Shown here: piece by piece, positions 1 through 64,000 of the stretch
Layout of the letters: each line of letters starts with the position of its first letter
How positions within the stretch are numbered: position 1 is the stretch's first letter
Source of the DNA: Haladaptatus sp. R4
Lineage (GTDB): Archaea; Halobacteriota; Halobacteria; Halobacteriales; Haladaptataceae
Assembly (NCBI RefSeq): GCF_001625445.1
Contig: NZ_LWHG01000031.1
Coordinates: forward strand, 124,001-188,000
Direction: 5' to 3'
DNA length: 64,000 nt
Translations under genes and position numbers: made by a program
The notes under the pieces: generated by a model
Told to the model about the DNA's origin: nothing
What the model saw: the letters and a program-made list of their open reading frames with translations, nothing else
Database searches by the model: none

Positions 1-168
1 TGCGAGCGTGTCGACCTCCAACCTGGAGAGGTATTTCGAGACGTTGATGCCCTTGCCGCCGGGGTCGTACTGGGTCATGCTCGACCGCATGACGCCACCC
101 GGTTCGACGTCCGAATCGACGGAAACGGTGTAATCGACGGCCGGATTGAGCGTGACGGTCAGGATCAT
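1..168 (-). CDS. pfkB: 1-phosphofructokinase, N-terminal part (runs off the window)
   Basis: The first 56 residues of a PfkB-family sugar kinase are visible. They include the NPAVDYT start typical of fructose-1-phosphate kinase and the substrate-binding GGKGINVS signature. The enzyme phosphorylates fructose 1-phosphate to the 1,6-bisphosphate in the cytoplasm. The ATG overlaps the stop of the upstream GlpR-type regulator by ATGA, so the two are probably translationally coupled. In Haloferax the GlpR repressor controls pfkB, which fits this pairing. The C-terminal half, with the catalytic Asp, lies outside the window. Specificity for fructose 1-phosphate is inferred from family and context. 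Confidence 0.85.
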   Translation of the reverse strand, partial: MILTVTLNPAVDYTVSVDSDVEPGGVMRSSMTQYDPGGKGINVSKYLSRLEVDTLA

Positions 169-932
169 TCCCCCACCTCCTCGATGATTTCGACGCCCAT
201 CGTCTCGAACGGTTCGCGGTACTCCGCCGGAACCGGGGCGTCGGTGACGAGCGTATCCACGTCCTCGAACGAGGCGAAGCGGAAGAAGCTCCGGCGGCCG
301 AACTTGCTGTTGTCCGCGACGAGCACGACGCGACTCGCCTTCTCGCACATCAGGGATTTGATGCGCGCTTCGTCCTCGTTCGGCGTCGTCAGCCCGGAAT
401 CCGGGTGGATTCCGTTCGTGCCCAGAAACAGCACGTCGAAGTTGGTCCGGTCGAGAAAGCCCTCGCCGGTCGGTCCGACGAGCGACCACGTGGAACGCCG
501 AAGCGTCCCGCCGGTGACTTTCACCTCGATGCCCGCCTCGGCGAGTTGCATCGACACGAGTGGCGAGTTGGTCGCGGCGGTGATGGTCACGTCGTCGGGG
601 ACGTGTTTGGCGACTTCGATGGTCGTCGTTCCCGAATCGAAGAAGACGACCTGCCCGTCTTGGAGGGTTTCGACGGCGCGTTCTCCGATGATCCGTTTCG
701 CGTCCCGCCCTTGGACTTGCTTCTGTCCGTAGGTTCGCTCCTCGCCGACGGTTTTGACGGGGAGCGCGCCGCCGTGTGATCGCTCGACGCGCCCGTCGTC
801 TTCCAAATCGCGGAGGTCTCGTCGGATGGTCGCCTCCGAAACGTCGAGCCGACCCGCGAGGTCGGCGACGGTACTGCCGTTCTCTTCGGTGACTATCTCG
901 GCTATCTCTCGTTTCCGTTCGTCAGGCAACAT
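165..932 (-). CDS. glpR: GlpR/DeoR-family transcriptional repressor of sugar metabolism
   Basis: This 255-residue protein has an N-terminal DeoR winged helix (residues about 1-60, with the motif VADLAGRLDVSEATIRRDL) and a C-terminal sugar-phosphate sensor domain carrying the FFDSGTTT phosphate-binding loop near residue 97. It is full length for the family. It sits between the sugar ABC operon and pfkB on the same strand and overlaps pfkB by 4 bases. Haloferax GlpR represses fructose and glucose catabolic genes, so the likely effector here is a phosphorylated sugar intermediate. The ATG at 932 is preceded by a 140-base gap that could hold its own promoter. Confidence 0.9.
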   Translation of the reverse strand: MLPDERKREIAEIVTEENGSTVADLAGRLDVSEATIRRDLRDLEDDGRVERSHGGALPVKTVGEERTYGQKQVQGRDAKRIIGERAVETLQDGQVVFFDSGTTTIEVAKHVPDDVTITAATNSPLVSMQLAEAGIEVKVTGGTLRRSTWSLVGPTGEGFLDRTNFDVLFLGTNGIHPDSGLTTPNEDEARIKSLMCEKASRVVLVADNSKFGRRSFFRFASFEDVDTLVTDAPVPAEYREPFETMGVEIIEEVGE

Positions 933-1072
933 ATGTTCGTATCATACCGACTCGACCGTGAGCCGGGAGCGTCTCGTTCGTCTCTCCTGTAGGCAATTCT
1001 ACCCAATAACGTCTCTGGTGTGGGAGAGCGAGGTCGGTTCGAGTGCGGGGAGTGGGGCGGTTCGGCATCATC

Positions 1073-1246
1073 TCAGCCGGTGAAGACGAGAAACAGCAAC
1101 GCGATACCCGCCCCCACGGTCGCGACGATGGTCCCGCCGTACGAGCCGACGAGATAGTTGTACGCCGCGATGAGGGCCAACAGACAGCAAGCGGCCACCA
1201 GCAGGATGTCCCGCTCGGGCACCCACGACGTGATCGTTTGTGCCAT
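1073..1246 (-). CDS. 57-residue membrane protein of the sugar ABC operon
   Basis: This short reading frame starts MAQTITSWVPERD and encodes two hydrophobic segments, about residues 14-34 and 38-56, joined by a short YLVGSYGG loop. It begins only four bases after the stop of the ABC ATPase gene, on the same strand, so it is almost certainly co-transcribed. It resembles no enzyme. A role as a small accessory subunit or stabiliser of the permease is inference from position alone. Confidence 0.7.
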   Translation of the reverse strand: MAQTITSWVPERDILLVAACCLLALIAAYNYLVGSYGGTIVATVGAGIALLFLVFTG

Positions 1247-1249
1247 CGG

Positions 1250-2371
1250 TCAGTGCGTCGCCTCCACCCGCTTCGATTCCTTGGACGGGGAGTACGTCAG
1301 CGATTCGCCGCTGCTGGCGTCGAAGTAGTGGAGCGACCGTCGGTCGAATTCGACGTTGACGCGGTCGTTGAGTTCGACCGGAACGCTCGGTTCCACGGAC
1401 GCCTTGATGGTGATGTCGTCGCCGAGGTCGAGTTCGAGGACGGTCTTCTCACCCTGCGGTTCGACGACTTCCACGAGCGCGGGAAGGCCGTCCGGTCTGA
1501 GCGTGACGTTCTCCGGGCGGACACCGACGACGATTTCGTCGCCGAACTTGTCGTCGAGCGCGTCCCGATAGGATTCGGGCACCTCGTGTTGGAACGGTCC
1601 GACGTCCACGACGGGCGTTCCGTCGCGGTTCTGGAGGGTTCCCTCGACGAAGTTCATCGACGGGCTTCCGAGGAAGTCGGCGACGAACTGGTTCCGTGGA
1701 TGCGTGTAGACGTACGTCGGGTCGCCCACCTGCTGAATCTCGCCGTCGTTCATCACGGCGATCTGGTCGGCGAGCGTCATGGCCTCGATCTGGTCGTGGG
1801 TGACGTACACCGTCGTCGTGGACAATTGCTCGTGCAGCTTGTTGAGTTCCGCGCGCATCTGCACCCGCAGTTTGGCGTCCAGGTTCGACAGCGGTTCGTC
1901 CATCAGGAACACGTCGGGTTCCCTGACGATGGCGCGGCCGAGCGCGACGCGCTGTTGTTGGCCGCCGGAGAGCTCCGCCGGACGTCGGTCGAGCAGGTCG
2001 TCGATCTGGAGGAGGTCCGCGGCGTCGGACACGCGTTCCTCGATGATGTCGTCGTCCACGCCGTGCTGTTCCAGCCCGAATCGCATGTTCTCGCCGACCG
2101 TCTTGTGCGGGTAGAGCGCGTAGTTCTGGAACACCATCGCGATGTCCCGTTCGTAGGCGCGGTGGTCGTTGACCATCGTGTCGCCGATGTGAATCTCGCC
2201 GTCGGTCGCGCGTTCGAGTCCGGCGATGAGCCGAAGGGTCGTCGTCTTTCCACACCCGGACGGACCGACGAACACCGTGAAGGACTCGTCGGGGATGTCG
2301 AGCGAGATTCCGTCGACCGCGACTACGTCGCCGAACCGTTTTTCGAGCGTGTCGAGCGTTACTTCAGCCAT
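1250..2371 (-). CDS. ABC transporter ATP-binding protein, MalK/UgpC type (sugar uptake)
   Basis: This is a 373-residue sugar-importer ATPase. Walker A is GPSGCGKTT near residue 37, the signature is LSGGQQQRVALGRA, and Walker B is DVFLMDEPLSNLD. The C-terminal part is the TOBE-type regulatory barrel of the CUT1 family. I chose the ATG at 2371 over a GTG nine bases upstream because the protein then starts MAEVTL, as its relatives do. It lies after the two permease genes and the binding-protein gene on one strand, completing an importer. The substrate is not readable; the neighbouring glpR and pfkB suggest a hexose such as glucose or fructose. Confidence 0.93.
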   Translation of the reverse strand: MAEVTLDTLEKRFGDVVAVDGISLDIPDESFTVFVGPSGCGKTTTLRLIAGLERATDGEIHIGDTMVNDHRAYERDIAMVFQNYALYPHKTVGENMRFGLEQHGVDDDIIEERVSDAADLLQIDDLLDRRPAELSGGQQQRVALGRAIVREPDVFLMDEPLSNLDAKLRVQMRAELNKLHEQLSTTTVYVTHDQIEAMTLADQIAVMNDGEIQQVGDPTYVYTHPRNQFVADFLGSPSMNFVEGTLQNRDGTPVVDVGPFQHEVPESYRDALDDKFGDEIVVGVRPENVTLRPDGLPALVEVVEPQGEKTVLELDLGDDITIKASVEPSVPVELNDRVNVEFDRRSLHYFDASSGESLTYSPSKESKRVEATH

Positions 2372-2419
2372 CGATACCACCGTCGTTTGGATTGAATCGC
2401 ATGTGTAGATCTGTTTTCG

Positions 2420-3340
2420 TCATTCTTTCACTGCTCCTTGCGTGAGACCGCTGACGATGTAGCGCTGGAAGAACAGGCCGAACAGGATGCCCGGCAGGGC
2501 CGCAATCATGCCACCGGCAGCGAGGTGCGCCCAGTCGATGAAGTCGTCAGCGACGAACAGGGAGACGCCGATGGGCAGCGTCTGTGCGACGTTCGAGGAC
2601 GTGAGGACGAGCGCGAAGACGAACTCGTTCCACGAGAAGATGAAGGCCAGAATGGCCGTCGCCGCGATGCCCGGTTTCGCCACCGGGAGGATGATCTTGA
2701 AGAAGCCCTCCCACGTCGAACAGCCGTCGACTTGGGCCTGCTCGTCCAACGAGTTCGGGACGCCGTCGAAGTAGTTCTTCATTATCCACACCGCAAAGGG
2801 CAGGTTGAAGAACGTGTACGTCAGGATGAGCGCTATCTTCGTGTCGTACAGGGTTCCCGTGAGACCGCCGATGAGCGGGGGGTGCGACATGATCTCGAAG
2901 AACGGAACGATGAGCGCGATGGGGGGGATCATCCGCGCCGCGATGATGGACAGCAACAGCGCCTTGTTGCCGAGGAAGTCGTATCGGGAGAACGTGTATC
3001 CCGACAGCGTTCCCAGCGTGACACAGATTATCGTCGTCGTTCCGGCGACGATGAGGCTGTTCAGCGTGTACGTGCCGAACGGGCGGTTCTGGAAGATTTC
3101 GACGTAGTTCGAAACCGTCGGGTGGTGCGGGTAGAACGTGATGGGGAACGACAGCGTCTCGGACGGTGCCTTCAAACTCGTGATGAGGATGTAGTAGATC
3201 GGGAACCACACCACCACGACGTAGAGACCGAGCAGTCCGTAGGCGACCAGTCGCTCACGGATCACGCTCGGCCACTCGTCTTCCGCGTTCAAGTTCAATC
3301 CGCGCCGCAGTCGGCTCATCGTGTCTGTTTTCGTACTCAT
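2420..3340 (-). CDS. Carbohydrate ABC transporter permease, MalG type
   Basis: The 306-residue protein has six predicted membrane helices. Its cytoplasmic EAA loop (DEQAQVDGCSTWEGFFKIILP, about residues 204-224) docks onto the ATPase. The soluble N-terminus and the first helix at about residue 33 match CUT1-family MalG homologues in length and layout. It overlaps the upstream permease by 4 bases (ATGA), so translation is probably coupled. Together with the neighbouring permease it would form the heterodimeric membrane channel. Confidence 0.93.
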   Translation of the reverse strand: MSTKTDTMSRLRRGLNLNAEDEWPSVIRERLVAYGLLGLYVVVVWFPIYYILITSLKAPSETLSFPITFYPHHPTVSNYVEIFQNRPFGTYTLNSLIVAGTTTIICVTLGTLSGYTFSRYDFLGNKALLLSIIAARMIPPIALIVPFFEIMSHPPLIGGLTGTLYDTKIALILTYTFFNLPFAVWIMKNYFDGVPNSLDEQAQVDGCSTWEGFFKIILPVAKPGIAATAILAFIFSWNEFVFALVLTSSNVAQTLPIGVSLFVADDFIDWAHLAAGGMIAALPGILFGLFFQRYIVSGLTQGAVKE

Positions 3341-4266
3341 GTTTCGTAGGGGGTCCCTCCGAAGACCTGATAGAGAACCGCAACGATGGCGAACGTCGTA
3401 GCGAGCATCACCACGCCGAGGGCGGCACCTTGGCCGGTGTCACCGAACACCATCGCGGTGCGGTAGAGCCACGAGGCCCACACTTCGGTGGACTTCCCGG
3501 GACCACCGTGAGTCATCACCCAGACGAGGTCGAGCGCCCGGATGTCGAAGATGATCCGGATGGTGAGCGCGACCAGGATCGACGGTTTGAGGAACGGGTA
3601 GGTGACGTTCCGGAACCGCGACCATCGACTCGCGCCGTCCACCTCGGCCGCGTCGTACAACTGCTCGGGAACGTTCTGGAGTCCCGCGAGGAGGATGATG
3701 ATGATGAAGGGCGTGAACACCCACACGTCGGCGATGATGAGTGCGATCATCGCGAGGGTTCCGTCCGAGAGGAACGGGATCTGTTTCGATATGACGCCCC
3801 CGCCGACGAGGACGCCGTTAATCGCACCGTACTGCGTCTGGAACATCCAACGCCACATCAGACCGCTCATCACGTACGGCAGGATCCACGGCACGATGAC
3901 TGCCGTTCGGATCCAGCCACGTCCCTTCAGGTCCTTGTTGAGCAGCATCGCGATGCCGAGTCCCAACAGGAACGAGATGGTGACGCTGAAGCCGACGTAG
4001 ATGACGGTGTGTTTCGTGAACCGGACGATGTCGGGGTTGACCGACCCGAACCAGTGGCCGTGCTTGAACAGAAGCGAGGCGAAGTTGTCCAGTCCGACGA
4101 ACTGTTTTTGCTGTGTGATCGGGTTCGTGTAGAACAGACTCGACCACAGGAGTTGGAGCGTCGGATAGAGGATGATGCCGGCTATCCAGATGACCGTCGG
4201 TCCCACCGTGAGCGGGATGAACAGCCTATCGAGCCGTCGCCGAAGCGAGCGTGTATTCTCTGCCAT
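3337..4266 (-). CDS. Carbohydrate ABC transporter permease, MalF type
   Basis: This 309-residue inner permease subunit has about six membrane helices and an EAA loop (EQLYDAAEVDGASRWSRF) near residue 210. It has no extra periplasmic domain, as is usual for archaeal CUT1 importers. It begins nine bases after the binding-protein stop and overlaps the next permease by four bases. The order binding protein, MalF, MalG, ATPase is the common one for this transporter class. Confidence 0.93.
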   Translation of the reverse strand: MAENTRSLRRRLDRLFIPLTVGPTVIWIAGIILYPTLQLLWSSLFYTNPITQQKQFVGLDNFASLLFKHGHWFGSVNPDIVRFTKHTVIYVGFSVTISFLLGLGIAMLLNKDLKGRGWIRTAVIVPWILPYVMSGLMWRWMFQTQYGAINGVLVGGGVISKQIPFLSDGTLAMIALIIADVWVFTPFIIIILLAGLQNVPEQLYDAAEVDGASRWSRFRNVTYPFLKPSILVALTIRIIFDIRALDLVWVMTHGGPGKSTEVWASWLYRTAMVFGDTGQGAALGVVMLATTFAIVAVLYQVFGGTPYET

Positions 4267-4275
4267 ATAGTGACT

Positions 4276-5580
4276 CTACAGAATCTTGTTCTTCTTGTAC
4301 AGCGACTTGATGTCCTGTTGGGCAGCGGTGAGCGCGTCGTGAGCGTCCTTCTTGCCGAGGAAGACGGGCGTGATGTTGGACGAGAGAATGTCGTCGACCT
4401 GCGGTTGCAGGCGGTAAATCTCGCTCGTCGCGTGTTTGAGGTTGTACTTCATGTTGTCGCGCAACTCCTTCGGATACTTCTTTTTCACCTCGTCGGAGTC
4501 GTACACCGACGGCATGACCGCCGGGTTCCCCTCGACCACCATGTCGGTCTTGCACGATTCCTCCTCGCTCATGAACTCCGCGAACTTCTTCGCGGCCTTC
4601 TTGCGCTTCGAGAACGCCGAGACGCCGACGGCGTTCGAATCCTGGAACGTCGCACGCGACGCGGGCCCTTTCGGCGGTTTGGCGATGCCGAGGCGGTCCT
4701 TCTTCCAGCCCTCGTCGAGCGCACGGGAACCGAGTGGGGTCCATCCCTCGACGGTGGCGAACTTGCCCCCGATGAAGGCGTCACCGACGTTCCCCTCGTT
4801 CATGCTCTGGATGCCGCTCGGGAGGAGTCCCTTCTTTCGAAGCGGCGTCAGGAACTCGTCGAAGACTTTCACGCCTTTGTCCGCGAAGACGGGTTCGTGT
4901 TTGTCGTTGAACACCTGGCCGCCCGCCTGCCAGAGGAACTGTTTGAACATGAAAACGTCCTTGTTCGCCCACGTGAACCCGAACGCCGACCGGTCGTTGC
5001 CGACCTTGTCGCCGAGTTTGAGGACGTCGTCCCACGTGTCCGGCGGCGACGAGATTCCCTGCTTCTCGAAGTACTGCTTGTCGTAGAGGAAGTTACCCCA
5101 TTTGCCCAGTTGCGGGGCCATGTACGGCTTCCCGTCGAACATGACGAGTTCCTTGAGATTGTCGGGGAACTTGTTCAGGTGTTTCTTCGTGAGCGGAAGC
5201 GGTTCGACCCAATCGGCCGCGACGAAGTCGGCGAGCCACCACGTCGGCCCGTTGAAGGCGTCCACTTTGCTGCTCTCGTTTCGCCACTGCGTAATGAGCG
5301 TCGTCTTCAGGTTGCTCCACGGAACCTCGTTGACTTCGACTTCGATGCCGGTTTTCTTCTCGAACCGGTCGATGTTCTTCTTGGTTCCGGGGTCGTCCTT
5401 GAGACTCCCCGCGTTGAAGAATTTGATCTTGTCGGCCATCTCGCCGCTGCCTCCGTTTTTGCCTCCGTTGTCGCTCTTACTCGAAGAGGTACAACCGGCG
5501 AGCGCAGTGGACCCTGCGATACCGAGTGCCCCCGTCGTTTGCATAAATCGACGCCGTGTATGGTTGTGTTCATCACCCAT
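4276..5580 (-). CDS. Extracellular sugar-binding lipoprotein of the ABC importer
   Basis: A family 1 extracellular solute-binding protein of 434 residues from the chosen ATG. The N-terminus carries a twin-arginine motif (TRRRFMQTTGALG) followed by a lipobox LAGC, so it is folded in the cytoplasm, exported by Tat and lipid-anchored outside. The body shows the family features FFNAGSLKDDPGT and repeated Trp-rich ligand-site segments. An in-frame ATG at 5589 is an alternative start. A linker rich in Ser, Gly and Asn follows the anchor, as in many haloarchaeal binding proteins. It is the first gene of the operon. Confidence 0.92.
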   Translation of the reverse strand: MGDEHNHTRRRFMQTTGALGIAGSTALAGCTSSSKSDNGGKNGGSGEMADKIKFFNAGSLKDDPGTKKNIDRFEKKTGIEVEVNEVPWSNLKTTLITQWRNESSKVDAFNGPTWWLADFVAADWVEPLPLTKKHLNKFPDNLKELVMFDGKPYMAPQLGKWGNFLYDKQYFEKQGISSPPDTWDDVLKLGDKVGNDRSAFGFTWANKDVFMFKQFLWQAGGQVFNDKHEPVFADKGVKVFDEFLTPLRKKGLLPSGIQSMNEGNVGDAFIGGKFATVEGWTPLGSRALDEGWKKDRLGIAKPPKGPASRATFQDSNAVGVSAFSKRKKAAKKFAEFMSEEESCKTDMVVEGNPAVMPSVYDSDEVKKKYPKELRDNMKYNLKHATSEIYRLQPQVDDILSSNITPVFLGKKDAHDALTAAQQDIKSLYKKNKIL

Positions 5581-5604
5581 GACATCCATAACCAAAACAA
5601 ACGA

Positions 5605-5660
5605 CCATAATAAATGTTCTGCAAAAACGTTCAAACTCGTTCAAACTCGTTCACTGATTC
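5605..5660 (-). promoter_or_regulatory. Promoter of the sugar ABC operon with 10-base direct repeats
   Basis: Read on the minus strand, two perfect copies of agtttgaacg (5638-5647 and 5628-5637) are preceded by the related tcagtgaacg (5648-5657). They are spaced one helical turn apart and lie just upstream of an AT-rich TATA-like stretch at about 5606-5618, roughly 30 bases before the ATG at 5580. The position fits an activator site or operator at the transcription-factor-B element. The binding protein is unknown; GlpR or a TrmB-type factor are candidates. Confidence 0.5.
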
Positions 5661-5845
5661 AGCGACCAAATGCGCAAAAATGAACAATTACGAAACGAAA
5701 CACCCCGCGGTGATCCGGGGGAATCGCGGGAATCAGGCCGTATTGAGTGGGGATCACGATCCAGTACGTACGACTGATCGATCGTGTTCAAATCTGCACG
5801 AATTGCTTCCGTTCGTTGCGACTGGAAACGTCGCGGCGAGATTGC

Positions 5846-7222
5846 TCAGTCACGTGACGTTACGAAGTCGTGTTGGCGGAACAGTTCGGGCCAAATGAGA
5901 TACCGGACGAGGAAGGAACCGGCCATGAGGGCGACGGTGACCAGCGACCAGACCACTTGGGTCGAACCCAATCCGATCATCGCAACACTGAGTGCGACGA
6001 GTGCGACGACGGGGAGCGCGTAACCACCGGGGGCGCGAAACGGCGGCGTTACTTCGGGACGGTAGTAGCGCAGTCCGACGAACGAGACGATGTTGAGCGC
6101 GTACGGAAGCCCCGTCCCCACGACGGATGCGACGACGAGCAGCGCCTCGAAATGCTCGGGGAAAGTCGCCAGTACGGCCGCGACGAGGCTGACAGTCACG
6201 AGTCCGACCCACGGAACCTGAAAGCACGAATCGACCGCCGCGAAGAACGAGGGGAGCGTTTTGTTCCGTCCCAGTGCGAGGACGATGCGACTGGCGCTCA
6301 TGGTCCCGACCAGCATGGTCGTAAAGATGGCGACTATCGCGCCGAGCGGGAGGAGATACCGTTGAACCACCGGCAATCCGAGTTTCGTCGCTGCCACCCC
6401 GAGGGGTACTTGGCTCATGATTTTGGTTTGAAACGCCGACGCCGGGACGACGCCGTGGAGCGCGACGACGACGGCGGTGTAACAGACGGTCGTTACGAGG
6501 AGCGAGAGCAAAATCGCCCGTGGAACGGTTTTGGCTGGCCGTTTGACCTCCTCCGCGACGGACGGAATCGCCGTCCACGCGCCGTATCCCGTCAGTGCGA
6601 GTGAGACGGCGGCGAAGAACTTCGTCACGCCGCCGGTGAAAAACGGCTCGTAGTTGGTGGGCGAAAAGCGGGTCAATCCGGCACCGACGAAAACGAGGAG
6701 AACCGTGAGCAACAACGCTGATAACACGAGGTTCGTCCGACTCGTACTCGTCACGCCGACGAGGTTGACGAGGAAACTCAAGCCGATAGCGACGAGCGCA
6801 ATCGGGACGACGTACCCCTTCATGCTGGGGAACGCGATACCCAGATACTGGGCGATGGCGAGCGCCGAAATCGTGATGCTGAACACCATCCCGATGCAGT
6901 AGGAAACGCCTTCGATGTAACTGGCGAAGAGGCGGACGGACGGGTTCGGACCGAACGTTTCGGCGGGAAAGACGGCGGGGCCGCCAGCCTTCGGGAACGC
7001 GAGCGCGAGTTCAGTATAGCAGAGTGCGATTATCATCATCAACAGCCCAGCGACCGGCCACGCGAGCGTCGAGGCGGGGCCGGCCAACCGTCCGGTCGAA
7101 CCGGGGAAGACGAAAATCGCGGACCCCACCATCCCGCCGACGCTCAACAGCACGCAATCGAGCAACCCCAACTCGCGCGTGAGTCCTCCGTCCCCCGAAC
7201 TCGCCCCGCCGCGCTCGCTCAT
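5846..7222 (-). CDS. APC-superfamily amino acid permease
   Basis: A 458-residue protein with about twelve membrane helices. It opens with the amino acid/polyamine permease signature GLLDCVLLSVGGMVGSAIF in helix 1 and has the GxG unwound region that binds the substrate amino group. The central region (WTAIPSVAEEVKRPAKTVPR) matches the conserved helix 6 end and loop of APC carriers. It has no C-terminal UspA domain, unlike many archaeal homologues. It stands alone, with 210 bases to the sugar operon promoter behind it. The substrate cannot be read from the sequence. Confidence 0.9.
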   Translation of the reverse strand: MSERGGASSGDGGLTRELGLLDCVLLSVGGMVGSAIFVFPGSTGRLAGPASTLAWPVAGLLMMIIALCYTELALAFPKAGGPAVFPAETFGPNPSVRLFASYIEGVSYCIGMVFSITISALAIAQYLGIAFPSMKGYVVPIALVAIGLSFLVNLVGVTSTSRTNLVLSALLLTVLLVFVGAGLTRFSPTNYEPFFTGGVTKFFAAVSLALTGYGAWTAIPSVAEEVKRPAKTVPRAILLSLLVTTVCYTAVVVALHGVVPASAFQTKIMSQVPLGVAATKLGLPVVQRYLLPLGAIVAIFTTMLVGTMSASRIVLALGRNKTLPSFFAAVDSCFQVPWVGLVTVSLVAAVLATFPEHFEALLVVASVVGTGLPYALNIVSFVGLRYYRPEVTPPFRAPGGYALPVVALVALSVAMIGLGSTQVVWSLVTVALMAGSFLVRYLIWPELFRQHDFVTSRD

Positions 7223-7389
7223 CGTGATAGCACCATGTCGTTCGATGCTACAGAGAGATTCTATTTAACCATTCTCAAAACAGGTTAGCGTAACGAATTT
7301 GTGATGGGAATGGCAGCTCACAGTTCGAAGGGTCTAGCGCGGCGGCTCTCCATCGAATCTACTCGTGAAAAGGTCGCCCGTTCGAGGCC

Positions 7390-7572
7390 CTATCGCCACT
7401 CTTCCAACGGCATCGTGTCCGTCTCGTCTACCGCGACCCACGCGTCGTCCCGCGTGATGTCGGCGATGATCGCCCGGTTCGGACACCGCTCGTCCGATGT
7501 CTCGTCGATGGCGAAGACGATTTCGGGCGTATCCGGTTCCACGTGCCGTCCGTCAGGTACTGCGTTAGTCAT
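7390..7572 (-). CDS. Small conserved haloarchaeal protein (60 residues)
   Basis: A compact acidic protein with no membrane segment. A central beta-rich stretch (PNRAIIADITRDDAWVAVDE) is followed by a PLEEW end. This pattern is familiar from small haloarchaeal proteins without known function (DUF7556-like; my family recall is not certain). Codon use matches real genes. It is followed by a long run on the same strand but has no coupled neighbour. Confidence 0.6.
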   Translation of the reverse strand: MTNAVPDGRHVEPDTPEIVFAIDETSDERCPNRAIIADITRDDAWVAVDETDTMPLEEWR

Positions 7573-7627
7573 GGTCGTTGGGTTTTGTCGCTCGTCTGGC
7601 GATGCTCCTCATCCGAACGTTCGCAAG

Positions 7628-7642
7628 GGGGTTAAAAAGACG
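7628..7642 (-). terminator. Short T-run terminator
   Basis: On the minus strand a run of five T lies 20-30 bases after the stop of the 67-residue membrane protein gene. Oligo-T runs are the usual intrinsic termination signal in haloarchaea. Confidence 0.4.
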
Positions 7643-7661
7643 TTCTGACCGGTCTCTCGAA

Positions 7662-7865
7662 TCACCGCGGTTCGAAATCGTCCGGATCGAATCGATACTC
7701 GCCGTCGGGTACCGTCGGCCTCGGTTGCATCGGCAGGTCGGGCATGAACATCCAAATCAAGACGAGCATGCCAACGAAAGCGGGGAGTACGGTAAAAAAC
7801 GGAACGGTCGTACCGAGCCATCGAACTCCCTCCCAGAATCCCAGAACCATGAGTATTGTTCCCAT
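7662..7865 (-). CDS. 67-residue protein with two membrane helices
   Basis: Two hydrophobic stretches (residues about 3-24 and 27-44) are followed by an acidic soluble tail that ends DPDDFEPR. The composition and third-position GC are those of a real haloarchaeal gene. It lies between the 60-residue protein and the KaiC-like gene, all on the minus strand. No function can be assigned. Confidence 0.6.
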   Translation of the reverse strand: MGTILMVLGFWEGVRWLGTTVPFFTVLPAFVGMLVLIWMFMPDLPMQPRPTVPDGEYRFDPDDFEPR

Positions 7866-7940
7866 ACGTCGCTCGATTGATAACTCGCACTGCTATGGTA
7901 TAACAATACCGATTTTTAATCAAAAATAGCGATTCGAGAG

Positions 7941-9358
7941 TCAGTCGTCCAATCGCGGCGTTCCTGTCAATATCCCTTGAAGGTCCTCCATCGGTTCGCC
8001 GACTCTGACGCCGTTTTCCGTTATCTCGAACTCGCGGAGGAGGTGCTCGTAGTCGCTGGTTCGCTTTTTCAACACGCTGATAGATTTTCGCATCTCGCCG
8101 GAAACTTCGAGGTGTTGGAGGAGAACGATGTTGTCCGCGAGGTAGCTGATTCCCTTCCCGGTCGCCTTGACCTGCCCCGTCATCGAGTCGTGTTCCGAGA
8201 CGAGGATGACCGTGATACCGTTGTTCTTGAGATATCGACAGAGTGCCTGTAACCGCTCGACGAGGTTCTGTCGCTCGTCACGCAGGGAGAGGGTGTACCC
8301 CTCGATGCCGTCGATCATTACGATGTCCGTCTCGTTGGTTTCGACCTCGCGGCGGACCATATCGACGAACTCGACGGCCGAGCGCTTGACCGGTTCGACC
8401 TCCACGAGATGAAGTCGCCCTTCGTCTTGCATCTCGGCGACGGGAACGTTGATGGCCCTGCTTCGTTCACGAAACGTTTCGGTCGACTCCTCGAACATGT
8501 AGATGACCGACCGCTTGCCGCGGCCCGCCGCTTCCTTCATGAACTGCGTCCCGAACGTCGTCTTTCCGACGCCGGTCGGCCCGCTGAGGACCGTGACCGT
8601 CCCCCGCTCGATGCCACCGTCGAGTAGCTGATCCACTTGGGGAATCCCGGACGAGAGTTGAACGGGGTTGAAATCGCGGTCGTGAACCGTGGGGTCGAGC
8701 GCGGGGAACACGGCGATGCCGTCGTCCGAAATTCGCATCCCGTGTCGTCCCTTTCGCACGTTTTTCGGGAACTTCGGCACGAGGAGCGTTCGTGTTCGGT
8801 CGGTGCGCTGGAGTTCGATTCGGCGTCGTCCACGACGGACAGGTCGTCGTTGAGTGCTGTACGGCCGGTAAACAGCACCGTCGTACCGTCCTCCTTTAGA
8901 TATCGTGCGAGACCGATGACTTCCTCCCGAAACCGTTCCCGACTCGAAAGGAGGTCACGGAGCCGAGTCGAAGAATCGACGACGACTCTGTCGGGCGAGA
9001 GCGAGTCGATTCGGTCGGCGAGGCGACCGACGAGTTCGTCGTCGTCGGCGTTCCCAGCGAACGTGTCCCGCTGCCCGCCGCTTTCGGCCTGTTCGGCGCG
9101 TAAATCGAGGAACGAAAGGGCGTCCGCATCGATATCGACCGCGTTCGCCTTCTCGCGGAGTTCGTCCGCCGTCTCGGAGCAATGGACGAACAGCCCCGTT
9201 TGGTCCCGCTCGGTTCCCGCTTCGAGAAAACGCAACCCGAGCACGGTCTTTCCCGTGCCTGCTTCGCCGTGGAGGACGTACGACCGGTTCGGAACCAGTC
9301 CACCGTTCAGCACGATGTCGAATCCGCGAACGCCGGTCGATTGTCGTTCGACAGCCAT
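7941..9358 (-). pseudogene. Two-domain KaiC/RadA-like ATPase, interrupted by a frameshift
   Basis: The first part (from the ATG at 9358) is a KaiC-type RecA fold with Walker A GEAGTGKTVL near residue 32. After VVDDAE, about 180 residues in, the frame becomes nonsense. The expected continuation (IELQRTDRTRTLLVPKF) appears in the next frame at about 8815-8824 and runs to 7941 as a second KaiC domain. That domain has Walker A GPTGVGKTTF, the paired glutamates of YMFEES and Walker B IVMIDGIEG. One missing base near 8822 would restore a protein of about 470 residues, the usual double-KaiC length. Such ATPases act as haloarchaeal signalling proteins. A GTG at 8780 could also start the second half alone. 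Confidence 0.85.
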
Positions 9359-9461
9359 TATCGTACTCCTGAAGCGCTATCGGAAAACAATTATGAATCC
9401 TGGTAGTACCAGAAACAGCACATCGACACGCGACTCCACGCTCGATTCGGCCGACGAGCGG

Positions 9462-9713
9462 TCAGTCGGGTGTCGTCTGAACGGTTTCGTTTCGAGAGAG
9501 TTCGTCGTCCTCGGTCGCACAGGCGTTCCCCGCACGAACGGTACTCCTGTCGAGACAGGCGATGCAACCGTGGACTTCGTCGGTGTTGTCCCCGAACACG
9601 CGGGCGAAGCGCGCCGTCACGAACCCCCCGCAGTTCAGGCACCGTCTCGATGACGACCTGTGACGCGTCGGTCGGACGCGGATTCCGGTCTCGTCGCTGG
9701 CCAAGTTCGCCAT
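9462..9713 (-). CDS. Small zinc-ribbon protein (DUF7563-like)
   Basis: An 83-residue protein from the ATG at 9713. It has a CLNCGG...CIAC pair of knuckles around FVTARFARVFGDNTDEVHGC, the hallmark of a small haloarchaeal zinc-ribbon family. The ATG overlaps the stop of the previous gene, so it is probably translated by coupling. Its C-terminus (DDELSRNETVQTTPD) is polar and looks disordered. Function is unknown; such ribbons often bind nucleic acid or protein partners. Confidence 0.7.
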   Translation of the reverse strand: MANLASDETGIRVRPTRHRSSSRRCLNCGGFVTARFARVFGDNTDEVHGCIACLDRSTVRAGNACATEDDELSRNETVQTTPD

Positions 9714-9931
9714 CAGAGCCCTCGCACGTTGTTCATGCGGACTGCGGTCGTTCTCCCACATCCCGTACACGTACTGACTCGGTACGGTTCGCGCGAGAAC
9801 GCCGCGTTGTCGCTGTGCTCGTTTTCGGTTCGAATCTCTATTTCGACCTCGTGTACCGTGTCCCGGTCACAGTCGGGACAGGATTCGACGATATCGGTCA
9901 CGAACCCGTCACCGGACTTCGTCGCGGTCAT
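9713..9931 (-). CDS. Small zinc beta-ribbon protein (DUF7835-like)
   Basis: A 72-residue protein. CPDC and CTGCG knuckles flank a conserved core (AAFSREPYRVS), and it ends AVRMNNVRGL. The spacing supports a single zinc site. Its ATG overlaps the stop of the 86-residue gene upstream, and its stop overlaps the start of the zinc-ribbon gene downstream. The three therefore form a tightly coupled cistron set. Confidence 0.7.
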   Translation of the reverse strand: MTATKSGDGFVTDIVESCPDCDRDTVHEVEIEIRTENEHSDNAAFSREPYRVSTCTGCGRTTAVRMNNVRGL

Positions 9932-10188
9932 GGGAAAATCACCTCCGTCGTTGGCCCGGGGCCGAACTGGAGTCGGTCCCGATGGCTCTCCACCTTCCAA
10001 CGATATCGGTACGCGGGCGATTCCCGCGGTTCCGCGTCGACTACGACGTCGGTTTCGTGTTGTGGGACCCCATAGAACGTCATCTCCGGGTCGGCCCTTC
10101 GCGTCGAATGCTGTGGCGGTCCGTAGACCGTCTCCTCGATGGAAGGGGTTCTCCTCTCGGTCGTATCGTTCCGGACTGTAGATTTCAT
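9928..10188 (-). CDS. Uncharacterised 86-residue protein, first gene of a coupled trio
   Basis: The protein has the repeated motif YGPPQHSTRRADPEMTFYGV, in which two YG(P/V)PQH elements stand 20 residues apart, followed by a short beta-rich C-terminus ending TTEVIFP. It has no Cys pairs and no membrane segment. Overlap with the next ATG by four bases indicates coupled translation with two zinc-ribbon proteins. I do not recognise the family. The N-terminal Met at 10188 is the most likely start because the upstream codons lose coding character. Confidence 0.55.
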   Translation of the reverse strand: MKSTVRNDTTERRTPSIEETVYGPPQHSTRRADPEMTFYGVPQHETDVVVDAEPRESPAYRYRWKVESHRDRLQFGPGPTTEVIFP

Positions 10189-10394
10189 TTTGTTTTCGAC
10201 TCCGTGTGGACCGGTTGTGGTCGTGGGTGCGATTCGTTGACCTACTTCGTACCAGCGTGTGGGATAGAAAAGGAGGTTCTGACCACTTTCTCAAAACGTC
10301 GGTCACGATATCGTCCGAGAAACATACCGAGAATTACAAAACGATAATTATAGTTTGGGAGATGATTAAATAGATGGGAATGGTGTAATCGATC

Positions 10395-11384
10395 ATGGGT
10401 TCACCGGGTACAGTCCGACTACTGAGCGCCCTTCGAGAGGGCACGCTCGACGAAATTCGACCGGTACTTGACATCGAGACGGGGACGGTCACCTACCCCG
10501 ACGCGGACGAGTATCTCGACGACTACGACGGAGATACCTTCGAGGTGCTAGAAACGCTGTCCGAACGCGACCTCCTTCACCGCGAGTTTCAGGAGAAACA
10601 GTACATCTGTCCTCGCTGTGAATCGAAGGGGATGCAGTACACGACGGCGTGTCCGTCCTGTGAGTCGCCGAACACGATCCGAACGGACAGCTATCGCCAT
10701 CCCGAGTGTGGCTACGAGGGGATGCGGGAGCAGTTCGTCGGCGAGAATGCCGTCGTCTGTCCGAACTGCGAGACCGAACTCGATTCGCTGAAACACCTCG
10801 AATCGGATGCGGCACACGTCTGTGAGGACTGTGGCGACGTGTTCGAAAAGCCCGTCAACCGCCTTCGATGCCGCGACTGCCATCACGTCGCCGACCCGCT
10901 CCAAACCATCGAGCGGGTGCTGTACCGGTACTTCTTGAGCGAAGACGGAGCCACGTGGGTGGACGAACAACTCGCCGCGCGGCAGGCCCTCGCGGAAGCG
11001 TTCGAGGACAGGAAACTCCGAACGGAGATCGACAGTACCGTCACCGACGCGTCGGATGAAGAGGTTCCGGTCCACGTCTACGCACGCGATGACCTATTGA
11101 ACGACCACGTCATCGGCGCGGTTTACGAACGTCCCGACGGGGACGACATTTCGGCGCTCAGAACCCTCGCCTCGGGTGCTGGCGCACGCGCGACGCTCGT
11201 CACCACGTCCGGGACCATCGTCGGGAACGACGCCGGAACGCTCCTCACGGACGGCGACCTGACGGTGCTCCGGTTGACGGGGGACGGGACGCTGGAACGC
11301 GAGTACGAGGTGGTCGAAGGAACGCATCCGAACAACTCGTTCGTCGGCCGTCTCGCCGACATCTTCAAACCGCAGAACGGGTAA
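10395..11384 (+). CDS. Multi-zinc-ribbon protein, TackOD1-like
   Basis: A 329-residue soluble protein. Residues 70-170 carry four Cys-pair modules (CPRC, CPSC, CPNC, CEDCG, then CRDCHH), consistent with two or three zinc ribbons. The N-terminal 65 residues are a small alpha/beta domain. The C-terminal 130 residues form a second domain with no clear motif. The layout fits the metal-binding TackOD1 (archaeal output domain) proteins of haloarchaea, which are thought to act at the end of signalling chains. An AT-rich TATA-like element (gattaaatag) lies about 30 bases before the ATG. Confidence 0.6.
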   Translation: MGSPGTVRLLSALREGTLDEIRPVLDIETGTVTYPDADEYLDDYDGDTFEVLETLSERDLLHREFQEKQYICPRCESKGMQYTTACPSCESPNTIRTDSYRHPECGYEGMREQFVGENAVVCPNCETELDSLKHLESDAAHVCEDCGDVFEKPVNRLRCRDCHHVADPLQTIERVLYRYFLSEDGATWVDEQLAARQALAEAFEDRKLRTEIDSTVTDASDEEVPVHVYARDDLLNDHVIGAVYERPDGDDISALRTLASGAGARATLVTTSGTIVGNDAGTLLTDGDLTVLRLTGDGTLEREYEVVEGTHPNNSFVGRLADIFKPQNG

Positions 11385-11405
11385 ACTGTTGCCGAAAACG
11401 GGCGG

Positions 11406-13148
11406 TCAGAATTCCGTCACCGAGGGAATAGCTGCCCGCCCCAACAGCGATCCGTCGTCCGTTCCGCCGGTTCCGTTCTTCACCGCCGTTCCTATCGTGG
11501 AGATACCGCCCGCGTCAGTACCGTTGCTGGCGTTTTCACTGACAGCCGACGTATTTTGGACGGCATCCGTCGTGCTATCAGTGGTCGTCGTGAGACGATC
11601 CACCGTCTTTTCCACGCCGCCTGAAACATCATCCGACGTGTTCTTGACACCACCTGCGACCCCATTTGACGTGTTCTCGATACCGTCGCCAACCCTCTTG
11701 GTCGTCTCGTCTACCGTCCCAGTGGTTTTTCCCGTGCTGTCGTCCACCGTGCTCGTCGTCGTATCGACGCCGTCCGTGATCTTCCCTGTGGTATCGTCCA
11801 CATCATCCGTGGCTTTGTCAGTCGTTCTATCGACCGTCTCCGTCGTCGCGTCCACGCCATTCGTGATCGTATCGGCACTCCCGTCCGCTTTGTCTGCCGT
11901 CCTATCCACTCGATCCGTGATGTTGTTCGTGGTGTCGTTCACCTCATCGGTGAGCCCATTCGTGGTATTATTGACCGGATCCGCCGTCTCATTGACCTCG
12001 TCCGTGAGTTTATCCGTCGTGTCGTCGATCGAGCCCGTCGTGTTATCCACGCCATCCGTGATCCTGTCCGTGGTGTTATCGACGCCGTCCGTGACTTTGT
12101 CAGTCGTGTTATCCACCGTGTCCGTGGTATCGTCCACTCCGTCCGTCGTGTTATTCACTCCGTCTAAGACTTTTTTCGTCGTGTCGTCGACCCTATCCGT
12201 GGTGTTATCGACACGGTCCGTGACTTTGTCAGTCGTATCTTCGATCGTATCAGTCGTATTGTCCGCGCTGTCCGTGGTGTCGTCCACCGTGTCCGTCGTA
12301 TTGTCCACCCCGTCCGTGATTTTATCAGTCGTATTGTCGACCTCGTCCGTCGTGTTATTCACACCGTCTGAGACCTTTCTCGTCGTATCGTCCACGCCAT
12401 CGGTGACGTTCCCGGTGGTGTCGTGTACGCGGTCAGCGACATCGTCACGAGTTTCGTTCATCCCGTCCGTGACGTTATCGACTCCGTTTCCGACTGTGTT
12501 CTTCGTCTCGTTGACCTCGTTTTCTGGGTTGTTGTCCTCACCGCTTCCCTCGGTGGTGTCGTTCACGATGGTCCCCACTCGGTGAGTCGCGTCGCCGGGT
12601 GCAACCGTTCGATTCTCGTTTGCACCCGAGTTCGGTCCAGTGCCCGCGTCGTCGTTCCCGTCATTCGCTCGGTCTCCCCCCGTCAGTAGGGAACGGAATT
12701 GGCGGCCGATCCGCTTCGGGACGTCGAACGTTATCGAGTCGGCCGTCGCCCGTTCGAACCGCATGTTCGCCCCTCGAAGGTTCGTCTTCTTCAACACCGC
12801 ATCGTGAAACGCCATTCTGATGCCCGCATCGCCCCCAGTGGGCTTCACCTCTAGACAGACCGATTCGGCGTGTATCCGTTCGACTCGAACGCTAAGCGCT
12901 GTGTCGTTCGTCCGCGGACCATCACCGAGATTTCCGGCCATCGCCTCCTCGACGTCGAGACCGTGAGCGTTCTGCCGGTAGGCAGGGAAGTTCACGGTCC
13001 GAAACGTTACGTTCTGGAAGCAGCGTTTCGCATCCGAGAACGACTGTTGGGCGGATACACCCGACGTTTCACGGTGTGTACCCGCCGCCGGAGATACCGA
13101 AGCGATCACGAGACAAAGGATAACCACGAGGATGGTTCGGTGTTTCAT
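11406..13148 (-). CDS. Secreted or surface protein with a long Asn-Thr-Thr / Asp repeat domain
   Basis: A 580-residue protein in three parts. Residues 1-23 are a Sec-type signal peptide. Residues 35-150 form a globular domain with two Cys and beta-rich stretches (RVERIHAESVCLEV, LRGANMRFERATADSITFDVP). From about residue 195 to 480, near-repeats of seven and eleven residues follow, such as VDNTTDK and VDNTTDKVTDG. The protein holds about 30 N-x-S/T sequons, so it may be heavily N-glycosylated outside the cell. The 11-residue periodicity recalls LEA-type helical repeats. No C-terminal anchor is visible. It follows an HTH-10 regulator on the same strand. Confidence 0.75.
   Translation of the reverse strand: MKHRTILVVILCLVIASVSPAAGTHRETSGVSAQQSFSDAKRCFQNVTFRTVNFPAYRQNAHGLDVEEAMAGNLGDGPRTNDTALSVRVERIHAESVCLEVKPTGGDAGIRMAFHDAVLKKTNLRGANMRFERATADSITFDVPKRIGRQFRSLLTGGDRANDGNDDAGTGPNSGANENRTVAPGDATHRVGTIVNDTTEGSGEDNNPENEVNETKNTVGNGVDNVTDGMNETRDDVADRVHDTTGNVTDGVDDTTRKVSDGVNNTTDEVDNTTDKITDGVDNTTDTVDDTTDSADNTTDTIEDTTDKVTDRVDNTTDRVDDTTKKVLDGVNNTTDGVDDTTDTVDNTTDKVTDGVDNTTDRITDGVDNTTGSIDDTTDKLTDEVNETADPVNNTTNGLTDEVNDTTNNITDRVDRTADKADGSADTITNGVDATTETVDRTTDKATDDVDDTTGKITDGVDTTTSTVDDSTGKTTGTVDETTKRVGDGIENTSNGVAGGVKNTSDDVSGGVEKTVDRLTTTTDSTTDAVQNTSAVSENASNGTDAGGISTIGTAVKNGTGGTDDGSLLGRAAIPSVTEF
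11700..12540 (-). repeat. Degenerate coding repeat (7- and 11-codon units)
   Basis: The DNA repeats a unit based on gtggataacacgacggac with slips of four codons, giving peptides VDNTTDx and VDNTTDKVTDG over more than 25 cycles. Synonymous changes are scattered between units, which points to old, selected repeats rather than a recent expansion. Confidence 0.75.
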
Positions 13149-13255
13149 CGAATATCACTACCTTCTATGATTATTCCTACCATGCGACCGCAGAGGAATA
13201 TTTATTCCCGCATCCATGCACGGTTATTTATATCCCGTCGAATCTTCGTTGGACG

Positions 13256-13918
13256 TCATTCCTGGTGGCCGAAAAGGGTCGAAAAGAGGTGATACTCCGC
13301 CTTTCGGAGGTGTTCGTCCACGGTGCTCGGCGCACAGCCGAGTCGTTCCGCGATGTCCGCATGTGTCGCTCGTCGTGGGCTCTGGTAGTGACCTTGTTTG
13401 ACGGCGGTTTCGAGCACCTCGTGTTGCCGATCGGTCAACCCCGAAAAGAGGTGGTCGGAATCCGGCGCATACTCCCCCGTCTGTTCGACACGGACGTCGA
13501 TTTGCTTCGGTAGCTCGCGGAACGCCCGTTGTATCATCTCCTGCTTGCCGACGACGGTGGCGAGGATGTCGTTGGAGTCGGTGTACGTGAGCGGCGTATC
13601 GATGATGAGTGCATACTTCTCGACGACGTACATGAGCGTTCCCGCTGGCTCACCCGCTTCGACGTGTATGTAGATGTGAAACAGATCATCTTGCACGTCG
13701 AGTATATCGTAAGCCAAGACCGACTCGTGTGCATCCAACTCCTCGACGAGCCCGTTCGAGCTCCCACGCAGTCGATAGAGAAGCACACCGCCACCGCTGA
13801 AGAGGGAGTTGACGTGGAGGAGTTGATCCCGTTGGACGTCGGGCCGTGCAGCGATAACGTCGCCGACTGGATGGATTCCTTTCCCGTCCAGGACTAATTT
13901 GAGGGTTAGATATCTCAT
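13256..13918 (-). CDS. HTH-10 (bacterio-opsin activator type) transcription regulator
   Basis: A 220-residue protein from the Met of MRYLTLKLVLDG, the usual beginning of this family; in-frame ATGs at 13921 and 13936 are alternatives. The N-terminal 150 residues form the sensor-like domain. The C-terminus holds the HTH-10 domain, which opens GLTDRQHEVLETAVKQGHY and has the recognition segment ADIAERLGCAPSTVDEHLRKAE. It precedes the repeat-protein gene by 107 bases and sits between it and the DUF6114/DUF6230 pair, so it is a plausible local regulator. Confidence 0.85.
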   Translation of the reverse strand: MRYLTLKLVLDGKGIHPVGDVIAARPDVQRDQLLHVNSLFSGGGVLLYRLRGSSNGLVEELDAHESVLAYDILDVQDDLFHIYIHVEAGEPAGTLMYVVEKYALIIDTPLTYTDSNDILATVVGKQEMIQRAFRELPKQIDVRVEQTGEYAPDSDHLFSGLTDRQHEVLETAVKQGHYQSPRRATHADIAERLGCAPSTVDEHLRKAEYHLFSTLFGHQE

Positions 13919-14024
13919 CATCTTCGATTCTATCACGCACTCGTTCTCGAAACGTACATAATTATTTGTTGTCTAAATTGAAGGTTCGGCAATAGGACTC
14001 GCCCAAAATGGAACTCTCCGACGA

Positions 14025-14438
14025 TTACATCGTCGGTATTGTTTCTTCGGTGTCGGTGTCGGTGGTCTCAGGTGGTTCCCACGCGACACAGAGCGCACCG
14101 CCGAGCGTGCCGAGTATCATCCCCACGCCGAACCCTCCGAGCGCCCCGAAGATCGAGGCGATCGAAAGCAGGATGCCAGCGGCACCGAAGAACTCGGCGA
14201 ACTCCGGGCGCAGTAGAGCGAAGACACCGCTCAAGAAGACGAAGACTGCGAACACTAATCCCGCAAACATGAATGTGCTCGGAACCAGCGCGAAGGTTAT
14301 CGCCAGTTGTGCGGGAATGATCCCGATGACGAGTCCGGCGAGGATGACGAGGAGTGCACCCCAGAACGGCCGGTCGTGGCGCCACGACGCGAACCTCGAC
14401 CGGTACGATGCGAACTGCGTTATGTGAATTGAACTCAT
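14025..14438 (-). CDS. DUF6114 membrane protein
   Basis: The 137-residue protein has four membrane helices after the motif WRHDRPFWGALLVILAG, and a last helix (FGVGMILGTLGGALCVAWEPPE) that ends in the family's conserved AW-P. These features match DUF6114, known mainly from Streptomyces, where it is found beside DUF6230. Here it begins 24 bases after the DUF6230 stop on the same strand. The function of the pair is unknown; an envelope role is inference. Confidence 0.8.
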   Translation of the reverse strand: MSSIHITQFASYRSRFASWRHDRPFWGALLVILAGLVIGIIPAQLAITFALVPSTFMFAGLVFAVFVFLSGVFALLRPEFAEFFGAAGILLSIASIFGALGGFGVGMILGTLGGALCVAWEPPETTDTDTEETIPTM

Positions 14439-14462
14439 ATCGTGTGCCTCCGTTCGATCGGA

Positions 14463-15068
14463 TCAGTTTCCTCCCGCCGCACACTGGCTCTTCGGGAAGC
14501 TAGTGGTGTTTTTCGGGTTCACGACGGTCTTCACGTGTGCTCCGGAGAGCGTGATGCTCTGTAGGAATTGGCTTTGTGCTTTGATCCTCCCGTCATCGAT
14601 GACGATGGTCGGCGCCGAGAGCGAGAACGAACTCTTCATGCTGTTGGGGTCGGACAGCGTCTTCTGGTTCTCCATCTTGAGGTTCCCCTGTAGATAGGTG
14701 AACTTCTGTGTCATTCCACTGAATTTCACCGTCTTGTCCGAGGAAATCATGAGACGGACGGTGGTACCACCGCCGGGCATTCCCTTCGGGATTTCAACGT
14801 CCTTATACATTTTCAACCCCTTGATCGATCCTCGGTTGATTTTTGCAACCGCCGATGGGTACGTTCCGCACTCGCTCGAATTTTCGAGCGATGCGTACTG
14901 CGTGAACCCTTGACCCTCCAGTTGGTCGAACGTGACGGTGAATCCACCCACACCTGCTGTGGGCACTGCGATGGCTGTTCCTCCAGTCGCGATAGCGCCG
15001 ACAGTGGCGGCTTGTAGCACCAACGCTGCACCGATCACGATCGCGAACTTTTTGGTATTGATTGCCAT
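14463..15068 (-). CDS. DUF6230 exported protein
   Basis: A 201-residue protein with an N-terminal hydrophobic segment (residues 9-30, AIVIGAALVLQAATVGAIA). It then has a beta-rich domain with FTVTFDQLEGQGFTQYASL and LKMYKDVEIP, the core pattern of DUF6230. Two Cys (in SSECGTY and SQCAAG) could form a disulfide. It is the first gene of a pair with DUF6114, and the AT-rich region upstream holds a likely promoter (ttaatgtattaaat on the minus strand). The family is chiefly actinobacterial, so the pair may have been exchanged between domains. Confidence 0.8.
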   Translation of the reverse strand: MAINTKKFAIVIGAALVLQAATVGAIATGGTAIAVPTAGVGGFTVTFDQLEGQGFTQYASLENSSECGTYPSAVAKINRGSIKGLKMYKDVEIPKGMPGGGTTVRLMISSDKTVKFSGMTQKFTYLQGNLKMENQKTLSDPNSMKSSFSLSAPTIVIDDGRIKAQSQFLQSITLSGAHVKTVVNPKNTTSFPKSQCAAGGN

Positions 15069-15287
15069 ACCCGTACAAAGATAATTTAATACATTAAGGA
15101 TTGGCGCGGTTTTACACGGCGATATACAAGGGGGTGGATTTTAATTCAAAATATTACTATAAATTTTATATGGTATTAAAAATATACCGATACTACTCCC
15201 CGGGCGATCGACTTCGTTGTAGCACGGGAAAAGCGAACTGCAAATCGATGGGCGAGCGGTCACCGACGAGTACCGGTGAACCGTTCG
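15069..15287. promoter_or_regulatory. AT-rich intergenic region upstream of DUF6230
   Basis: There is no convincing gene. The stretch at 15080-15190 is markedly AT-rich. It contains the likely promoter of the DUF6230-DUF6114 pair (minus strand) and the 3' end of the malate synthase transcript. Confidence 0.45.
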
Positions 15288-16589
15288 TCAGCCGACCTGC
15301 ATCGCGCGTTCGACCACGTTCTCGCCGTACAGTTCCGCCAACGCATCGTGCTGGTCCGGCCGGTTCTCGTACACGTCCTGGAACACGGCGATCGGCGTCA
15401 TCGCGGCTTGGTACGTGGCTTCGTCCCACATCCGGTCGTTCTCGATGTCGATCTCGACGCCGTCGATGACGACGGTCGTCGCCTGCGTCATGGCGATGGC
15501 ACCCCTCCCCGCTTCCTTCGCGGCTTCGAACTCCTCCATCGAATCGACGATGTCGTCCATGCTCGGGACGTATTCGGTCATGTCCAGCAGTTCTTCGCGG
15601 AGTTCGTCCCCGTCGAGTTCCCGCTCGTCGTCGCCGACCCGAAGGCGATAGCCGTCGCCCGTCTCCGACAGTCCGACTCGATTTCCGTCGTAAAACTGTG
15701 TGTCGTCCTCCCGTTCGAGTTCGGTTCGTTGGCCGTCAACGTCGAGCAGCCATCTGCCGGTTTCCGGCGGCAAGGGTGCCTCGTTCGCCGTCACGACTTG
15801 GCCGGGGGTCAGCGACCAGATGCCGATCATTCCCTTGGCCCGGTTGGCGGTCATGCGCTCGCGGTAGCCGTCCACGTCCCGGATGTCGTCGTACGGGCCG
15901 TCGACCGCGATGAGTCCGGCGGCGCTCGCACCGCGCGACGTGTTGTGGCGCAGTTCCTCCCACTCCGGGAGGCCGCCGGTCGGCGTCATCGCGCGCATAT
16001 CCTTGGTGTAATCGACCTCGCCGTCCACGAGCATGAACAGGCGTTCGAGGTTGTTGTCCGGCTTTCCTATCTCCTCGCGGAGGTCGCCCATCGCCAATTC
16101 CGCCGCCCCGCTCTCGATGATGACGGACATGGCGAGACTGCCCTCTTCGAGGCCGTGTTCGTTCTCGACGAGGGTTATGAACTCGTCGGCCTTCTTCCAG
16201 TCGTCGATGCCGCCCACTTCGGGAACCACGAACCCGTCGATGTGTTCGATGGCTCCCCGCTCGGGGTCGGCGATCTGCAGTATGTGCTGGAATCCCCGAT
16301 AACGGGTTCCGGGGGCGTCCCGGTGCCAGACGATACGAGGGTGGATTTCGCCCGGGAACTCCTCCCCGTGCTCGGCCACCACTTCGACGATGTTCTTGGC
16401 ACCCTCGTCGCGCATCGACGGGGCCGTCGCGTCCTCGTTGTCCGGGACCCAAACGTCGGGGGCCTGCATCCCGCGTAACTGTGCTGCGCTCCGTAGCATC
16501 TTGGCGGAGTCGTCTTCCCCCTCGACCGCCGTTGGCGAGGTGAAGAACGTCCGCACGAACGCTCGTTCGTGTCGTCGTTCCGTGGTCAT
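15288..16589 (-). CDS. aceB: Malate synthase, haloarchaeal type
   Basis: A 433-residue enzyme of the glyoxylate shunt that condenses acetyl-CoA and glyoxylate to malate. It is much shorter than bacterial AceB or GlcB, as is usual for the distinct haloarchaeal malate synthase. Visible elements are VWVPDNEDATAPSMRDEGA, a Glu/Asp-rich metal-site region (FVVPEVGGIDDWKKADE) and VIIESGAAELAMGDLREE. The ATG at 16589 is one base beyond the isocitrate lyase stop, so both come from one transcript. The codons upstream lose coding character, which rules out a longer start. Confidence 0.93.
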   Translation of the reverse strand: MTTERRHERAFVRTFFTSPTAVEGEDDSAKMLRSAAQLRGMQAPDVWVPDNEDATAPSMRDEGAKNIVEVVAEHGEEFPGEIHPRIVWHRDAPGTRYRGFQHILQIADPERGAIEHIDGFVVPEVGGIDDWKKADEFITLVENEHGLEEGSLAMSVIIESGAAELAMGDLREEIGKPDNNLERLFMLVDGEVDYTKDMRAMTPTGGLPEWEELRHNTSRGASAAGLIAVDGPYDDIRDVDGYRERMTANRAKGMIGIWSLTPGQVVTANEAPLPPETGRWLLDVDGQRTELEREDDTQFYDGNRVGLSETGDGYRLRVGDDERELDGDELREELLDMTEYVPSMDDIVDSMEEFEAAKEAGRGAIAMTQATTVVIDGVEIDIENDRMWDEATYQAAMTPIAVFQDVYENRPDQHDALAELYGENVVERAMQVG

Positions 16590-16590
16590 A

Positions 16591-17649
16591 TCAGTCGTCT
16601 CCCTGCTCGGAAGCGACCACCTCTTCGTCATCCTCCGAGTTAGAGGTGATGGGGGTCGATTCGTCCTCGCTGAACCCTTCCGAACCCTCGATTCGCTCGC
16701 GGGCCTCCGGGTCGAACTGCGTCTCGATGTCCTGATACCGACTGACGAACGAGAGTTCGTGGTGCGATTCCGTAGGGTGGTCGAGGTATCTGCCTTCGAG
16801 GTCGAACTGCGCCTGCTCGTCGTCCTCGGCGAGTCGTTCGAAGTCCTCGTAGACGCTGTGTGCACCCGAATGGAGCGCGAACAGCGTGATGAAGATGTAC
16901 TTGTAGCCGAGGTCTCCCAGTTCCTCGAAGGTGAGCGGGTCGTCCTCCTCCGACCACGCGAACGACGAGGAGTAGTTGAACGCGAGTTTCAGATCGGGAT
17001 GGGTCTCGTGGATGGTTTCGGCGTACTCGACCGCGTCCTCTCGACTCGGGTCGGGCATCTCGGGCCACACGATATCGACGCCCGCGTCGGCATAGATGCG
17101 GCCGCGTTCGAGGTGTTCCTCCCAGTCGCCGTTCGCCGACCCGTAGGCGTCGGTTCGGGCGATGATGACGGTGTCCTCGGATTGCTTCGCATCGACGGCG
17201 GCCTCGAAGCGGGCGCGGGCTTTCTCGCGGGAGACGATTTGCTTGCCCGCGATGTGGCCACAGCGTTTCGGCGTCGTCTGGTCCTCGATGTGGATGGCGG
17301 CGACACCGGCCTTTTCGTACTCGCGCACGGCCCGCCGGACGTTGTGGATGCCGCCGTAGCCCGTGTCACAGTCGGCGATAACGGGGAGGTTGGTGGCTTC
17401 GACGATGCGTTTCGCGTTCTCGACCATCTCGGTCATCGTCACCATCTCCAAGTCCGGGAAGCCGAACTGGCCGAGCACGGTCGAATAGCCGCTCATGTAC
17501 GCGGCGTCGAGTCCGGCCATTTCCGCCAGTCGGGCGTCGAGGGCGTGATAGAGTCCGGGTGCGAAGACGTAGTTCTGGTCGTTCAGCATCTCTCGGAGTT
17601 CCTTTCCGGCGCGATTCTCGATGTCTCTCGTCGGTGTTTCGGGTTTCAT
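16591..17649 (-). CDS. aceA: Isocitrate lyase
   Basis: A 352-residue enzyme that splits isocitrate into glyoxylate and succinate. The substrate and metal residues are visible: the [12 protein letters not shown] strand, [12 protein letters not shown] with the catalytic KRCGH motif, and TDAYGS. The next gene downstream is malate synthase, so the complete glyoxylate shunt is encoded here for growth on acetate or fatty acids. The ATG overlaps the stop of a small upstream gene by ATGA. The acidic tail ([17 protein letters not shown]) is typical of halophiles. Confidence 0.95.
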
Positions 17650-17870
17650 CTGTTGTCCTGTAGGGTGGCTTCGATTCGGTCGAGTTGTGCTCGGAGCGTT
17701 CGGAGTTCGCGCGCGAGTTCCGGCAGCGTCTCCGTTCGCTCGGCGGTACGATAGCCCGTCCGTCGTCCGGTCGTCGGTCGGTACGGGGTTGGTCGGCGCT
17801 CGGTTTCGGTGATGAGCGGAACGAGCGGTGCTTCCTCTTCGGTGCGGTCGTAGCGTGTTCGGTCGGTCAT
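17646..17870 (-). CDS. 74-residue protein translationally coupled to isocitrate lyase
   Basis: This small gene starts [16 protein letters not shown]. It has an Arg/Thr/Pro-rich middle and ends in a short amphipathic helix ([23 protein letters not shown]) with coiled-coil spacing. Its stop overlaps the aceA ATG, making it the first cistron of the glyoxylate operon. No family is recognised. Position suggests a regulator or stabiliser of AceA, but that is inference. Confidence 0.6.
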
Positions 17871-18173
17871 ATACGTCGTGTCGTTCGGTTGAATTTCGTG
17901 GGGCGAGTCGTTCTGCGAGCGGTTCCATCGCGTGCCGATGAGCGTGCTGTGTGTACGGACATGTGTTTCACTGCATTGCTGGCGAGGACAGTACCGACAA
18001 TAAACATTATGATTTATAATGATAATATTCATTAATGAGGTTTAACGCCCCAAGGCCGTTCAAGGACGTATTAGTGACGCGTGGTACCACATGACGTCCC
18101 ATCCCCGATTCCGGCTTCCCGTGCGCTTATCTCCGTTCGTCCCCGAGTTATCGTATGAAACGAAGGTGGGAGC
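17871..18173. promoter_or_regulatory. Divergent promoter region of the glyoxylate operon
   Basis: Both strands lack a convincing gene. The segment 18000-18045 is strongly AT-rich (tatttgtcggtactg changes to repeated att/aat), with TATA-like elements usable in either direction. A weak AT element near 17890 lies at the right distance from the 74-residue gene's ATG. Confidence 0.4.
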
Positions 18174-18527
18174 GTGCGGAATAGGGTTCCCCGCCGATGG
18201 TGGCTCCTTCGGATGCTGTTGCTGTTCGCGTTCCTCGCCGGGGGTCGGGGAATTCTCGGCGGCAAAAAACTGCAGGACGTACCGTACGTCCCCGGGACGA
18301 ACAACACGCTCGTGCTCGTCGCGCTCGTCGGCGCTGTCGTCCTCATCGGCGGCGTCCTCGCGTATCGAGCGGGAGCGCTGCCGGGGACGTCTTCGGCATC
18401 CGAAACCGAAGTGCACCCCCCGGATGACGGGTACAACTGTCGATACTGCGGGCGGAACTTGGAGCGCTACCGCAACCGGTGTCCCTACTGCGAAACGCGT
18501 GACCCGGTCGGCAACGAGGATTGGTAA
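18174..18527 (+). CDS. Membrane protein with C-terminal zinc ribbon
   Basis: A 117-residue protein with two hydrophobic segments (residues about 8-25 and 44-66). A C-terminal cytoplasmic ribbon has CRYCG and CPYC knuckles and ends DPVGNEDW. The start is uncertain: GTG at 18174 keeps a basic RRWW leader before the first helix, while an ATG at 18210 would cut into that helix. No function is known. A five-T run follows the stop. Confidence 0.6.
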   Translation: MRNRVPRRWWLLRMLLLFAFLAGGRGILGGKKLQDVPYVPGTNNTLVLVALVGAVVLIGGVLAYRAGALPGTSSASETEVHPPDDGYNCRYCGRNLERYRNRCPYCETRDPVGNEDW

Positions 18528-18611
18528 CCGAATTTTTCTGACAGGGCGTGAACGACCGGTGAGTTGTTGGGCCGTTGGGATTATGCGCGTCCCTCCCGAT
18601 ACACTATTTTC

Positions 18612-19325
18612 ATGGAGAGACGACAGTTTCTCGAACGATTGGGGGGAGTAGTGGCCGGAATCGGTGTCGTCGGGGGGGTGGCCGACGGCGCGCAATCGAA
18701 CGTGAACCGGAGACCGGTCATCACGTCATCGCTGATTCGGGAATGGACGCTCGAAGACGAGCGGACGGACAAAACGCCGATCAAGCAGGCGGGCACGTCG
18801 CTCGGCGATGCTTACACGAACACGCTCATTTACAGGGACGCGGAACTCGCCTCGGGCCTCGACAAGTACGTCAGCGGGAGTTTCGACGGCATCGTCGGCG
18901 CGTTCATGGCGACCCGCGTCACGTTCGACTCCCCGGTGGCGATATTCGCCCAGCCATCGCTGGTCACCGGAATCGCAAAGCGGCGGTTCGAGGAGACGTT
19001 GAGCAGCCTCGGATTCTCCGACATCCGCGAGCGCTCCGCGTCGGAGCGCGAGACGACGAACGAACAGGCCATCGCGGAGTACGAAGCCTACTACGACGCG
19101 AGCGAGTACATCACGCGACCGAACTCGCCAGCCTACGACCTTCCGTCCGTCACGTCCGACGGGCGCGTGAAGACGGTCCTCTATCTGGAGGTGTTGAAAC
19201 CGGGCAAGACGCTCCTGATAACGTCGGGAATCCGCCCGACGAATCGGATGCTACGTGACGTGTTTCACCGAAACCCGAACGTGTATCGGAGGGAACTCCT
19301 CCGGTTGATGCACAGCGTGAAGTAG
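18612..19325 (+). CDS. Tat-exported protein of unknown function
   Basis: A 237-residue protein. It starts MERRQFLERLGG, a twin-arginine signal followed by a hydrophobic stretch ending ADGAQS, without a lipobox Cys. The mature part is alpha/beta with no Cys and contains an acidic helix (SERETTNEQAIAEYEAYYDASEY). An earlier in-frame ATG (18564) would bury the Tat motif and is rejected. It resembles haloarchaeal exported proteins without known role. Confidence 0.6.
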   Translation: MERRQFLERLGGVVAGIGVVGGVADGAQSNVNRRPVITSSLIREWTLEDERTDKTPIKQAGTSLGDAYTNTLIYRDAELASGLDKYVSGSFDGIVGAFMATRVTFDSPVAIFAQPSLVTGIAKRRFEETLSSLGFSDIRERSASERETTNEQAIAEYEAYYDASEYITRPNSPAYDLPSVTSDGRVKTVLYLEVLKPGKTLLITSGIRPTNRMLRDVFHRNPNVYRRELLRLMHSVK

Positions 19326-19371
19326 GGAAACGGCGAAAAGCCTGAAACCCATCGAGTTCAATACGCAAGCG

Positions 19372-20634
19372 ATGGTCGATTCTCACACTTCTGAGCGCCG
19401 ATTTCTCCCGTTCTTCCGGCGCTACACGAAGACGTGGGTTCACGCGGTGGCGACGGCGGGATTGACAGCGTTCGGCACGTTGACCTTCGTGAATCAAGGT
19501 TTCGCGCTCGTCGCCGTCGCCATCTACGTCCTCCCGCCGGTCGTGCTCTACCTTCGCGGCGGAAATCCCGGCGTCGAAGGCGGCGTCGTCTCCCCGGAGC
19601 GCGGCGACGGGGAGGCGACGAAAATCGAACCGGACGGGGATGAAGAAAGGGGCGAAGATAACGGGAAGGACGAACGCGAGCGCGAACCCGAACGGGACTC
19701 TAATCCTTCGAGAGAACCCGAACCGCCGGAAGGGTCCGAACCCTCGAACGCCCCGGCGTGGACGCGCGCGTCCACGCCGGACGTCGGACCGCTGTTCGAC
19801 GCCGTCGTTACCGAAGACGGCGCGTACGCCGCCGGTGAAGGCGGCGTCGTTCTCCGCGGTCGCACCGCGGAGAACGACTGGGATTTCGTGCTCGAAGACG
19901 GACCGGGCGCGGACGGGGCCGACCTCCACGGCGTCGATGCGACGAACGACGGCGCTGCGGTCTGGGTCGCCGGGGACGGCGGCGCACTCGGTCGGGTCGA
20001 GACGGAAACCGACCGGCACACCGACTACTCGGCACCGAACGGAGTCACGGACAATTGGACGGCCGTCGCGGCCGCCGGAACGGCGGGCGACGAGACGATT
20101 CTGCTCGCCAACGGTTCCGGGCAGGTGCTCCGCGGGCGATACCGAGACGGCAACCTCGCGTGGGATGGCCCCACAAAACCCGGAAGCGGGTCGAGTCTGT
20201 GCGCCGCGACGCTGGTCGATTCGTCCGTCGGCTACCTCTGTGACACGAACGACGGCGTGTTCGAGACGACGGACGGCGGCGGGAGTTTCCGTCGAATCGG
20301 CATCGAGAACGTGGACGGCACCCTGACCGACGTGGCGGCAGTCGAGGACGCCGACGGGGCGTACGTCACGGCCGACGACGGCGTCTGCTGTCGATACGCT
20401 GATGGAACGTGGACGCCGAACCGTCTCGGGGATGCGGAACTTCGGGCGATTTCGATGGCGGACGAGTTGACCGTCGTCTGCGGTGGAAACGCCGTCTTCG
20501 AGCGGCGGAACGGAACCGGGTGGGAGCGTATCGTCGTCCCCGCGGACGGGGACCTTCTGGGCGTCGGGGTCGGGCCGAACCGTGCAGTCGCGGTCGGTTC
20601 GGAGGGAACCGTCGTCGAGCGAAGTCGGCGATGA
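19372..20634 (+). CDS. Membrane-anchored beta-propeller protein (BNR/Ycf48-like)
   Basis: A 420-residue protein. Two membrane helices lie at about residues 26-65, followed by a highly charged Glu/Arg/Pro linker to about residue 125. The rest is a repeated beta-propeller with blades of the type GVDATNDGAAVWVAGDGGALG. The repeats resemble Ycf48 and BNR-type propellers that act as scaffolds. The propeller would face either the outside or the cytoplasm; topology is not clear. It lies 47 bases after a Tat-exported protein and may share its transcript. Confidence 0.6.
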   Translation: MVDSHTSERRFLPFFRRYTKTWVHAVATAGLTAFGTLTFVNQGFALVAVAIYVLPPVVLYLRGGNPGVEGGVVSPERGDGEATKIEPDGDEERGEDNGKDEREREPERDSNPSREPEPPEGSEPSNAPAWTRASTPDVGPLFDAVVTEDGAYAAGEGGVVLRGRTAENDWDFVLEDGPGADGADLHGVDATNDGAAVWVAGDGGALGRVETETDRHTDYSAPNGVTDNWTAVAAAGTAGDETILLANGSGQVLRGRYRDGNLAWDGPTKPGSGSSLCAATLVDSSVGYLCDTNDGVFETTDGGGSFRRIGIENVDGTLTDVAAVEDADGAYVTADDGVCCRYADGTWTPNRLGDAELRAISMADELTVVCGGNAVFERRNGTGWERIVVPADGDLLGVGVGPNRAVAVGSEGTVVERSRR

Positions 20635-20635
20635 C

Positions 20636-21889
20636 TCACCGGAGGAACACGAGCGCGACGGCCCCCGCGACGAACGCCAATCCCGCACTCAACAGGAAGG
20701 TCGGCGACCAACCGATCCGAATCACGAGGAGGCTGGCAACCAACCCGCCGTAGATGCCGCCCCACAACTTCGCCGTGAGCATCACGGCATAGTTTTCCGA
20801 GGAGAACTCCTCGCCGTAGTACTCGCCGACGAGTCCCGGGAGGATGGAAAACGAGGGCGCTCTGAAGAACATCGTCAACCACGCGAGCGCGACGAACATC
20901 CACTGTAATCCCATCCCGCCCGAGACGACCAGCGCCGTGAGCGCGATACCACAACAGACCACCGAACCGGCGAGGGTCCGTTCCCGTCCCAAGCGGTCGG
21001 ACGCGGTTCCGATGACGATGACGCCGGTCGCCTGCCCCAACGCGACCATGGACGCCGCCGCCGTCGCGGCCGTCACGGAGAGGCCGAGGTGAGTCGCGTA
21101 CACGATGACCTTCTCGATGAGCACGAGACCGACGCCGTTGACGACGGCGAAGAGGACGTACAACAACCAAAACCGACGCGTTCGAATCATCGTCCGCCAC
21201 GTGACGTTCGATCCGGCGGCCGAATCAGCGGCCGCCGGATCGTCGTTCGTGTCAGACCCGTCGTCTTCCGAATCGGCGACCGTGTCCGAACTGCCGTCTT
21301 CCGAATCGTCGTCCCACTCCTCCTCGGGATCGTGGATGACGAGTCCGGCGACCACACCCGCGACGCCCGCGGCGACGCCCAAAACGAACAGGGTCGGGGA
21401 GAAAGAGGTTTCGACGGCGCTCTTGATGAACGGGATGAGCAGAAAGCTCGTTCCGCTGAACGCCATGCTCACCGCACCCGTCGCCATCCCGCGGCGCGAG
21501 ACGAACCAACGCGAGGGGGTGTTTATCGCGACATCGTAGGCGATGCCCATACCCGCCCCGCCGAGCGCGAACCAGAGGTAGAGCGCGGGGAGCGACGGGA
21601 CGAAACTGGCACCGACGAACCCGCCGAACAGCAGGGCCGCGGCCACGAAGAACGGGAGTCGAGGGCCGTAACGATCACGGATCCATCCGGCGGGGAACGC
21701 GGTGAGCGTCTCCGCGACCACCAACACCGAGAATATCGCCCCGAGTTCCGTCCCGGAGGCCGAGGCGTGTGCTCCTAACGCGCCGCGAATCGCTGGCCAC
21801 GAGAACTGATACGTTCCGGCAGTTCCGACGGCGAGGACTGCGGCGACGATGTACCACCACCGTGCGGAGCGAAAACGACCACCCACCAT
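20636..21889 (-). CDS. MFS transporter, oxalate/formate antiporter-like
   Basis: A 417-residue carrier with twelve predicted helices from MVGGRFRSARWWYIVA. Helix 2-3 carries the MFS motif GWIRDRYGPR, and the central loop is acidic (about residues 195-245, rich in Asp, Ser and Glu). The loop and the overall pattern fit the OxlT-like MFS group of haloarchaea. The ATG at 21889 is preferred to one at 21970 because the extra residues have no membrane character. Substrate unknown. Confidence 0.8.
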   Translation of the reverse strand: MVGGRFRSARWWYIVAAVLAVGTAGTYQFSWPAIRGALGAHASASGTELGAIFSVLVVAETLTAFPAGWIRDRYGPRLPFFVAAALLFGGFVGASFVPSLPALYLWFALGGAGMGIAYDVAINTPSRWFVSRRGMATGAVSMAFSGTSFLLIPFIKSAVETSFSPTLFVLGVAAGVAGVVAGLVIHDPEEEWDDDSEDGSSDTVADSEDDGSDTNDDPAAADSAAGSNVTWRTMIRTRRFWLLYVLFAVVNGVGLVLIEKVIVYATHLGLSVTAATAAASMVALGQATGVIVIGTASDRLGRERTLAGSVVCCGIALTALVVSGGMGLQWMFVALAWLTMFFRAPSFSILPGLVGEYYGEEFSSENYAVMLTAKLWGGIYGGLVASLLVIRIGWSPTFLLSAGLAFVAGAVALVFLR

Positions 21890-22014
21890 CCCAGAGTAGC
21901 TACTCGATACGTCACCACACAAAATATACTCGGCGGTTGAACTGTCTCCGCTGGGTCCTGTCCCCGACAAACCGTCGAATACAGAGCTAAGTCGATGTGG
22001 TGCCAGTAGGTCTC

Positions 22015-22326
22015 ATGAGCCTCGAAACCCTGTTCCGAGTGTTCGTGGCCGGCGTTCTCGTCGTCGCGCCGACGGTACTGTTTCTCGGTCTGTGGCGGGG
22101 GATGATGGCACTCCGCGACGGCGACCTCGTCAACCGGACGATGAACGGCGATTTCGGACCGATACCCGAATCGCCGATAACGGCCGCCATGTTCGGATAC
22201 GGTGGCGTACAACGGTCCCGAACGACCAGTTCGACGGCCGGAGGACAAGTACGATGTGGACAGTGCGGTGCGGTGAATCCCGAGTACGCCGACTACTGCG
22301 GAAACTGTCTGGACGAACTGGGTTGA
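22015..22326 (+). CDS. Small membrane protein with zinc ribbon (DUF7577-like)
   Basis: A 103-residue protein with one N-terminal membrane helix (residues 6-28) and a C-terminal double-Cys ribbon, CGQCG...CGNC, in the sequence AVNPEYADYCGNCLDELG. The ribbon family is common in haloarchaeal membrane proteins. It is divergent from the MFS gene and 44 bases before the carotenoid oxygenase ATG. Confidence 0.7.
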   Translation: MSLETLFRVFVAGVLVVAPTVLFLGLWRGMMALRDGDLVNRTMNGDFGPIPESPITAAMFGYGGVQRSRTTSSTAGGQVRCGQCGAVNPEYADYCGNCLDELG

Positions 22327-22369
22327 TCGGGCCGAACAGTTACGATTCGTCGGTTCCTCGTCTCACGAA

Positions 22370-23772
22370 ATGACTGCCCGGTCCTCCATCGGCTTTCGCT
22401 CGTTGACCGACGAGATCGACCACGATTGTTGCGTCACCGGAACCGTGCCGGACTGGCTCTCGGGCACGCTGATTCGAAACGGTCCCGGCGCGTTCGAGAT
22501 GGCCGGGTCGTCGGTGGATCACTGGTTCGACGGGTTGGCGATGCTCCACGCGTTCACCTTCGGCGACGGCGTCACCTACCGAAACCGATTCGTCCGCAGC
22601 GACGCCTACCGATCCGCCCGAAACGGAAACTTCGAGAGCGGGTTTGCGACGGGGAACACGACGCTCCGCGACCGCCTGAGGGCGTTTCTCTTCGAGAAAC
22701 CGTACGACAACGCGAACATCATCGCCGAACGGATCGGTGACGACTATCTCGCACTGACGGAACTGCCGCGCTGGGTCGCGTTCGACCCGGACACGCTCGA
22801 AACGCTCGGTCACGTCCAGTATGACGGGCCGGAACCCGCCGGAAACCTCGCCTGTGCCCACCTGAAACGCGACCCGATAACGGACGAACTCGTGAACTTC
22901 GAGACCTCGTTCGGACGGAACTGCCACTATCACGTCCACTCGATACCCTCGGCGACCGACCGCGAGCACATCTGCTCGATTCCCGTGGACGAACCGGCGT
23001 ACATGCACAGTTTCGCGCTGACGCCGAACTACGTCGTCCTCACCGAGTTCCCGTTCGTGGTGAACCCGCTCGACTTCATCAAGCCGGGCGCACAGGGTCC
23101 GTTCATCGAGAATTTCACGTGGAAACCGGAACGCGGCACGCGCTTTTTCGTCATCGACCGCCGACGCGGGGCCGTCGTCGCTGCACCGCGGACGGAGGCG
23201 TTTTTCGGTTTCCATCACGCCAACGCCTACGAGGACGACGGCGAAATCGTCCTCGACCTCGAAACCGTGCCGGATGCGACCGCCATCGAGGTGTTGTACC
23301 TCGACAATCTTCGAGACGGTAATTTCGGCGGGTTGAGCGGCCGGTTGGAGCGATTTCGTGTCGATCCCAAATCGGAATCCGTCGAGCGCGAGCGGATGTA
23401 CGACGGGACGGCGCTCCCGACGACGTCGCCCGACCGCTGGTGTCGAAAACACCGATACGTCTACGCGCAATCGCCCGACCCACAGATGACGACGTGGCCC
23501 GAGGCTATCGCGAAGATAGACACCGAGACGCACCGGGCGGTGGAGTTCGCGGACGAGGGGAGTTATCTCGGCGAACCGATTTTCGTTCCCAACCCGGACG
23601 GCGAGCGGACGGACGATGGCGTCATCCTGACGCCCTCGCTCGACCCCGAAACCGAACGGTCGTCGCTGATCGTCGTGGACGGCGAGTCGCTCGCCGAACT
23701 CGCGCGGGCAGCGTCCCGCACCCGATTCCGTTCGACTTCCACGGTCGATTTTTCCCCGAACTGACCGGCTAA
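22370..23772 (+). pseudogene. Carotenoid oxygenase (RPE65 family), frame broken near the C-terminus
   Basis: The enzyme cleaves carotenoid double bonds with a non-haem iron held by four His. Three ligands are visible in frame: CAHLK (about residue 163), YMHSF (about residue 213) and FHHANAY (about residue 281). The frame then ends in nonsense (TRFRSTSTVDFSPN) at 23764. In the next frame the expected ending appears, VPHPIPFDFHGRFFPELTG, with the fourth His ligand and a stop at 23772. One base missing near 23712 explains this. As read, the protein lacks the fourth His and would be inactive. It may be a base-calling error. Confidence 0.85.
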
Positions 23773-23775
23773 CGG

Positions 23776-24942
23776 TCACTCGGAGCGTTCCGAGCGCTCC
23801 GAGCGTTCCGAGCGCTCCGAGCGTTCCGACCGGCCGCGTCGGTCGCGCCGTTCGCTCGCGATTCGAAACCCGTCGGTGTCCTCTCGTCCGGCGATTTCCC
23901 GCTGCGGGACGGGGATTTTGATCCCTTCGCGGTCGAACGCCGTCTTCACCGACGCGATGACATCGGTCGTCGCGCGCCATCGGCGACGACTGCTCGGTCG
24001 GTCGATCCAGAACCGGAGTTCGAGCAGGACCGCCGACTCCCCGAACCCCGTCAGCACGGCGTCCGGTTGCGGGACGTTCAACACCACCCGTGAGTTCTCC
24101 ATCGTCTCCTTCGCGATGTCGATGGCGCGATTCGGGTCCGAACCGTAGTCGATGCCGACTTCGACCTCCAACCTGAGCCGTCCCTTTCGGTTGTAGTTGA
24201 CGAGCGTGTTCGACCCGACGAGGTCGTTCGGGAGGATCACGTACTTCCCCGAAAACGTCTCGATTCGCGTCGAAAACAGCGTGATGTCGGTGACGATGCC
24301 GTCGGTCCTCGTCCCGTCTTCCAGCGGCACCTGAATCCAGTCCCCTATCTCGAACGGCCGCGAGAACATGAGCGTGAACCCGGCGATGAGGGCACTCAGC
24401 GTTTCGTTCGCGGCGAGGCCGATGATGATGCCGAGGAACCCCGCACCGATGAGGAACGCACGGACGTCCACCCGCCAGACGCTCAGCAACAACAGCGCGG
24501 CGAGGAGGTACACGCCGACCTCGGTGAGGCGGGAGAAGACCTCGCCCTGATGTCCCGTGAGTTGGCCGGTTTCCGTGGTAAATCGATCCACGGCCCGGAC
24601 GAGCATGCCCGATCCGATGTAGGCCGCCGCGACGACGCCGACCGTGATGAGGACGCGGATACCGGTGGACCGTAGGTCGACGTTCGGCGCGTTCGGTCGC
24701 GCGCTCGGCCAGAGCGACAACGCATACTGGCCGATGAGGAGCGCGACGATGCCGCTCACGACGAGGAGAAAGACGTCCACCGCGCGTGGGTCGGTTCGAC
24801 GCTTCAATCTGGGGGCGATTCGCCAGAGAACCCACACGGCGAAGACGAGAACCACCAGTAGAAACGTCGATTGCAGGACCCTGGCTCCCGGGATGGGAAG
24901 CAACGGAACGGGTCGGGGCGAGTCGAGGGACAGCGGTGTCAT
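23776..24942 (-). CDS. Small-conductance mechanosensitive channel (MscS family)
   Basis: A 388-residue protein with four membrane helices. The pore helix and following segment (AFLIGAGFLGIIIGLAANETLSALIAG) carry the Gly/Ala pattern of MscS TM3. The beta domain (FSRPFEIGDWIQVP, then ILPNDLVGSNTLVNY) is typical. Such channels release solute during osmotic downshift. The C-terminus ends in SER repeats (about 20 residues) that look like a repeat expansion. Earlier in-frame Met codons upstream of 24942 lie in non-coding sequence. Confidence 0.92.
   Translation of the reverse strand: MTPLSLDSPRPVPLLPIPGARVLQSTFLLVVLVFAVWVLWRIAPRLKRRTDPRAVDVFLLVVSGIVALLIGQYALSLWPSARPNAPNVDLRSTGIRVLITVGVVAAAYIGSGMLVRAVDRFTTETGQLTGHQGEVFSRLTEVGVYLLAALLLLSVWRVDVRAFLIGAGFLGIIIGLAANETLSALIAGFTLMFSRPFEIGDWIQVPLEDGTRTDGIVTDITLFSTRIETFSGKYVILPNDLVGSNTLVNYNRKGRLRLEVEVGIDYGSDPNRAIDIAKETMENSRVVLNVPQPDAVLTGFGESAVLLELRFWIDRPSSRRRWRATTDVIASVKTAFDREGIKIPVPQREIAGREDTDGFRIASERRDRRGRSERSERSERSERSERSE
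23783..23827 (-). repeat. Five tandem 9-base units at the end of the MscS gene
   Basis: The units gagcgttcc and gagcgctcc alternate five times (23783-23827 on the plus strand). They encode the repeated Ser-Glu-Arg tail of the MscS channel. The array lies at the convergent end of the carotenoid oxygenase gene. Confidence 0.85.
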
Positions 24943-25054
24943 GGCGAATCTCCGATTGGTCGCTTTCTCCGTACCGCGAAAACGAACCACAGAATCCGGA
25001 CAATCGCTCTCTGCTTCAGTGTATCGGGTGGAATCGGCGCTCTCGCCGCGACGT

Positions 25055-25468
25055 TCACTCCGCGCTCGAATTTCCCATCGTCTGGACGGTCCACTCCTCG
25101 GAATCGCGCAGGTAGTTCGGGATTTCCTCGTCGTCCAATTTCTCGTGGATGTGGATGGTGTCGTCCTCGACCGCGCCGCGTCCGAGGTCGATGAACAGCC
25201 GTTGGAGACCGTTTCGCCACTCCGCGTCCACCAACTGATGCCAACACGACTCGAAGGCGTCCTGTTCGGTTTGGCTGGGACCGCCGCTCTCGCGGGCGAT
25301 TTCGAGACAGCACTCCGGACAGTTACAGACGGAGACGGGTTTCGTGAGGGCGTGAATGTGGCCGTCGAAGGTGACGACCGGCGCTTGTCGCTCCATCTGT
25401 CCGTGGCGTTCACACGTCGCGTCATCCGGTTCCGTGCCGATGTAAATCGGGCGTCTGTTCTGTGACAT
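25055..25468 (-). CDS. Uncharacterised Cys- and His-containing protein
   Basis: A 137-residue protein starting MSQNRRPIYIG. It contains a CNCPECCLEIARESGG segment, His-rich strands (FDGHIHALTK, DTIHIHEKL) and an acidic C-terminus. The CxCxxCC cluster could bind zinc or iron-sulfur, but the family is not recognised. It stands alone, with a spacer of about 110 bases to the mechanosensitive channel. Confidence 0.5.
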   Translation of the reverse strand: MSQNRRPIYIGTEPDDATCERHGQMERQAPVVTFDGHIHALTKPVSVCNCPECCLEIARESGGPSQTEQDAFESCWHQLVDAEWRNGLQRLFIDLGRGAVEDDTIHIHEKLDDEEIPNYLRDSEEWTVQTMGNSSAE

Positions 25469-25593
25469 GGGTCGGATGAAAAGGGTCATCGGTTGACAGG
25501 AGTATCAAGCTACTGGCGGCGATCAATTTATCAGAGGGACGAGGTGGCGCACAGAAAGCTCATATAGGGGCCGTAATAATCGGCACAACTGAC

Positions 25594-26949
25594 ATGCCCT
25601 TCCAGCGTCCGACTCGGCGGCAGTTCCTCGCCGGTCTCGGTGCCGGTGGAGTGACCGCCATTTCCGGGTGTGCTTCCTCCAGTTCGACACCCGCGACCGC
25701 GGCGCTCGATTGGCCATCGGACGAGTGGCCGGTCGCCCACGGGACGCCGACGAACACGGGCTACACCCGCTCGAAGAGCGCACCGCGAACCGACCCCACG
25801 ATGGAAGAGTGGCAACTGTGGGACATGGAGGAGTGGCAGGTGAGCGAGGACTCCGTTCGATACAGAACGACGAGCAGTCCGGTCGTCGCGAACGGGACGC
25901 TGTTCGTCGCCACGGGACTCCCCGGCGGACACAGCGCTGACGAGAACGGTGTCGTTCTCGCCCTCGACGCAGCGAGGGGGAAGATTCAGTGGTCCGCGAC
26001 CCTCCCGAAAGGAGGGTCGGGAACACCGGCCGTCGCCGACGGACTCGTTATCGTCGGTTCGAACGACCGCGCGCTGACCGCGTTCGACACCGCGTCCGGT
26101 TCGGTTCGATGGCGAACCACGACGAGCGCACCGGTCGGGACACCGGCCGTCGCTGGCGACCACGTCTACGTCGGCGACGGACACGGGTCGGTTCACGCCT
26201 TCAGGCGGACTGACGGGAAACTTCGGTGGCGGTACGGACAGAGAACGCTCGACTCGCTGGGGTCGTTCCTCTCCGACAAAACGTGGGAGATACGCGCCAA
26301 ACCGGCCGTCACGGACGACACCGTCTACGTCACCACGGGTATCGGACAGCACGGTAAGTCGGTTATCGACCGCACCAACTTGCTTGCGCTCTCCCGCGAC
26401 GATGGCAGCGAACGCTGGCGGTACGAGTACGCGCGGGACGGCTACACTTACAGACCGCCGCGTGCGCCCGTCGTCGCGGACGGGACGGTTTTCGTCTCCG
26501 ACTCTGCGCTCCACGCCGTGGACTCGTCGGACGGATCGAAACAATGGCAGTTCACGTTCGGCTACAGGCGAAGCGTGAGCGCACCGGCGGTCCACGACGG
26601 AACCGTCTACATCGGCGCGAAGAATGTGTACGCCCTCTCCGCTGAGGACGGGACCGAACAGTGGCGCTTCGTGAACCGGGCACCCATTTCGAGCATGGGG
26701 TCCCATCGTGCACCGATGGTGAGCGCACCGGCAGTTACCGACGAAACGGTGTACATCGGCGCTGGCGCGCTCGATTCGTCGTCCGGCGAGAAGTTGTGGG
26801 GCGACCTCGGGAATCAGGAGGACAGCGAATACTTCGCCTCCCACATCGACCAAAACGCGACCCTCGAAGGTCCCGCAATCGCAGGTGAGACGGTGTTCAT
26901 GGCGACGGAATACGGGAGCGTCATCCGGGCAACGGAGGGAAGCGAATGA
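25594..26949 (+). CDS. Tat-exported PQQ-like beta-propeller lipoprotein, copy 1
   Basis: A 451-residue protein with a twin-arginine motif (TRRQFLAGLGAGG) and lipobox ISGC, so exported and lipid-anchored. The body repeats propeller blades of the pattern LYALSAEDGTEQWRF, seen about eight times, as in PQQ-binding or BamB-like propellers. The conserved Trp and the docking Gly are present. It overlaps the second copy by four bases. The two proteins look like tandem duplicates that diverged in their N-terminal part. Confidence 0.85.
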   Translation: MPFQRPTRRQFLAGLGAGGVTAISGCASSSSTPATAALDWPSDEWPVAHGTPTNTGYTRSKSAPRTDPTMEEWQLWDMEEWQVSEDSVRYRTTSSPVVANGTLFVATGLPGGHSADENGVVLALDAARGKIQWSATLPKGGSGTPAVADGLVIVGSNDRALTAFDTASGSVRWRTTTSAPVGTPAVAGDHVYVGDGHGSVHAFRRTDGKLRWRYGQRTLDSLGSFLSDKTWEIRAKPAVTDDTVYVTTGIGQHGKSVIDRTNLLALSRDDGSERWRYEYARDGYTYRPPRAPVVADGTVFVSDSALHAVDSSDGSKQWQFTFGYRRSVSAPAVHDGTVYIGAKNVYALSAEDGTEQWRFVNRAPISSMGSHRAPMVSAPAVTDETVYIGAGALDSSSGEKLWGDLGNQEDSEYFASHIDQNATLEGPAIAGETVFMATEYGSVIRATEGSE

Positions 26950-28154
26950 AGCGCCGCGCGTTCCTCGCGGCGGGAGGAATTGCCCTCGGTGCTGGTTGCT
27001 CCGGTCTGATGGACGACTCGAAGGGGAAGAAATCGAAGCCACCGGCCGAGTGTGCCATCGACCCGGACGTAACCCCCGGAACGCCGGGATGGCCGAGCGT
27101 ATCTGGTGGACCGAGAAACACGCGGTCGGTGCCCTCCGAAGGCGTTCCGACGCCACCATTGGAACTCGATTGGACGTTCACGACGGGCGAACACATGGCC
27201 GCCCCGGAACCCGTCGTCGCGAACGGAACCGTCTACGCGACCAACTACGACGACGACGTTCACGCCGTGGACGCGGAGACGGGGGAGCATCGCTGGCGAG
27301 TGACCGTTCCGGTGGATTCGCGGGTGGCGGTCGCCGGAAATCGGCTGTTCATCGTGAGCGACCAGTCGCTTCGTGCGCTCGATACGAGAGACGGTGGGAC
27401 GGTGTGGTCGACCGAATTGACCGCCGAACCGGGCATTTTCTCGACCGAGATACAGGTGACCGAGGATACGGTGTTCGTCTACGGAGGGCTATTCCTCTCC
27501 GCATTCGACGTGAAGACGGGGAAGCGACGGTGGGAGTTCTCCACGGGACTCGAAACCGAGGGATGTCCCGCAATCGCCGACGGCGTCGTGTACGTCGGGA
27601 GCGACGATACCTACGTCTACGCGCTGGACGCCGCCACTGGCGAGCGTCAATGGCGGTACAAAACCGACGACAGCGTCTCCTGTGACACCCCAGTCGCTGA
27701 TGGCGTCGTCTACGCCGGGTCGGAAGACGGGAACGTGTACGCCCTCAATGCGAAGACGGGGAAAAAACGCTGGAAACGTCGGGTCGGAAGCGTCGAAACC
27801 ATCGCCCTGGACGGCGGGCACGTTTACGTGGGGAGCGGACGGAGTGACACCTCGACACTGCAGGCGTTTACGGCGGAAACGGGGACCGAATGCTGGTCGT
27901 CGGACGAGAGCGACTTTGGATACATGGAAACCATCGCCGCGAGTTCGGACGGGATTTACCTTCCAACCGGGTCTTTCAGCAACAGAGACGCGCTCGGCGT
28001 GTTGAATCCCCAGACGGGCGAACGCGTGTGGCGAGACGAGGGATCCGGTATGATATTCCAAGGCGGCCTGGCCGTCGCCGACGGTGCAGTGTATATCGGC
28101 GGGTGGGACGACGACAACGTGTTGGTCGTCGCCCGATTCGTCCCGAAGAACTAA
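26946..28154 (+). CDS. Tat-exported PQQ-like beta-propeller lipoprotein, copy 2
   Basis: A 402-residue protein with a Lys-Arg-Arg motif (KRRAFLAAGG) and a lipobox GAGC, and the same propeller repeat (VYALDAATGERQWRYK). The start overlaps the stop of copy 1, so they are co-translated. Secreted PQQ propellers may serve as enzyme scaffolds or sugar- and alcohol-dehydrogenase-like domains, but no PQQ-ligand pattern is clear. The stop overlaps the convergent acyl-CoA synthetase gene by four bases. Confidence 0.85.
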   Translation: MKRRAFLAAGGIALGAGCSGLMDDSKGKKSKPPAECAIDPDVTPGTPGWPSVSGGPRNTRSVPSEGVPTPPLELDWTFTTGEHMAAPEPVVANGTVYATNYDDDVHAVDAETGEHRWRVTVPVDSRVAVAGNRLFIVSDQSLRALDTRDGGTVWSTELTAEPGIFSTEIQVTEDTVFVYGGLFLSAFDVKTGKRRWEFSTGLETEGCPAIADGVVYVGSDDTYVYALDAATGERQWRYKTDDSVSCDTPVADGVVYAGSEDGNVYALNAKTGKKRWKRRVGSVETIALDGGHVYVGSGRSDTSTLQAFTAETGTECWSSDESDFGYMETIAASSDGIYLPTGSFSNRDALGVLNPQTGERVWRDEGSGMIFQGGLAVADGAVYIGGWDDDNVLVVARFVPKN

Positions 28155-29800
28155 TCCTCGGTCCGGTCGCGCAGTTCCGTCCGGCGAATCTTTCCGGTCA
28201 CCGTTTTCGGCAGTTCGTCCACGAACTCGACCTCCCTGGGATACTCGTGGGCGGACAGTTCCTGTTTGACGTGGTTCTGAATGTCCTCGACGAGTTCGTC
28301 CGACGGGTCCGCGCTCGCGCTCGGGACGACGTAGGCCTTGACGATGTTGCCGCGTTCGCGGTGGGGTTTAGGAACAACCGCGGCCTCCGCGACGGCGGGG
28401 TGTTCGCCGAGCGAACTCTCGACCTCGAAGGGGCCGATGCGGTAGCCCGCGCTCAGGATGACGTCGTCGGCGCGTCCCTCGAACCAGAAGTAGCCGTCCT
28501 CGTCCAGATGACCGAGGTCGCCGGAGAGGTACCAGTCATTGACGAAGCAATTCGCAGTTTTATCGGGCTTGTTCCAGTACTCCGCGAAGAAACACGGGTA
28601 GTTCCCGCGTTCGGCGATTTCTCCCGTCTCGCCGGGTTCCAGCGGTTCGCCGGTCTCCGGGTCCACGACGGCGGCCTCGATGCCCGGTAACGGTTTCCCC
28701 ATGCTCCCCGGTCGAACCTCCATCGTCGGGTAGTTGTTGATGATCATGTTGCCCGTCTCGGTCTGGCCGTAGGTGTCGTGGATAGTGACGCCGAGCGTGT
28801 CCTCGCCCCACGTGACCACGCCCGCCGACAGCGGTTCGCCGATGGAGAGCGCGTGACGGAGGTCGAGGTCCACGCCCTCCAGCATGGACTCGTTCTCGCG
28901 GAGCATGCGGTAGGCCGTCGGGACGCTGAACAGCACCGAGATGGGGAACTCGTCCAGCAGGTCCGCCCACGCTTCGGGGTCGAACTCTCCCTCGTAGGTG
29001 AACTGGGTCGCCCCCCAGAACCACGCGCCGAGCGTGTTGATGGGCCCGGTCAGCCACCCCAAGTCGCCCGTGGACCAGTAGCAGTCCCCGGGTTGCAAAT
29101 CGACGGCGAACTTCTGTGTCGCGGCGACGCCCGCGACCCAACGGTGTTTGTGGAGAACGCCCTTCGCCAGTCCCGTCGTGCCGCTCGTGTAGTAGAGCAA
29201 CGCGTTGTCCTCGCCGCCCGTCTCGGCCGTCTCGAACTCCTTGCTCGCGTCCGCCATCGCGGAGTGGTAATCGATGTCGTCCCGTTGCGTCCCGGTTCGC
29301 TGCTCGCCGATGACGATGACGTGTTCGACCGACGGCGCGTCTTCGAGCGCCTTGTCCATCGTGTCCCTGTTTTCCGGCGTGGTGATGACCACCTTCGCAT
29401 CGCAGTCGTCCAACCGATAGGCGATGCCGTCCGGACCGAACCGTTCGTTGATGCCGCCCCAGACGCCGCCCGCCTTGAGCGTCCCGATGAGTGCGACGTA
29501 GTGCTCCGGAATCCGCGGCAGGTAGGAGAACACGCGGTCGCCCGAATCGATGTGCTCCGAGAGGACGTTCGCGAAACGGTTCGATCGCTCCGCGAGTTGC
29601 CAGAACGTGAGCGTTTCGCGCTCCCCGTTCTTGCCCGCGTAGTACAGCGCGACCTTCCCCCGGTCGTTCGCGTGGCGGTCACAAACCTCGTGCGCGATGT
29701 TCAACCGTTCGGGCGCGTTCCAGTCGGCGTCCGCATAGATGTCGTCCCACTCGAACGTTTCCCGCTCGCTGTCATAATCGTGCAGATTGTGACCAGTCAT
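28151..29800 (-). CDS. AMP-forming acyl-CoA synthetase (acetyl/propionyl-CoA synthetase-like)
   Basis: A 549-residue ANL-family enzyme that activates a short-chain acid with ATP and CoA. The P-loop is YYTSGTTGLAKGVLHKHR, the adenylate motif is DTYGQTETG, and the C-terminal hinge is WYLSGDLGHLDEDGYFWFEGR. The catalytic Lys lies in VTGKIRR. I chose the ATG at 29800, which starts MTGHNLHDYDSE, over one 24 bases upstream because homologues begin there. The gene stands alone. Substrate range is inferred from family only. Confidence 0.9.
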   Translation of the reverse strand: MTGHNLHDYDSERETFEWDDIYADADWNAPERLNIAHEVCDRHANDRGKVALYYAGKNGERETLTFWQLAERSNRFANVLSEHIDSGDRVFSYLPRIPEHYVALIGTLKAGGVWGGINERFGPDGIAYRLDDCDAKVVITTPENRDTMDKALEDAPSVEHVIVIGEQRTGTQRDDIDYHSAMADASKEFETAETGGEDNALLYYTSGTTGLAKGVLHKHRWVAGVAATQKFAVDLQPGDCYWSTGDLGWLTGPINTLGAWFWGATQFTYEGEFDPEAWADLLDEFPISVLFSVPTAYRMLRENESMLEGVDLDLRHALSIGEPLSAGVVTWGEDTLGVTIHDTYGQTETGNMIINNYPTMEVRPGSMGKPLPGIEAAVVDPETGEPLEPGETGEIAERGNYPCFFAEYWNKPDKTANCFVNDWYLSGDLGHLDEDGYFWFEGRADDVILSAGYRIGPFEVESSLGEHPAVAEAAVVPKPHRERGNIVKAYVVPSASADPSDELVEDIQNHVKQELSAHEYPREVEFVDELPKTVTGKIRRTELRDRTED

Positions 29801-29976
29801 CACGACGTATGTCGTAGACTGCACGTATAATCGTTATTCATATCCGCGGTCATGTCGCCGTCGGATTCCTTGCGGTTACTCTCGCACGGGGATTGTGCGT
29901 GGAGAGCCGCCCCCTCTAAAAGAGGGTGAAAACGAAACCAGAGAAAGAATGCCGATACTGATGGTAATCCGTGTGA

Positions 29977-30390
29977 ATGAATCCCTCTGAGTCGTCACCC
30001 CCGTCATCGGAACCACCTCCTGGCGAGGACGAAGAGCCCTATCGAACTACCTCGCTCGTCGTCGATACCACGGACTCCGTCACTCGACTTCTCTCGGTTC
30101 TCGCGGACGAGGAACCACGTCTCATCATCTACGCGCTCTTCCGAAAGGAGAAAACGACGGTCCCGCTGACGGAAATCACCCAAATGGTCGCGGCGGCGGT
30201 TGACGGCGATACCGAATCGGTCCGTGAACGGATAGTTCGCGTACATCTCCCGAACCTCGGCTTTCTCGGGATCGTCGATTACGACCTCGCCGGGGACCCG
30301 CGCGTGTGGCTCTCGGAGAACGTGGACATCGTGAACAAACGGTTGCTCCACGACGTCGTCGAACGAATCGAGCGATACGAATGTTCATAA
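29977..30390 (+). CDS. DUF7344-type winged-helix protein
   Basis: A 137-residue protein. After a Pro/Ser-rich N-terminus of about 35 residues, it has a winged-helix fold (LSVLADEEPRLIIYALF, then VHLPNLGFLGIVDYD). This is the layout of haloarchaeal DUF7344 proteins, which often sit next to HTH-10 regulators. It is followed on the same strand by an HTH-10 gene 91 bases later. Targets unknown. Confidence 0.7.
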   Translation: MNPSESSPPSSEPPPGEDEEPYRTTSLVVDTTDSVTRLLSVLADEEPRLIIYALFRKEKTTVPLTEITQMVAAAVDGDTESVRERIVRVHLPNLGFLGIVDYDLAGDPRVWLSENVDIVNKRLLHDVVERIERYECS

Positions 30391-30481
30391 ATGGGTTCAA
30401 CCGGAGCCCAATAGTAGATGGTAGTTGACTGCAAACCCGTAATCGGTGACGGAGAGTGTCGCATTCAGGGAGCATGTTTGA

Positions 30482-31168
30482 ATGAGTACGATCGTTGAAT
30501 TCACCCTACCGACGGACGAGTTCGTCCTCGCCGAGACGTTCCGTGCGGTTCCATCCGCCACGTTCGAAATCATCCGATTGGTGGCACACGACGTAGACCG
30601 CGCGTTTCCGTACCTCTGGGTGTCGAACAACGATATGGAAACCGTCGACGAGGCGCTCGCCACCGACCCGAGCACGGAGAACCTGGAACTGGTGTCCACG
30701 TTCGACGGGACGAGCCTGTATCGGATGGACTGGATCGACGCCATCGAAGTCATGATTCAAATCCTCGTTGAAGAAGACGGTGCGATCCTCAACGCCAACG
30801 GGACGAACGAGCGCTGGAAGATGCGGGCGCTGTTTCCGGACAGGGACGCGTTCTCACGCACGCACGACCATTGCAAGGAGCGGGAACTGACGATGACGAT
30901 CGACCGCATCTACCCGCTCACCGATTTTCCGCACGGTCAGTTCGGTTTGACGAAAGAACAGTATGCGGTGTTGGCCCTCGCCACGAAACGCGGGTATTTC
31001 GACGTTCCACGTACCAGTTCGATGGCCGACCTCGCGGACGAACTCGGCATCAGCCAACAGGCGGTGTCGGAGCGGCTTCGGCGCGCCCACGACACGTTAG
31101 TCCGTGGGGCGCTCGCGGTCGGTCCGGAGATCACGACAGAGCCGGAAATCGGTCGGTCGAGACGTTAG
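30482..31168 (+). CDS. HTH-10 transcription regulator, copy A
   Basis: A 228-residue protein with an N-terminal bacterio-opsin-activator sensor domain (MSTIVEFTLPTDEFVLAETF) and a C-terminal HTH-10 (ADLADELGISQQAVSERLRRAHDTL). It has no receiver or PAS domain, so the sensing is within the N-domain. It overlaps the end of its convergent paralogue (31165-31800) by four bases. The two proteins share the N-terminal VxxPxxxFxLxETFxxVP pattern, which shows a duplication followed by inversion. Confidence 0.85.
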   Translation: MSTIVEFTLPTDEFVLAETFRAVPSATFEIIRLVAHDVDRAFPYLWVSNNDMETVDEALATDPSTENLELVSTFDGTSLYRMDWIDAIEVMIQILVEEDGAILNANGTNERWKMRALFPDRDAFSRTHDHCKERELTMTIDRIYPLTDFPHGQFGLTKEQYAVLALATKRGYFDVPRTSSMADLADELGISQQAVSERLRRAHDTLVRGALAVGPEITTEPEIGRSRR

Positions 31169-31800
31169 ATCGGGATCGAATTCCCGATGAGTTGGTCGTG
31201 TGCACGTCGGATCCGCTCCGACACTGCCTGGTGTGAAACCCCGATTCTGTCGGCCAGTTCGCCGACCGTGATCCCGCGTGGAATGTCGTAGTAACCGTGC
31301 TCGAACGCCAGTTGCAACACTTCCAACTGCTCTTCGCTGAAGTCGATCTGCTCCCCGGAAACGCCGTCCAGTTGCTGAAGCCGCCGAATCTCCATCGAGA
31401 TACCACGGTCAGTACACCGATGATACAGCCTCGATGCCATCTCTCGGGTGGTGGTTCGGAGCCGAAACGTCCAGTGCTGTTTCGTGCCGGAGACCTGACT
31501 GATGACGACATCGTCTTCGAGAATCGTCTCGAAGACGGACCGCGGCGTCGATGTCCAGTTGACGGCAAAGAGCGTCGAATGCGAGTTCGAGACGATCGTT
31601 TTCACCGAAGTGAGGGTCGGATCCGTTCGGAGCACGTCGGCGACGTCTCGGTCGCTTTTCACGCGGATGAGCGGCGGGCCTGTTTCGGATCGATACGAGA
31701 TCGTGGGAAGGAGTTCGAACCGGGCCTCCGGGACCGATACGAACGTCTCTTCCAGGGCGAAGTCCGCGACGGGAACCGCCACTTCGACGAGCGTGTTCAT
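31165..31800 (-). CDS. HTH-10 transcription regulator, copy B
   Basis: A 211-residue paralogue of copy A. Its N-domain starts MNTLVEVAVPVADFALEETF, and the C-terminal helix pair is GELADRIGVSHQAVSERIRRAHDQL. The two genes are tail to tail with a four-base overlap, so their transcripts may interfere. The start at 31800 faces a PAS-containing regulator across 146 bases. Confidence 0.85.
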   Translation of the reverse strand: MNTLVEVAVPVADFALEETFVSVPEARFELLPTISYRSETGPPLIRVKSDRDVADVLRTDPTLTSVKTIVSNSHSTLFAVNWTSTPRSVFETILEDDVVISQVSGTKQHWTFRLRTTTREMASRLYHRCTDRGISMEIRRLQQLDGVSGEQIDFSEEQLEVLQLAFEHGYYDIPRGITVGELADRIGVSHQAVSERIRRAHDQLIGNSIPI

Positions 31801-31946
31801 GTGGAGTAACGTCCAGCCAGCACCCAGTGGCTTTCACTCGTATATACAAGTCATTTATATCCCCATCAGTAGGCGTATTCCAACGACCGATCGGTCCGAT
31901 TTCGAGCAAAAGTCTATTAGCCCTTCTACCCGTGCGTAGCCCAACG
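31801..31946. promoter_or_regulatory. Divergent promoter between two HTH-10 regulators
   Basis: The 146-base spacer is AT-richer than the flanks (tatacaagtcatttatat at 31841-31859) and should hold promoters for both the copy B regulator (minus) and the PAS-GAF-HTH-10 gene (plus). Confidence 0.5.
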
Positions 31947-34465
31947 ATGTCTGAACCGTTCCGTTCGGACGATAGCGCTTCGGCAACCACCTCACTCGTC
32001 GAAACGGAAGCGGGGGAGGAAGCCGCCTTTTTCAAGCATATCGTCGAGACGCGCTCGATGCGGTGGTGACGGTATCCGGAGACGGGACCATCCTGTTCGC
32101 AAACGAGGCTGCCGGTCGAATGTTCGGCTACGACGTGGACACGCTCCTCGGAGAGTCGATACGGATGCTGTTTCCGGAACGCTACCGCCAAGAGTATTTT
32201 GCGGAGTTCCGTGAGCAAGTCGAGGATGCCGACACGTCCACCGAATACACCGGCCTCGAACGAATCGGAGTCCGCCGGACCGGCGAGGAGTTTTCCATGT
32301 CGTTTTCCTTCCGTCGGCACCGATATCACGACCGGACGCTGTTTACCACGACACTGCGCGATATCACCGACAGAAAGCGTCAGCAGAACGAACTCGAAAC
32401 CGCGACCGAGAAGTATCGAACGCTGGTCGAGGCCGCACCCGACGCGATCTTCCTCGCCGACGTAGAGACGGGAGAGATCCTGGAAGCGAACCGAGCGGCC
32501 GCCGAACTCCTCGACCGACCGATAGAGGAACTCGTCGGAATGCACCAGTCCGATCTCCATCCGGAAGGGGAGTTGGAGCGATACAAGAACCTCTTCGGTC
32601 GAAGACACGAACTCGACGAATCGATCCCCGACGATCACAACATGTCCGTGATCGATTCGAACGGGAATCGAATCCCCATCGACATCAACTCGACCAGTAC
32701 CGAACTGAACGGTCGCCGGGTCGCACAGGGGATCTTTCACGACATCAGCAACCGGAAACGACGTGAAGAAGCCCTCAGTTCGCTTCACGAGACGACACAC
32801 GAGATGCTCGGAACGTCGTCGCCCAAACTCATCTGCCAGCACGCAGTGGAAACTGCCGTCGACGTGCTCGACCTGCCCGCTTCCGGTATCTATCTCCATT
32901 CGGAAGACGGGGACGTACTCGAACCCGAGGTGCTGACCGACACGGTCGAGGAGTTGTTGAACGACGCGGTGCCGACGTACGCGCTCGACGACAACCTCGT
33001 CGGAACGGTCTTCGAGACGGGTGAACCGCGGGTTATCTCCGACTTCCAGACGACGCCGAACGTGGCACAGCGGGATACGCCGATGCGAAGCGCCATCATT
33101 ACACCGTTAGGCGAACACGGAGTGTTCATCACGGCGTCCCCGTCGCCGCGGGATTTCGACCGAATCGACTTCGACCTGATGCGTGTGCTGGCGGCGAACA
33201 CCGAAGCCGCCTTGACCCGCGCGGGACGCGAGCGCGACGTCGCCCGCCAGCGCGACGAGTTGACGACGCTGAACCGGATCAACGCCATCGTTCGGGATAT
33301 CAACCAAGCGCTCGTGGCCGCACCGTCACGCGAAGAGATCGAACGAACCGTCTGCGAGCGACTGGCCGCTTCGGATGCTTATCACGGTGCGTTCATCGCT
33401 ATGGGGTCGTCTACCGAAGAAGGGATGTTCGTCCAAACGGCCGCCGGAATCGACGACGACTATCTAGACGCGATGCCGGAGAACACCGCGGAGAGCGGAC
33501 AGGGACCCGCCGCACTCGCGCTTCGGACAGGGGAACTCCAGATCGTGGAAGACGTGAAGTCGGATCCCTTATTCCCGCCGTCCCTTCGGAGTGCTGCGCT
33601 CGACCAAGGATACAACGCTGCAGCCTACATTCCGATCGTCTATGGGGAGACCACGTACGGGGTATTGACCCTCTATACCGACGATCCGGCCGTCGTGGGC
33701 GAGCGCGAGCGGGACGTTTTCAGCGAGTTGGGGGAAACCATCGGTCACGCCATCAACGCGGTCGAAAGCAAGCGACTCCTCTACTCAGATCGTGTCGTCG
33801 AACTCGAATTCTCGCTCACGAACACGGAGTCGTTTTTCGTCACGACGTCCGACGAGTTGGAGTGTTCGCTCGACCTCGATGGGGTGGTTCCGTCGAGCGA
33901 CGGCACGTACATCTTCTACGTTACCGCGAGCGGCGTTTCGCCGGAGCGGATACTCGAACGGGCGTCCGAATCATCTGTCGTCGAACGTGCTCGCCTCGTT
34001 CAAGAACGGGACGAGGAAGCCATGCTGGAGGTCGCGTTTCACCGTACGGCGACGATCGCGCAAGCGCTCATCGAACGCGGCGCGTACGTCCAGCGCGGGT
34101 CGATAACGGACGGTGAGGGAAGCATCGTCGTCGAAGTGCCGGGGAACACCCGCATCCGTCCGTTCTTGGACGCAGTCGAGTCGGTGTACTCCGAAGGGAA
34201 CCTGCTCTCGAAGCAGTCCCGCGAGCGACCGTTTCACTCGACGTCCGGCTTTTATCACGAACTCAGCGAGACGCTCACCGAGCGACAGGCGGAAATTCTC
34301 CACGCAGCGTATCTCGCGGGATACTTCGACTATCCCCGTGCGAGTTCCGGCAAGGAGTTGGCCGAAACGCTGGACATCTCCTCACCGACGTTCCATCAAC
34401 ACCTCCAAGCGGCCGAGCGGAAGTTCCTCACGCTGCTGTTCGCGGGACAGTCAGGTATCGTCTGA
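31947..34465 (+). pseudogene. PAS-PAS-GAF-GAF HTH-10 sensor-regulator, frame broken near the start
   Basis: The gene starts MSEPFRSDDSASAT at 31947. After about 35 residues (EEAAFF) the frame fails. The rest continues in another frame (from about 32053: ALDAVVTVSGDGTILFANEAA) to 34465. A missing base near 32053 would restore about 839 residues. Domain order: PAS (residues about 35-150), PAS (160-270), GAF (275-390), GAF (410-560), the bacterio-opsin-activator domain (580-760), then HTH-10 (LTERQAEILHAAYLAGYF). It is a cytoplasmic one-component sensor with possible light, redox or ligand input. If the break is real, translation could restart at GTG 32063. Confidence 0.8.
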
Positions 34466-34522
34466 GTTCGATACCTCAGTATTGAGGCAAAGGACTGGTA
34501 CCGACAGAACAGTTCGTAAGAG

Positions 34523-34927
34523 ATGATGAGCGACTCGGAGCAACCAAACGACACCCATTTAGACACGAGTCGAAACCATCCGGAAGAGGAGTGTGACAGT
34601 TCGCTCCCCACCGGAACCGTGGAGCGAATTCTCTCGGACCAACAGCGACGTGTACTCTGTGAGTATCTCTCGAACAACGGGATCGCCTCGGTGGACGAAC
34701 TTATCGATCTACTTGCGGACGAGGGGTGTAGCGACGAAACGGCGTTGATTCGGCTTCACCACATTCATCTCCCGATGTTGGAGGACTGTGGAATCCTGGC
34801 CTACGAAGCGCGAAGTGAGACCGTCCGGTACTGGGGCCACGAGGAAGTCGAACGGAGAATGGACCTCTGCCGGACCATCTCGTCCGCGTTGGACGAAGGG
34901 AAGAGCAGTCCCAAAACCCGAACGTAA
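34523..34927 (+). CDS. DUF7344-type winged-helix protein
   Basis: A 134-residue protein. The winged-helix part opens ERILSDQQRRVLCEYLSNN and ends with the strand pair IHLPMLEDCGILAYEARSETVRYW. It lies 57 bases after the HTH-10 sensor gene on the same strand, matching the HTH-10/DUF7344 pairing seen at 30 kb. The N-terminal Asp/His-rich 35 residues look disordered. Two adjacent Met codons can start it. Confidence 0.7.
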   Translation: MMSDSEQPNDTHLDTSRNHPEEECDSSLPTGTVERILSDQQRRVLCEYLSNNGIASVDELIDLLADEGCSDETALIRLHHIHLPMLEDCGILAYEARSETVRYWGHEEVERRMDLCRTISSALDEGKSSPKTRT

Positions 34928-35149
34928 TCGAACGGTACGGCCGTCGGAATCGCTGGCGTCTTTTCCAAACCGCTCGCCCTCGTAGTGGTTACTCGGTACC
35001 GGCACCCATTCCCACGCAGATGGGACAACCATTCGATAATTTTCGGGCGGAAAGGAAGGATTTGGGGCCTCTGTTCACGCCGAAGGTACCATATCAATTC
35101 GAATAACGACATACGTGAGAATGGCGTGCCCTCTTTGGGGTGGAAACGT

Positions 35150-36316
35150 ATGTCAATGGACGCGGTCGTATACCAAGGACCGCACGACGTAGAAGTCGAA
35201 GAAGTAGACGAACCTGAAATCGAACACCCGAACGATGTCGTCATCGACATCACGACGAGCGCCATCTGCGGGTCGGACCTCCACATGTACGAGGGACGAA
35301 CGGACGCCGACCCCGGCATCGTCTTCGGCCACGAGAACATGGGTATCGTGGACGAGGTGGGCGACGGCGTAACGACGCTCGAAGAGGGGGACCGCGTCGT
35401 CCTCCCGTTCAACGTCGCCTGTGGTGTGTGTAAGAACTGTGAGAACGGCTATACGGGGTTCTGCCTGAACGTGAATCCCGGCTTCGCCGGTGGGGCGTAC
35501 GGATACGTCGCAATGGGGCCGTATAAGGGTGGACAAGCGGAGAGGCTCCGCGTGCCGTTCGCGGACTTCAACGCGCTCAAACTCCCGGAAGGGACCGAAC
35601 ACGAGGATTCGTTCATCCTGCTCGCGGACATCTTCCCGACGGGGTGGCACGGGACCGAACTGGCGAACCTCCAACCCGGCGAATCGGTCGCCATCTTCGG
35701 TGCTGGCCCGGTCGGACTGATGGCCGCCTACAGCGCGAAGATCAAGGGCGCGGCGGAGATATACGTGGTCGACAGGGTCGACAGTCGACTCGAACTCGCC
35801 GAGAAGCACTGTGATGCGACGCCCATCAACTTCGAGGAGAGCGACCCGGTCGAGCAGATCAAGAACATCCACGGCGGCGGCGTGGACAAAGGCGTTGACG
35901 CGGTCGGATACCAAGCCGTGGACCCCGACACCGACGTTGGCGACGACGCCTACGACCCGGCACGGGAGAATCCCGCAGTGGTTCTCAACCAACTGATTCA
36001 GGTCGTCCGGGCGACCGGACAACTCGGCGTCCCCGGCCTGTACGTTCCCTCGGACCCCGGAGCACCGGACGAGATGGCCGCACAGGGCCGTCTCGGCATC
36101 GACTTCGGGAAGTTCTTCGAGAAGGGCCTCAAGGTCGGGACCGGACAGTGTAACGTCAAGGAGTACAACCGCCAACTCCGCGACCTCATCATTCAGGGCC
36201 GCGCCGACCCGAGTTTCGTCGTCTCACACCGCGTCGAACTCGATGACGCGCCCGAGATGTACGAGCGATTCGACAGCCGTGAAGAAGGCGTGACGAAAGT
36301 GTTGCTCGAACCCTGA
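35150..36316 (+). CDS. Zinc-dependent dehydrogenase, glutathione-independent formaldehyde dehydrogenase-like
   Basis: A 388-residue MDR-family oxidoreductase from MSMDAVVYQGP. The catalytic zinc ligands lie in CGSDLHMYEG and GHENMG. The structural zinc cysteines lie in CGVCKNCENGYTGFC, and the NAD-binding motif is FGAGPVGLMAA. The long insertion after GVDAVGYQAVDP is typical of the formaldehyde dehydrogenase branch that does not need glutathione. A TATA-like element (ttcgataattttcg) is about 115 bases upstream. Substrate is not proven. Confidence 0.9.
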   Translation: MSMDAVVYQGPHDVEVEEVDEPEIEHPNDVVIDITTSAICGSDLHMYEGRTDADPGIVFGHENMGIVDEVGDGVTTLEEGDRVVLPFNVACGVCKNCENGYTGFCLNVNPGFAGGAYGYVAMGPYKGGQAERLRVPFADFNALKLPEGTEHEDSFILLADIFPTGWHGTELANLQPGESVAIFGAGPVGLMAAYSAKIKGAAEIYVVDRVDSRLELAEKHCDATPINFEESDPVEQIKNIHGGGVDKGVDAVGYQAVDPDTDVGDDAYDPARENPAVVLNQLIQVVRATGQLGVPGLYVPSDPGAPDEMAAQGRLGIDFGKFFEKGLKVGTGQCNVKEYNRQLRDLIIQGRADPSFVVSHRVELDDAPEMYERFDSREEGVTKVLLEP

Positions 36317-36329
36317 ACTAACTCGATTC

Positions 36330-36345
36330 TCGCTTTTTTGGTGTC
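36330..36345 (+). terminator. T-run terminator after the dehydrogenase
   Basis: Six T in a row (36334-36339) follow the stop by 18 bases. This fits haloarchaeal termination on oligo-T. Confidence 0.5.
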
Positions 36346-36426
36346 GCGAGGAATACATCATTCAACTACTGTGCTGAGCCACGTTGTCCTCCGTAAGAGT
36401 TCCCGCGTCGAGTGGGATCATGAGGA

Positions 36427-36588
36427 TCATTCATGCGGAATTTCATCATCATTGATCGGTTTAGTCGTGTCGACGGACGACGCTACGTCGTCCGTCGTGA
36501 CTGTGACGCGATACCGTTCGGAAGGTTTGACCGGGTGTTTGAGATTTTCCACGGATGATTTGGCGGACTTTTCCGTCCCCGAGTCCAT
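36427..36588 (-). CDS. Possible 53-residue acidic protein
   Basis: The frame starts MDSGTEKSAKSSVENL and ends KPINDDEIPHE. Its composition resembles halophile proteins, but no family or promoter is evident. It lies in a 510-base gap where no other gene is seen. It may be spurious. Confidence 0.25.
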   Translation of the reverse strand: MDSGTEKSAKSSVENLKHPVKPSERYRVTVTTDDVASSVDTTKPINDDEIPHE

Positions 36589-36830
36589 CGTCCAGTGGTA
36601 CTTTTTGCAGTACCGTCGTTGACCAGTTTTCGATTTGTAGCTGTCTGTTAACCCGGTATCGCCGTTGGTCCTTGATCGAGATGAAGTAAATTTCCGATTG
36701 AGGATTTGAGTGTGAGAGATAGCCCGAACCGGCATGAAGGATGTCGAGCGGAAGTCATGCACAGATCCCACATCGGTGAAGGAACCAGTAGATTTACTCG
36801 CATCGATATGGGATTCAAATCCAAATCCAA

Positions 36831-37400
36831 ATGACTCGGAAACGAACGCTCGTCATCGGACTTCTCGTTGCAGGGGTACTGTTCGTCGGCGGTGCAGGTG
36901 TCGTTTTCCTCCAAGTGAACGCGGCTCATTCAGCCGTATCGACGACCGGAACCATCCAATCGGCTCAGGTCGACAAATACACACCAGTCAAACGGCGGCC
37001 CGTTATCGGGAACACCCAGTACCGGGCGAACGTCACGTACACATACTCCGTACAGGGGAAGAAATATACCAGTAATCGCGTGTTTCCCGGACACTACACT
37101 GCCTACGCAACCGAGAAACCCATCGCTAAGGTCGCAAATACGTATCACCACGGGGAACCAGTTACGGTCTATTACAGTCCTTCGAACCCGTCGGCATCGT
37201 ATCTCGTAAAGCGGTACGCGTTTGTACCGGGATTCCTCGCGATGGTTATCGCGCCGTACATCGCTGCTGTTCTCCTCACCCCCGGCTTCGGGTGGATGGA
37301 TATCGTCCGGCAAATAGTTCGACAGTCATTGAACGACTTGAGACGTACATCGACCTCGGAATTGAGTCGTCCCGGAGACGTGAACGGCATAACGGGTTGA
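36831..37400 (+). CDS. DUF3592 membrane protein
   Basis: A 189-residue protein with an N-terminal helix (residues 7-27), an exposed beta domain with conserved YRANVTYTYSVQGKKYTS and VTVYYSPSNPS, and a C-terminal helix (FVPGFLAMVIAPYIAAVLL). This is the DUF3592 layout. Its stop overlaps a TTG that may start the next gene. GC content is lower than in the flanking regions. Confidence 0.75.
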   Translation: MTRKRTLVIGLLVAGVLFVGGAGVVFLQVNAAHSAVSTTGTIQSAQVDKYTPVKRRPVIGNTQYRANVTYTYSVQGKKYTSNRVFPGHYTAYATEKPIAKVANTYHHGEPVTVYYSPSNPSASYLVKRYAFVPGFLAMVIAPYIAAVLLTPGFGWMDIVRQIVRQSLNDLRRTSTSELSRPGDVNGITG

Positions 37401-37624
37401 ACGATGACCAACTATTCGGCACCGACAGAACGTCGAATTTGCTCTCTCTGAGCGGATGGTTGGAGTGGACGACGTGGACCGCCGCGACGGTAATCGCGCT
37501 CGCCGTTGTCGGCTTGTACGTACTGCTCTCCGGCTCGGCGTATAGTCGTATGGCCTATCTGGTCGCTTTTCTTGTTGTCGTCATAACGGTCGTACGAATG
37601 GGTTTCCGTCATCAGTTCTCTTGA
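37397..37624 (+). CDS. Small protein with two membrane helices, probably coupled to DUF3592
   Basis: From a TTG at 37397 that overlaps the DUF3592 stop, the frame gives 75 residues with two helices (TWTAATVIALAVVGLYVLL and YLVAFLVVVITVV). The same frame is open upstream to 37292, where an ATG exists inside the DUF3592 gene, so the start is not settled. A frameshift joining the two frames is also possible. Confidence 0.45.
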   Translation: MNDDQLFGTDRTSNLLSLSGWLEWTTWTAATVIALAVVGLYVLLSGSAYSRMAYLVAFLVVVITVVRMGFRHQFS

Positions 37625-38445
37625 CTCACCTGTGTAGTATTCTCGGCGCTTCGAGCCAACACGCCGCTTCGGAGGGGGCGACGGGACCAAATTGTCCTAA
37701 TTTCGAGGTCTGAATTGTTACTGACTCGGTCCCGAAGCCCCGACACGTGCGTTTGCCCGGTTATGAACACGACCCGGTCGTATCCGTTGGCTGTGGCCAC
37801 TTCGCGCGCTCGTTCCAACATCGCTGCGTTCCGCTCATTGACCGTCGTATAGAGCGACCACAGGATGGCGATTCCTGCCAGTACGAGCGTCGGGAATGAC
37901 CCGATGGTAATCTGTGCGAGGAAGAAAAAGAGGAAAGTCGGAATGCTGAGTGCGGCCGCAAGGCGCTGTGAGAGTTGTGCGCTCGCTCGAACGACCGCAT
38001 AGGTGACGATTACGACACCGACGGTCGTTCCCGTTCGTACCGGTGAAAAGACGAAAGCCACTGCGAGGAGCGCGATCCAGTTTAAGGCGATGGTTAAGAT
38101 GCCGCCAGGAAAGAGGAAAATGGATGCGTGTGGGTCGATATCATGTATCGGAATATTTGTTTCTTCGCCGAGTGTTCGTGCTGCTCCCGCTTCCGATGGG
38201 AGTGTCGTGCGTGAGATGAGAGCGGATATCGGAAAAAAGAGTAGCGCATAAATCATGAACCCGGTCACGACGAGCGGCCGCTGGAGGAACGCAGTAACCC
38301 ACTCTACCGCAGTTAGACGACGTTCAGGATATTCGATAAACACCGCGTCGGAATCCGTTTCTGTTACTCGTTTTTCGAGCTCCCGATGAACGATAGAAAC
38401 CCGATCAGCATGTAGTACAGCGAATAAATCGAGTTGGAGAGCCAT
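37612..38445 (-). CDS. TraB/PrgY-like membrane protein (tentative)
   Basis: A 277-residue protein. The N-terminal soluble part (ADRVSIVHRELEKRVTETDSDAVFIEYP) resembles the TraB start. Several membrane helices follow, and the C-terminal segment (RNAAMLERAREVATANGYDRVVFITGQTHVSGL) resembles the conserved TraB end with its GxxH. In other TraB proteins the membrane helices come last, so this would be an atypical arrangement. The function of archaeal homologues is not known. The gene converges with the small membrane gene and overlaps it by 13 bases. Confidence 0.45.
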   Translation of the reverse strand: MALQLDLFAVLHADRVSIVHRELEKRVTETDSDAVFIEYPERRLTAVEWVTAFLQRPLVVTGFMIYALLFFPISALISRTTLPSEAGAARTLGEETNIPIHDIDPHASIFLFPGGILTIALNWIALLAVAFVFSPVRTGTTVGVVIVTYAVVRASAQLSQRLAAALSIPTFLFFFLAQITIGSFPTLVLAGIAILWSLYTTVNERNAAMLERAREVATANGYDRVVFITGQTHVSGLRDRVSNNSDLEIRTIWSRRPLRSGVLARSAENTTQVSQEN

Positions 38446-38460
38446 GTTCGCTACTATCAC

Positions 38461-38598
38461 TCTATGCTTGTGAATGTACTGAGATTGTTATTTTAATCTA
38501 TCTCTACTTTCTTCGAAGAATTATATCTGAATATAAATCTAATAGATATTTTATAATAATTTAATTTTTATTAACTTAAATTATTTATTTGTGCAATA
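38461..38598. promoter_or_regulatory. Extremely AT-rich spacer
   Basis: The 138 bases are almost pure A and T between 38480 and 38598, unlike any other part of the window. It lies between the TraB-like gene and the exported Cys protein. Such a patch is common next to acquired genes and can serve as a strong promoter. Confidence 0.5.
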
Positions 38599-39345
38599 GA
38601 TAATAACCATACGAACAAGCGGCGTCGAAACATCCTCAAACTAATCGGAGCGGGAGCAACCACGGTCCTCTCGTTCGGAGCTGTCGGAAGCGCAGCGGCA
38701 GCTAGCGGGGATCAACAGAAGTCCTCTCCGTTCACGCAGGAGCAGCTCTCGAAGATGCACGCCGCCCTCCAAAAGAAGGCCAACGAGAATCTCGCAGAAT
38801 CGAGTGGGGAAGTTACCACAGAAGGTATTCCGGGCTGGATTCCCGGTCTCCCGTCCGCGATTCCATTCACTTGGTGTTTGAAGAACATCCCGTTGGCGGA
38901 CGATATCTGCACGTACGCCAACTCACCGGTGACAACTCACTGGTTCAACTGTAACGGAACTTGGTACTACGGAACCGTCATCTCGGCCGGAATCGGCTAC
39001 GGCCCCAGTGTCAGTGTCAGCGGTGACCAAATCACTGGGAACGTCCAGCACCAAGCGAACGTCGATCTGTTTTACGACCCCGACAACGACTGCTTCGCCG
39101 TCAAATTCTCGTCCGGTGGCGTCGAGGGCTGCGTCGGCGAGGAATGTGTTCCCAACCTGCCAAGCCCGACGGCTTCGATCACCAAGCTTGCGAACGCGCT
39201 CTACGATGTGGGTCACAGCCTCGCCACGGGAATGTATGACCAACTCGGGTACACACCTTCATCGGAAGTAATCGTCGCAACGGCCGTCTTCTTCGCCGTC
39301 GTCCTCGCGTTCGGCGTCGCTGCCGGTGCCCCTGCAGGCGTATAA
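38599..39345 (+). CDS. Tat-exported six-cysteine protein with C-terminal helix, start codon unclear
   Basis: In frame, a twin-arginine signal (NKRRRNILKLIGAGATTVL, then GSAAAA) precedes a domain with six Cys (TWCLK, DICTY, FNCN, DCF, EGCVG, EECV) and a C-terminal hydrophobic helix ending GAAAGAPAGV-like. No ATG, GTG or TTG opens this frame after the stop at 38572-38574; a GTG at 38591 would fit if one base were missing. A truncated start at Met 38755 would remove the Tat signal and is unlikely. The six Cys could form three disulfides outside the cell. I do not recognise the family. Confidence 0.55.
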   Translation, partial: DNNHTNKRRRNILKLIGAGATTVLSFGAVGSAAAASGDQQKSSPFTQEQLSKMHAALQKKANENLAESSGEVTTEGIPGWIPGLPSAIPFTWCLKNIPLADDICTYANSPVTTHWFNCNGTWYYGTVISAGIGYGPSVSVSGDQITGNVQHQANVDLFYDPDNDCFAVKFSSGGVEGCVGEECVPNLPSPTASITKLANALYDVGHSLATGMYDQLGYTPSSEVIVATAVFFAVVLAFGVAAGAPAGV

Positions 39346-39501
39346 CTCTCACAGTCGCGAACCCGCCCTTTCAATCCCCGTTCTCACATAACGCCGGTCG
39401 GAGAAGGCGATTACTAGACGATATCGACAGTTCCTCTCGAATGACGAACGATCGATATGCGAAACGGTAATGAATACCTTGCAAACTATGAGCGCTAGTT
39501 A

Positions 39502-39798
39502 ATGTCTATCGCACTCCTCCGTTCACATGGTGGTCAGCACATGCGAACACGAGGGCGACGATCGGCAGGCAGAACCGAGAAAGAGCGGCAACTCCAGCAA
39601 CTCGCGCGGCTTCAACGGCAGATAACCGAACAGCGACGAAAGATCGCCGAGATGGAACGGGTTCGGGACGAAATGCTCCGCAGGGGGACGGGTTCGGTCG
39701 TGTACGAGGGAGTCTGTGCGGAGTGCGGTATCGGCGTCATCGTGCGGAAAAACGACTCGCTTCGCTGCACCTCGTGTGACTTCCGCTACAACCTCTAA
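39502..39798 (+). CDS. Coiled-coil zinc-ribbon protein
   Basis: A 98-residue protein with a basic N-terminus and a coiled coil (ERQLQQLARLQRQITEQRRKIAEMER). It ends in a zinc ribbon with CAECG and CTSCDF knuckles and FRYNL. An in-frame ATG at 39541 could be the start. It converges with the DUF6360 gene and overlaps it by four bases. Probably cytoplasmic; function unknown. Confidence 0.6.
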   Translation: MSIALLRSHGGQHMRTRGRRSAGRTEKERQLQQLARLQRQITEQRRKIAEMERVRDEMLRRGTGSVVYEGVCAECGIGVIVRKNDSLRCTSCDFRYNL

Positions 39799-40076
39799 GC
39801 CTGCTCGTCCTCGACCTTCTCGGCGTAGCGTTCGAGTTCCCCGGCGAGCGTCCGCGCCTCGTCGGGCGAGAGCGACACCGTGTCGGCGTGTGCCGGGAGG
39901 TTGTCTAGCGAACCGTTGTCCAGTTCGAGTTGGAGCAGGACTTCGTCCGGGTTCTTCCGCGGCGTTTTGACGTTCAACACGGCCATCGCCTCGTCCGTCC
40001 AGCCGTGGCCCTCCGCGACGGCGTCGAGCAGGTCGAACGTGGTGTAGGCGTTCACCGAGAGGACGCGGTCCGCCAT
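39795..40076 (-). CDS. DUF6360 family protein
   Basis: A 93-residue acidic protein, MADRVLSVNAYTTFDLLDAVAEGHGW, ending with a helix (SPDEARTLAGELERYAEKVE). It matches the small haloarchaeal DUF6360. It starts two bases after a short repeat-containing reading frame that follows the nitrite reductase, so it is likely part of that transcript. Confidence 0.75.
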   Translation of the reverse strand: MADRVLSVNAYTTFDLLDAVAEGHGWTDEAMAVLNVKTPRKNPDEVLLQLELDNGSLDNLPAHADTVSLSPDEARTLAGELERYAEKVEDEQA

Positions 40077-40077
40077 C

Positions 40078-40242
40078 TCAGTCGTCCCCCGAAACCGCGC
40101 GAGACGGTCGCCTTTGGCGCTGCGACTCGCTGACTTCCGGGACTCCTTCGCTACGCTCAGTCATCGCCGGAAACAGCGTGAGGCGGTCGTGTTCACGCTG
40201 CGGCTCACTGGCTTCCGGGATTCCTTCGCTACGCTCAGTCAT
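40078..40242 (-). CDS. Possible 54-residue coupled reading frame built from a 26-residue duplication
   Basis: The frame starts at an ATG that overlaps the end of the reductase gene and stops one base before the DUF6360 ATG. Two copies of MTERSEG(I/V)PE(A/V)SE are followed by polar tails. The end VSGDD copies the ISGDD end of the reductase. Coding status is uncertain; it may be an echo of the DNA duplication. Confidence 0.35.
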   Translation of the reverse strand: MTERSEGIPEASEPQREHDRLTLFPAMTERSEGVPEVSESQRQRRPSRAVSGDD

Positions 40243-40253
40243 CGCCGGAAATC
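40098..40253. repeat. Tandem imperfect 78-base direct repeat
   Basis: Two copies, about 40098-40175 and 40176-40253, align at a 78-base offset, with the core ccttcgctacgctcagtcat identical. The second copy includes the reductase stop codon, so the 3' end of that gene was duplicated outward. Confidence 0.8.
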
Positions 40254-42013
40254 GGGTCGGCCGGGCTGTTGGGTGCCGGACTGGCGTCCATGTCGTCGTC
40301 CTCGGCGTACGGGTACCACGTCTTCTTCGTGTTGTGCATGTACGGGTCCTCGTAGCTGGTCTCCTCGGGGCTGGCGAGGGTTTCGAGTTCCTCGGCGTGG
40401 AGCGAGTGTACGAACTCGCGGAACGTCTGGCCGTCCTCGCGTCGGGCCGCGAAGCCGTCGATGAGGTTGCGAATTGCGCCGGGCACCTCGTCCACGGCGA
40501 TGCGCTCCTGGATCCACGTCGCGAAGCTCGGCTCCTTGCCGAGTCCGCCGCCGACGCCGATGTCGAGGGCTTCGACGGTTTCGCCGTCCTTGCGCGTCTT
40601 CATGCCACGGAGGCTGATGTCGGCGATCTGGGGCTGAGCACAGGACGCGGTACAGCCGGAGAGGTGAATGTGGAAGTTCTCCACGTCGTCCGGAAGTTCC
40701 ACGTTCTCCTTGAGCCAGCGCGAGAGACGAACTTGGCGGTTCTTCGTCTCCACGATGGAGAGCGAACAGAACTCCGTTCCCGTACAGGCGATGGAACCGC
40801 GCTGGAACGGGTGCGGGTCGGGGCTGTAGCGTTCGAGGACGGGTTCGTCGAGCAGGGCGTCGAGGTTCTCCTCGGGAATGTCCGTCAGGATGATGTTCTG
40901 GCGCTGGGAGAGTCGCGCCTCGCCGGAGCCGTACTTCTCGGCGATGTCCGCCAGTTCGATCATCTCCTCGGCACCGACGCGGCCGACGAGGACGTTCAGG
41001 CCGACGTAATAGTTCCCGTCGGGTTGCTCGTGCACGCCGACGTGGTCGGCGTGCCCGTGGTCGTCCGGGACGCCCGCGTTGTACGAGTACTCCTCGCGCA
41101 GGTCGTCGCCCGCCGTCTTGAGGTAGAAATCCACGTACTCCTCCTGAAGCGTCTTACGGACCTTCTCCGGCCCCCACTCGTCCACGAGGAACTTGATGCG
41201 GGCGCGGCGTCGGTTGTCGCGGTTACCGTAGTCGCGGAACAGTCCCGAAAGTCCGCCGAGGACGGGGACGACCTCGTCGGGTTCGGCGAACACGTCGATG
41301 TCGCGGGCGAAGCGCGCTTCGCGGCCCGCCAGACCCCCGCCGACGCGGACGTTGAACCCGCGGACGGTCTCACCGTCGATTTCCTTCTCGGCGGGTTCGA
41401 TACCGATGTCGTTGATGTCGCCCTGGCCACAGCCTTCGCGGCAACCCGTCACCGACACCTTCCACTTCCGGGGGAGGTTCTCGTATTCGGGGTTACCCTT
41501 GAAGTTCTCGTTGAGGTCCTTGACGACGGGAACCGCGTCCACGAACTCGCGTTTGTCCTTCCCGGAGACCGGACAGCCGACGATGTTCCGCCACGAGTCA
41601 CCGCAGGCCTGCTTGGTCGAGAGACCAGCGTCTTCCAAGCGCTCCCAGATCTTCGGCACGTCCTCTATGTTTATCCAGTGAAGCTGGACGGCCTGTCGCG
41701 TCGTCACGTCGGCGTAGCCGTTGCCGAACTCCGGGTTCGCGGCCGGGCCGGTGGCGAAATCCCGAGCGATCTCACCGATGACCCGAAGCTGACCGGGTTC
41801 AAGGTAGCCGCTCGGCGGTCCGATACGCATCATAAAGTAGCTCTCTTGGCCGTCGCGCTGGTGGTACAGCCCCCACCATTTGAACCGCTCGAACCACTCG
41901 TCGTGTTCGTCCTCCGGGATGGCTTCCCAGCCCTCCTCGGCGAATCGCCGCATGTGGTCCTTGATCTCTTCCCCATAGATATCATCCTTCCATTTCTCTA
42001 CGTCGGTAGGCAT
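40235..42013 (-). CDS. nirA: Ferredoxin-dependent assimilatory nitrite/sulfite reductase
   Basis: A 592-residue siroheme enzyme with two half domains. The siroheme/4Fe-4S Cys set is CTGTEFCSL and CTASCAQP near residues 415 and 455, and the substrate-binding Arg/Lys region is RKWKVSVTGCREGCGQGD. The length and the Asp-rich N-terminus match haloarchaeal ferredoxin nitrite reductase. Sulfite reductase cannot be excluded, because both share this fold. The ATG at 42013 (MPTDVEK) is chosen over one 36 bases upstream because it matches homologues. The siroheme genes lie beyond, at 42.8-47 kb, and would supply its cofactor. Confidence 0.88.
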   Translation of the reverse strand: MPTDVEKWKDDIYGEEIKDHMRRFAEEGWEAIPEDEHDEWFERFKWWGLYHQRDGQESYFMMRIGPPSGYLEPGQLRVIGEIARDFATGPAANPEFGNGYADVTTRQAVQLHWINIEDVPKIWERLEDAGLSTKQACGDSWRNIVGCPVSGKDKREFVDAVPVVKDLNENFKGNPEYENLPRKWKVSVTGCREGCGQGDINDIGIEPAEKEIDGETVRGFNVRVGGGLAGREARFARDIDVFAEPDEVVPVLGGLSGLFRDYGNRDNRRRARIKFLVDEWGPEKVRKTLQEEYVDFYLKTAGDDLREEYSYNAGVPDDHGHADHVGVHEQPDGNYYVGLNVLVGRVGAEEMIELADIAEKYGSGEARLSQRQNIILTDIPEENLDALLDEPVLERYSPDPHPFQRGSIACTGTEFCSLSIVETKNRQVRLSRWLKENVELPDDVENFHIHLSGCTASCAQPQIADISLRGMKTRKDGETVEALDIGVGGGLGKEPSFATWIQERIAVDEVPGAIRNLIDGFAARREDGQTFREFVHSLHAEELETLASPEETSYEDPYMHNTKKTWYPYAEDDDMDASPAPNSPADPISGDD

Positions 42014-42120
42014 GGGAATCGCTACAGCACACACGCCTAAACACCCCATCTCCGCGTCAATGCCCGCCGGGGGTCGGAAAAAGCGGCAAGTATCGCGGGG
42101 ACATGGTAGCGACCCACTCT

Positions 42121-42441
42121 CTAGTCCGAGAACCGGGCGTTCGACGGCCGTTGGCCCCCTTCATAGTCGATGGAACGGAATTCGTCCCCATCGGCGCGTC
42201 CGATCCGAAGCCACCCCGTCGCGCCCCGCTTCCCACAGCCGATGCACTGTCCCGCCGCACGGGCTTCCACCCACGGACCGTCCACTCCGATGTCGGTGAA
42301 CACCTCGACGAGGAACAACGCGGTATCACAATCACAGACGTCGTGGTCCACGAGCGGCCAGATATCGCTTACGCCGACGATTCGGGTATTGTTCACGTTG
42401 ACCCACGCACCCTCGTCCAGCGTCCGAACCGCAGTTACCAT
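42121..42441 (-). CDS. Uncharacterised Cys-containing protein near the reductase
   Basis: A 106-residue protein with beta-rich halves and four Cys in two pairs (CDCD and CIGCGKRG), so a metal site is possible. It lies 107 bases upstream of the nitrite reductase on the same strand and may belong to its transcript. Family not recognised. Confidence 0.5.
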   Translation of the reverse strand: MVTAVRTLDEGAWVNVNNTRIVGVSDIWPLVDHDVCDCDTALFLVEVFTDIGVDGPWVEARAAGQCIGCGKRGATGWLRIGRADGDEFRSIDYEGGQRPSNARFSD

Positions 42442-42783
42442 GCCCTATCTCCGCGTCTCCGAACCCTCAATACATCGGCGGACGCAATCCCCGCCGAATC
42501 GCCTGACGCGTCGAAACGGGCGGAACGTTCGATACCTACACGGCCAACCTATTTCCTGCACGAATTGCCGGAACACGGGAGTCGGAGATAGCAGTGATTC
42601 TTACCGGTATGTGGGAGCAGTGGCCGGAATTACGGGTAGAGACGCGATTTAGGGGATTCCCGTCATAGGGTGTCCTGATGAATACCAGTGATGTAGCGAC
42701 ACGCCGACTCGTGGACGAGTCCGTCGTTGAACCGACAGCGGTAGTTTCACAATGGGGTGTGACAATCAGTGACTAAGGACCAC
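42442..42783. other. 340-base spacer before the siroheme genes
   Basis: No firm gene is seen. A 32-codon frame (42678-42776, plus strand) starts MNTSDVATRRLVDES and stops before the next small gene; it could be a leader peptide but has no support. I looked for a cobalamin riboswitch and found no matching core. Confidence 0.3.
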
Positions 42784-42918
42784 GTGAGCGAATGTCACAG
42801 AAACGAATCTCAAGACGACGACCACCTACAGGACGTCCCTGATGGTGCAGGATGTACGGAAATCTGGGAGCACCTCTCCGACCGACGGGACGAGGAGGAC
42901 GAAGAACCCGAAGAATGA
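42784..42918 (+). CDS. 44-residue acidic protein with two Cys, coupled to CbiX
   Basis: A short frame from GTG 42784, (M)SECHRNESQDDD, ending DEEDEEPEE, with Cys at positions 4 and 23 (ECH, GCTEIWEHL). Its stop overlaps the ATG of the sirohydrochlorin chelatase by four bases. A Cys pair on an acidic carrier next to a chelatase suggests metal handling, but this is inference. Confidence 0.55.
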   Translation: MSECHRNESQDDDHLQDVPDGAGCTEIWEHLSDRRDEEDEEPEE

Positions 42919-44440
42919 TCGAGGACACGGCGCTCGTACTGGTTGGTCACGGTTCACACCGGAACGCCGGGTCGGCGAGACCCATCTACGACCACGCCGA
43001 CGAGATACGCGCCCGTGACCGCTTCGCGGAGGTTCGGGAAGCCTTCTGGAAGGAAGCCCCGTCGCTGCGCGAAGTCCTCAGAACGGTCGAATCGACCGAC
43101 GTAGTCGTCGTCCCCCTCTTCACCAGCGAGGGGTATTTCACGGAACAGGTGCTCCCCCGTGAGCTCCGGCTCACCGACGAGTGGGACCTCGACGTGGACA
43201 AGCGAGTTCGCTACGCCGACCCGGTCGGGACCCACGAATCGATGGCCGACGTCATCGTCGAACGTGCCGAACACGTCACCGACGACCCGAGCGTCGGGGA
43301 CGGCGTCGGACTGTCCGTCGTCGGCCACGGCACCGAACGAAATCCGAGAAGCGCGAAGGCGACCCGCGACCACGTCGCGGGTCTCGAAGCACGCGAGCGC
43401 TTCGACGAAGTGCGAGCGCTGTTCATGGACCAAGCGCCGTACATCGACGACCTGACCGACCACTTCGAGAGCGACGAACTCGTCGTCGTCCCGCTGTTCG
43501 TCGCCGACGGCTACCACACCCAAGAGGACATCCCGGAGGACATCGGCCTGACCGACGACGCAGAATCGGGGTATCCCGTCCCCGCCGACGTCGATGGCAA
43601 ACGGGTCTGGTACTCGGGTGCCGTCGGAACCGAACCGCTCGTCGCAGACGTCGTCGTCGAGCGAGCGCGAGCGACGCTCAATGACGGGGATGAGCCGGTC
43701 GAAACCATCGCGCAGGCCGACGACACCGAGCGTAGCGAGGCCGAGGCGGCCCGCGATGCGTTTTTGAACTGGTTGGCGGACGGCGAGAGCGACGAACCTC
43801 ACGACGCGACCCGAACGTGGGGGCAACTCGCCATCACGACGACGCGAACCGCCAACGGTAACCGCCGATACGAAATCCGGCACGTCGAGGACCGCGGCGC
43901 GGAGTCGGACGAACTCGACTCCCATGCCGACCCCGCAGAAACGCGCGACCGGGTTCGGTTCACGGACGACGGGGAGTACCGCCCGCTGGCGACGGCGGCG
44001 ACGCTCCCCACCGGGTGGGTGTGTTCGGACCTCGACGCCGACGAACTCCTGCGGGCCTCGAGTTCGTCTACCCGGCGACGATTTCGAACTGGTACCGCGA
44101 GCGGAACGGCGAACTCGACGTGAGCCACTTTCGGGAGACGGCCGAGCGCCAAACCGGCGTGTACGCCGACGTGGGGGACATCGGGCGCGAAGCGCTCGAC
44201 CACGCCGTCGAAGCCTGTTGTGTGGATTCACAGTGCAGTGCGCGGCGCGAATGGGACGCGACGGACGACGACGAAATCGCGGTTCCACGCGGGGACGGCG
44301 AGTTCCCCTGCCGGGAGCCGTGTTCGTTGTTCATCGCGAAGGTACGGGAGTTTCAGAAGATGGAGGAGTGCGGGGAAGACGACGCCGAAGACGGCTACCG
44401 AGCGCGGTACCGGAGCGCACGACGCGGAGGACGAACATGA
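42915..44440 (+). pseudogene. cbiX: CbiX sirohydrochlorin chelatase with DR2241-type extension, frame broken
   Basis: Residues 1-240 contain two CbiX half domains with the conserved VLVGHGSHRNAG and SVVGHGTERNP metal-binding motifs, so this is the double-length chelatase that inserts iron or cobalt. After GWVCSDLDADELLRA, about residue 382, the frame becomes nonsense. The expected sequence (EFVYPATISNWYRERNGELD) resumes one frame over at about 44067 and runs to 44440 with Cys pairs (ACCVDSQC, EFPCREPC) of a DR2241-type domain. One missing base explains this. The full protein would be about 508 residues. Its stop overlaps cobA. Confidence 0.85.
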
Positions 44441-45270
44441 GCATGCACACTGGAACGGTTTATTTGGTCGGTGCAGGACCGGGCGATCCGGAACTGCTGA
44501 CGGTAAAGGCGCGGAGACTACTCGACGACGCGGACGTCGTCTGTCACGACAACCTCGCGGACGACCGAATCGTGGAGTCGTGTCCCGAGACCACGGAGCG
44601 GATGTACGTCGGCAAGCGACCCGGTCCGGACGGCGAGCGAACCACACAGGAGGAGATAAACTGCCTGCTCGTTCGACTGGCACGCGAAGGGAAGGACGTC
44701 GTTCGGCTCAAGGGCGGCGACCCGACGGTGTTCGGCCGCGGCGGCGAGGAGGCAGAGCACCTCGCGGCCGCCGGAATCGACTTCGATATTATTCCGGGGA
44801 TTTCGAGCGCCGTCGCCGCACCGGCCGTCGCCGGAATCCCGGTGACCCACCGCGACCACGCCTCGTCCGTGACGTTCGTCACCGGCCACGAGGACCCGAC
44901 GAAACCCGAGAGCGCGCTCGACTGGGACGGGCTCGCGGCGACGGTCCAAGCGGGCGGAACGCTGGTGATCCTGATGGGCGTCCGTCGCCTGCCCGATAAC
45001 GTGACCGCACTGCGGAACGCGGGACTTCCCGAGGACACGCCCGCCGCGATGATCGAGAAGGCGACGCGGGACGACGAATTCACCGTCACCGGAACGCTCG
45101 ATACCATCGTTGAGCGGCGCGACGAAGTGGGCATCGAACCGCCCGCGGTTACCGTCGTCGGCGACGTCGTCTCCGTGCGCGACCGCGTGGCCGAGTTCCT
45201 CGAAGGTGCGCCGTCGGTCGGCGTGTCGTCGTTCGCGGACGCCGTCGTCTCGGAGCGAGGTGTCGAGTGA
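44437..45270 (+). CDS. cobA: Uroporphyrinogen-III C-methyltransferase
   Basis: A 277-residue SAM-dependent methyltransferase that makes precorrin-2 for siroheme and cobalamin. It has the signatures VYLVGAGPGDPELLT and VRLKGGDPTVFGRGGEE, both complete. It starts by overlapping the chelatase stop (ATGA), or at a second Met two codons later, and its stop overlaps the next gene's ATG. It has no fused dehydrogenase or chelatase domain, unlike bacterial CysG; those functions are in the neighbours. Confidence 0.95.
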   Translation: MSMHTGTVYLVGAGPGDPELLTVKARRLLDDADVVCHDNLADDRIVESCPETTERMYVGKRPGPDGERTTQEEINCLLVRLAREGKDVVRLKGGDPTVFGRGGEEAEHLAAAGIDFDIIPGISSAVAAPAVAGIPVTHRDHASSVTFVTGHEDPTKPESALDWDGLAATVQAGGTLVILMGVRRLPDNVTALRNAGLPEDTPAAMIEKATRDDEFTVTGTLDTIVERRDEVGIEPPAVTVVGDVVSVRDRVAEFLEGAPSVGVSSFADAVVSERGVE

Positions 45271-46295
45271 TGACTCGTGAGTTTCGAGACTTCGTCGGAC
45301 ACGTCGGCTCCGGGCCGAAGTCCGCCGACGACATGAGCTACGAGGAGGCCAAGTTCGCCTTCGGGGAAATCCTCGCTGGCGACGTGTCCCCCGTCGCGCT
45401 CGGCGGCTTCTGGGTGGCGAACCGCTGGAAACGCAACACGCCCGAGGAGTTGGCCGGTTTCGTGGACGCGATGCGCGAGGAGTCGGTCGAAATCGCGGCA
45501 CCGGACCGTGACCCCGTGGACTGCGGCGCGAACTACGACGGCAAATCCCGGACGGCGCTCCTCGGCGTCGCGTCGGGGCTCGTCGCGGCGGCCGCAGGAA
45601 CCCCCGTCGTCGTCCACAGCGGCGACCGCGTCCCCATGAGCGAGGGTTGTGCCTACCGGCACGTCCTCTCCGAACTCGGCGTGGAAACCGACCTTTCCCC
45701 CGAAGAAAGCGCCGCGATGACGGACGAGGTCGGCTTCGGGTTCTACGACCAAGCGCGATTCAACCCCGCCGTCGCCGCCCTCGATACGACGTCGCGCGCT
45801 CGGCGTCCGGACGTTCGTCAACACCGTCGAAACGCTCGCCAACCCGGCGGACGCGTCGGTCCACCTCGGGAGCTTCTTCCACACGACGTTCGGCGAGCGG
45901 ATGATCAACACCCTCTCCGAGAGCCGAACCCAGAACGTCGAGCGCGTACTGATGTTCCAGGGATTGGAGGGCTACGACGACGTTCGACCGGGCCACACGA
46001 CGTACGTCGAGTGGGACGGCGCGGAAATCGAGACCGACCGCCACGGAATGGAGTTCGACGCCGACGCGCTCGACATCGAGACGTGGCGACCGATTCCGCC
46101 GAAATCACCGAGGCGGTTCTCACCGGCGAGCGCGACGGCGACCTCGCGGACGCCGTCGCGTTCAACGCGGGACTTCGGCTGTACGCCCGCGACGACGTGA
46201 AATCGATCGACGACGGCGTCGAGCGAGCGCGGGACGCGCTCGCCGACGGCGCGGCTGAGGACCGGTTCGTCGCGCTCCGGCAGTTCGAATCGTAA
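45270..46295 (+). pseudogene. Anthranilate phosphoribosyltransferase-like protein (TrpD2 type), two frame breaks
   Basis: Residues 1-170 match the TrpD fold: a helical N-domain (YEEAKFAFGEILAGDVS) and a phosphoribosyl-binding region (YDGKSRTALLGVASG, VVVHSGDRVPMSEG). After RFNPAVAALDTT (about 45790) the frame shifts. The expected sequence (ALGVRTFVNTVETLANP, then MINTLSESRTQNVERVLMFQGLEGY) is in another frame until about 46085, where the first frame resumes at ATDSAEITEAVL. The two breaks cancel. TrpD2 proteins lack anthranilate specificity, and a link to siroheme genes is only positional. Confidence 0.75.
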
Positions 46296-46979
46296 CTACT
46301 CCAGAATTCGTTCCACGACCGCATCCGCTTCCTCTCTCGCGCTTTTCTCGTCCTCGGCGTTCCACACGGCATCCGACTCGATGACCGCACGAACGGCGTC
46401 GCGCCGTTCGTGCGGGGGGACGTCCCTTCGTTTCAGTGCTTCGCGCAGGTCGCTCGTGACCGCCGCGACGATTTCGGCCCCCTCCAGTTCCGGTTCGATT
46501 CGTTTCCTGAGTTCCTTGCTCAGTGCCGGACTGCGCCCGCCGGTCCCGACGGCGCGACCACGTCGCCGTCGCGGTCGTCGCCGGAACGACGACGCTTCCC
46601 GACTCCCGTTCGCCGCTCCGGTCCGCGCGATTGACCAGAATCCCGCGCTCGCTCGCCGCTCGCTCGATGGCCGCGTTGCACTCCTCGTCGCTGGTCGCGG
46701 CGACGACGAGTGCGGGTGCTACTCTTTCGAGCCACGAATCCACATCCCCCGGCGAGACGTGCGCCCGGACGAGCGAGGCGCACGCGCCTCGCTCGTCGAT
46801 TTTCGGTGTTCGTCCGGTTCTTCGAACTCGTCGAACGCTCGGAATTCCTCGTCGAACTCCGCTCCGACCACAACGACCGTCGCTTCGCGCGCGAAGCGAC
46901 GGGTCTTCCGGTAGCCGACCCGTCCCCCGCCGAAGACGAGCACGCGCTCCCCGCGAAAGTCGTGAAACAGCGGAATCAT
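46296..46979 (-). pseudogene. Precorrin-2 dehydrogenase / siroheme synthase, several frame breaks
   Basis: The gene starts MIPLFHDFRGERVLVFGGGRVG, an NAD-binding start typical of precorrin-2 dehydrogenase. Breaks occur near 46800, 46575 and 46555: the middle (ALVVAATSDEECNAAIERAA) and the end (LSKELRKRIEPELEG, then VVERILE) are in different frames. The three pieces together make about 225 residues with the expected order. This enzyme would oxidise precorrin-2 to sirohydrochlorin. With three breaks this may be real decay or poor sequence. Its start overlaps the stop of the DUF3891 gene upstream of it. Confidence 0.75.
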
Positions 46980-47818
46980 GCGCGAAGCGTGAACTCGACC
47001 GTCTCGTGCTCCCCGGCGTAGTACGCCCGACAGAAGTCGTCCTCCGTCCCGTAGTCGCCCTTCGGGACGACTCGGGCGGCCACGGAGACGGTCAGGGGCG
47101 ACTCGTCGAACGGGTACGGATCCAGTTCGAATTCGCCGTCGCCGACCGGTCTCACCGTGATGGAAACCTCCTCGCCGGGTGCCGTCGGAACGTCCTCGAT
47201 GGTCGTCTGGTCGGGCGATTCTGTCGTTCCGAGGATCAGCGACAGGACGTCCCACACTTGCAGGAGTTCGTAGTTACACCAGAGGCGGCTAATCGTGTCC
47301 TCGGGTGGTTCTCCCTGTTCGTGAATCGCGGTGAGCAGTTCCATATCTTCCTCCGAGGGCCGCTCCTCGTCCTCGTCGGCTTCCATCAACTCGCCCGCCA
47401 GTCTCGTCTGTCGTTCCTCCTCCTTCGCCACGAACTCCTCGAAGGCGGGTTGCGTGTCGGGCCACGACGTGGAGAGGCCGTAGCGTCGGCGGCGGAGTCC
47501 CGAACCGTGCATGGACGCCAGCAGTCCGGCGTAGGTGTTCAACTCGGCGACTGAGCTGATGCCGTCGTCGTAGAACTCGACCCACTCGTCGGCGGGTACG
47601 CTCACGAAGTTAACGAGGTCGCCGTCTTCGATGTGTGGTTTTCGGTCGTACTCCCACCAGCCGTCGTCGTGGGTGGTCGCCACGAGGGTCATCGCGGCGG
47701 ACGGCATCGGACGCTCGAACGTCTCGTTTCCCCAGTGTTCCGCGAACTGCCCCGCCAACGCCGCGTGGTCGGGTTGCGTGATGAACCGATATTGGTCGTC
47801 ACCGTGGGCGATGAGCAT
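46976..47818 (-). CDS. DUF3891 family protein
   Basis: A 280-residue cytoplasmic protein. It starts MLIAHGDDQYRFITQPDHAALAGQ and has the conserved TTHDDGWWEYD and CNYELLQVWDVLSL segments of DUF3891, with His and Asp residues that could hold a metal. The long acidic loop in the middle (ADEDEERPSEEDME) is halophile-like. It overlaps the siroheme synthase start by four bases. Function unknown. Confidence 0.85.
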   Translation of the reverse strand: MLIAHGDDQYRFITQPDHAALAGQFAEHWGNETFERPMPSAAMTLVATTHDDGWWEYDRKPHIEDGDLVNFVSVPADEWVEFYDDGISSVAELNTYAGLLASMHGSGLRRRRYGLSTSWPDTQPAFEEFVAKEEERQTRLAGELMEADEDEERPSEEDMELLTAIHEQGEPPEDTISRLWCNYELLQVWDVLSLILGTTESPDQTTIEDVPTAPGEEVSITVRPVGDGEFELDPYPFDESPLTVSVAARVVPKGDYGTEDDFCRAYYAGEHETVEFTLRA

Positions 47819-47892
47819 CGGTCGAAATTGGGTCGGACGGAATAAAAGCGTGTGCCGACCCGCCGCCTTCTGCCGACGAGTCCTCGCTGGAC

Positions 47893-48363
47893 TCACTCCG
47901 TCTCGACGTCTGGGCCGATGGTGATGACGTTCGTGCCGAACGGTTCCATCGGTTTCTCGAACGTCGCGGTCAGTTCGTCGTTCGGGAAGATTCCGAGGAT
48001 ACGGGCCGCCTTCCGCCCGACGTTTCGGATACTGTGCGGTTCCTCGGCCGGAACGACCGCGATTTCTCCGGTCGAGAGTTCTATCGTTTCGTCGCCCACC
48101 GTCGCCTCGACGGTTCCGGCTGTGACGTGCAACAACTCCTCGTTGCTGTCGCGGTGTGTCGGCAGATAGTTGCCGGGTTCGAGTTCGATGCAGACGAGCA
48201 TGATGTCCTCGCCCGCCACCTCGCTCGCTTGTGGGGTCCCCGGCGACAGCGGGAAATAGCCCCGCAGTCGGGCGTGGTCGTCCCCCTCTTGCCACACGTC
48301 CGTCCCCTCGAACTGATAGAGCGGAATCGATCGTAAGCTCTCGTCTCGTGATTGGACTGCCAT
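47893..48363 (-). CDS. Cupin-domain protein
   Basis: A 156-residue single cupin. The first metal motif is THRDSNEELLHVTAGTVE and the second region is EIAVVPAEEPHSIRNVG; His and Glu ligands of the usual pattern are present. The ATG at 48363 starts MAVQSRDES. Substrate and role are unknown; it might isomerise or sense small molecules. It lies 74 bases from the DUF3891 gene. Confidence 0.8.
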   Translation of the reverse strand: MAVQSRDESLRSIPLYQFEGTDVWQEGDDHARLRGYFPLSPGTPQASEVAGEDIMLVCIELEPGNYLPTHRDSNEELLHVTAGTVEATVGDETIELSTGEIAVVPAEEPHSIRNVGRKAARILGIFPNDELTATFEKPMEPFGTNVITIGPDVETE

Positions 48364-48563
48364 GGTTCCTCCAGTTGCTTCTCGCGGTGGGTCGCGTGGA
48401 CCGAAGAGATCCCCTCCGTTGCTCCCCAAGTGACGCTAGGCCGATCCGGACCATCACCCTTTCGTGGGGCAGTTTTCCGACAGTAGGACGTGGCTACCGC
48501 CCAGTTCCCCAATCCGTACGAACCGCATACTCTTGCGCGACACCGTCGTGGTCCCGACGAGCG

Positions 48564-48842
48564 ATGACTCCCGAGACGCCAGCACCCAACGAGTCCGCAT
48601 CGGACGCTTCAGCCTGTTCGCGCTGCCGAGACGACGCAGTTCTCCGCGTCGTCCGCACCGAAATCGAAGGGCGTTCCGCCCCCGTCCGAACGTCGTCCTC
48701 CGACGCCGCCGACTCCGCGACCGTCTGTCGGGACTGCTTCGCCCGCCTCCGCGCCGACCCGAACGCGTCGTTCAACACCCTGTTCGAAACCGGGGACGCA
48801 CCCGACCGCACGCGGCATTTCATCAAAATCGAACGGTTGTAG
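48564..48842 (+). CDS. Small Cys-pair protein
   Basis: A 92-residue protein with CSRCRDD and CRDCFAR pairs about 37 residues apart, which could form a zinc knuckle, and an acidic disordered start. Family not recognised. It faces a cupin gene downstream (convergent). Confidence 0.55.
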   Translation: MTPETPAPNESASDASACSRCRDDAVLRVVRTEIEGRSAPVRTSSSDAADSATVCRDCFARLRADPNASFNTLFETGDAPDRTRHFIKIERL

Positions 48843-48863
48843 TCGAGAATCGGAGTTCCGTTT

Positions 48864-49172
48864 TCAGTACTCCGGCGGCACGTACAGGTTGACGGTTTCC
48901 AGCGGTTCCTCCCCGGTGTTCGTGATCTCGTGCGTCTCCCTTGGCTCGATACAGACGAGGGCGCCCGCCGACAGGCCGACCGTCTCGCCCGCCACGACTG
49001 CCTTCCCCCGTCCCGAAATCACGAACAGCCACTGTTCGTTCCCCTCGTGGCGATTCTCGGGTCCGCCCGTCGATTGTCCGGTCGACAACACCATCGAGGC
49101 GGCCTGCGCCCGTTCGGTTTCCAGCAACACGTCGAACCAATTCGCCGCGTCCGCGGTCGTCGTTCGCTTCAT
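48864..49172 (-). CDS. Small cupin protein
   Basis: A 102-residue cupin from MKRTTTADAANWFDVLLE. Motif 1 is RHEGNEQWLFVISGRGKAVV and motif 2 is GALVCIEPRETHEI, with His/Glu ligands. The start is preferred to an ATG 156 bases upstream because the extra residues are not coding-like. Confidence 0.8.
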   Translation of the reverse strand: MKRTTTADAANWFDVLLETERAQAASMVLSTGQSTGGPENRHEGNEQWLFVISGRGKAVVAGETVGLSAGALVCIEPRETHEITNTGEEPLETVNLYVPPEY

Positions 49173-49319
49173 ACGCCCCGTTCGTTCCGCGTCGGAAGAA
49201 ACGTTCGGGCGAAATCGGTCGGACGGAATCGGGTGGGATCGGGCGGGAATGGTCGGTCTCCCCCGCTCGATCCCATTGCCGCGGATTCGTTTATCCCCGT
49301 CCGGCGCGTCCTTTTCGGT

Positions 49320-49712
49320 ATGCCACAACGAAAGTTCGCACGGGAGACGGCGGGCGGCGGATTGCTATCGGTGCTCTATCGACTGCGACGCGGGGATGCG
49401 GTCACGGTCGGAACCGACACCGGAACGCTCCGGGACCCGCGCGAGTTCACGGTCGAACGGGTCGCCGAGGAGCGCACGGCGCGGGACGGCGAAATCTACT
49501 ACCGGGTCCACCTACGCGGCCCCCGGGACGGCCACTACGTGTTGATGCCGGAGAAACCGCAGGGAAAGGGCGCACACGTGCCGCCGGAGTTGTTCTACCA
49601 GCATCCGACCGACCGCGACAGGTGGGACGAACCGGAGGAGGAAACCGAGGGAAGCGTCGTCTTCCTTCGACTTTCCGCGGGAGAACCAGCGGCGGCGAAT
49701 CGGTCAGACTGA
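49320..49712 (+). CDS. Uncharacterised haloarchaeal protein
   Basis: A 130-residue soluble protein. It starts MPQRKFARETAGGGLLSVLYRL and contains a beta-rich core (EIYYRVHLRGPRDGHYVLMPE) and an acidic end. No family is recognised. The convergent beta-helix gene overlaps its last nine bases. Confidence 0.55.
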   Translation: MPQRKFARETAGGGLLSVLYRLRRGDAVTVGTDTGTLRDPREFTVERVAEERTARDGEIYYRVHLRGPRDGHYVLMPEKPQGKGAHVPPELFYQHPTDRDRWDEPEEETEGSVVFLRLSAGEPAAANRSD

Positions 49713-51383
49713 CTCCACGAACAGGTCGAGTTTCGAGTTCGGCGCGTTCGTGGTGAGTCGCACGCCGTCGAAATCGCCGTTTTTCGCCGTCCGATACTCC
49801 ACGCCACGAATACCGCCACCGACGCGCCCGAACGTGAGTTTCGGACGCTGTGCGTAGGGTTTCTCGAATTTCACCGTTGCGTGTCCCAATTCGTCGACGG
49901 CCACGCCGCGATGAACGTCGAACGCTGGCGTGTTGTTCCGGACGCGCGACGTCGGGCTAGAGACGTGCCACGGTCCCCGCACGTCGGACCAGTTGCCGTC
50001 GTAGCAGTTGTCCGCCCCGTCGCCTTCCACGATTGCCGGTCCGCCGCTCCGGTAGATGCGGTTTCGCCGGACGAGATTTCCCTCGCTCCGGACTAACATC
50101 CCGGCTTCGTGGCCCTTTCCGGCCGCGTAGTTTCGGATTCGGTTGTTCAGGAGTTCGTGATTCGTCTCGCCACCGGCGGCGACGAGTCCGATGCGGTCGA
50201 GATCACTGAGACGGTTTCCTTCGACCGTGACGAACCGGGCGTCGGCGAGCATGATCCCCGTCCGCCCGGTCCCCGAAATCGTGTTTCGGGACACGATGCC
50301 GTCCTCCGCGCCGTCGATCCTGATGCCGTCGCTCGCGACGTTTCGAATCCGATTTCGCGCGACGACGAAATCGGTGATGCCGTCGGTAACGTTGATTCCC
50401 CGCCCGCCGTAGCCGTAGAGGTCGTTGTCGACGGCGGTGATGTGGTTCGCGTGGGCGATATCGAGCGAAATACCCGAGTAGTCGTCCCGTTTCTCCTGTG
50501 CGCTGACGTTGTCGGCGATTCGAACGGCGTGAGTCGTCCCGTCGAAGCCGAGGTGAAAGAACGACTTGTGGTGTCCGAAGCCGAGGTTGTTCGCGATGAG
50601 GACGTAGCCGCCGTTACCCTGCGTTTTATCGCCGCCGAGACCGATCAGACTGCCCTCTCGGTTGTTCCCCAGCACGTTGCCGACGACGGCGATGTGTTTC
50701 CCTTGTCGATGGCGTCCCCGTCGCCAGATGTCACAGGAGATAGAGCGGTCGAGTCCGTTCGTGACGGTATTTCCGGAGACGACGACGCGCGTGCCGCCGA
50801 CCTGGATTCCCCTGTCGCCGATGTCCTCGATGCGATTGCCGAGGATGCGAACGTTCCGACTCTCCCGTTCGGCGCTGATGCCGCTCCCGCCCGTGCTGTG
50901 TTCGTGGTAAGGATGCGTTCGCGTCACGTAGTTTCCCGAAATCGTGACGTTCTCGGCGTCACGGACGATGATGCCGTGACAGAGCTTCGTGAAGATGTTC
51001 TGCTCCTCGGGGTTGCCGTCGAAGCCGATGCCGCGAATCGTGACGTTCTCGCAGTGGCGATGATGGCCGATACGGAACCCACCGACGTTGGCGTCCGCCG
51101 CCGGTTTGATGAGCGTCCGGACGCCGGGACCGACGACGGTGACGTCGTCCACGTCGATGTCGAGCCACCCCGTCGTTCGATAGGGTGCGTTCTCCCCCGT
51201 GATGAGGACCGTCTCGCCGGGCGAGAGGTTCCTGAACGTGGCTTCCAACTCCGCCGTCGAGGTGACGATGGAATCAGCGACCCCGAGTTCGTTCGCACGG
51301 CCGCCGCTCGCCCCCCATCCTGCGAGTGCGAACGCCAACCCAGCAGTTCCCCCTAGTACCCGCCGCCGTGGAATTTCGGGCAT
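49704..51383 (-). CDS. Tat-exported right-handed beta-helix protein
   Basis: A 559-residue protein. A twin-arginine start (MPEIPRRRVLGGTAGLAFALAGW) precedes many short turns of the type NVTISGNYVTRT, FVVARNRIRNVASDGIRI and FVTVEGNRLSDL, which is the parallel beta-helix repeat of pectate lyase-like folds. The C-terminus is a beta-sandwich-like end (YAQRPKLTFGRVGGG). Such folds commonly act on or bind polysaccharides outside the cell. It faces a deacetylase gene across a repeat-bearing spacer. Confidence 0.85.
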   Translation of the reverse strand: MPEIPRRRVLGGTAGLAFALAGWGASGGRANELGVADSIVTSTAELEATFRNLSPGETVLITGENAPYRTTGWLDIDVDDVTVVGPGVRTLIKPAADANVGGFRIGHHRHCENVTIRGIGFDGNPEEQNIFTKLCHGIIVRDAENVTISGNYVTRTHPYHEHSTGGSGISAERESRNVRILGNRIEDIGDRGIQVGGTRVVVSGNTVTNGLDRSISCDIWRRGRHRQGKHIAVVGNVLGNNREGSLIGLGGDKTQGNGGYVLIANNLGFGHHKSFFHLGFDGTTHAVRIADNVSAQEKRDDYSGISLDIAHANHITAVDNDLYGYGGRGINVTDGITDFVVARNRIRNVASDGIRIDGAEDGIVSRNTISGTGRTGIMLADARFVTVEGNRLSDLDRIGLVAAGGETNHELLNNRIRNYAAGKGHEAGMLVRSEGNLVRRNRIYRSGGPAIVEGDGADNCYDGNWSDVRGPWHVSSPTSRVRNNTPAFDVHRGVAVDELGHATVKFEKPYAQRPKLTFGRVGGGIRGVEYRTAKNGDFDGVRLTTNAPNSKLDLFVESV

Positions 51384-51492
51384 TCTCCGTGAGATGCACG
51401 ACGCGAACCACCCACTGATTTGTGGCCGAAATTTCACGTTTCGACGGTGACCGGGCGGCGGTGTGCGGGCAGTTTCGTCGGGGAGTAGACAT

Positions 51493-51602
51493 CGGTTGTC
51501 TCGGTTCAGGGTTCGAGATACTCCGGTTCAGGGTTTCAGCCACCTCGATTCAGGCTCAACCTCCTCCGTTTCAGGCCGTGGAGTGCCCCGTTTCAGGCTC
51601 CG
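51493..51602. repeat. Five degenerate 22-base tandem units in a divergent promoter
   Basis: The core ttcagg recurs at 51505, 51527, 51549, 51570 and 51592, spaced 22, 22, 21 and 22 bases, and is preceded in most units by ctcSg. The period is not a multiple of three, so it does not reflect coding. The units lie between the divergent beta-helix and deacetylase genes. Confidence 0.7.
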
Positions 51603-51705
51603 GAACATCCCTCCACAGGTGGCGAATAACAAACTCGTATTCCGCCGTTTCGCCTCGTGAGATGGTTCCTGCCGAACGTTCAACGACGAGCTACAACGCG
51701 GCGAC

Positions 51706-52976
51706 ATGCACGCCTCCGAGAAACGGACGAGCGAACGAATCCGAGAACGAATTCCAACGCGATTTTCGCACGAGGGGAGTGCTGTGACCGGCACACCGAC
51801 ACCCACTCGACGCGGGTTCTGTGCGTCCGTTGGCGCGGTTAGTCTCTCCCTCCTGAGTTCCCCCGTTACCGCCCGCTCGACGGACGGGCCGGACGGGCGG
51901 GTCGTGTTCATCTACGACGATTCGCCGGAGGAAGATTACACCGAAACGTTCCCCGTGCATCGGGACGAGGGCGTTCCGGGCTGTATCGCGGCAGTTTCCG
52001 ACCGCATCGGGCATTCGTCGTGGCTCTCTCCGAAGCAGTTGCAGGAGATGGAGGGTGACGGCTGGGAGATCATGTCCCACTCGGTTCGGCATCGAGCGCT
52101 GGGAGCGATCGCTGTCACGCGGGACATCGAACCGGGAGATACGAAGGTGTACGTCGAGTCGAACTTCCACGACCGGGTTCCCGGCGACGAAATCGTCGTG
52201 GAGGACGGCAATCGGTCGGCGACGTTCAGCGTCGCCGACGGTGGTGAGGATTCCTCGGGGGAGTACCTCGTGAGCGAGAAACCGCTCCGGACCGGATTTA
52301 CGGCGGCCGACGGCGTCACCGAACGCTACACCGACGAGCGGATCCGCCGTTCGCTCGCGGATTCGAAGCGGACGCTGGAGGGATTCGGCGTGGATATCTC
52401 GGCCATCGTGCTCCCGTTCGGACGGACGCAGGGACGGGTGCAGGAACTGATCCCGGAGTACTACGACGTGCTCGCCAACCAGCATCACGGCGGGTTCAAT
52501 CCGCGGAAATCGCTCGATCCGTATCACCTCGGTCGAACGGTGTTCCGCGGCGACGACCTGTCGACGTCGGAAATCGGGAGCTTTCTCGACAAGGTTCGGA
52601 GCGAGAGCGCACTCGGAATATTCGTCGGCCACAGTCGGGAGGAGACGCTCACGCCCGCTCGCGTTCGGGAGACGATTCGCATGTCGAAGGATCGGAACCT
52701 CGAAATCACCACCCTCCGCGACGCTCTCTCCGATTTCGGTGTGTCCACGGGAAGTCCGACCACGACGACCCAGTCCACGGCGACGCAAACGACGACGGAT
52801 ACCGCGTCACGCTCGTCGGCAACTGGTGGTCGGAGACGACGCCGGACACGACGTCCGATGCGGGCGGAACGGACGGCGACGGCGATGGCTCGCCGTCGAT
52901 GGAACAACTCGGTGCGGTGTCCGTACTCGGAGCGCTCGGTGCCGGTATCCTCACCTACACCCGCCGGAACGAGTGA
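51706..52976 (+). pseudogene. Polysaccharide deacetylase-like exported protein, frame broken before its C-terminal anchor
   Basis: The Tat-like start (TPTRRGFCASVGAVSLSLL, after an upstream Met) leads into a NodB-type domain. The first strand, FIYDDSPEEDY, carries the catalytic Asp pair, with SHSVRH and GHSREE also present. After a Thr-rich linker the frame fails near 52825. The following frame gives the expected end, GGTDGDGDGSPSMEQL, then a helix (GAVSVLGALGAGILTY) and TRRNE, stopping at 52976. One missing base explains it. The tail and anchor suggest a cell-surface protein. Confidence 0.75.
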
Positions 52977-53184
52977 GCATCGTCCCTCGACGTTCTGGAG
53001 TCGATACCGACAACTCCCTGTTTTCGACCCTATTTCGAGTCGGCCGGATCGACCACGAATCTCCGTTTCAGCCCCTGAGAACTTCACGAGCGCGAACAGT
53101 AGGGCCTCAATTCTTTTACAGGGGACGGGAGTAATCTTCTCCGTATCGTGCGATAGAACACAGCGGGTAACTCAGAAGGTAACC

Positions 53185-53430
53185 ATGTCCACACAACGCC
53201 ATCCCACTCACGGCGCGGCGAGCACGCGTCCGAACGACGAACGCTACGCGGTGGTCGTCATCACGAAAGCCGAAGGGATGGAGGTAGTCCTGCACGGGCT
53301 TCAACGGCGACGGGCGGAACGAATCGCGGCCCGGAAGAACCGAAACCGTGACGCGATGACGAACGTCCAACCTGTGCGGGAGGACGAACTCGAAGAGCGT
53401 AGCGCCCAACTGAAACACCCCGACGACTGA
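53185..53430 (+). CDS. Small basic and acidic protein, unknown
   Basis: An 81-residue protein with a central KAEGMEVVLHGLQRRRAERIAARKN segment. It is a helix with many Arg followed by an acidic end. No family is recognised. A six-T run follows its stop. Confidence 0.5.
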   Translation: MSTQRHPTHGAASTRPNDERYAVVVITKAEGMEVVLHGLQRRRAERIAARKNRNRDAMTNVQPVREDELEERSAQLKHPDD

Positions 53431-53473
53431 TCGCTGCGATACATATCACGACGGCACTCCACGGTCCGTCGTA

Positions 53474-53479
53474 TTTTTT
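53474..53479 (+). terminator. Six-T terminator
   Basis: Six T (53474-53479) about 45 bases after the stop of the 81-residue gene, before the EamA transporter. Confidence 0.45.
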
Positions 53480-53566
53480 CAACGAACTCCCGTCTCCGAG
53501 GTTACCCTACCGGCCAACCTCGCTCCCGTCAACATCGCTTTATCCGTCCCCCGTGTCGGAACGGAC

Positions 53567-54490
53567 GTGAGAAACTCCCGTTTCGTCGCCGCGCTGTTCG
53601 CCTACGTCGCGTTGGCGTGGGGCGGTTCCTACGTCGCCATCTCCGTCGGCTTGCACAACCTCCCGCCGGTGTTCTTCGCCGCGAGTCGCCTCGACATCGC
53701 GTCGGTCATCCTCCTTCCGGCCGTCGTCTACCGATACGACGACTGGCGGCCGAAACTGACGGGTGACTGGCTGACCATCGGTGCCGCCGGGTTGTTCGTC
53801 GCCGCCGGAGCGAACGCCTTCCTCTTCCTCGGCCAGCAATCGACCCCCGGTCCCGTCGCCGCCGTGATATTCGCGCTCAACCCGATACTGGCGTCGCTGT
53901 TCGCGTGGCTGCTGTTGCCGAGCGAGCGGTTGTCCGTCGTCTCGGTGTTCGGCATCGTCCTCGGTATCGTCGGCGTTGCGGTCGTCGCGGAACCGAGCCC
54001 CGACATGCTCCTCTCGGCGGCGGGACTCGGTCCGTGGATCGTCCTCTGCGGTGCGGCCAGTCTCGGTTCCGGAACCGTCCTCACGCGTCGATTCGAGACG
54101 ACGCTTCCGACGCTCGTGACCACCAGTTGGGGCCTCCTGTTCGGCGGTCTCTTCCTCCACCTCGTGAGCGTGGGTCTCGGCGAGCACGTCTCGACGGGGT
54201 GGAGTTCGACGCTCCTGCTCTCGGTCCTCTATCTGGGGCTGATCGCCACCGCCGGGGCGTATTCGGCGTACTTCGAACTCATCGATCGCATCGGTGCGGT
54301 TCGAACCGCGCTCGTCTCCTACGTGGTTCCCGTCGTCACCGCCATCGCGAGTTGGGTGATCGTCGGCGAGACCATCACCGTCCACACCGTCGTCGGGTTC
54401 GTCGTCATCGCGGTCGGGTTCGCGTTGACGGAACGGCGGACGCTCATCGCCGGGCTTCGTCGAAGTCGTTGGATCGGAACGGACGCATGA
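53567..54490 (+). CDS. EamA/DMT-family transporter
   Basis: A 307-residue protein with ten membrane helices in two EamA repeats. Repeat 1 holds FFAASRLDIASVILLP, and the second half has SYVVPVVTAIASWVIVGE. A GTG start at 53567 is supported by the preserved first helix. Family members export metabolites or amino acids; the substrate is unknown. Confidence 0.85.
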   Translation: MRNSRFVAALFAYVALAWGGSYVAISVGLHNLPPVFFAASRLDIASVILLPAVVYRYDDWRPKLTGDWLTIGAAGLFVAAGANAFLFLGQQSTPGPVAAVIFALNPILASLFAWLLLPSERLSVVSVFGIVLGIVGVAVVAEPSPDMLLSAAGLGPWIVLCGAASLGSGTVLTRRFETTLPTLVTTSWGLLFGGLFLHLVSVGLGEHVSTGWSSTLLLSVLYLGLIATAGAYSAYFELIDRIGAVRTALVSYVVPVVTAIASWVIVGETITVHTVVGFVVIAVGFALTERRTLIAGLRRSRWIGTDA

Positions 54491-54552
54491 GCGGGACGGA
54501 ATGAGGTGGTAGAGAAAGAAATTAGTTGATTTGTTGAGAACATTCGGCAAAC

Positions 54553-54959
54553 ATGGTCCGCACGGTTTCCGACTGGTTCCCCGACCGCTCGCCGACGTGG
54601 GGGGAAATAACGATAGTACTGTTCTCCAGTTTCGGAACGGTGACGAGCCTCTTTGACCTCGGTACGATTTCGTGGTGGTGGGTCGCCGTCGGATTCGTCC
54701 TGACCGGGACCGCCGTCGGTCCGCGGGAACCACGACGGCAGGAAAGCGGTTCGGACAGTGGTTCCGGGACATTGGCGTCACCGGGAGAACGTCTGCGATC
54801 ATCCTCTTTGCCGTCGTCGTCTGGGGAACGATGTTTACCGTCGATATTCCGGTTGTCGCGGTCGAGAGCTTCGTTGCCGGGATCTGGGTCGCGCTTATCC
54901 TCTATCTTCTCGCGTACATCGTGAAGACCCGTGAAATCGGCGGCTGGCGAGCGAGGTAA
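54553..54959 (+). pseudogene. Small membrane protein, frame broken
   Basis: The start MVRTVSDWFPDRSPTWGE leads into helices (ISWWWVAVGFVLTGTA), then the frame fails near 54722. The expected rest (TTTAGKRFGQWFRDIG, then AIILFAVVVWGTMFTVD and FVAGIWVALILYLLAYIV) is in the next frame to 54959. One missing base explains it, giving about 135 residues and three to four helices. Function unknown. Confidence 0.7.
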
Positions 54960-55076
54960 GGTGAGGACTGTTTCCGAAAATTCCCTCGAAATCGAGACCA
55001 GTATCGTCCTCATGTCCGTCGTCAACCGCTCGAATCAGCTCACGGACGAGTGATACGGAGACAACGGTCGAATGTC

Positions 55077-56096
55077 CTAGTCCTCTTCCAGTGCCAACGC
55101 TTTGAAGAACCGTTCTGACACGATGTCGAACAGTCGTTCGTTGATGGCGGGCGAGTCCATGTCGCTGTCGGCGAAGATGCCGAGCGAGACCTGTCCCCCG
55201 GCGCGGTCCTGATGCCCCCCGGCGGTACCGAAGTCGGCGAAGGCTCCGTTGAGGACCGCGCCGATGTCGATGCGGGGGTCGAACGACCGACCGCTGAGCC
55301 AGAGGTCGCCGTTGACTATGCCGATGACGAGCACGGTTCGGACGCCTTCGAGTCGAAGGAGGTAGTCCGCGGCCTGCGGAAGCGCGCCGCTGTCGGGGGT
55401 TTGCCCGATGCTGGAGACGAGGACGGACCCGCGCAGAGTGCGGTGGTGAATCGCCCGCCCCACCGCGTCCAGCGTCTCGGGCGTGAGCGACGACCCGTAC
55501 ACCTCCTCGATGAGGTCGATGTCGGCGTGCGGGAAGAGGTCGAGCGCCGCCCGGTAGTCGAGTTCGGTCGGGTAGCGGATGTCGTCCAGTCGTTCGCGGT
55601 GGATGGCGAACAATAGCGCCGAGGCGACCAAGCGAGGTGGCTTCCCGTTCAACTTGGTCACGTACTCCGCGAGTATCGCCGCCGTCGAGCCGTACTCGGG
55701 GCGCGCGTCCACGAACGACGCCTCCGTCTCGGCGATCGATTCCACGTTGTCGATGACGACGTCGGCGGAGACGGTCGACGGCATTTCCACCTTCGTCCCC
55801 GAAATCGAGTGGTCAACGAACGCGACGAGGTCGTACTCCTCGAAGGCGGTGTCGTCGATCTCGTTCAGTTCGATGTCGAAGATGCTGATGAACGACCGGA
55901 TCTCCTGGTGCGTGATGTGCCCCTGATAGAAGATGTCCGTGTCGTGCACGCCGTTTTGTGTTGCGATCCATTCGAGCGCGTAGGCACTCGCCAGACAGTC
56001 CGGGTCCGGCTGGTGATGACAGACGATCGCGAGCGACTCCGTCTCCTCTAAGGTGGTTGCCAGTTCTTCGGGTTCGCCGACAGCTATCTCTCCCAT
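55077..56096 (-). CDS. DHH-family phosphoesterase
   Basis: A 339-residue protein. The N-terminal DHH domain has the metal motif CHHQPDPDCLAS and FVDHS, and the C-terminal DHHA1 domain has GTAGGHQDRAGG. This is the NrnA-like layout that degrades short oligonucleotides or pAp. It is divergent from no close gene and starts MGEIAVGEPEELATT. Substrate preference unknown. Confidence 0.88.
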   Translation of the reverse strand: MGEIAVGEPEELATTLEETESLAIVCHHQPDPDCLASAYALEWIATQNGVHDTDIFYQGHITHQEIRSFISIFDIELNEIDDTAFEEYDLVAFVDHSISGTKVEMPSTVSADVVIDNVESIAETEASFVDARPEYGSTAAILAEYVTKLNGKPPRLVASALLFAIHRERLDDIRYPTELDYRAALDLFPHADIDLIEEVYGSSLTPETLDAVGRAIHHRTLRGSVLVSSIGQTPDSGALPQAADYLLRLEGVRTVLVIGIVNGDLWLSGRSFDPRIDIGAVLNGAFADFGTAGGHQDRAGGQVSLGIFADSDMDSPAINERLFDIVSERFFKALALEED

Positions 56097-56183
56097 TCTC
56101 CATCCCCTGTAGCACTATGTGTCTGTCAAACAGGAAGCTACCGGTTGGTTTCGCCGTCGGTCGGAAAAATGGAAGTCGAACGG

Positions 56184-56633
56184 CTATTCGGTCATCTCTA
56201 TCAGGTCGTCCGGCATCGGAACGACGCCGAGTTGCTGCATCATGCCGAGCATGTCCCAGTTGGCCCACGTCTGGGTGATTTCCCCGTCCTCGACGCGATG
56301 CATGGCGAGACCACTGATCTCGAACGTCTGGCCCGTCGGTTCGTGACCCATGAAATCGCCCTCGTGGGTGCCGGTCTCGGTGCCGCGGAAGACGACCAAA
56401 TCGCCTTCGCCGATCATCTCCTCGATGGTCACTTCGGCGTCCGGAAACGCCTCCCCGAACATTTGAATCATCTCCTTGAACTCCTCGGGACCCTGCGCAC
56501 CCGACGGTGCGTCGGGGTCGTATCGGACGTAATCCTGCGCGAGCAGTTCGTCTGCGACCGCTTCGTCCCCCTCGTTCACGAATTCGTTGATGAGTCGATT
56601 GACTACTTCCTTGTTTTCGTCTACGTGTTCCAT
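56184..56633 (-). CDS. SnoaL-like ester cyclase-type protein
   Basis: A 149-residue NTF2-fold protein. It starts MEHVDENKEVVNRLINEFVNE and carries the core DYVRYDP and GEGDLVVFRGTETGTHEGDF, with a conserved His in the pocket region. The family includes polyketide cyclases and many unknown small-molecule binders. Stands alone. Confidence 0.85.
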   Translation of the reverse strand: MEHVDENKEVVNRLINEFVNEGDEAVADELLAQDYVRYDPDAPSGAQGPEEFKEMIQMFGEAFPDAEVTIEEMIGEGDLVVFRGTETGTHEGDFMGHEPTGQTFEISGLAMHRVEDGEITQTWANWDMLGMMQQLGVVPMPDDLIEMTE

Positions 56634-56793
56634 ACTGTCCCCCAGACATCGTTACGCCGTCGGGGTACAAATTGTTGTCTGGGAGTCATCTCCGATCGAT
56701 ACCGGATGCAGGATCGGATTCATCGGCTGTCGAGTTGAATACGATAATCGACTGGCAAACACTTATTTAGCGACCGGTGTGCAACTATGTGTC

Positions 56794-57222
56794 ATGGCGA
56801 GCAACGCCGACCACAAGCAAGCGGTGCTCGACTCGAACCCGGACGACTGGCGAACCGACGATGCGCCGGACTCGTTCGTGTACCCGAACCGGGACATCAC
56901 CATGGAACGGATCGGGGACTGGACGCCCACGTCCGCCCCGTGGGAGGAATGGACCGCCGCCGACACGCTTCGACGTGCGAAATACCGTCTGTATCACGAC
57001 GGTGCCGCGTTCGACCAGTTGGACGTTCTGGCCCTCGACGACGGAACGTTGCTCCCGATGCCCGACTACGGTCCCCCAGAAGAAAAGCCGGACGCCGCGC
57101 CCAACGAGTACGTCCTCAGGCTGACGCGCTATCAGGACATGCTCGGCCGTATCGCCACTGATGGCGATTTCGAGAGCGCACGCGCTGATGTAGGCGTCGT
57201 CGTCCGTGAAAAAGGGAGGTGA
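56794..57222 (+). CDS. Uncharacterised haloarchaeal protein
   Basis: A 142-residue acidic protein. It starts MASNADHKQAVLDSNPDDW and has a Trp-rich segment (RIGDWTPTSAPWEEWTAAD) and a beta strand pair in the second half (YRLYHDGAAFDQLDVLALDDGT). No motifs of known enzymes. The start is supported by the AT-rich stretch ahead of it. Confidence 0.55.
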   Translation: MASNADHKQAVLDSNPDDWRTDDAPDSFVYPNRDITMERIGDWTPTSAPWEEWTAADTLRRAKYRLYHDGAAFDQLDVLALDDGTLLPMPDYGPPEEKPDAAPNEYVLRLTRYQDMLGRIATDGDFESARADVGVVVREKGR

Positions 57223-57328
57223 GAACGGGAACGGGACGGCCAGCGATCGAATCAGCCCCTTCGGACCGTTCACCGACTGACGAGAAAATTCAACTCGAAA
57301 ACCGTTCTGACGGCGCTGGTGCATTGAT

Positions 57329-58369
57329 ATGTCTGCCCGGTGTATGCCATTCATGATTTTCGACCCAACGGCGGAGCACGACCCACTCGAAACGGCGGAC
57401 GGTCTCGTCACGGATGGCGGAACGGCGGAGGAGAGCATCGAAATCGAGTTCGTCATGGAGGAGGACGAGGACGTTCACGATGGGGACCGAATCCTCGTGC
57501 CGATTCTGGACACCCAGACGGACGACGAACAGGAGTACGACATCAAGCGACTACTCGGGGCCGCGTCGTCGCTGGCGCGTTCCCGGGACGGCGTGGTGCA
57601 TCTGGTCAATATCCTGCTCTTCCCTGCACAGACACCGCTCGACACCGTCGCGCGGGACTCCACGATCGAGGAGGAACGGAAGAAAGCACGTGATGACGTA
57701 ATACGGCTTTTGGATTGGGCCGAGGATAACGGGTTTCGAGATTCGATGCAGGGGAGCGTCTGTCTCGCGCACAAGGAGGCGAGGACCCTACAGCAACTGG
57801 TCGATGAGGGGGAGTACGACGCGGTGTTCCTCGGGACGCGGAAGCGGACCTCACAGCGACAGCGGTTGCTTCGCGGCGACACGATCGAGCGGTTCCTCGA
57901 ATCCGCGACCTGTGACGTGTACGTCGAACGGTTCGGACTGGAACCGTACGTCGAGGAGTTGGGGTCCTCGGCCGAACAGGCACACCGGCTCCTGCTGGCC
58001 GTCGCCGATAGCGTCCACTCCGATTTGGCGGTCGACCTCGCACATGCACTGGCGACGGCCGCGGGCGCTCGAATCGATATCGTTCACTGCGTGTCGACGG
58101 ACGCCACCGAGGAGGAGATGGAGGCGGCGAGACGACTCATCGAGGACGTCGAAACCCGACTCGGCGACGTTCCCGAGGCGAGTTCGAGTATCGTCAAGAC
58201 GGAACACGCACCGGAAGAGATCATCCATCGCTCGAACAACTACGACGTGACCATCCTCGGCGCGACGCGCGAAACGCTCCTCCAACAGTTCATTTCCGGG
58301 TCGCTCCCCGAACGCGTGCGTCTCGGTGCGAAAAGTACGGTGGTAATGGCGAAACGCGGCGAAGACTGA
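57329..58369 (+). CDS. Universal stress protein with two UspA domains
   Basis: A 346-residue protein with two UspA folds. The first (DRILVPILDTQTDDEQEYD, then VFLGTRKRTSQRQRLLRGDTIERFL) lacks a clear ATP-binding GxxGxxGS site. The second (HRLLLAVADSVHSD) ends in VTILGATRETLLQQF. The acidic N-terminal 40 residues may be a leader, and a start at Met 57455 is possible. Family members respond to stress; the ligand is unknown. Confidence 0.8.
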   Translation: MSARCMPFMIFDPTAEHDPLETADGLVTDGGTAEESIEIEFVMEEDEDVHDGDRILVPILDTQTDDEQEYDIKRLLGAASSLARSRDGVVHLVNILLFPAQTPLDTVARDSTIEEERKKARDDVIRLLDWAEDNGFRDSMQGSVCLAHKEARTLQQLVDEGEYDAVFLGTRKRTSQRQRLLRGDTIERFLESATCDVYVERFGLEPYVEELGSSAEQAHRLLLAVADSVHSDLAVDLAHALATAAGARIDIVHCVSTDATEEEMEAARRLIEDVETRLGDVPEASSSIVKTEHAPEEIIHRSNNYDVTILGATRETLLQQFISGSLPERVRLGAKSTVVMAKRGED

Positions 58370-58462
58370 TCCGTCGAACACGTTTTCATTTCGATGAAAT
58401 AACCGCAGTGGATTTGATAAATATTACATCAGTATTCCCGAACATTGTCGCACAGCAACGTT

Positions 58463-58476
58463 TTAGGATAACCTAA
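58463..58476. promoter_or_regulatory. DtxR/SirR-type iron box 1
   Basis: The 14-base palindrome ttaggataacctaa matches the half-site pattern of the diphtheria-toxin-repressor box (TTAGG...CCTAA). It lies 36 bases, centre to centre, from a second box and just upstream of the siderophore operon, so a haloarchaeal iron-dependent repressor of this family is the likely binder. Confidence 0.7.
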
Positions 58477-58498
58477 AAATCGGAGCTTTTACGGTGGA

Positions 58499-58512
58499 TT
58501 AGGTCGGCCTAA
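58499..58512. promoter_or_regulatory. DtxR/SirR-type iron box 2
   Basis: The palindrome ttaggtcggcctaa ends 15 bases before the ATG of the aminotransferase. A TATA-like cttttac lies between the two boxes, so binding at both would block the promoter. Confidence 0.7.
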
Positions 58513-58527
58513 AAACTGTATGCAACG

Positions 58528-59958
58528 ATGCAAGCCCCAAAGGACACGGAGAGCGACGGCTTTACGACTCGATTCGATGGGGAGGGTCCGATGACCCGCT
58601 CCGAAAGCGAGCGACTGCTCGAAAAGCAGGCGCGTCGCGAGTCGAACGCCCGAACCTATCCGCGACATCTCCCGCTCGCCATCGAACGAGCGGAAGGCGT
58701 GAAAGTCGAGGACGTAGACGGGACCACCTACTACGACTGCCTCGCGGGCGCGGGGACGCTCGCGCTCGGCCACAATCACCCGGCCGTCGTAGGGGCCATC
58801 GAAGAAGTGCTGGACGCGAACGGACCGCTTCACACGCTCGACATCACGACGCCGACGAAGGACGCCTTCGTGGACCGACTGTTCGAGAGTCTCCCCGACG
58901 ACTTCTCGGACTCCGCCCGCGTGCAGTTCTGTAGCCCGGCCGGAACCGACGCCATCGAAGCGGCGCTGAAACTCGCCAAGACGGCCACCGGAGACCGCTC
59001 CGTACTCGGGTTCCAGGGCGGCTACCACGGAATGACGCACGGTGCGCTCGGGTTGATGGGCGACACGGACGCGAAAGAGGACGTTCCGGGAACGATGCCC
59101 GACGTCCACCACCTGCCGTATCCGTACGACTACCGCTGTCCGTTCGGCATCGGCGGCGAGGACGGCCACCGAACGTCGAGCCGATACGTCGAACGCCTGT
59201 TGGACGACCCCGAGAGCGGTATCACCTCCCCCGCCGCGATGGTTCTCGAACTCGTACAGGGGGAGGGTGGCGCGATTCCCGCACCCGACGACTGGACGCG
59301 TGAAATCCGACGCATCACCCGCGAACGCGAGATTCCGCTCGTCGTGGACGAAATCCAGACGGGTCTCGGGCGGACGGGCGAAACCTTCGCCTTCGAACAC
59401 GCGGACATCACCCCGGACGTGGTGACGCTCTCGAAGGCGGTCGGTGGCGGACTCCCGCTCGCAGTCGTCGTCTACGACGAGTCGCTCGATGTGTGGGAAC
59501 CCGGCGCGCACGCCGGAACGTTCCGCGGCGATCAGTTGGCGATGGCCGCCGGTGAGGCGACCATCGAGTACGTCCTCGAAAACGACCTCGCGGGACACGC
59601 CGAACGGGTGGGGAAGCGACTCCGCGACCACCTCGAAGGGACGGGGGAGGCGTTCGACGCCATCGGCGACGTTCGCGGCCGTGGCCTGATGCTCGGAGCC
59701 GAAATCGTGGACGTGACGTCCGAACCGGACGAGTTGGGGAGTTTCCCCGTCGCACCCGACCTCGCGTCGGCCATCCGTGCTGAGTGTTTCGACCGCGGCC
59801 TCATCGTGGAACTGGGCGGACGCCACGGGAGTACAGTCCGGTTCCTGCCGCCGCTCGTCGTCACGAAGGACGACGTCGACGCCATCGCGGAACGGTTCCA
59901 CGAGGCGGTCGGTGCGGCGGTCGAACAGGAACGACCGCAGGGGGTGAACATCACATGA
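58528..59958 (+). CDS. dat: Diaminobutyrate-2-oxoglutarate aminotransferase of siderophore synthesis
   Basis: A 476-residue class III aminotransferase that turns aspartate semialdehyde into 2,4-diaminobutyrate with glutamate as donor. The PLP Lys is in LSKAVGGGLPLA, the Asp in VVDEIQTGLGRTGE, and the phosphate-binding segment is CSPAGTDAIEAALK. The order with decarboxylase, IucA/IucC synthetase, acyltransferase and monooxygenase is that of the rhizobactin operon (rhbA first). Its stop overlaps the decarboxylase ATG. EctB-type aminotransferases share the motif, but the context favours siderophore synthesis. Confidence 0.92.
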   Translation: MQAPKDTESDGFTTRFDGEGPMTRSESERLLEKQARRESNARTYPRHLPLAIERAEGVKVEDVDGTTYYDCLAGAGTLALGHNHPAVVGAIEEVLDANGPLHTLDITTPTKDAFVDRLFESLPDDFSDSARVQFCSPAGTDAIEAALKLAKTATGDRSVLGFQGGYHGMTHGALGLMGDTDAKEDVPGTMPDVHHLPYPYDYRCPFGIGGEDGHRTSSRYVERLLDDPESGITSPAAMVLELVQGEGGAIPAPDDWTREIRRITREREIPLVVDEIQTGLGRTGETFAFEHADITPDVVTLSKAVGGGLPLAVVVYDESLDVWEPGAHAGTFRGDQLAMAAGEATIEYVLENDLAGHAERVGKRLRDHLEGTGEAFDAIGDVRGRGLMLGAEIVDVTSEPDELGSFPVAPDLASAIRAECFDRGLIVELGGRHGSTVRFLPPLVVTKDDVDAIAERFHEAVGAAVEQERPQGVNIT

Positions 59959-61466
59959 CGCCGATGAAACGGGAGCGGGACGAACGGACGTCCCCGGAAT
60001 CGCTGTTCATCGGCAGCGACGAGGGCGATGACGCGTACCGAGCCGCCATGAACCGAGCGGTGGATGCGGTGCTCGACTCGTCGGACGGCGACCCGTACTC
60101 CGGTCAGTCGCCCGCGTCGCTCCGTGACCGATTCGCGGACGAGCGGATGATTCCCGAGGAGGGCGTGGGAATCGAGGAGGCAATCGAGGCCGCCGCGCCG
60201 ATACTCGGGAACTCGGTCCGCGTCGAGAACCCGACCTGCTTCGCTCATCTCCACTGTCCTCCGACGGTCCCCGGTTTGGCCGCCGAGGCGATGCTCTCGG
60301 CGACGAACCAGTCGATGGACTCGTGGGACCAGAGTCCGGCGGCGACGACGGTGGAAACCCGAATGGTCGAGGAACTGTGTTCGCTCTTCGGCTACGACGC
60401 CGACGCTGGCGACGGCGTGTTCACCAGCGGCGGTACGCAGTCGAATTTCCTCGGCCTGCTGTTGGCCCGCGAATGGTTCGCCAAGGAGCGCTTCGGCACC
60501 GACGTACAGCGCTCGGGACTCCCGCCGCGCGCGAAGGCGATGCGAATCCTCTGCTCCGCGGAGGCCCACTTCACCGCCGAACAGGCCGCCGCTCATCTCG
60601 GACTGGGCGAAAACGCCGTGGTGACCGTCGAAACCGACGACGACCGCCGGATGTCCCCGGACGCACTCGACCGAACGGTCGCGGAACTCAACGAGCGGGA
60701 ACTGATCCCGTTCGCGCTCGTCGGCACCGCCGGGACGACGGATTTCGGCAGTATCGACCCGCTCGGCGAACTCGCGGAACGGGCCGAGGAACACGACCTC
60801 TGGTTCCACGTGGACGCGGCCTACGGCGGTGCGCTGGCCGCGAGCGACCGACACCGCGAGCGTCTGGCGGGTATCGAGCGGGCCGACTCCATCTCCGTCG
60901 ATTTCCACAAACTGTTCTATCAGCCCATCAGTTGCGGCGCGTTCCTGCTCCGCGATGGCTCGCAGTACGAACACATCGCACGGAACGCCTCGTATCTCAA
61001 CCCGGCGGGCGACAACGCGCCGAACCTCGTCGCCAAATCCACCCAGACGACGCGGCGGTTCGACGCGCTCAAACCGTTCGTGACGTTTCAGGCGCTCGGC
61101 CGGGACGGATTGGCGACCCTCATTGACGGCACCATCGACCTCGCCGACGACGTCGCGTCCCTGTTGGCGGACGATGACGCGTTTGAACTGCTCGCGGAAC
61201 CGACGCTCAACGCCGTCGTCTTCCGGTATCGGCCGACCGAGAACCTCTCGGACGAACGGGTGGGCTGGCTGAACGAAGCGATACGCGAGTCGTTGCTCCG
61301 GGAGGGAACGGCCGTCGTGGCGCGGACGACGGTGGACGGCGTTCCCGCGCTGAAGTTCACGCTCCTCAACCCACGGACGACGCTCGATGACGCGGCCGAG
61401 GTGCTCGACACGATTTCCAAGCGCGGCGATTCGCTGTGTGCCGTCTCGCCGGAGGTGAACCGATGA
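59955..61466 (+). CDS. ddc: L-2,4-diaminobutyrate decarboxylase
   Basis: A 503-residue PLP group II decarboxylase that converts 2,4-diaminobutyrate to 1,3-diaminopropane. It has the PLP Lys in SVDFHKLFYQ and the Asp-Ala motif VDAAYGGAL. The N-terminal 50 residues are family-specific. It overlaps dat and the siderophore synthetase by four bases each. The reaction order is the basis for a schizokinen- or rhizobactin-type product. Confidence 0.92.
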   Translation: MTPMKRERDERTSPESLFIGSDEGDDAYRAAMNRAVDAVLDSSDGDPYSGQSPASLRDRFADERMIPEEGVGIEEAIEAAAPILGNSVRVENPTCFAHLHCPPTVPGLAAEAMLSATNQSMDSWDQSPAATTVETRMVEELCSLFGYDADAGDGVFTSGGTQSNFLGLLLAREWFAKERFGTDVQRSGLPPRAKAMRILCSAEAHFTAEQAAAHLGLGENAVVTVETDDDRRMSPDALDRTVAELNERELIPFALVGTAGTTDFGSIDPLGELAERAEEHDLWFHVDAAYGGALAASDRHRERLAGIERADSISVDFHKLFYQPISCGAFLLRDGSQYEHIARNASYLNPAGDNAPNLVAKSTQTTRRFDALKPFVTFQALGRDGLATLIDGTIDLADDVASLLADDDAFELLAEPTLNAVVFRYRPTENLSDERVGWLNEAIRESLLREGTAVVARTTVDGVPALKFTLLNPRTTLDDAAEVLDTISKRGDSLCAVSPEVNR

Positions 61467-63266
61467 GTCACCTATCGGAAGTGGACGAGCGGACGGCCGC
61501 CGACGCGTCGGCGGTCGCCGGATCAGCGACGACGCACGCCTTCCTCAACTCGTATCTGCGGGAGACGGGGGCGGGGGAACTCGTCGATTCGACCGCACCC
61601 GCCGGGCAGGCGATTCGGTTCGAGTTGCCGACCGTCGGCGTCGAAATCGTCGCGCCGCTGTCGTACCGCTCCCCGACCGGTCGCCACCTGTTCGACCTCC
61701 CGGCGCGGTTCCGAGCGGGGGACGATAACGACTGGACGGACCTCGACTACGCCACGCTGGCGTCGCTCGTCGTCAAGGAACTGTCGTTGGAGCGGTCGGG
61801 CGACAACGTCGCCGACGAACTGCTCTCCCGCGTGCTGTCGAGCAAACGTGCGACCGAGCGGTTCTCGACGCGCGCGCGACGACTCGGAGCGACTGTACGG
61901 CACCGACTTCGAGTTCACGGATGCGGAACAGTCGCTCGTCTTCGGCCACCTCCTGCACCCGACGCCGAAGAGTCGGGAGGGTATCGCACACCGCGACGCG
62001 CCGACGTACGCTCCGGAACTGCGCGGGTCCTTCCCGCTCCACTACTTCCGAGTCTCCCCCGAACTCGTCGCGCACGATTCGGCGCGGGACGAATCTGCGG
62101 TCGAGTGGGTGAAGGAGGAACTCCGCGAGGATTCGTCGGTTCCCGAGTCGTTCGTGTCCGAACACGTCGAGGGCGACGACGCGCTGATTCCGGTCCACCC
62201 GTGGCAGGCCGAGCATCTGCTTCGGAAGCCGTTCGTGGAGTCGCTCGTGGAAAACGGCTCCCTCGAACATCTCGGTGCGGTGGGTCGGGAGTACTTCCCG
62301 ACGTCGTCGGTTCGAACGCTGTACAGCCCGGAATCGTCGTTCATGGTGAAGGGGTCGCTCGCCGTCACCATCACCAACTCCGAGCGGACGAACAAGCGGC
62401 CGGAACTGGAACGCGGCGTCGCCATCACCGAACTGATGGACACGGAACTCGGCGACGAACTGCGCTCGCGGTTCCCGGGGTTCGACGTGGTTCGCGACCC
62501 GGCGTATCTGACCGTCGAAGCGGGACCTGAGCCCGAATCCGGGTTCGAAGTCGTCCTCCGCGAGAACCCGTTCCGCGGCGAAGATGCGAAGAGCGCGACG
62601 CCCATCGTCGGCCTCTGTCAGGATTCGATCGGTGGAAACTCGCGGCTCGGGAACATCGTGTTGGAAATCGCGGCGCGGGAGGGTCGAAGCACCGCCGAGG
62701 TCAGCGAGGAGTGGTTCCGTCGGTATCTCGAAATCTCGGTTCGTCCGGTGCTGTGGCTCTACCTGACCCACGGCATCGGGCTGGAGGCCCACCAGCAGAA
62801 CAGCGTGCTGACGCTCGCGGAGGGGTATCCGGACACGTTCCGCTACCGTGACAATCAGGGCTACTACTTCGCGGAATCGACCCAAAGCGACGTCGAGGAG
62901 TATCTCCCCGGCGTCGCCGAGCGTGCCGACACGCTCGTTTCCGACGCGCTGGCGGACGAGCGAATCCGCTACTACGTGATGCTGAACAACACGTTCGGCG
63001 TCATCAACGCCTTCGGCTGTGCCGGACTCGCCGACGAGCGCGACCTGCTTGCTATCCTCCGCGAGGAACTGGAATCGCTCGCGGAGTTCGAGCGCGAGGA
63101 GTCCTCGTTGGTGACGAGCCTGCTCACCGAGCGCCGACTGCCGTGCAAGGCGAACCTCCTGACACGGTTCCGCGGCATGGACGAACTGACCGGGACGCTC
63201 GAAAACCAGTCCGTCTACTCCGAGGTCCCGAACCCGCTCGTGACGGAACTGGAGGGACCACGATGA
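61463..63266 (+). pseudogene. IucA/IucC-family siderophore synthetase, frame broken
   Basis: The enzyme couples citrate to an amine or hydroxamate with ATP. The first 135 residues are in one frame to about 61868; the rest is in another frame (SERLYGTDFEFTDAEQSL onwards) to 63266. Motifs present: HPWQAEH, a phosphate-binding PTSSVRTLYSP, and LEAHQQNSV, as expected for the NIS family. The break may be one extra or two missing bases in a cg-rich stretch. The position in the operon equals rhbC. If real, the break would kill siderophore formation. Confidence 0.85.
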
Positions 63267-63856
63267 CCGGGGCCGCCGGGCTCGTAGCGTCGAACTACGA
63301 CTACCAGACGTACGACGACGACGCGGAAGCGACCGTTTCGTTCCGACAGGCCGAGATGGAGCGCGACCTGGGTCGACTCCACCGCTGGCTGAACGAACCG
63401 CACGTCCTGCCGTACTGGCAGTGGAACGACCCGCTTCCCGAATTCCGCCGGAAACTGGCCGACAAGTTGGCCGACGACCACCAGACACTCTACGTCGGCC
63501 ACCTCGACCACGTGCCGATGAGCTACTGGGAATCGTACTGGGCCGCGGACGACGACCTCGCCGCACACTACGACGCCCGTCCCGCCGACCAAGGCATCCA
63601 TCTGCTCATCGGCGTGCCGGAGTTCCTGGGCCACGGCTACGCGAAGCCCCTCCTTCGGGCGATGACGGCGTTCCAGTTCCGCCACGACGAGACCGACCGG
63701 GTCGTGACGGAACCGGACGTTCGCAACGACAAGGTCATCAGCGTCTTCGAGGCGTGCGGGTTCGAACCCCGGCGCGAGTTGTCCTTGGAGGAGAAGGATG
63801 GCCTGCTCATGGTCTGTGAGCGCGACCGGTTCGAGTCGGAGGTATTGGGTCGATGA
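63263..63856 (+). CDS. Siderophore N-acyltransferase (IucB/RhbD type)
   Basis: A 197-residue GNAT-fold protein with the IucB-like motif FRQAEMERDLGRLHRWLNEPHVLPYWQ and a C-terminal acetyl-CoA segment (FLGHGYAKPLLRAM). It would acetylate the hydroxylamine of 1,3-diaminopropane. The start overlaps the synthetase stop and the stop overlaps the monooxygenase ATG. The order equals rhbD. Confidence 0.88.
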   Translation: MTGAAGLVASNYDYQTYDDDAEATVSFRQAEMERDLGRLHRWLNEPHVLPYWQWNDPLPEFRRKLADKLADDHQTLYVGHLDHVPMSYWESYWAADDDLAAHYDARPADQGIHLLIGVPEFLGHGYAKPLLRAMTAFQFRHDETDRVVTEPDVRNDKVISVFEACGFEPRRELSLEEKDGLLMVCERDRFESEVLGR

Positions 63857-64000
63857 CCGATTCCTACGACGTGGTCGGCGTCGCCCTCGGCCCGTTCAAC
63901 CTCGGGTTGGCGGCGCTGTTGGACGACACCGACTGCGACGCGCTGTTCCTCGAACAGAAGCCCGAGTTCGAGTGGCACGGCGGCATGCTCATCGAGGACG
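63853..64000 (+). CDS. Diamine N-hydroxylase (IucD/RhbE type), N-terminal part
   Basis: The first 49 residues of a FAD-dependent N-hydroxylating monooxygenase. It starts MTDSYDVVGVALGPFNLGLA, with the GxGPxNL FAD site, and contains FEWHGGM, typical of lysine and ornithine hydroxylases. The gene runs off the window. It overlaps the acyltransferase stop by four bases. The next gene is expected to be a second IucC-type synthetase (rhbF), but it is not visible. Confidence 0.88.
   Translation, partial: MTDSYDVVGVALGPFNLGLAALLDDTDCDALFLEQKPEFEWHGGMLIED

Follow-up and report, generated by a model that had tools for sequence, protein, structure and literature searches.

Do DUF6230 and DUF6114, two protein families that are common in Streptomyces, belong to a larger envelope system in haloarchaea? 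The question is raised by four genes in the window, a 64,000-nucleotide stretch of the genome of Haladaptatus sp. R4 (contig NZ_LWHG01000031.1, positions 124,001 to 188,000). The original prediction placed all four on one strand, and ORF calls together with Pfam confirm this. On the minus strand, in the direction of transcription, they encode a DUF6230 protein (14463..15068, 201 aa; PF19741, E 7.3e-11, 43 bits against a cut-off of 27.5, profile positions 5-138 of 145), a DUF6114 protein (14025..14438, 137 aa; PF19609, E 9.3e-26, 91 bits against a cut-off of 27.9, positions 1-106 of 106), a Bat-type regulator with HVO_0513_N and HTH_10 domains (13256..13936, 226 aa; Pfam), and an exported repeat protein (11406..13148, 580 aa; an ORF with a signal segment, an N-domain, and an acidic hendecad/heptad tail), which we call the stalk protein. 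The successive gaps are 24, 88, and 107 bp, and the DUF6114 gene lies immediately 3' of the DUF6230 gene, the same order as in Streptomyces. An AT-rich gap of 219 bp (15069..15287, minus strand) on the 5' side of DUF6230 probably holds its promoter; the promoter scan used a bacterial-type model and is uninformative for archaea. An antisense ORF across the repeats (11389-12585, plus strand) was dropped as a mirror of low complexity. Upstream of the four genes, on the same strand, are malate synthase aceB (scanned over 15288-16469; NCBIfam malate_syn_AceB_Halo, E 3e-233) and an isocitrate-lyase-like gene (16591-17649; ICL/PEP_mutase match), which together (15288..17649) make up a glyoxylate shunt.

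Hydropathy shows a signal or anchor segment at about residues 7-29 of the DUF6230 protein, followed by an exported domain. The AlphaFold2 model of the mature protein, made from an alignment without haloarchaeal homologues and with one aberrant row (L123), consists of strands with no helix (pLDDT 78, pTM 0.69). Foldseek found nothing significant for this fold in the PDB (best E 0.025) or BFVD. The DUF6114 protein is an integral membrane protein with about four transmembrane segments and the invariant motifs W..RPF and LGG...G......GG; it aligns with its Streptomyces counterparts at 31-32% identity, with 15 invariant columns.

The stalk protein has a signal-type hydrophobic N-terminus (residues 1-25) and no further transmembrane segment. 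Its N-domain, N1 (12669..13040, minus strand; residues 37-160, delimited from the alignment), precedes a T/D/V/G/N-rich repeat tail (11406..12638, minus strand; residues 171-580) with a hydrophobic periodicity of 11, 18, 29, and 7 residues, that is, hendecads and heptads, and with 28 N-glycosylation sequons (N-x-S/T) in 410 residues. The gene contains tandem DNA repeats of 21-150 bp, and the length of the protein differs among close relatives (580 vs 472 aa). The tail matches ApoLp-III (64.7 bits, cut-off 36.3), apolipoprotein (45.9 bits, below the cut-off of 90), YtxH, senescence, and many other helical families. Because these families are unrelated to one another, we read the matches as probably a similarity of 11-mer amphipathic repeats, as expected from repeat bias, rather than homology.

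Does N1 resemble DUF6230? The original prediction had seen DUF6230-like strand patterns in the N-domain. With separate and pooled profiles and a null of 38 unrelated families, hhalign gave a probability of 2-14% and scores of 20-25, at or just above the best unrelated families (17.8-20), which does not confirm this part of the prediction. The corresponding domain of the third exported protein in actinobacteria aligned with DUF6230 at 63% probability (E 7e-5, 138 columns); the score was 35.6, whereas the null reached 16.9 at most, and by profile comparison this beta-domain is DUF6230-like over its full length. It too gave no PDB fold match (best Foldseek E 0.09), and a sequence search of PDB chains with DUF6230, this beta-domain, and DUF6114 returned no credible match. 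With both beta-domains lacking a match among solved structures, a structure of either may reveal a new fold.

The neighborhood is conserved, in part across two domains of life. Among 391 haloarchaeal genomes, all 25 that carry DUF6230 also carry DUF6114, usually as adjacent genes. N1 was found in exactly 11 of the 391 genomes, each time beside a DUF6230 gene of the window's type, clade A (hypergeometric p about 1e-21, uncorrected for relatedness). Three clade-A loci (L062, L065, and L070) lack DUF6114, which is encoded elsewhere in those genomes, so adjacency is not obligatory. The order and orientation of the stalk and HTH genes vary among lineages. Gene starts in the comparison loci come from a simple caller and are approximate.

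The pairing in Streptomyces, named in the original prediction, was also seen. In 56 loci with resolved genes the order is DUF6230, DUF6114, and a third exported protein, and by motif this order is kept in most of 80 loci. Of 297 genomes sampled from the class Actinomycetes, 61 carry DUF6230, and the three-part layout recurs in actinobacteria other than Streptomyces. These genomes were reached with a rough DUF6114 sequence as search probe only; the loci analyzed are database sequence. The repeats of the third protein (periods 4/7/11 in Streptomyces) are alike in kind in the two groups, for example 'DTVKDTTSKAAKTVGDTVKNTT' in Streptomyces and 'DTVDDTTDTVNDTT' in haloarchaea, both amphipathic DTV-x-DTT repeats, although this likeness could be convergent low complexity. 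Furthermore, both archaea and bacteria have proteins in which DUF6114 and a DUF6230-like domain share a single chain. In haloarchaea, DUF6114 is joined to an exported domain in L079, L080, and L081; this domain is of the N2 type in L079 and DUF6230-like in L081 (90% probability against DUF6230, E 1.6e-6, 151 columns). Actinobacterial fusions of DUF6114 with an exported domain are found in L222, L223, L226-L230, L232, and L234.

How did the module come to be in both groups? In the DUF6114 tree, the 38 haloarchaeal and the 30 actinobacterial rows lie on opposite sides of a split with support of 100/99, and DUF6114 was found in none of about 109 sampled genomes from other classes of the archaeal phylum. 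These data fit one ancient inter-domain transfer. Because there is a single deep split, any transfer would have been single and ancient, and the tree excludes recent or repeated transfer among the sampled rows. A search of IMG/VR with DUF6114 patterns, made with a viral origin in mind, gave no relative (DUF6230 is too variable for a pattern search). Spread by plasmids was dropped as an idea; the only plasmid-sized record is from Natronococcus, at 46% identity.

The regulator behaves differently from the other three genes. Its domain assignment is clear (HVO_0513_N, 127.9 bits, cut-off 29.8; HTH_10, 62.4 bits, cut-off 23.1), and its subfamily recurs in 20 other mapped DUF6230/DUF6114 loci. The regulator is linked at 9 of 11 clade-A loci and at all 11 clade-B loci of family f4. 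However, it is not beside most f3, f8, and f11 loci and is absent from actinobacteria, while homologues occur in 316 of the 391 haloarchaeal genomes, widely without DUF6114. An obligatory fourth part was accordingly rejected, since many DUF6114 loci lack a linked regulator. As the linkage is restricted to some lineages, the regulator is an attached, local component and not a core part of the module. The idea of a four-gene envelope system is thus cut back to three genes: their neighborhood is conserved, and apart from the regulator every product is either exported or a membrane protein, which makes an undescribed envelope module a fair reading.

We suggest, with a probability of about one half, that the locus in the window is one of the forms that a three-part envelope module takes in haloarchaea. 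The recurrence of the three-gene layout in Streptomyces and other actinobacteria indicates that the membrane protein, the exported beta-sheet protein, and the glycosylatable stalk protein probably work together outside the cell. We infer a physical complex in which DUF6114, with its four transmembrane segments, would serve as the membrane platform, and DUF6230, exported and tethered there through the hydrophobic stretch at its N-terminus, would dock on it. The second exported protein has a small domain: N1 here, N2 in other haloarchaea, and in actinobacteria the beta-domain that resembles DUF6230. It also has acidic amphipathic 11/7-residue repeats, which would form a long, rigid rod; the richness of the haloarchaeal rod in N-glycosylation sites would make it a glycosylatable stalk. 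The stalk protein would dock beside DUF6230 and project between the membrane and the S-layer in haloarchaea, or the cell wall in Streptomyces. In this genome, the adjacent HTH-10 regulator probably controls the module. A literature search found no functional papers on the module and no interaction, localization, or phenotype data.

What might such a module do? One tentative answer, less likely than not, is a role at the envelope in binding fatty acids or other hydrophobic substrates or handing them on, with induction alongside fatty-acid catabolism; the beta-domains and the apolipoprotein-like rod would hold lipid. The genomic context is suggestive. The window module adjoins aceB-aceA; regulator orthologues without a linked DUF6114 adjoin acyl-CoA synthetase genes (g32, g26, and g40 genomes); FadB-like and acyl-CoA dehydrogenase genes lie further along in L237, L247, and L253; and in L083, with the same regulator adjacent, DUF6114 is in frame with a long-chain acyl-CoA synthetase. 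In the collected loci, 13 of 15 acyl-CoA-ligase genes lie no more than two genes from the regulator (Fisher p 2e-9, uncorrected for relatedness or for regulator-centered loci, and representing about four independent lineages). Actinobacterial neighbors include cholesterol oxidase (L226, L227, L232, and L234) and WS/DGAT (L231). In S. coelicolor, SCO5420, a DUF6230 protein by synteny, is induced almost 37-fold on Tween (PMC7494193), but the reference condition was glucose, and relief from glucose effects fits equally well; SACTE_4612, a 'putative cholesterol esterase' and presumed orthologue, rises on xylose and xylobiose (PMC12772271). Moreover, clade-A loci of f4 adjoin translation genes and those of g60 gas-vesicle genes, and Foldseek matched no lipid-binding fold. 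Given these housekeeping and gas-vesicle neighbors and the possible glucose effect, we keep the fatty-acid link as a rival to the general envelope module. The fullest version is unlikely: a new machine that handles fatty acids or hydrophobic compounds at the cell surface, with a new beta-fold (DUF6230 and its relatives) on a four-TM DUF6114 platform, co-regulated with fatty-acid catabolism and common to haloarchaea and actinobacteria because of a single ancient transfer.

It is similarly doubtful that DUF6230 and DUF6114 merely anchor varied surface stalks for S-layer spacing or cell contact, with no substrate. Such a role would suit the variable length and many sequons of the stalk, and DUF6230 does head PKD arrays in L088 and probably L077 and proteins of about 3,340 aa in L091 and L092, all of which are surface-type proteins; most DUF6230 proteins, however, carry no stalk of their own, and the domain is conserved without a projecting part. 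Older Streptomyces annotations make DUF6230 a secreted cholesterol esterase, the name given to SCO5420 in PMC7494193. This is very improbable: the window protein matches no hydrolase family in Pfam, the predicted structure is all-beta and helix-free, and F43 and I82 are the only invariant columns in the cross-domain alignment, so there is no conserved catalytic Ser or His. The 'cholesterol esterase' label is hereby corrected. That the four genes are unrelated neighbors, as the shifting order and orientation of the HTH and stalk genes might suggest, is scarcely credible, and for the three non-regulatory genes it is contradicted by the 11/11 and 25/25 co-occurrences and by the fusions. It is these comparative data, rather than the window alone, that rule out a chance neighborhood.

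With the link to a third exported stalk protein, the natural fusions, and the same plan in archaea with a different wall, DUF6230 and DUF6114 cease to be orphan families and become parts of a single system that can be tested. Its core (platform, beta-domains, and stalk) is set apart from a local part, the regulator.

How does the module compare with known systems? Envelope lipid-transfer systems such as Lpt, Mce, and Lol combine a membrane protein with exported beta-domains, and the likeness is one of general plan only: DUF6230 and the actinobacterial domain have no fold match in the PDB, and there is no ATPase among the window's four genes. The window's regulator has both Pfam domains of the HVO_0513-type HTH_10 (Bat-like) regulators well above cut-off, but several of its nearest orthologues elsewhere adjoin acyl-CoA synthetase genes, not DUF6114; a literature search gave the regulon of no member of this type. 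With amphipathic 11-mer repeat proteins (apolipoprotein/ApoLp-III, phasin, YtxH, and GvpQ-like proteins) the stalk tail shares the 11-residue hydrophobic periodicity, scoring above the Pfam cut-offs for ApoLp-III and YtxH, whereas the stalk protein is exported, its tail is rich in Thr/Asp and in sequons, and a small domain comes before the tail. The Streptomyces pair, which by synteny with pyk2 (SCO5423) should be SCO5420-SCO5421, has different genomic neighbors, and the HTH-10 regulator and the stalk sequons are found on the haloarchaeal side. The small domain of the stalk is N-terminal in the window and C-terminal in the Streptomyces third protein. Both Pfam families are nevertheless present in Streptomyces, in the same order as in the window, and are followed by a third, repeat-bearing exported protein.

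The four genes under study lie on the minus strand in the order DUF6230 (14463-15068), DUF6114 (14025-14438), an HVO_0513_N/HTH_10 regulator (13256-13936), and an exported repeat protein of 580 aa (11406-13148), with intergenic gaps of 24, 88, and 107 bp. The first three have Pfam scores well above the curated cut-offs, and the coordinates bear out the original observation that the genes share a strand. DUF6230 has a single, N-terminal hydrophobic segment, DUF6114 has about four transmembrane segments, and the only hydrophobic segment of the repeat protein is of the signal type. The repeat gene faces a convergent gene on the plus strand (10395-11384), 21 bp away, whose 329-aa product is a zinc-ribbon protein with TackOD1 (thaumarchaeal output domain 1). 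A two-domain KaiC-like gene (7941-9358, minus strand) appears to be split into two frames that overlap (8537-9358, 7941-8780), as would result from a sequencing error or from a frameshift near 8,780. Three more HTH_10-type regulators, one of 800 aa, cluster at 30482-34465 and are weakly similar to the module regulator.

The tail of the repeat protein is rich in Thr, Asp, Val, Gly, and Asn and carries 6.8 N-glycosylation sequons per 100 residues. Its hydrophobic autocorrelation at 11, 18, 29, and 7 residues is the pattern that hendecads interspersed with heptads produce, and the underlying DNA contains tandem repeats whose periods range over 21-150 bp. The closest relative is shorter, at 472 residues. 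Pfam matches to apolipoprotein, phasin, YtxH, and senescence families are best read as similarity among 11-mer amphipathic repeats.

DUF6114 is present in 47 of 391 haloarchaeal genomes (16 of 86 genera), and all 25 genomes with a Pfam DUF6230 also have it. Pfam overlooks divergent copies of DUF6230, since a custom profile detects the domain adjoining DUF6114 in most of the remaining mapped loci. Haloarchaeal DUF6230 falls into two main types, A, which includes the window, and B. Type A occurs in 11 genomes, and a separate search, run with a profile of the repeat-protein N-domain (residues 37-160), matched the identical 11, always beside type-A DUF6230 (p ~1e-21, a statistic that ignores the kinship of the genomes). 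Regulators of the window subfamily also occur without the module. In type-B loci, DUF6114 often adjoins a repeat protein whose tail is of the same type but whose N-domain, N2, differs. Three type-A loci (L062, L065, and L070) have no DUF6114 alongside but carry it elsewhere in the genome, and the first two also lack the regulator.

Several loci have further features. A haloarchaeal multi-transmembrane protein of about 153 aa with no Pfam match (L063:11514-11972 and related) accompanies the module in 15 mapped loci, and gvp-like gas-vesicle genes lie a few genes away in L060 and L061. Six tandem DUF6230 paralogues flank a single DUF6114 in L094 and L095, and the alternating DUF6230/DUF6114 clusters of actinobacterial L216-L218 are similar. 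A DUF6230 domain also heads long proteins in clusters with several DUF6114 copies (L077 and L088, the latter with five Pfam PKD repeats behind it) and begins open frames of about 3,340 aa in two small-genome haloarchaea of family f11 (L091, L092).

Streptomyces loci were retrieved with an approximate DUF6114 query; the loci themselves are database records. DUF6230 comes first in these loci, then DUF6114, then the gene for a third exported protein, and beyond it lie genes interpreted as encoding pyruvate kinase, acetate kinase, and phosphate acetyltransferase. That third protein combines a signal segment with a Ser/Pro/Ala linker, an amphipathic stretch (e.g., 'DTVKDTTSKAAKTVGDTVKNTTGTVSKTVDDAGKAV'), and a beta-domain at its C-terminus. 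DUF6230 is found in 61 of 297 genomes of the class Actinomycetes. In divergent actinobacteria (L222, L223, L226-L230, L232, L234), DUF6114 and the third-protein beta-domain form a single polypeptide; in four of these loci (L226, L227, L232, L234), DUF6230 and a GMC gene of the cholesterol-oxidase-like kind are divergently oriented.

In profile-profile comparison, Streptomyces DUF6230 matched type B at 97% and type A at 89%. Against the pooled DUF6230 profile, the actinobacterial third-protein domain aligned over 138 columns (63%, E 7e-5) and scored 35.6, where the highest score among 38 unrelated families was 16.9; the exported domain of L081, a DUF6114 fusion from haloarchaea, aligned over 151 columns (90%). 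Therefore, both domains of life have DUF6114 fused to a DUF6230-like domain. The window N-domain, a possible relative of DUF6230, reached 2-14% against the DUF6230 profiles; its scores were 20-25, and those of the null ran up to 20. AF2 models are all-beta for mature window DUF6230 (pLDDT 78, pTM 0.69; alignment of window and Streptomyces rows) and, confidently, for the Streptomyces third-protein domain (pLDDT 91, pTM 0.82). Structure searches of the PDB with both models gave no significant match (best E 0.025 and 0.09, respectively), nor did a BFVD search with the DUF6230 model, and PDB sequence searches with DUF6230, DUF6114, and the third-protein domain gave no credible match. The 'cholesterol esterase' label of S. 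coelicolor SCO5420 is unsupported.

In the DUF6114 tree, 38 haloarchaeal and 30 actinobacterial rows split with support of 100/99, and a search of about 109 genomes sampled from the rest of the archaeal phylum returned no DUF6114. The predicted cross-domain transfer would fit as one ancient event, in either direction; nothing pointed to recent transfer, to carriage by viruses, or to wide carriage on plasmids.

Could the module serve fatty-acid metabolism? This is a testable rival rather than a conclusion. The window module lies downstream of aceB and an isocitrate-lyase-like gene. Of the 11 type-A loci, 9 have a regulator of the window subfamily beside the module, as do all 11 type-B loci of family f4. 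Unlinked copies examined in g32, g26, and g40 genomes have adjacent acyl-CoA synthetase genes, and in L237, L247, and L253 genes of the FadB-like and acyl-CoA dehydrogenase kinds lie farther along. Furthermore, L083:9732-12206 (plus strand) joins DUF6114 and a long-chain acyl-CoA synthetase in one open frame, beside a regulator of the same subfamily. However, several other unlinked copies have no such synthetase neighbor, and many type-A loci have unrelated neighbors. SCO5420, identified as the DUF6230 gene through its synteny with pyk2 (SCO5423), is almost 37-fold higher on Tween than on glucose (PMC7494193), but its putative counterpart in another Streptomyces, SACTE_4612 ('putative cholesterol esterase'), rises on xylose and xylobiose (PMC12772271), which speaks against fatty-acid specificity.

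The best-supported model, in which we infer interaction, localization, and function, is a membrane platform with docked domains. DUF6114 would be the platform, on which DUF6230 and a domain of the repeat protein would dock, and the acidic, amphipathic, sequon-rich rod of the latter would project outward. The fusions bear on this topology because the exported domain comes after DUF6114 in a single chain. Among the papers searched, none described a DUF6230/DUF6114 system or mentioned DUF6114, and one mentioned DUF6230 incidentally. PKD arrays and giant proteins that have DUF6230 at their base suggest that the same base can carry other projections.
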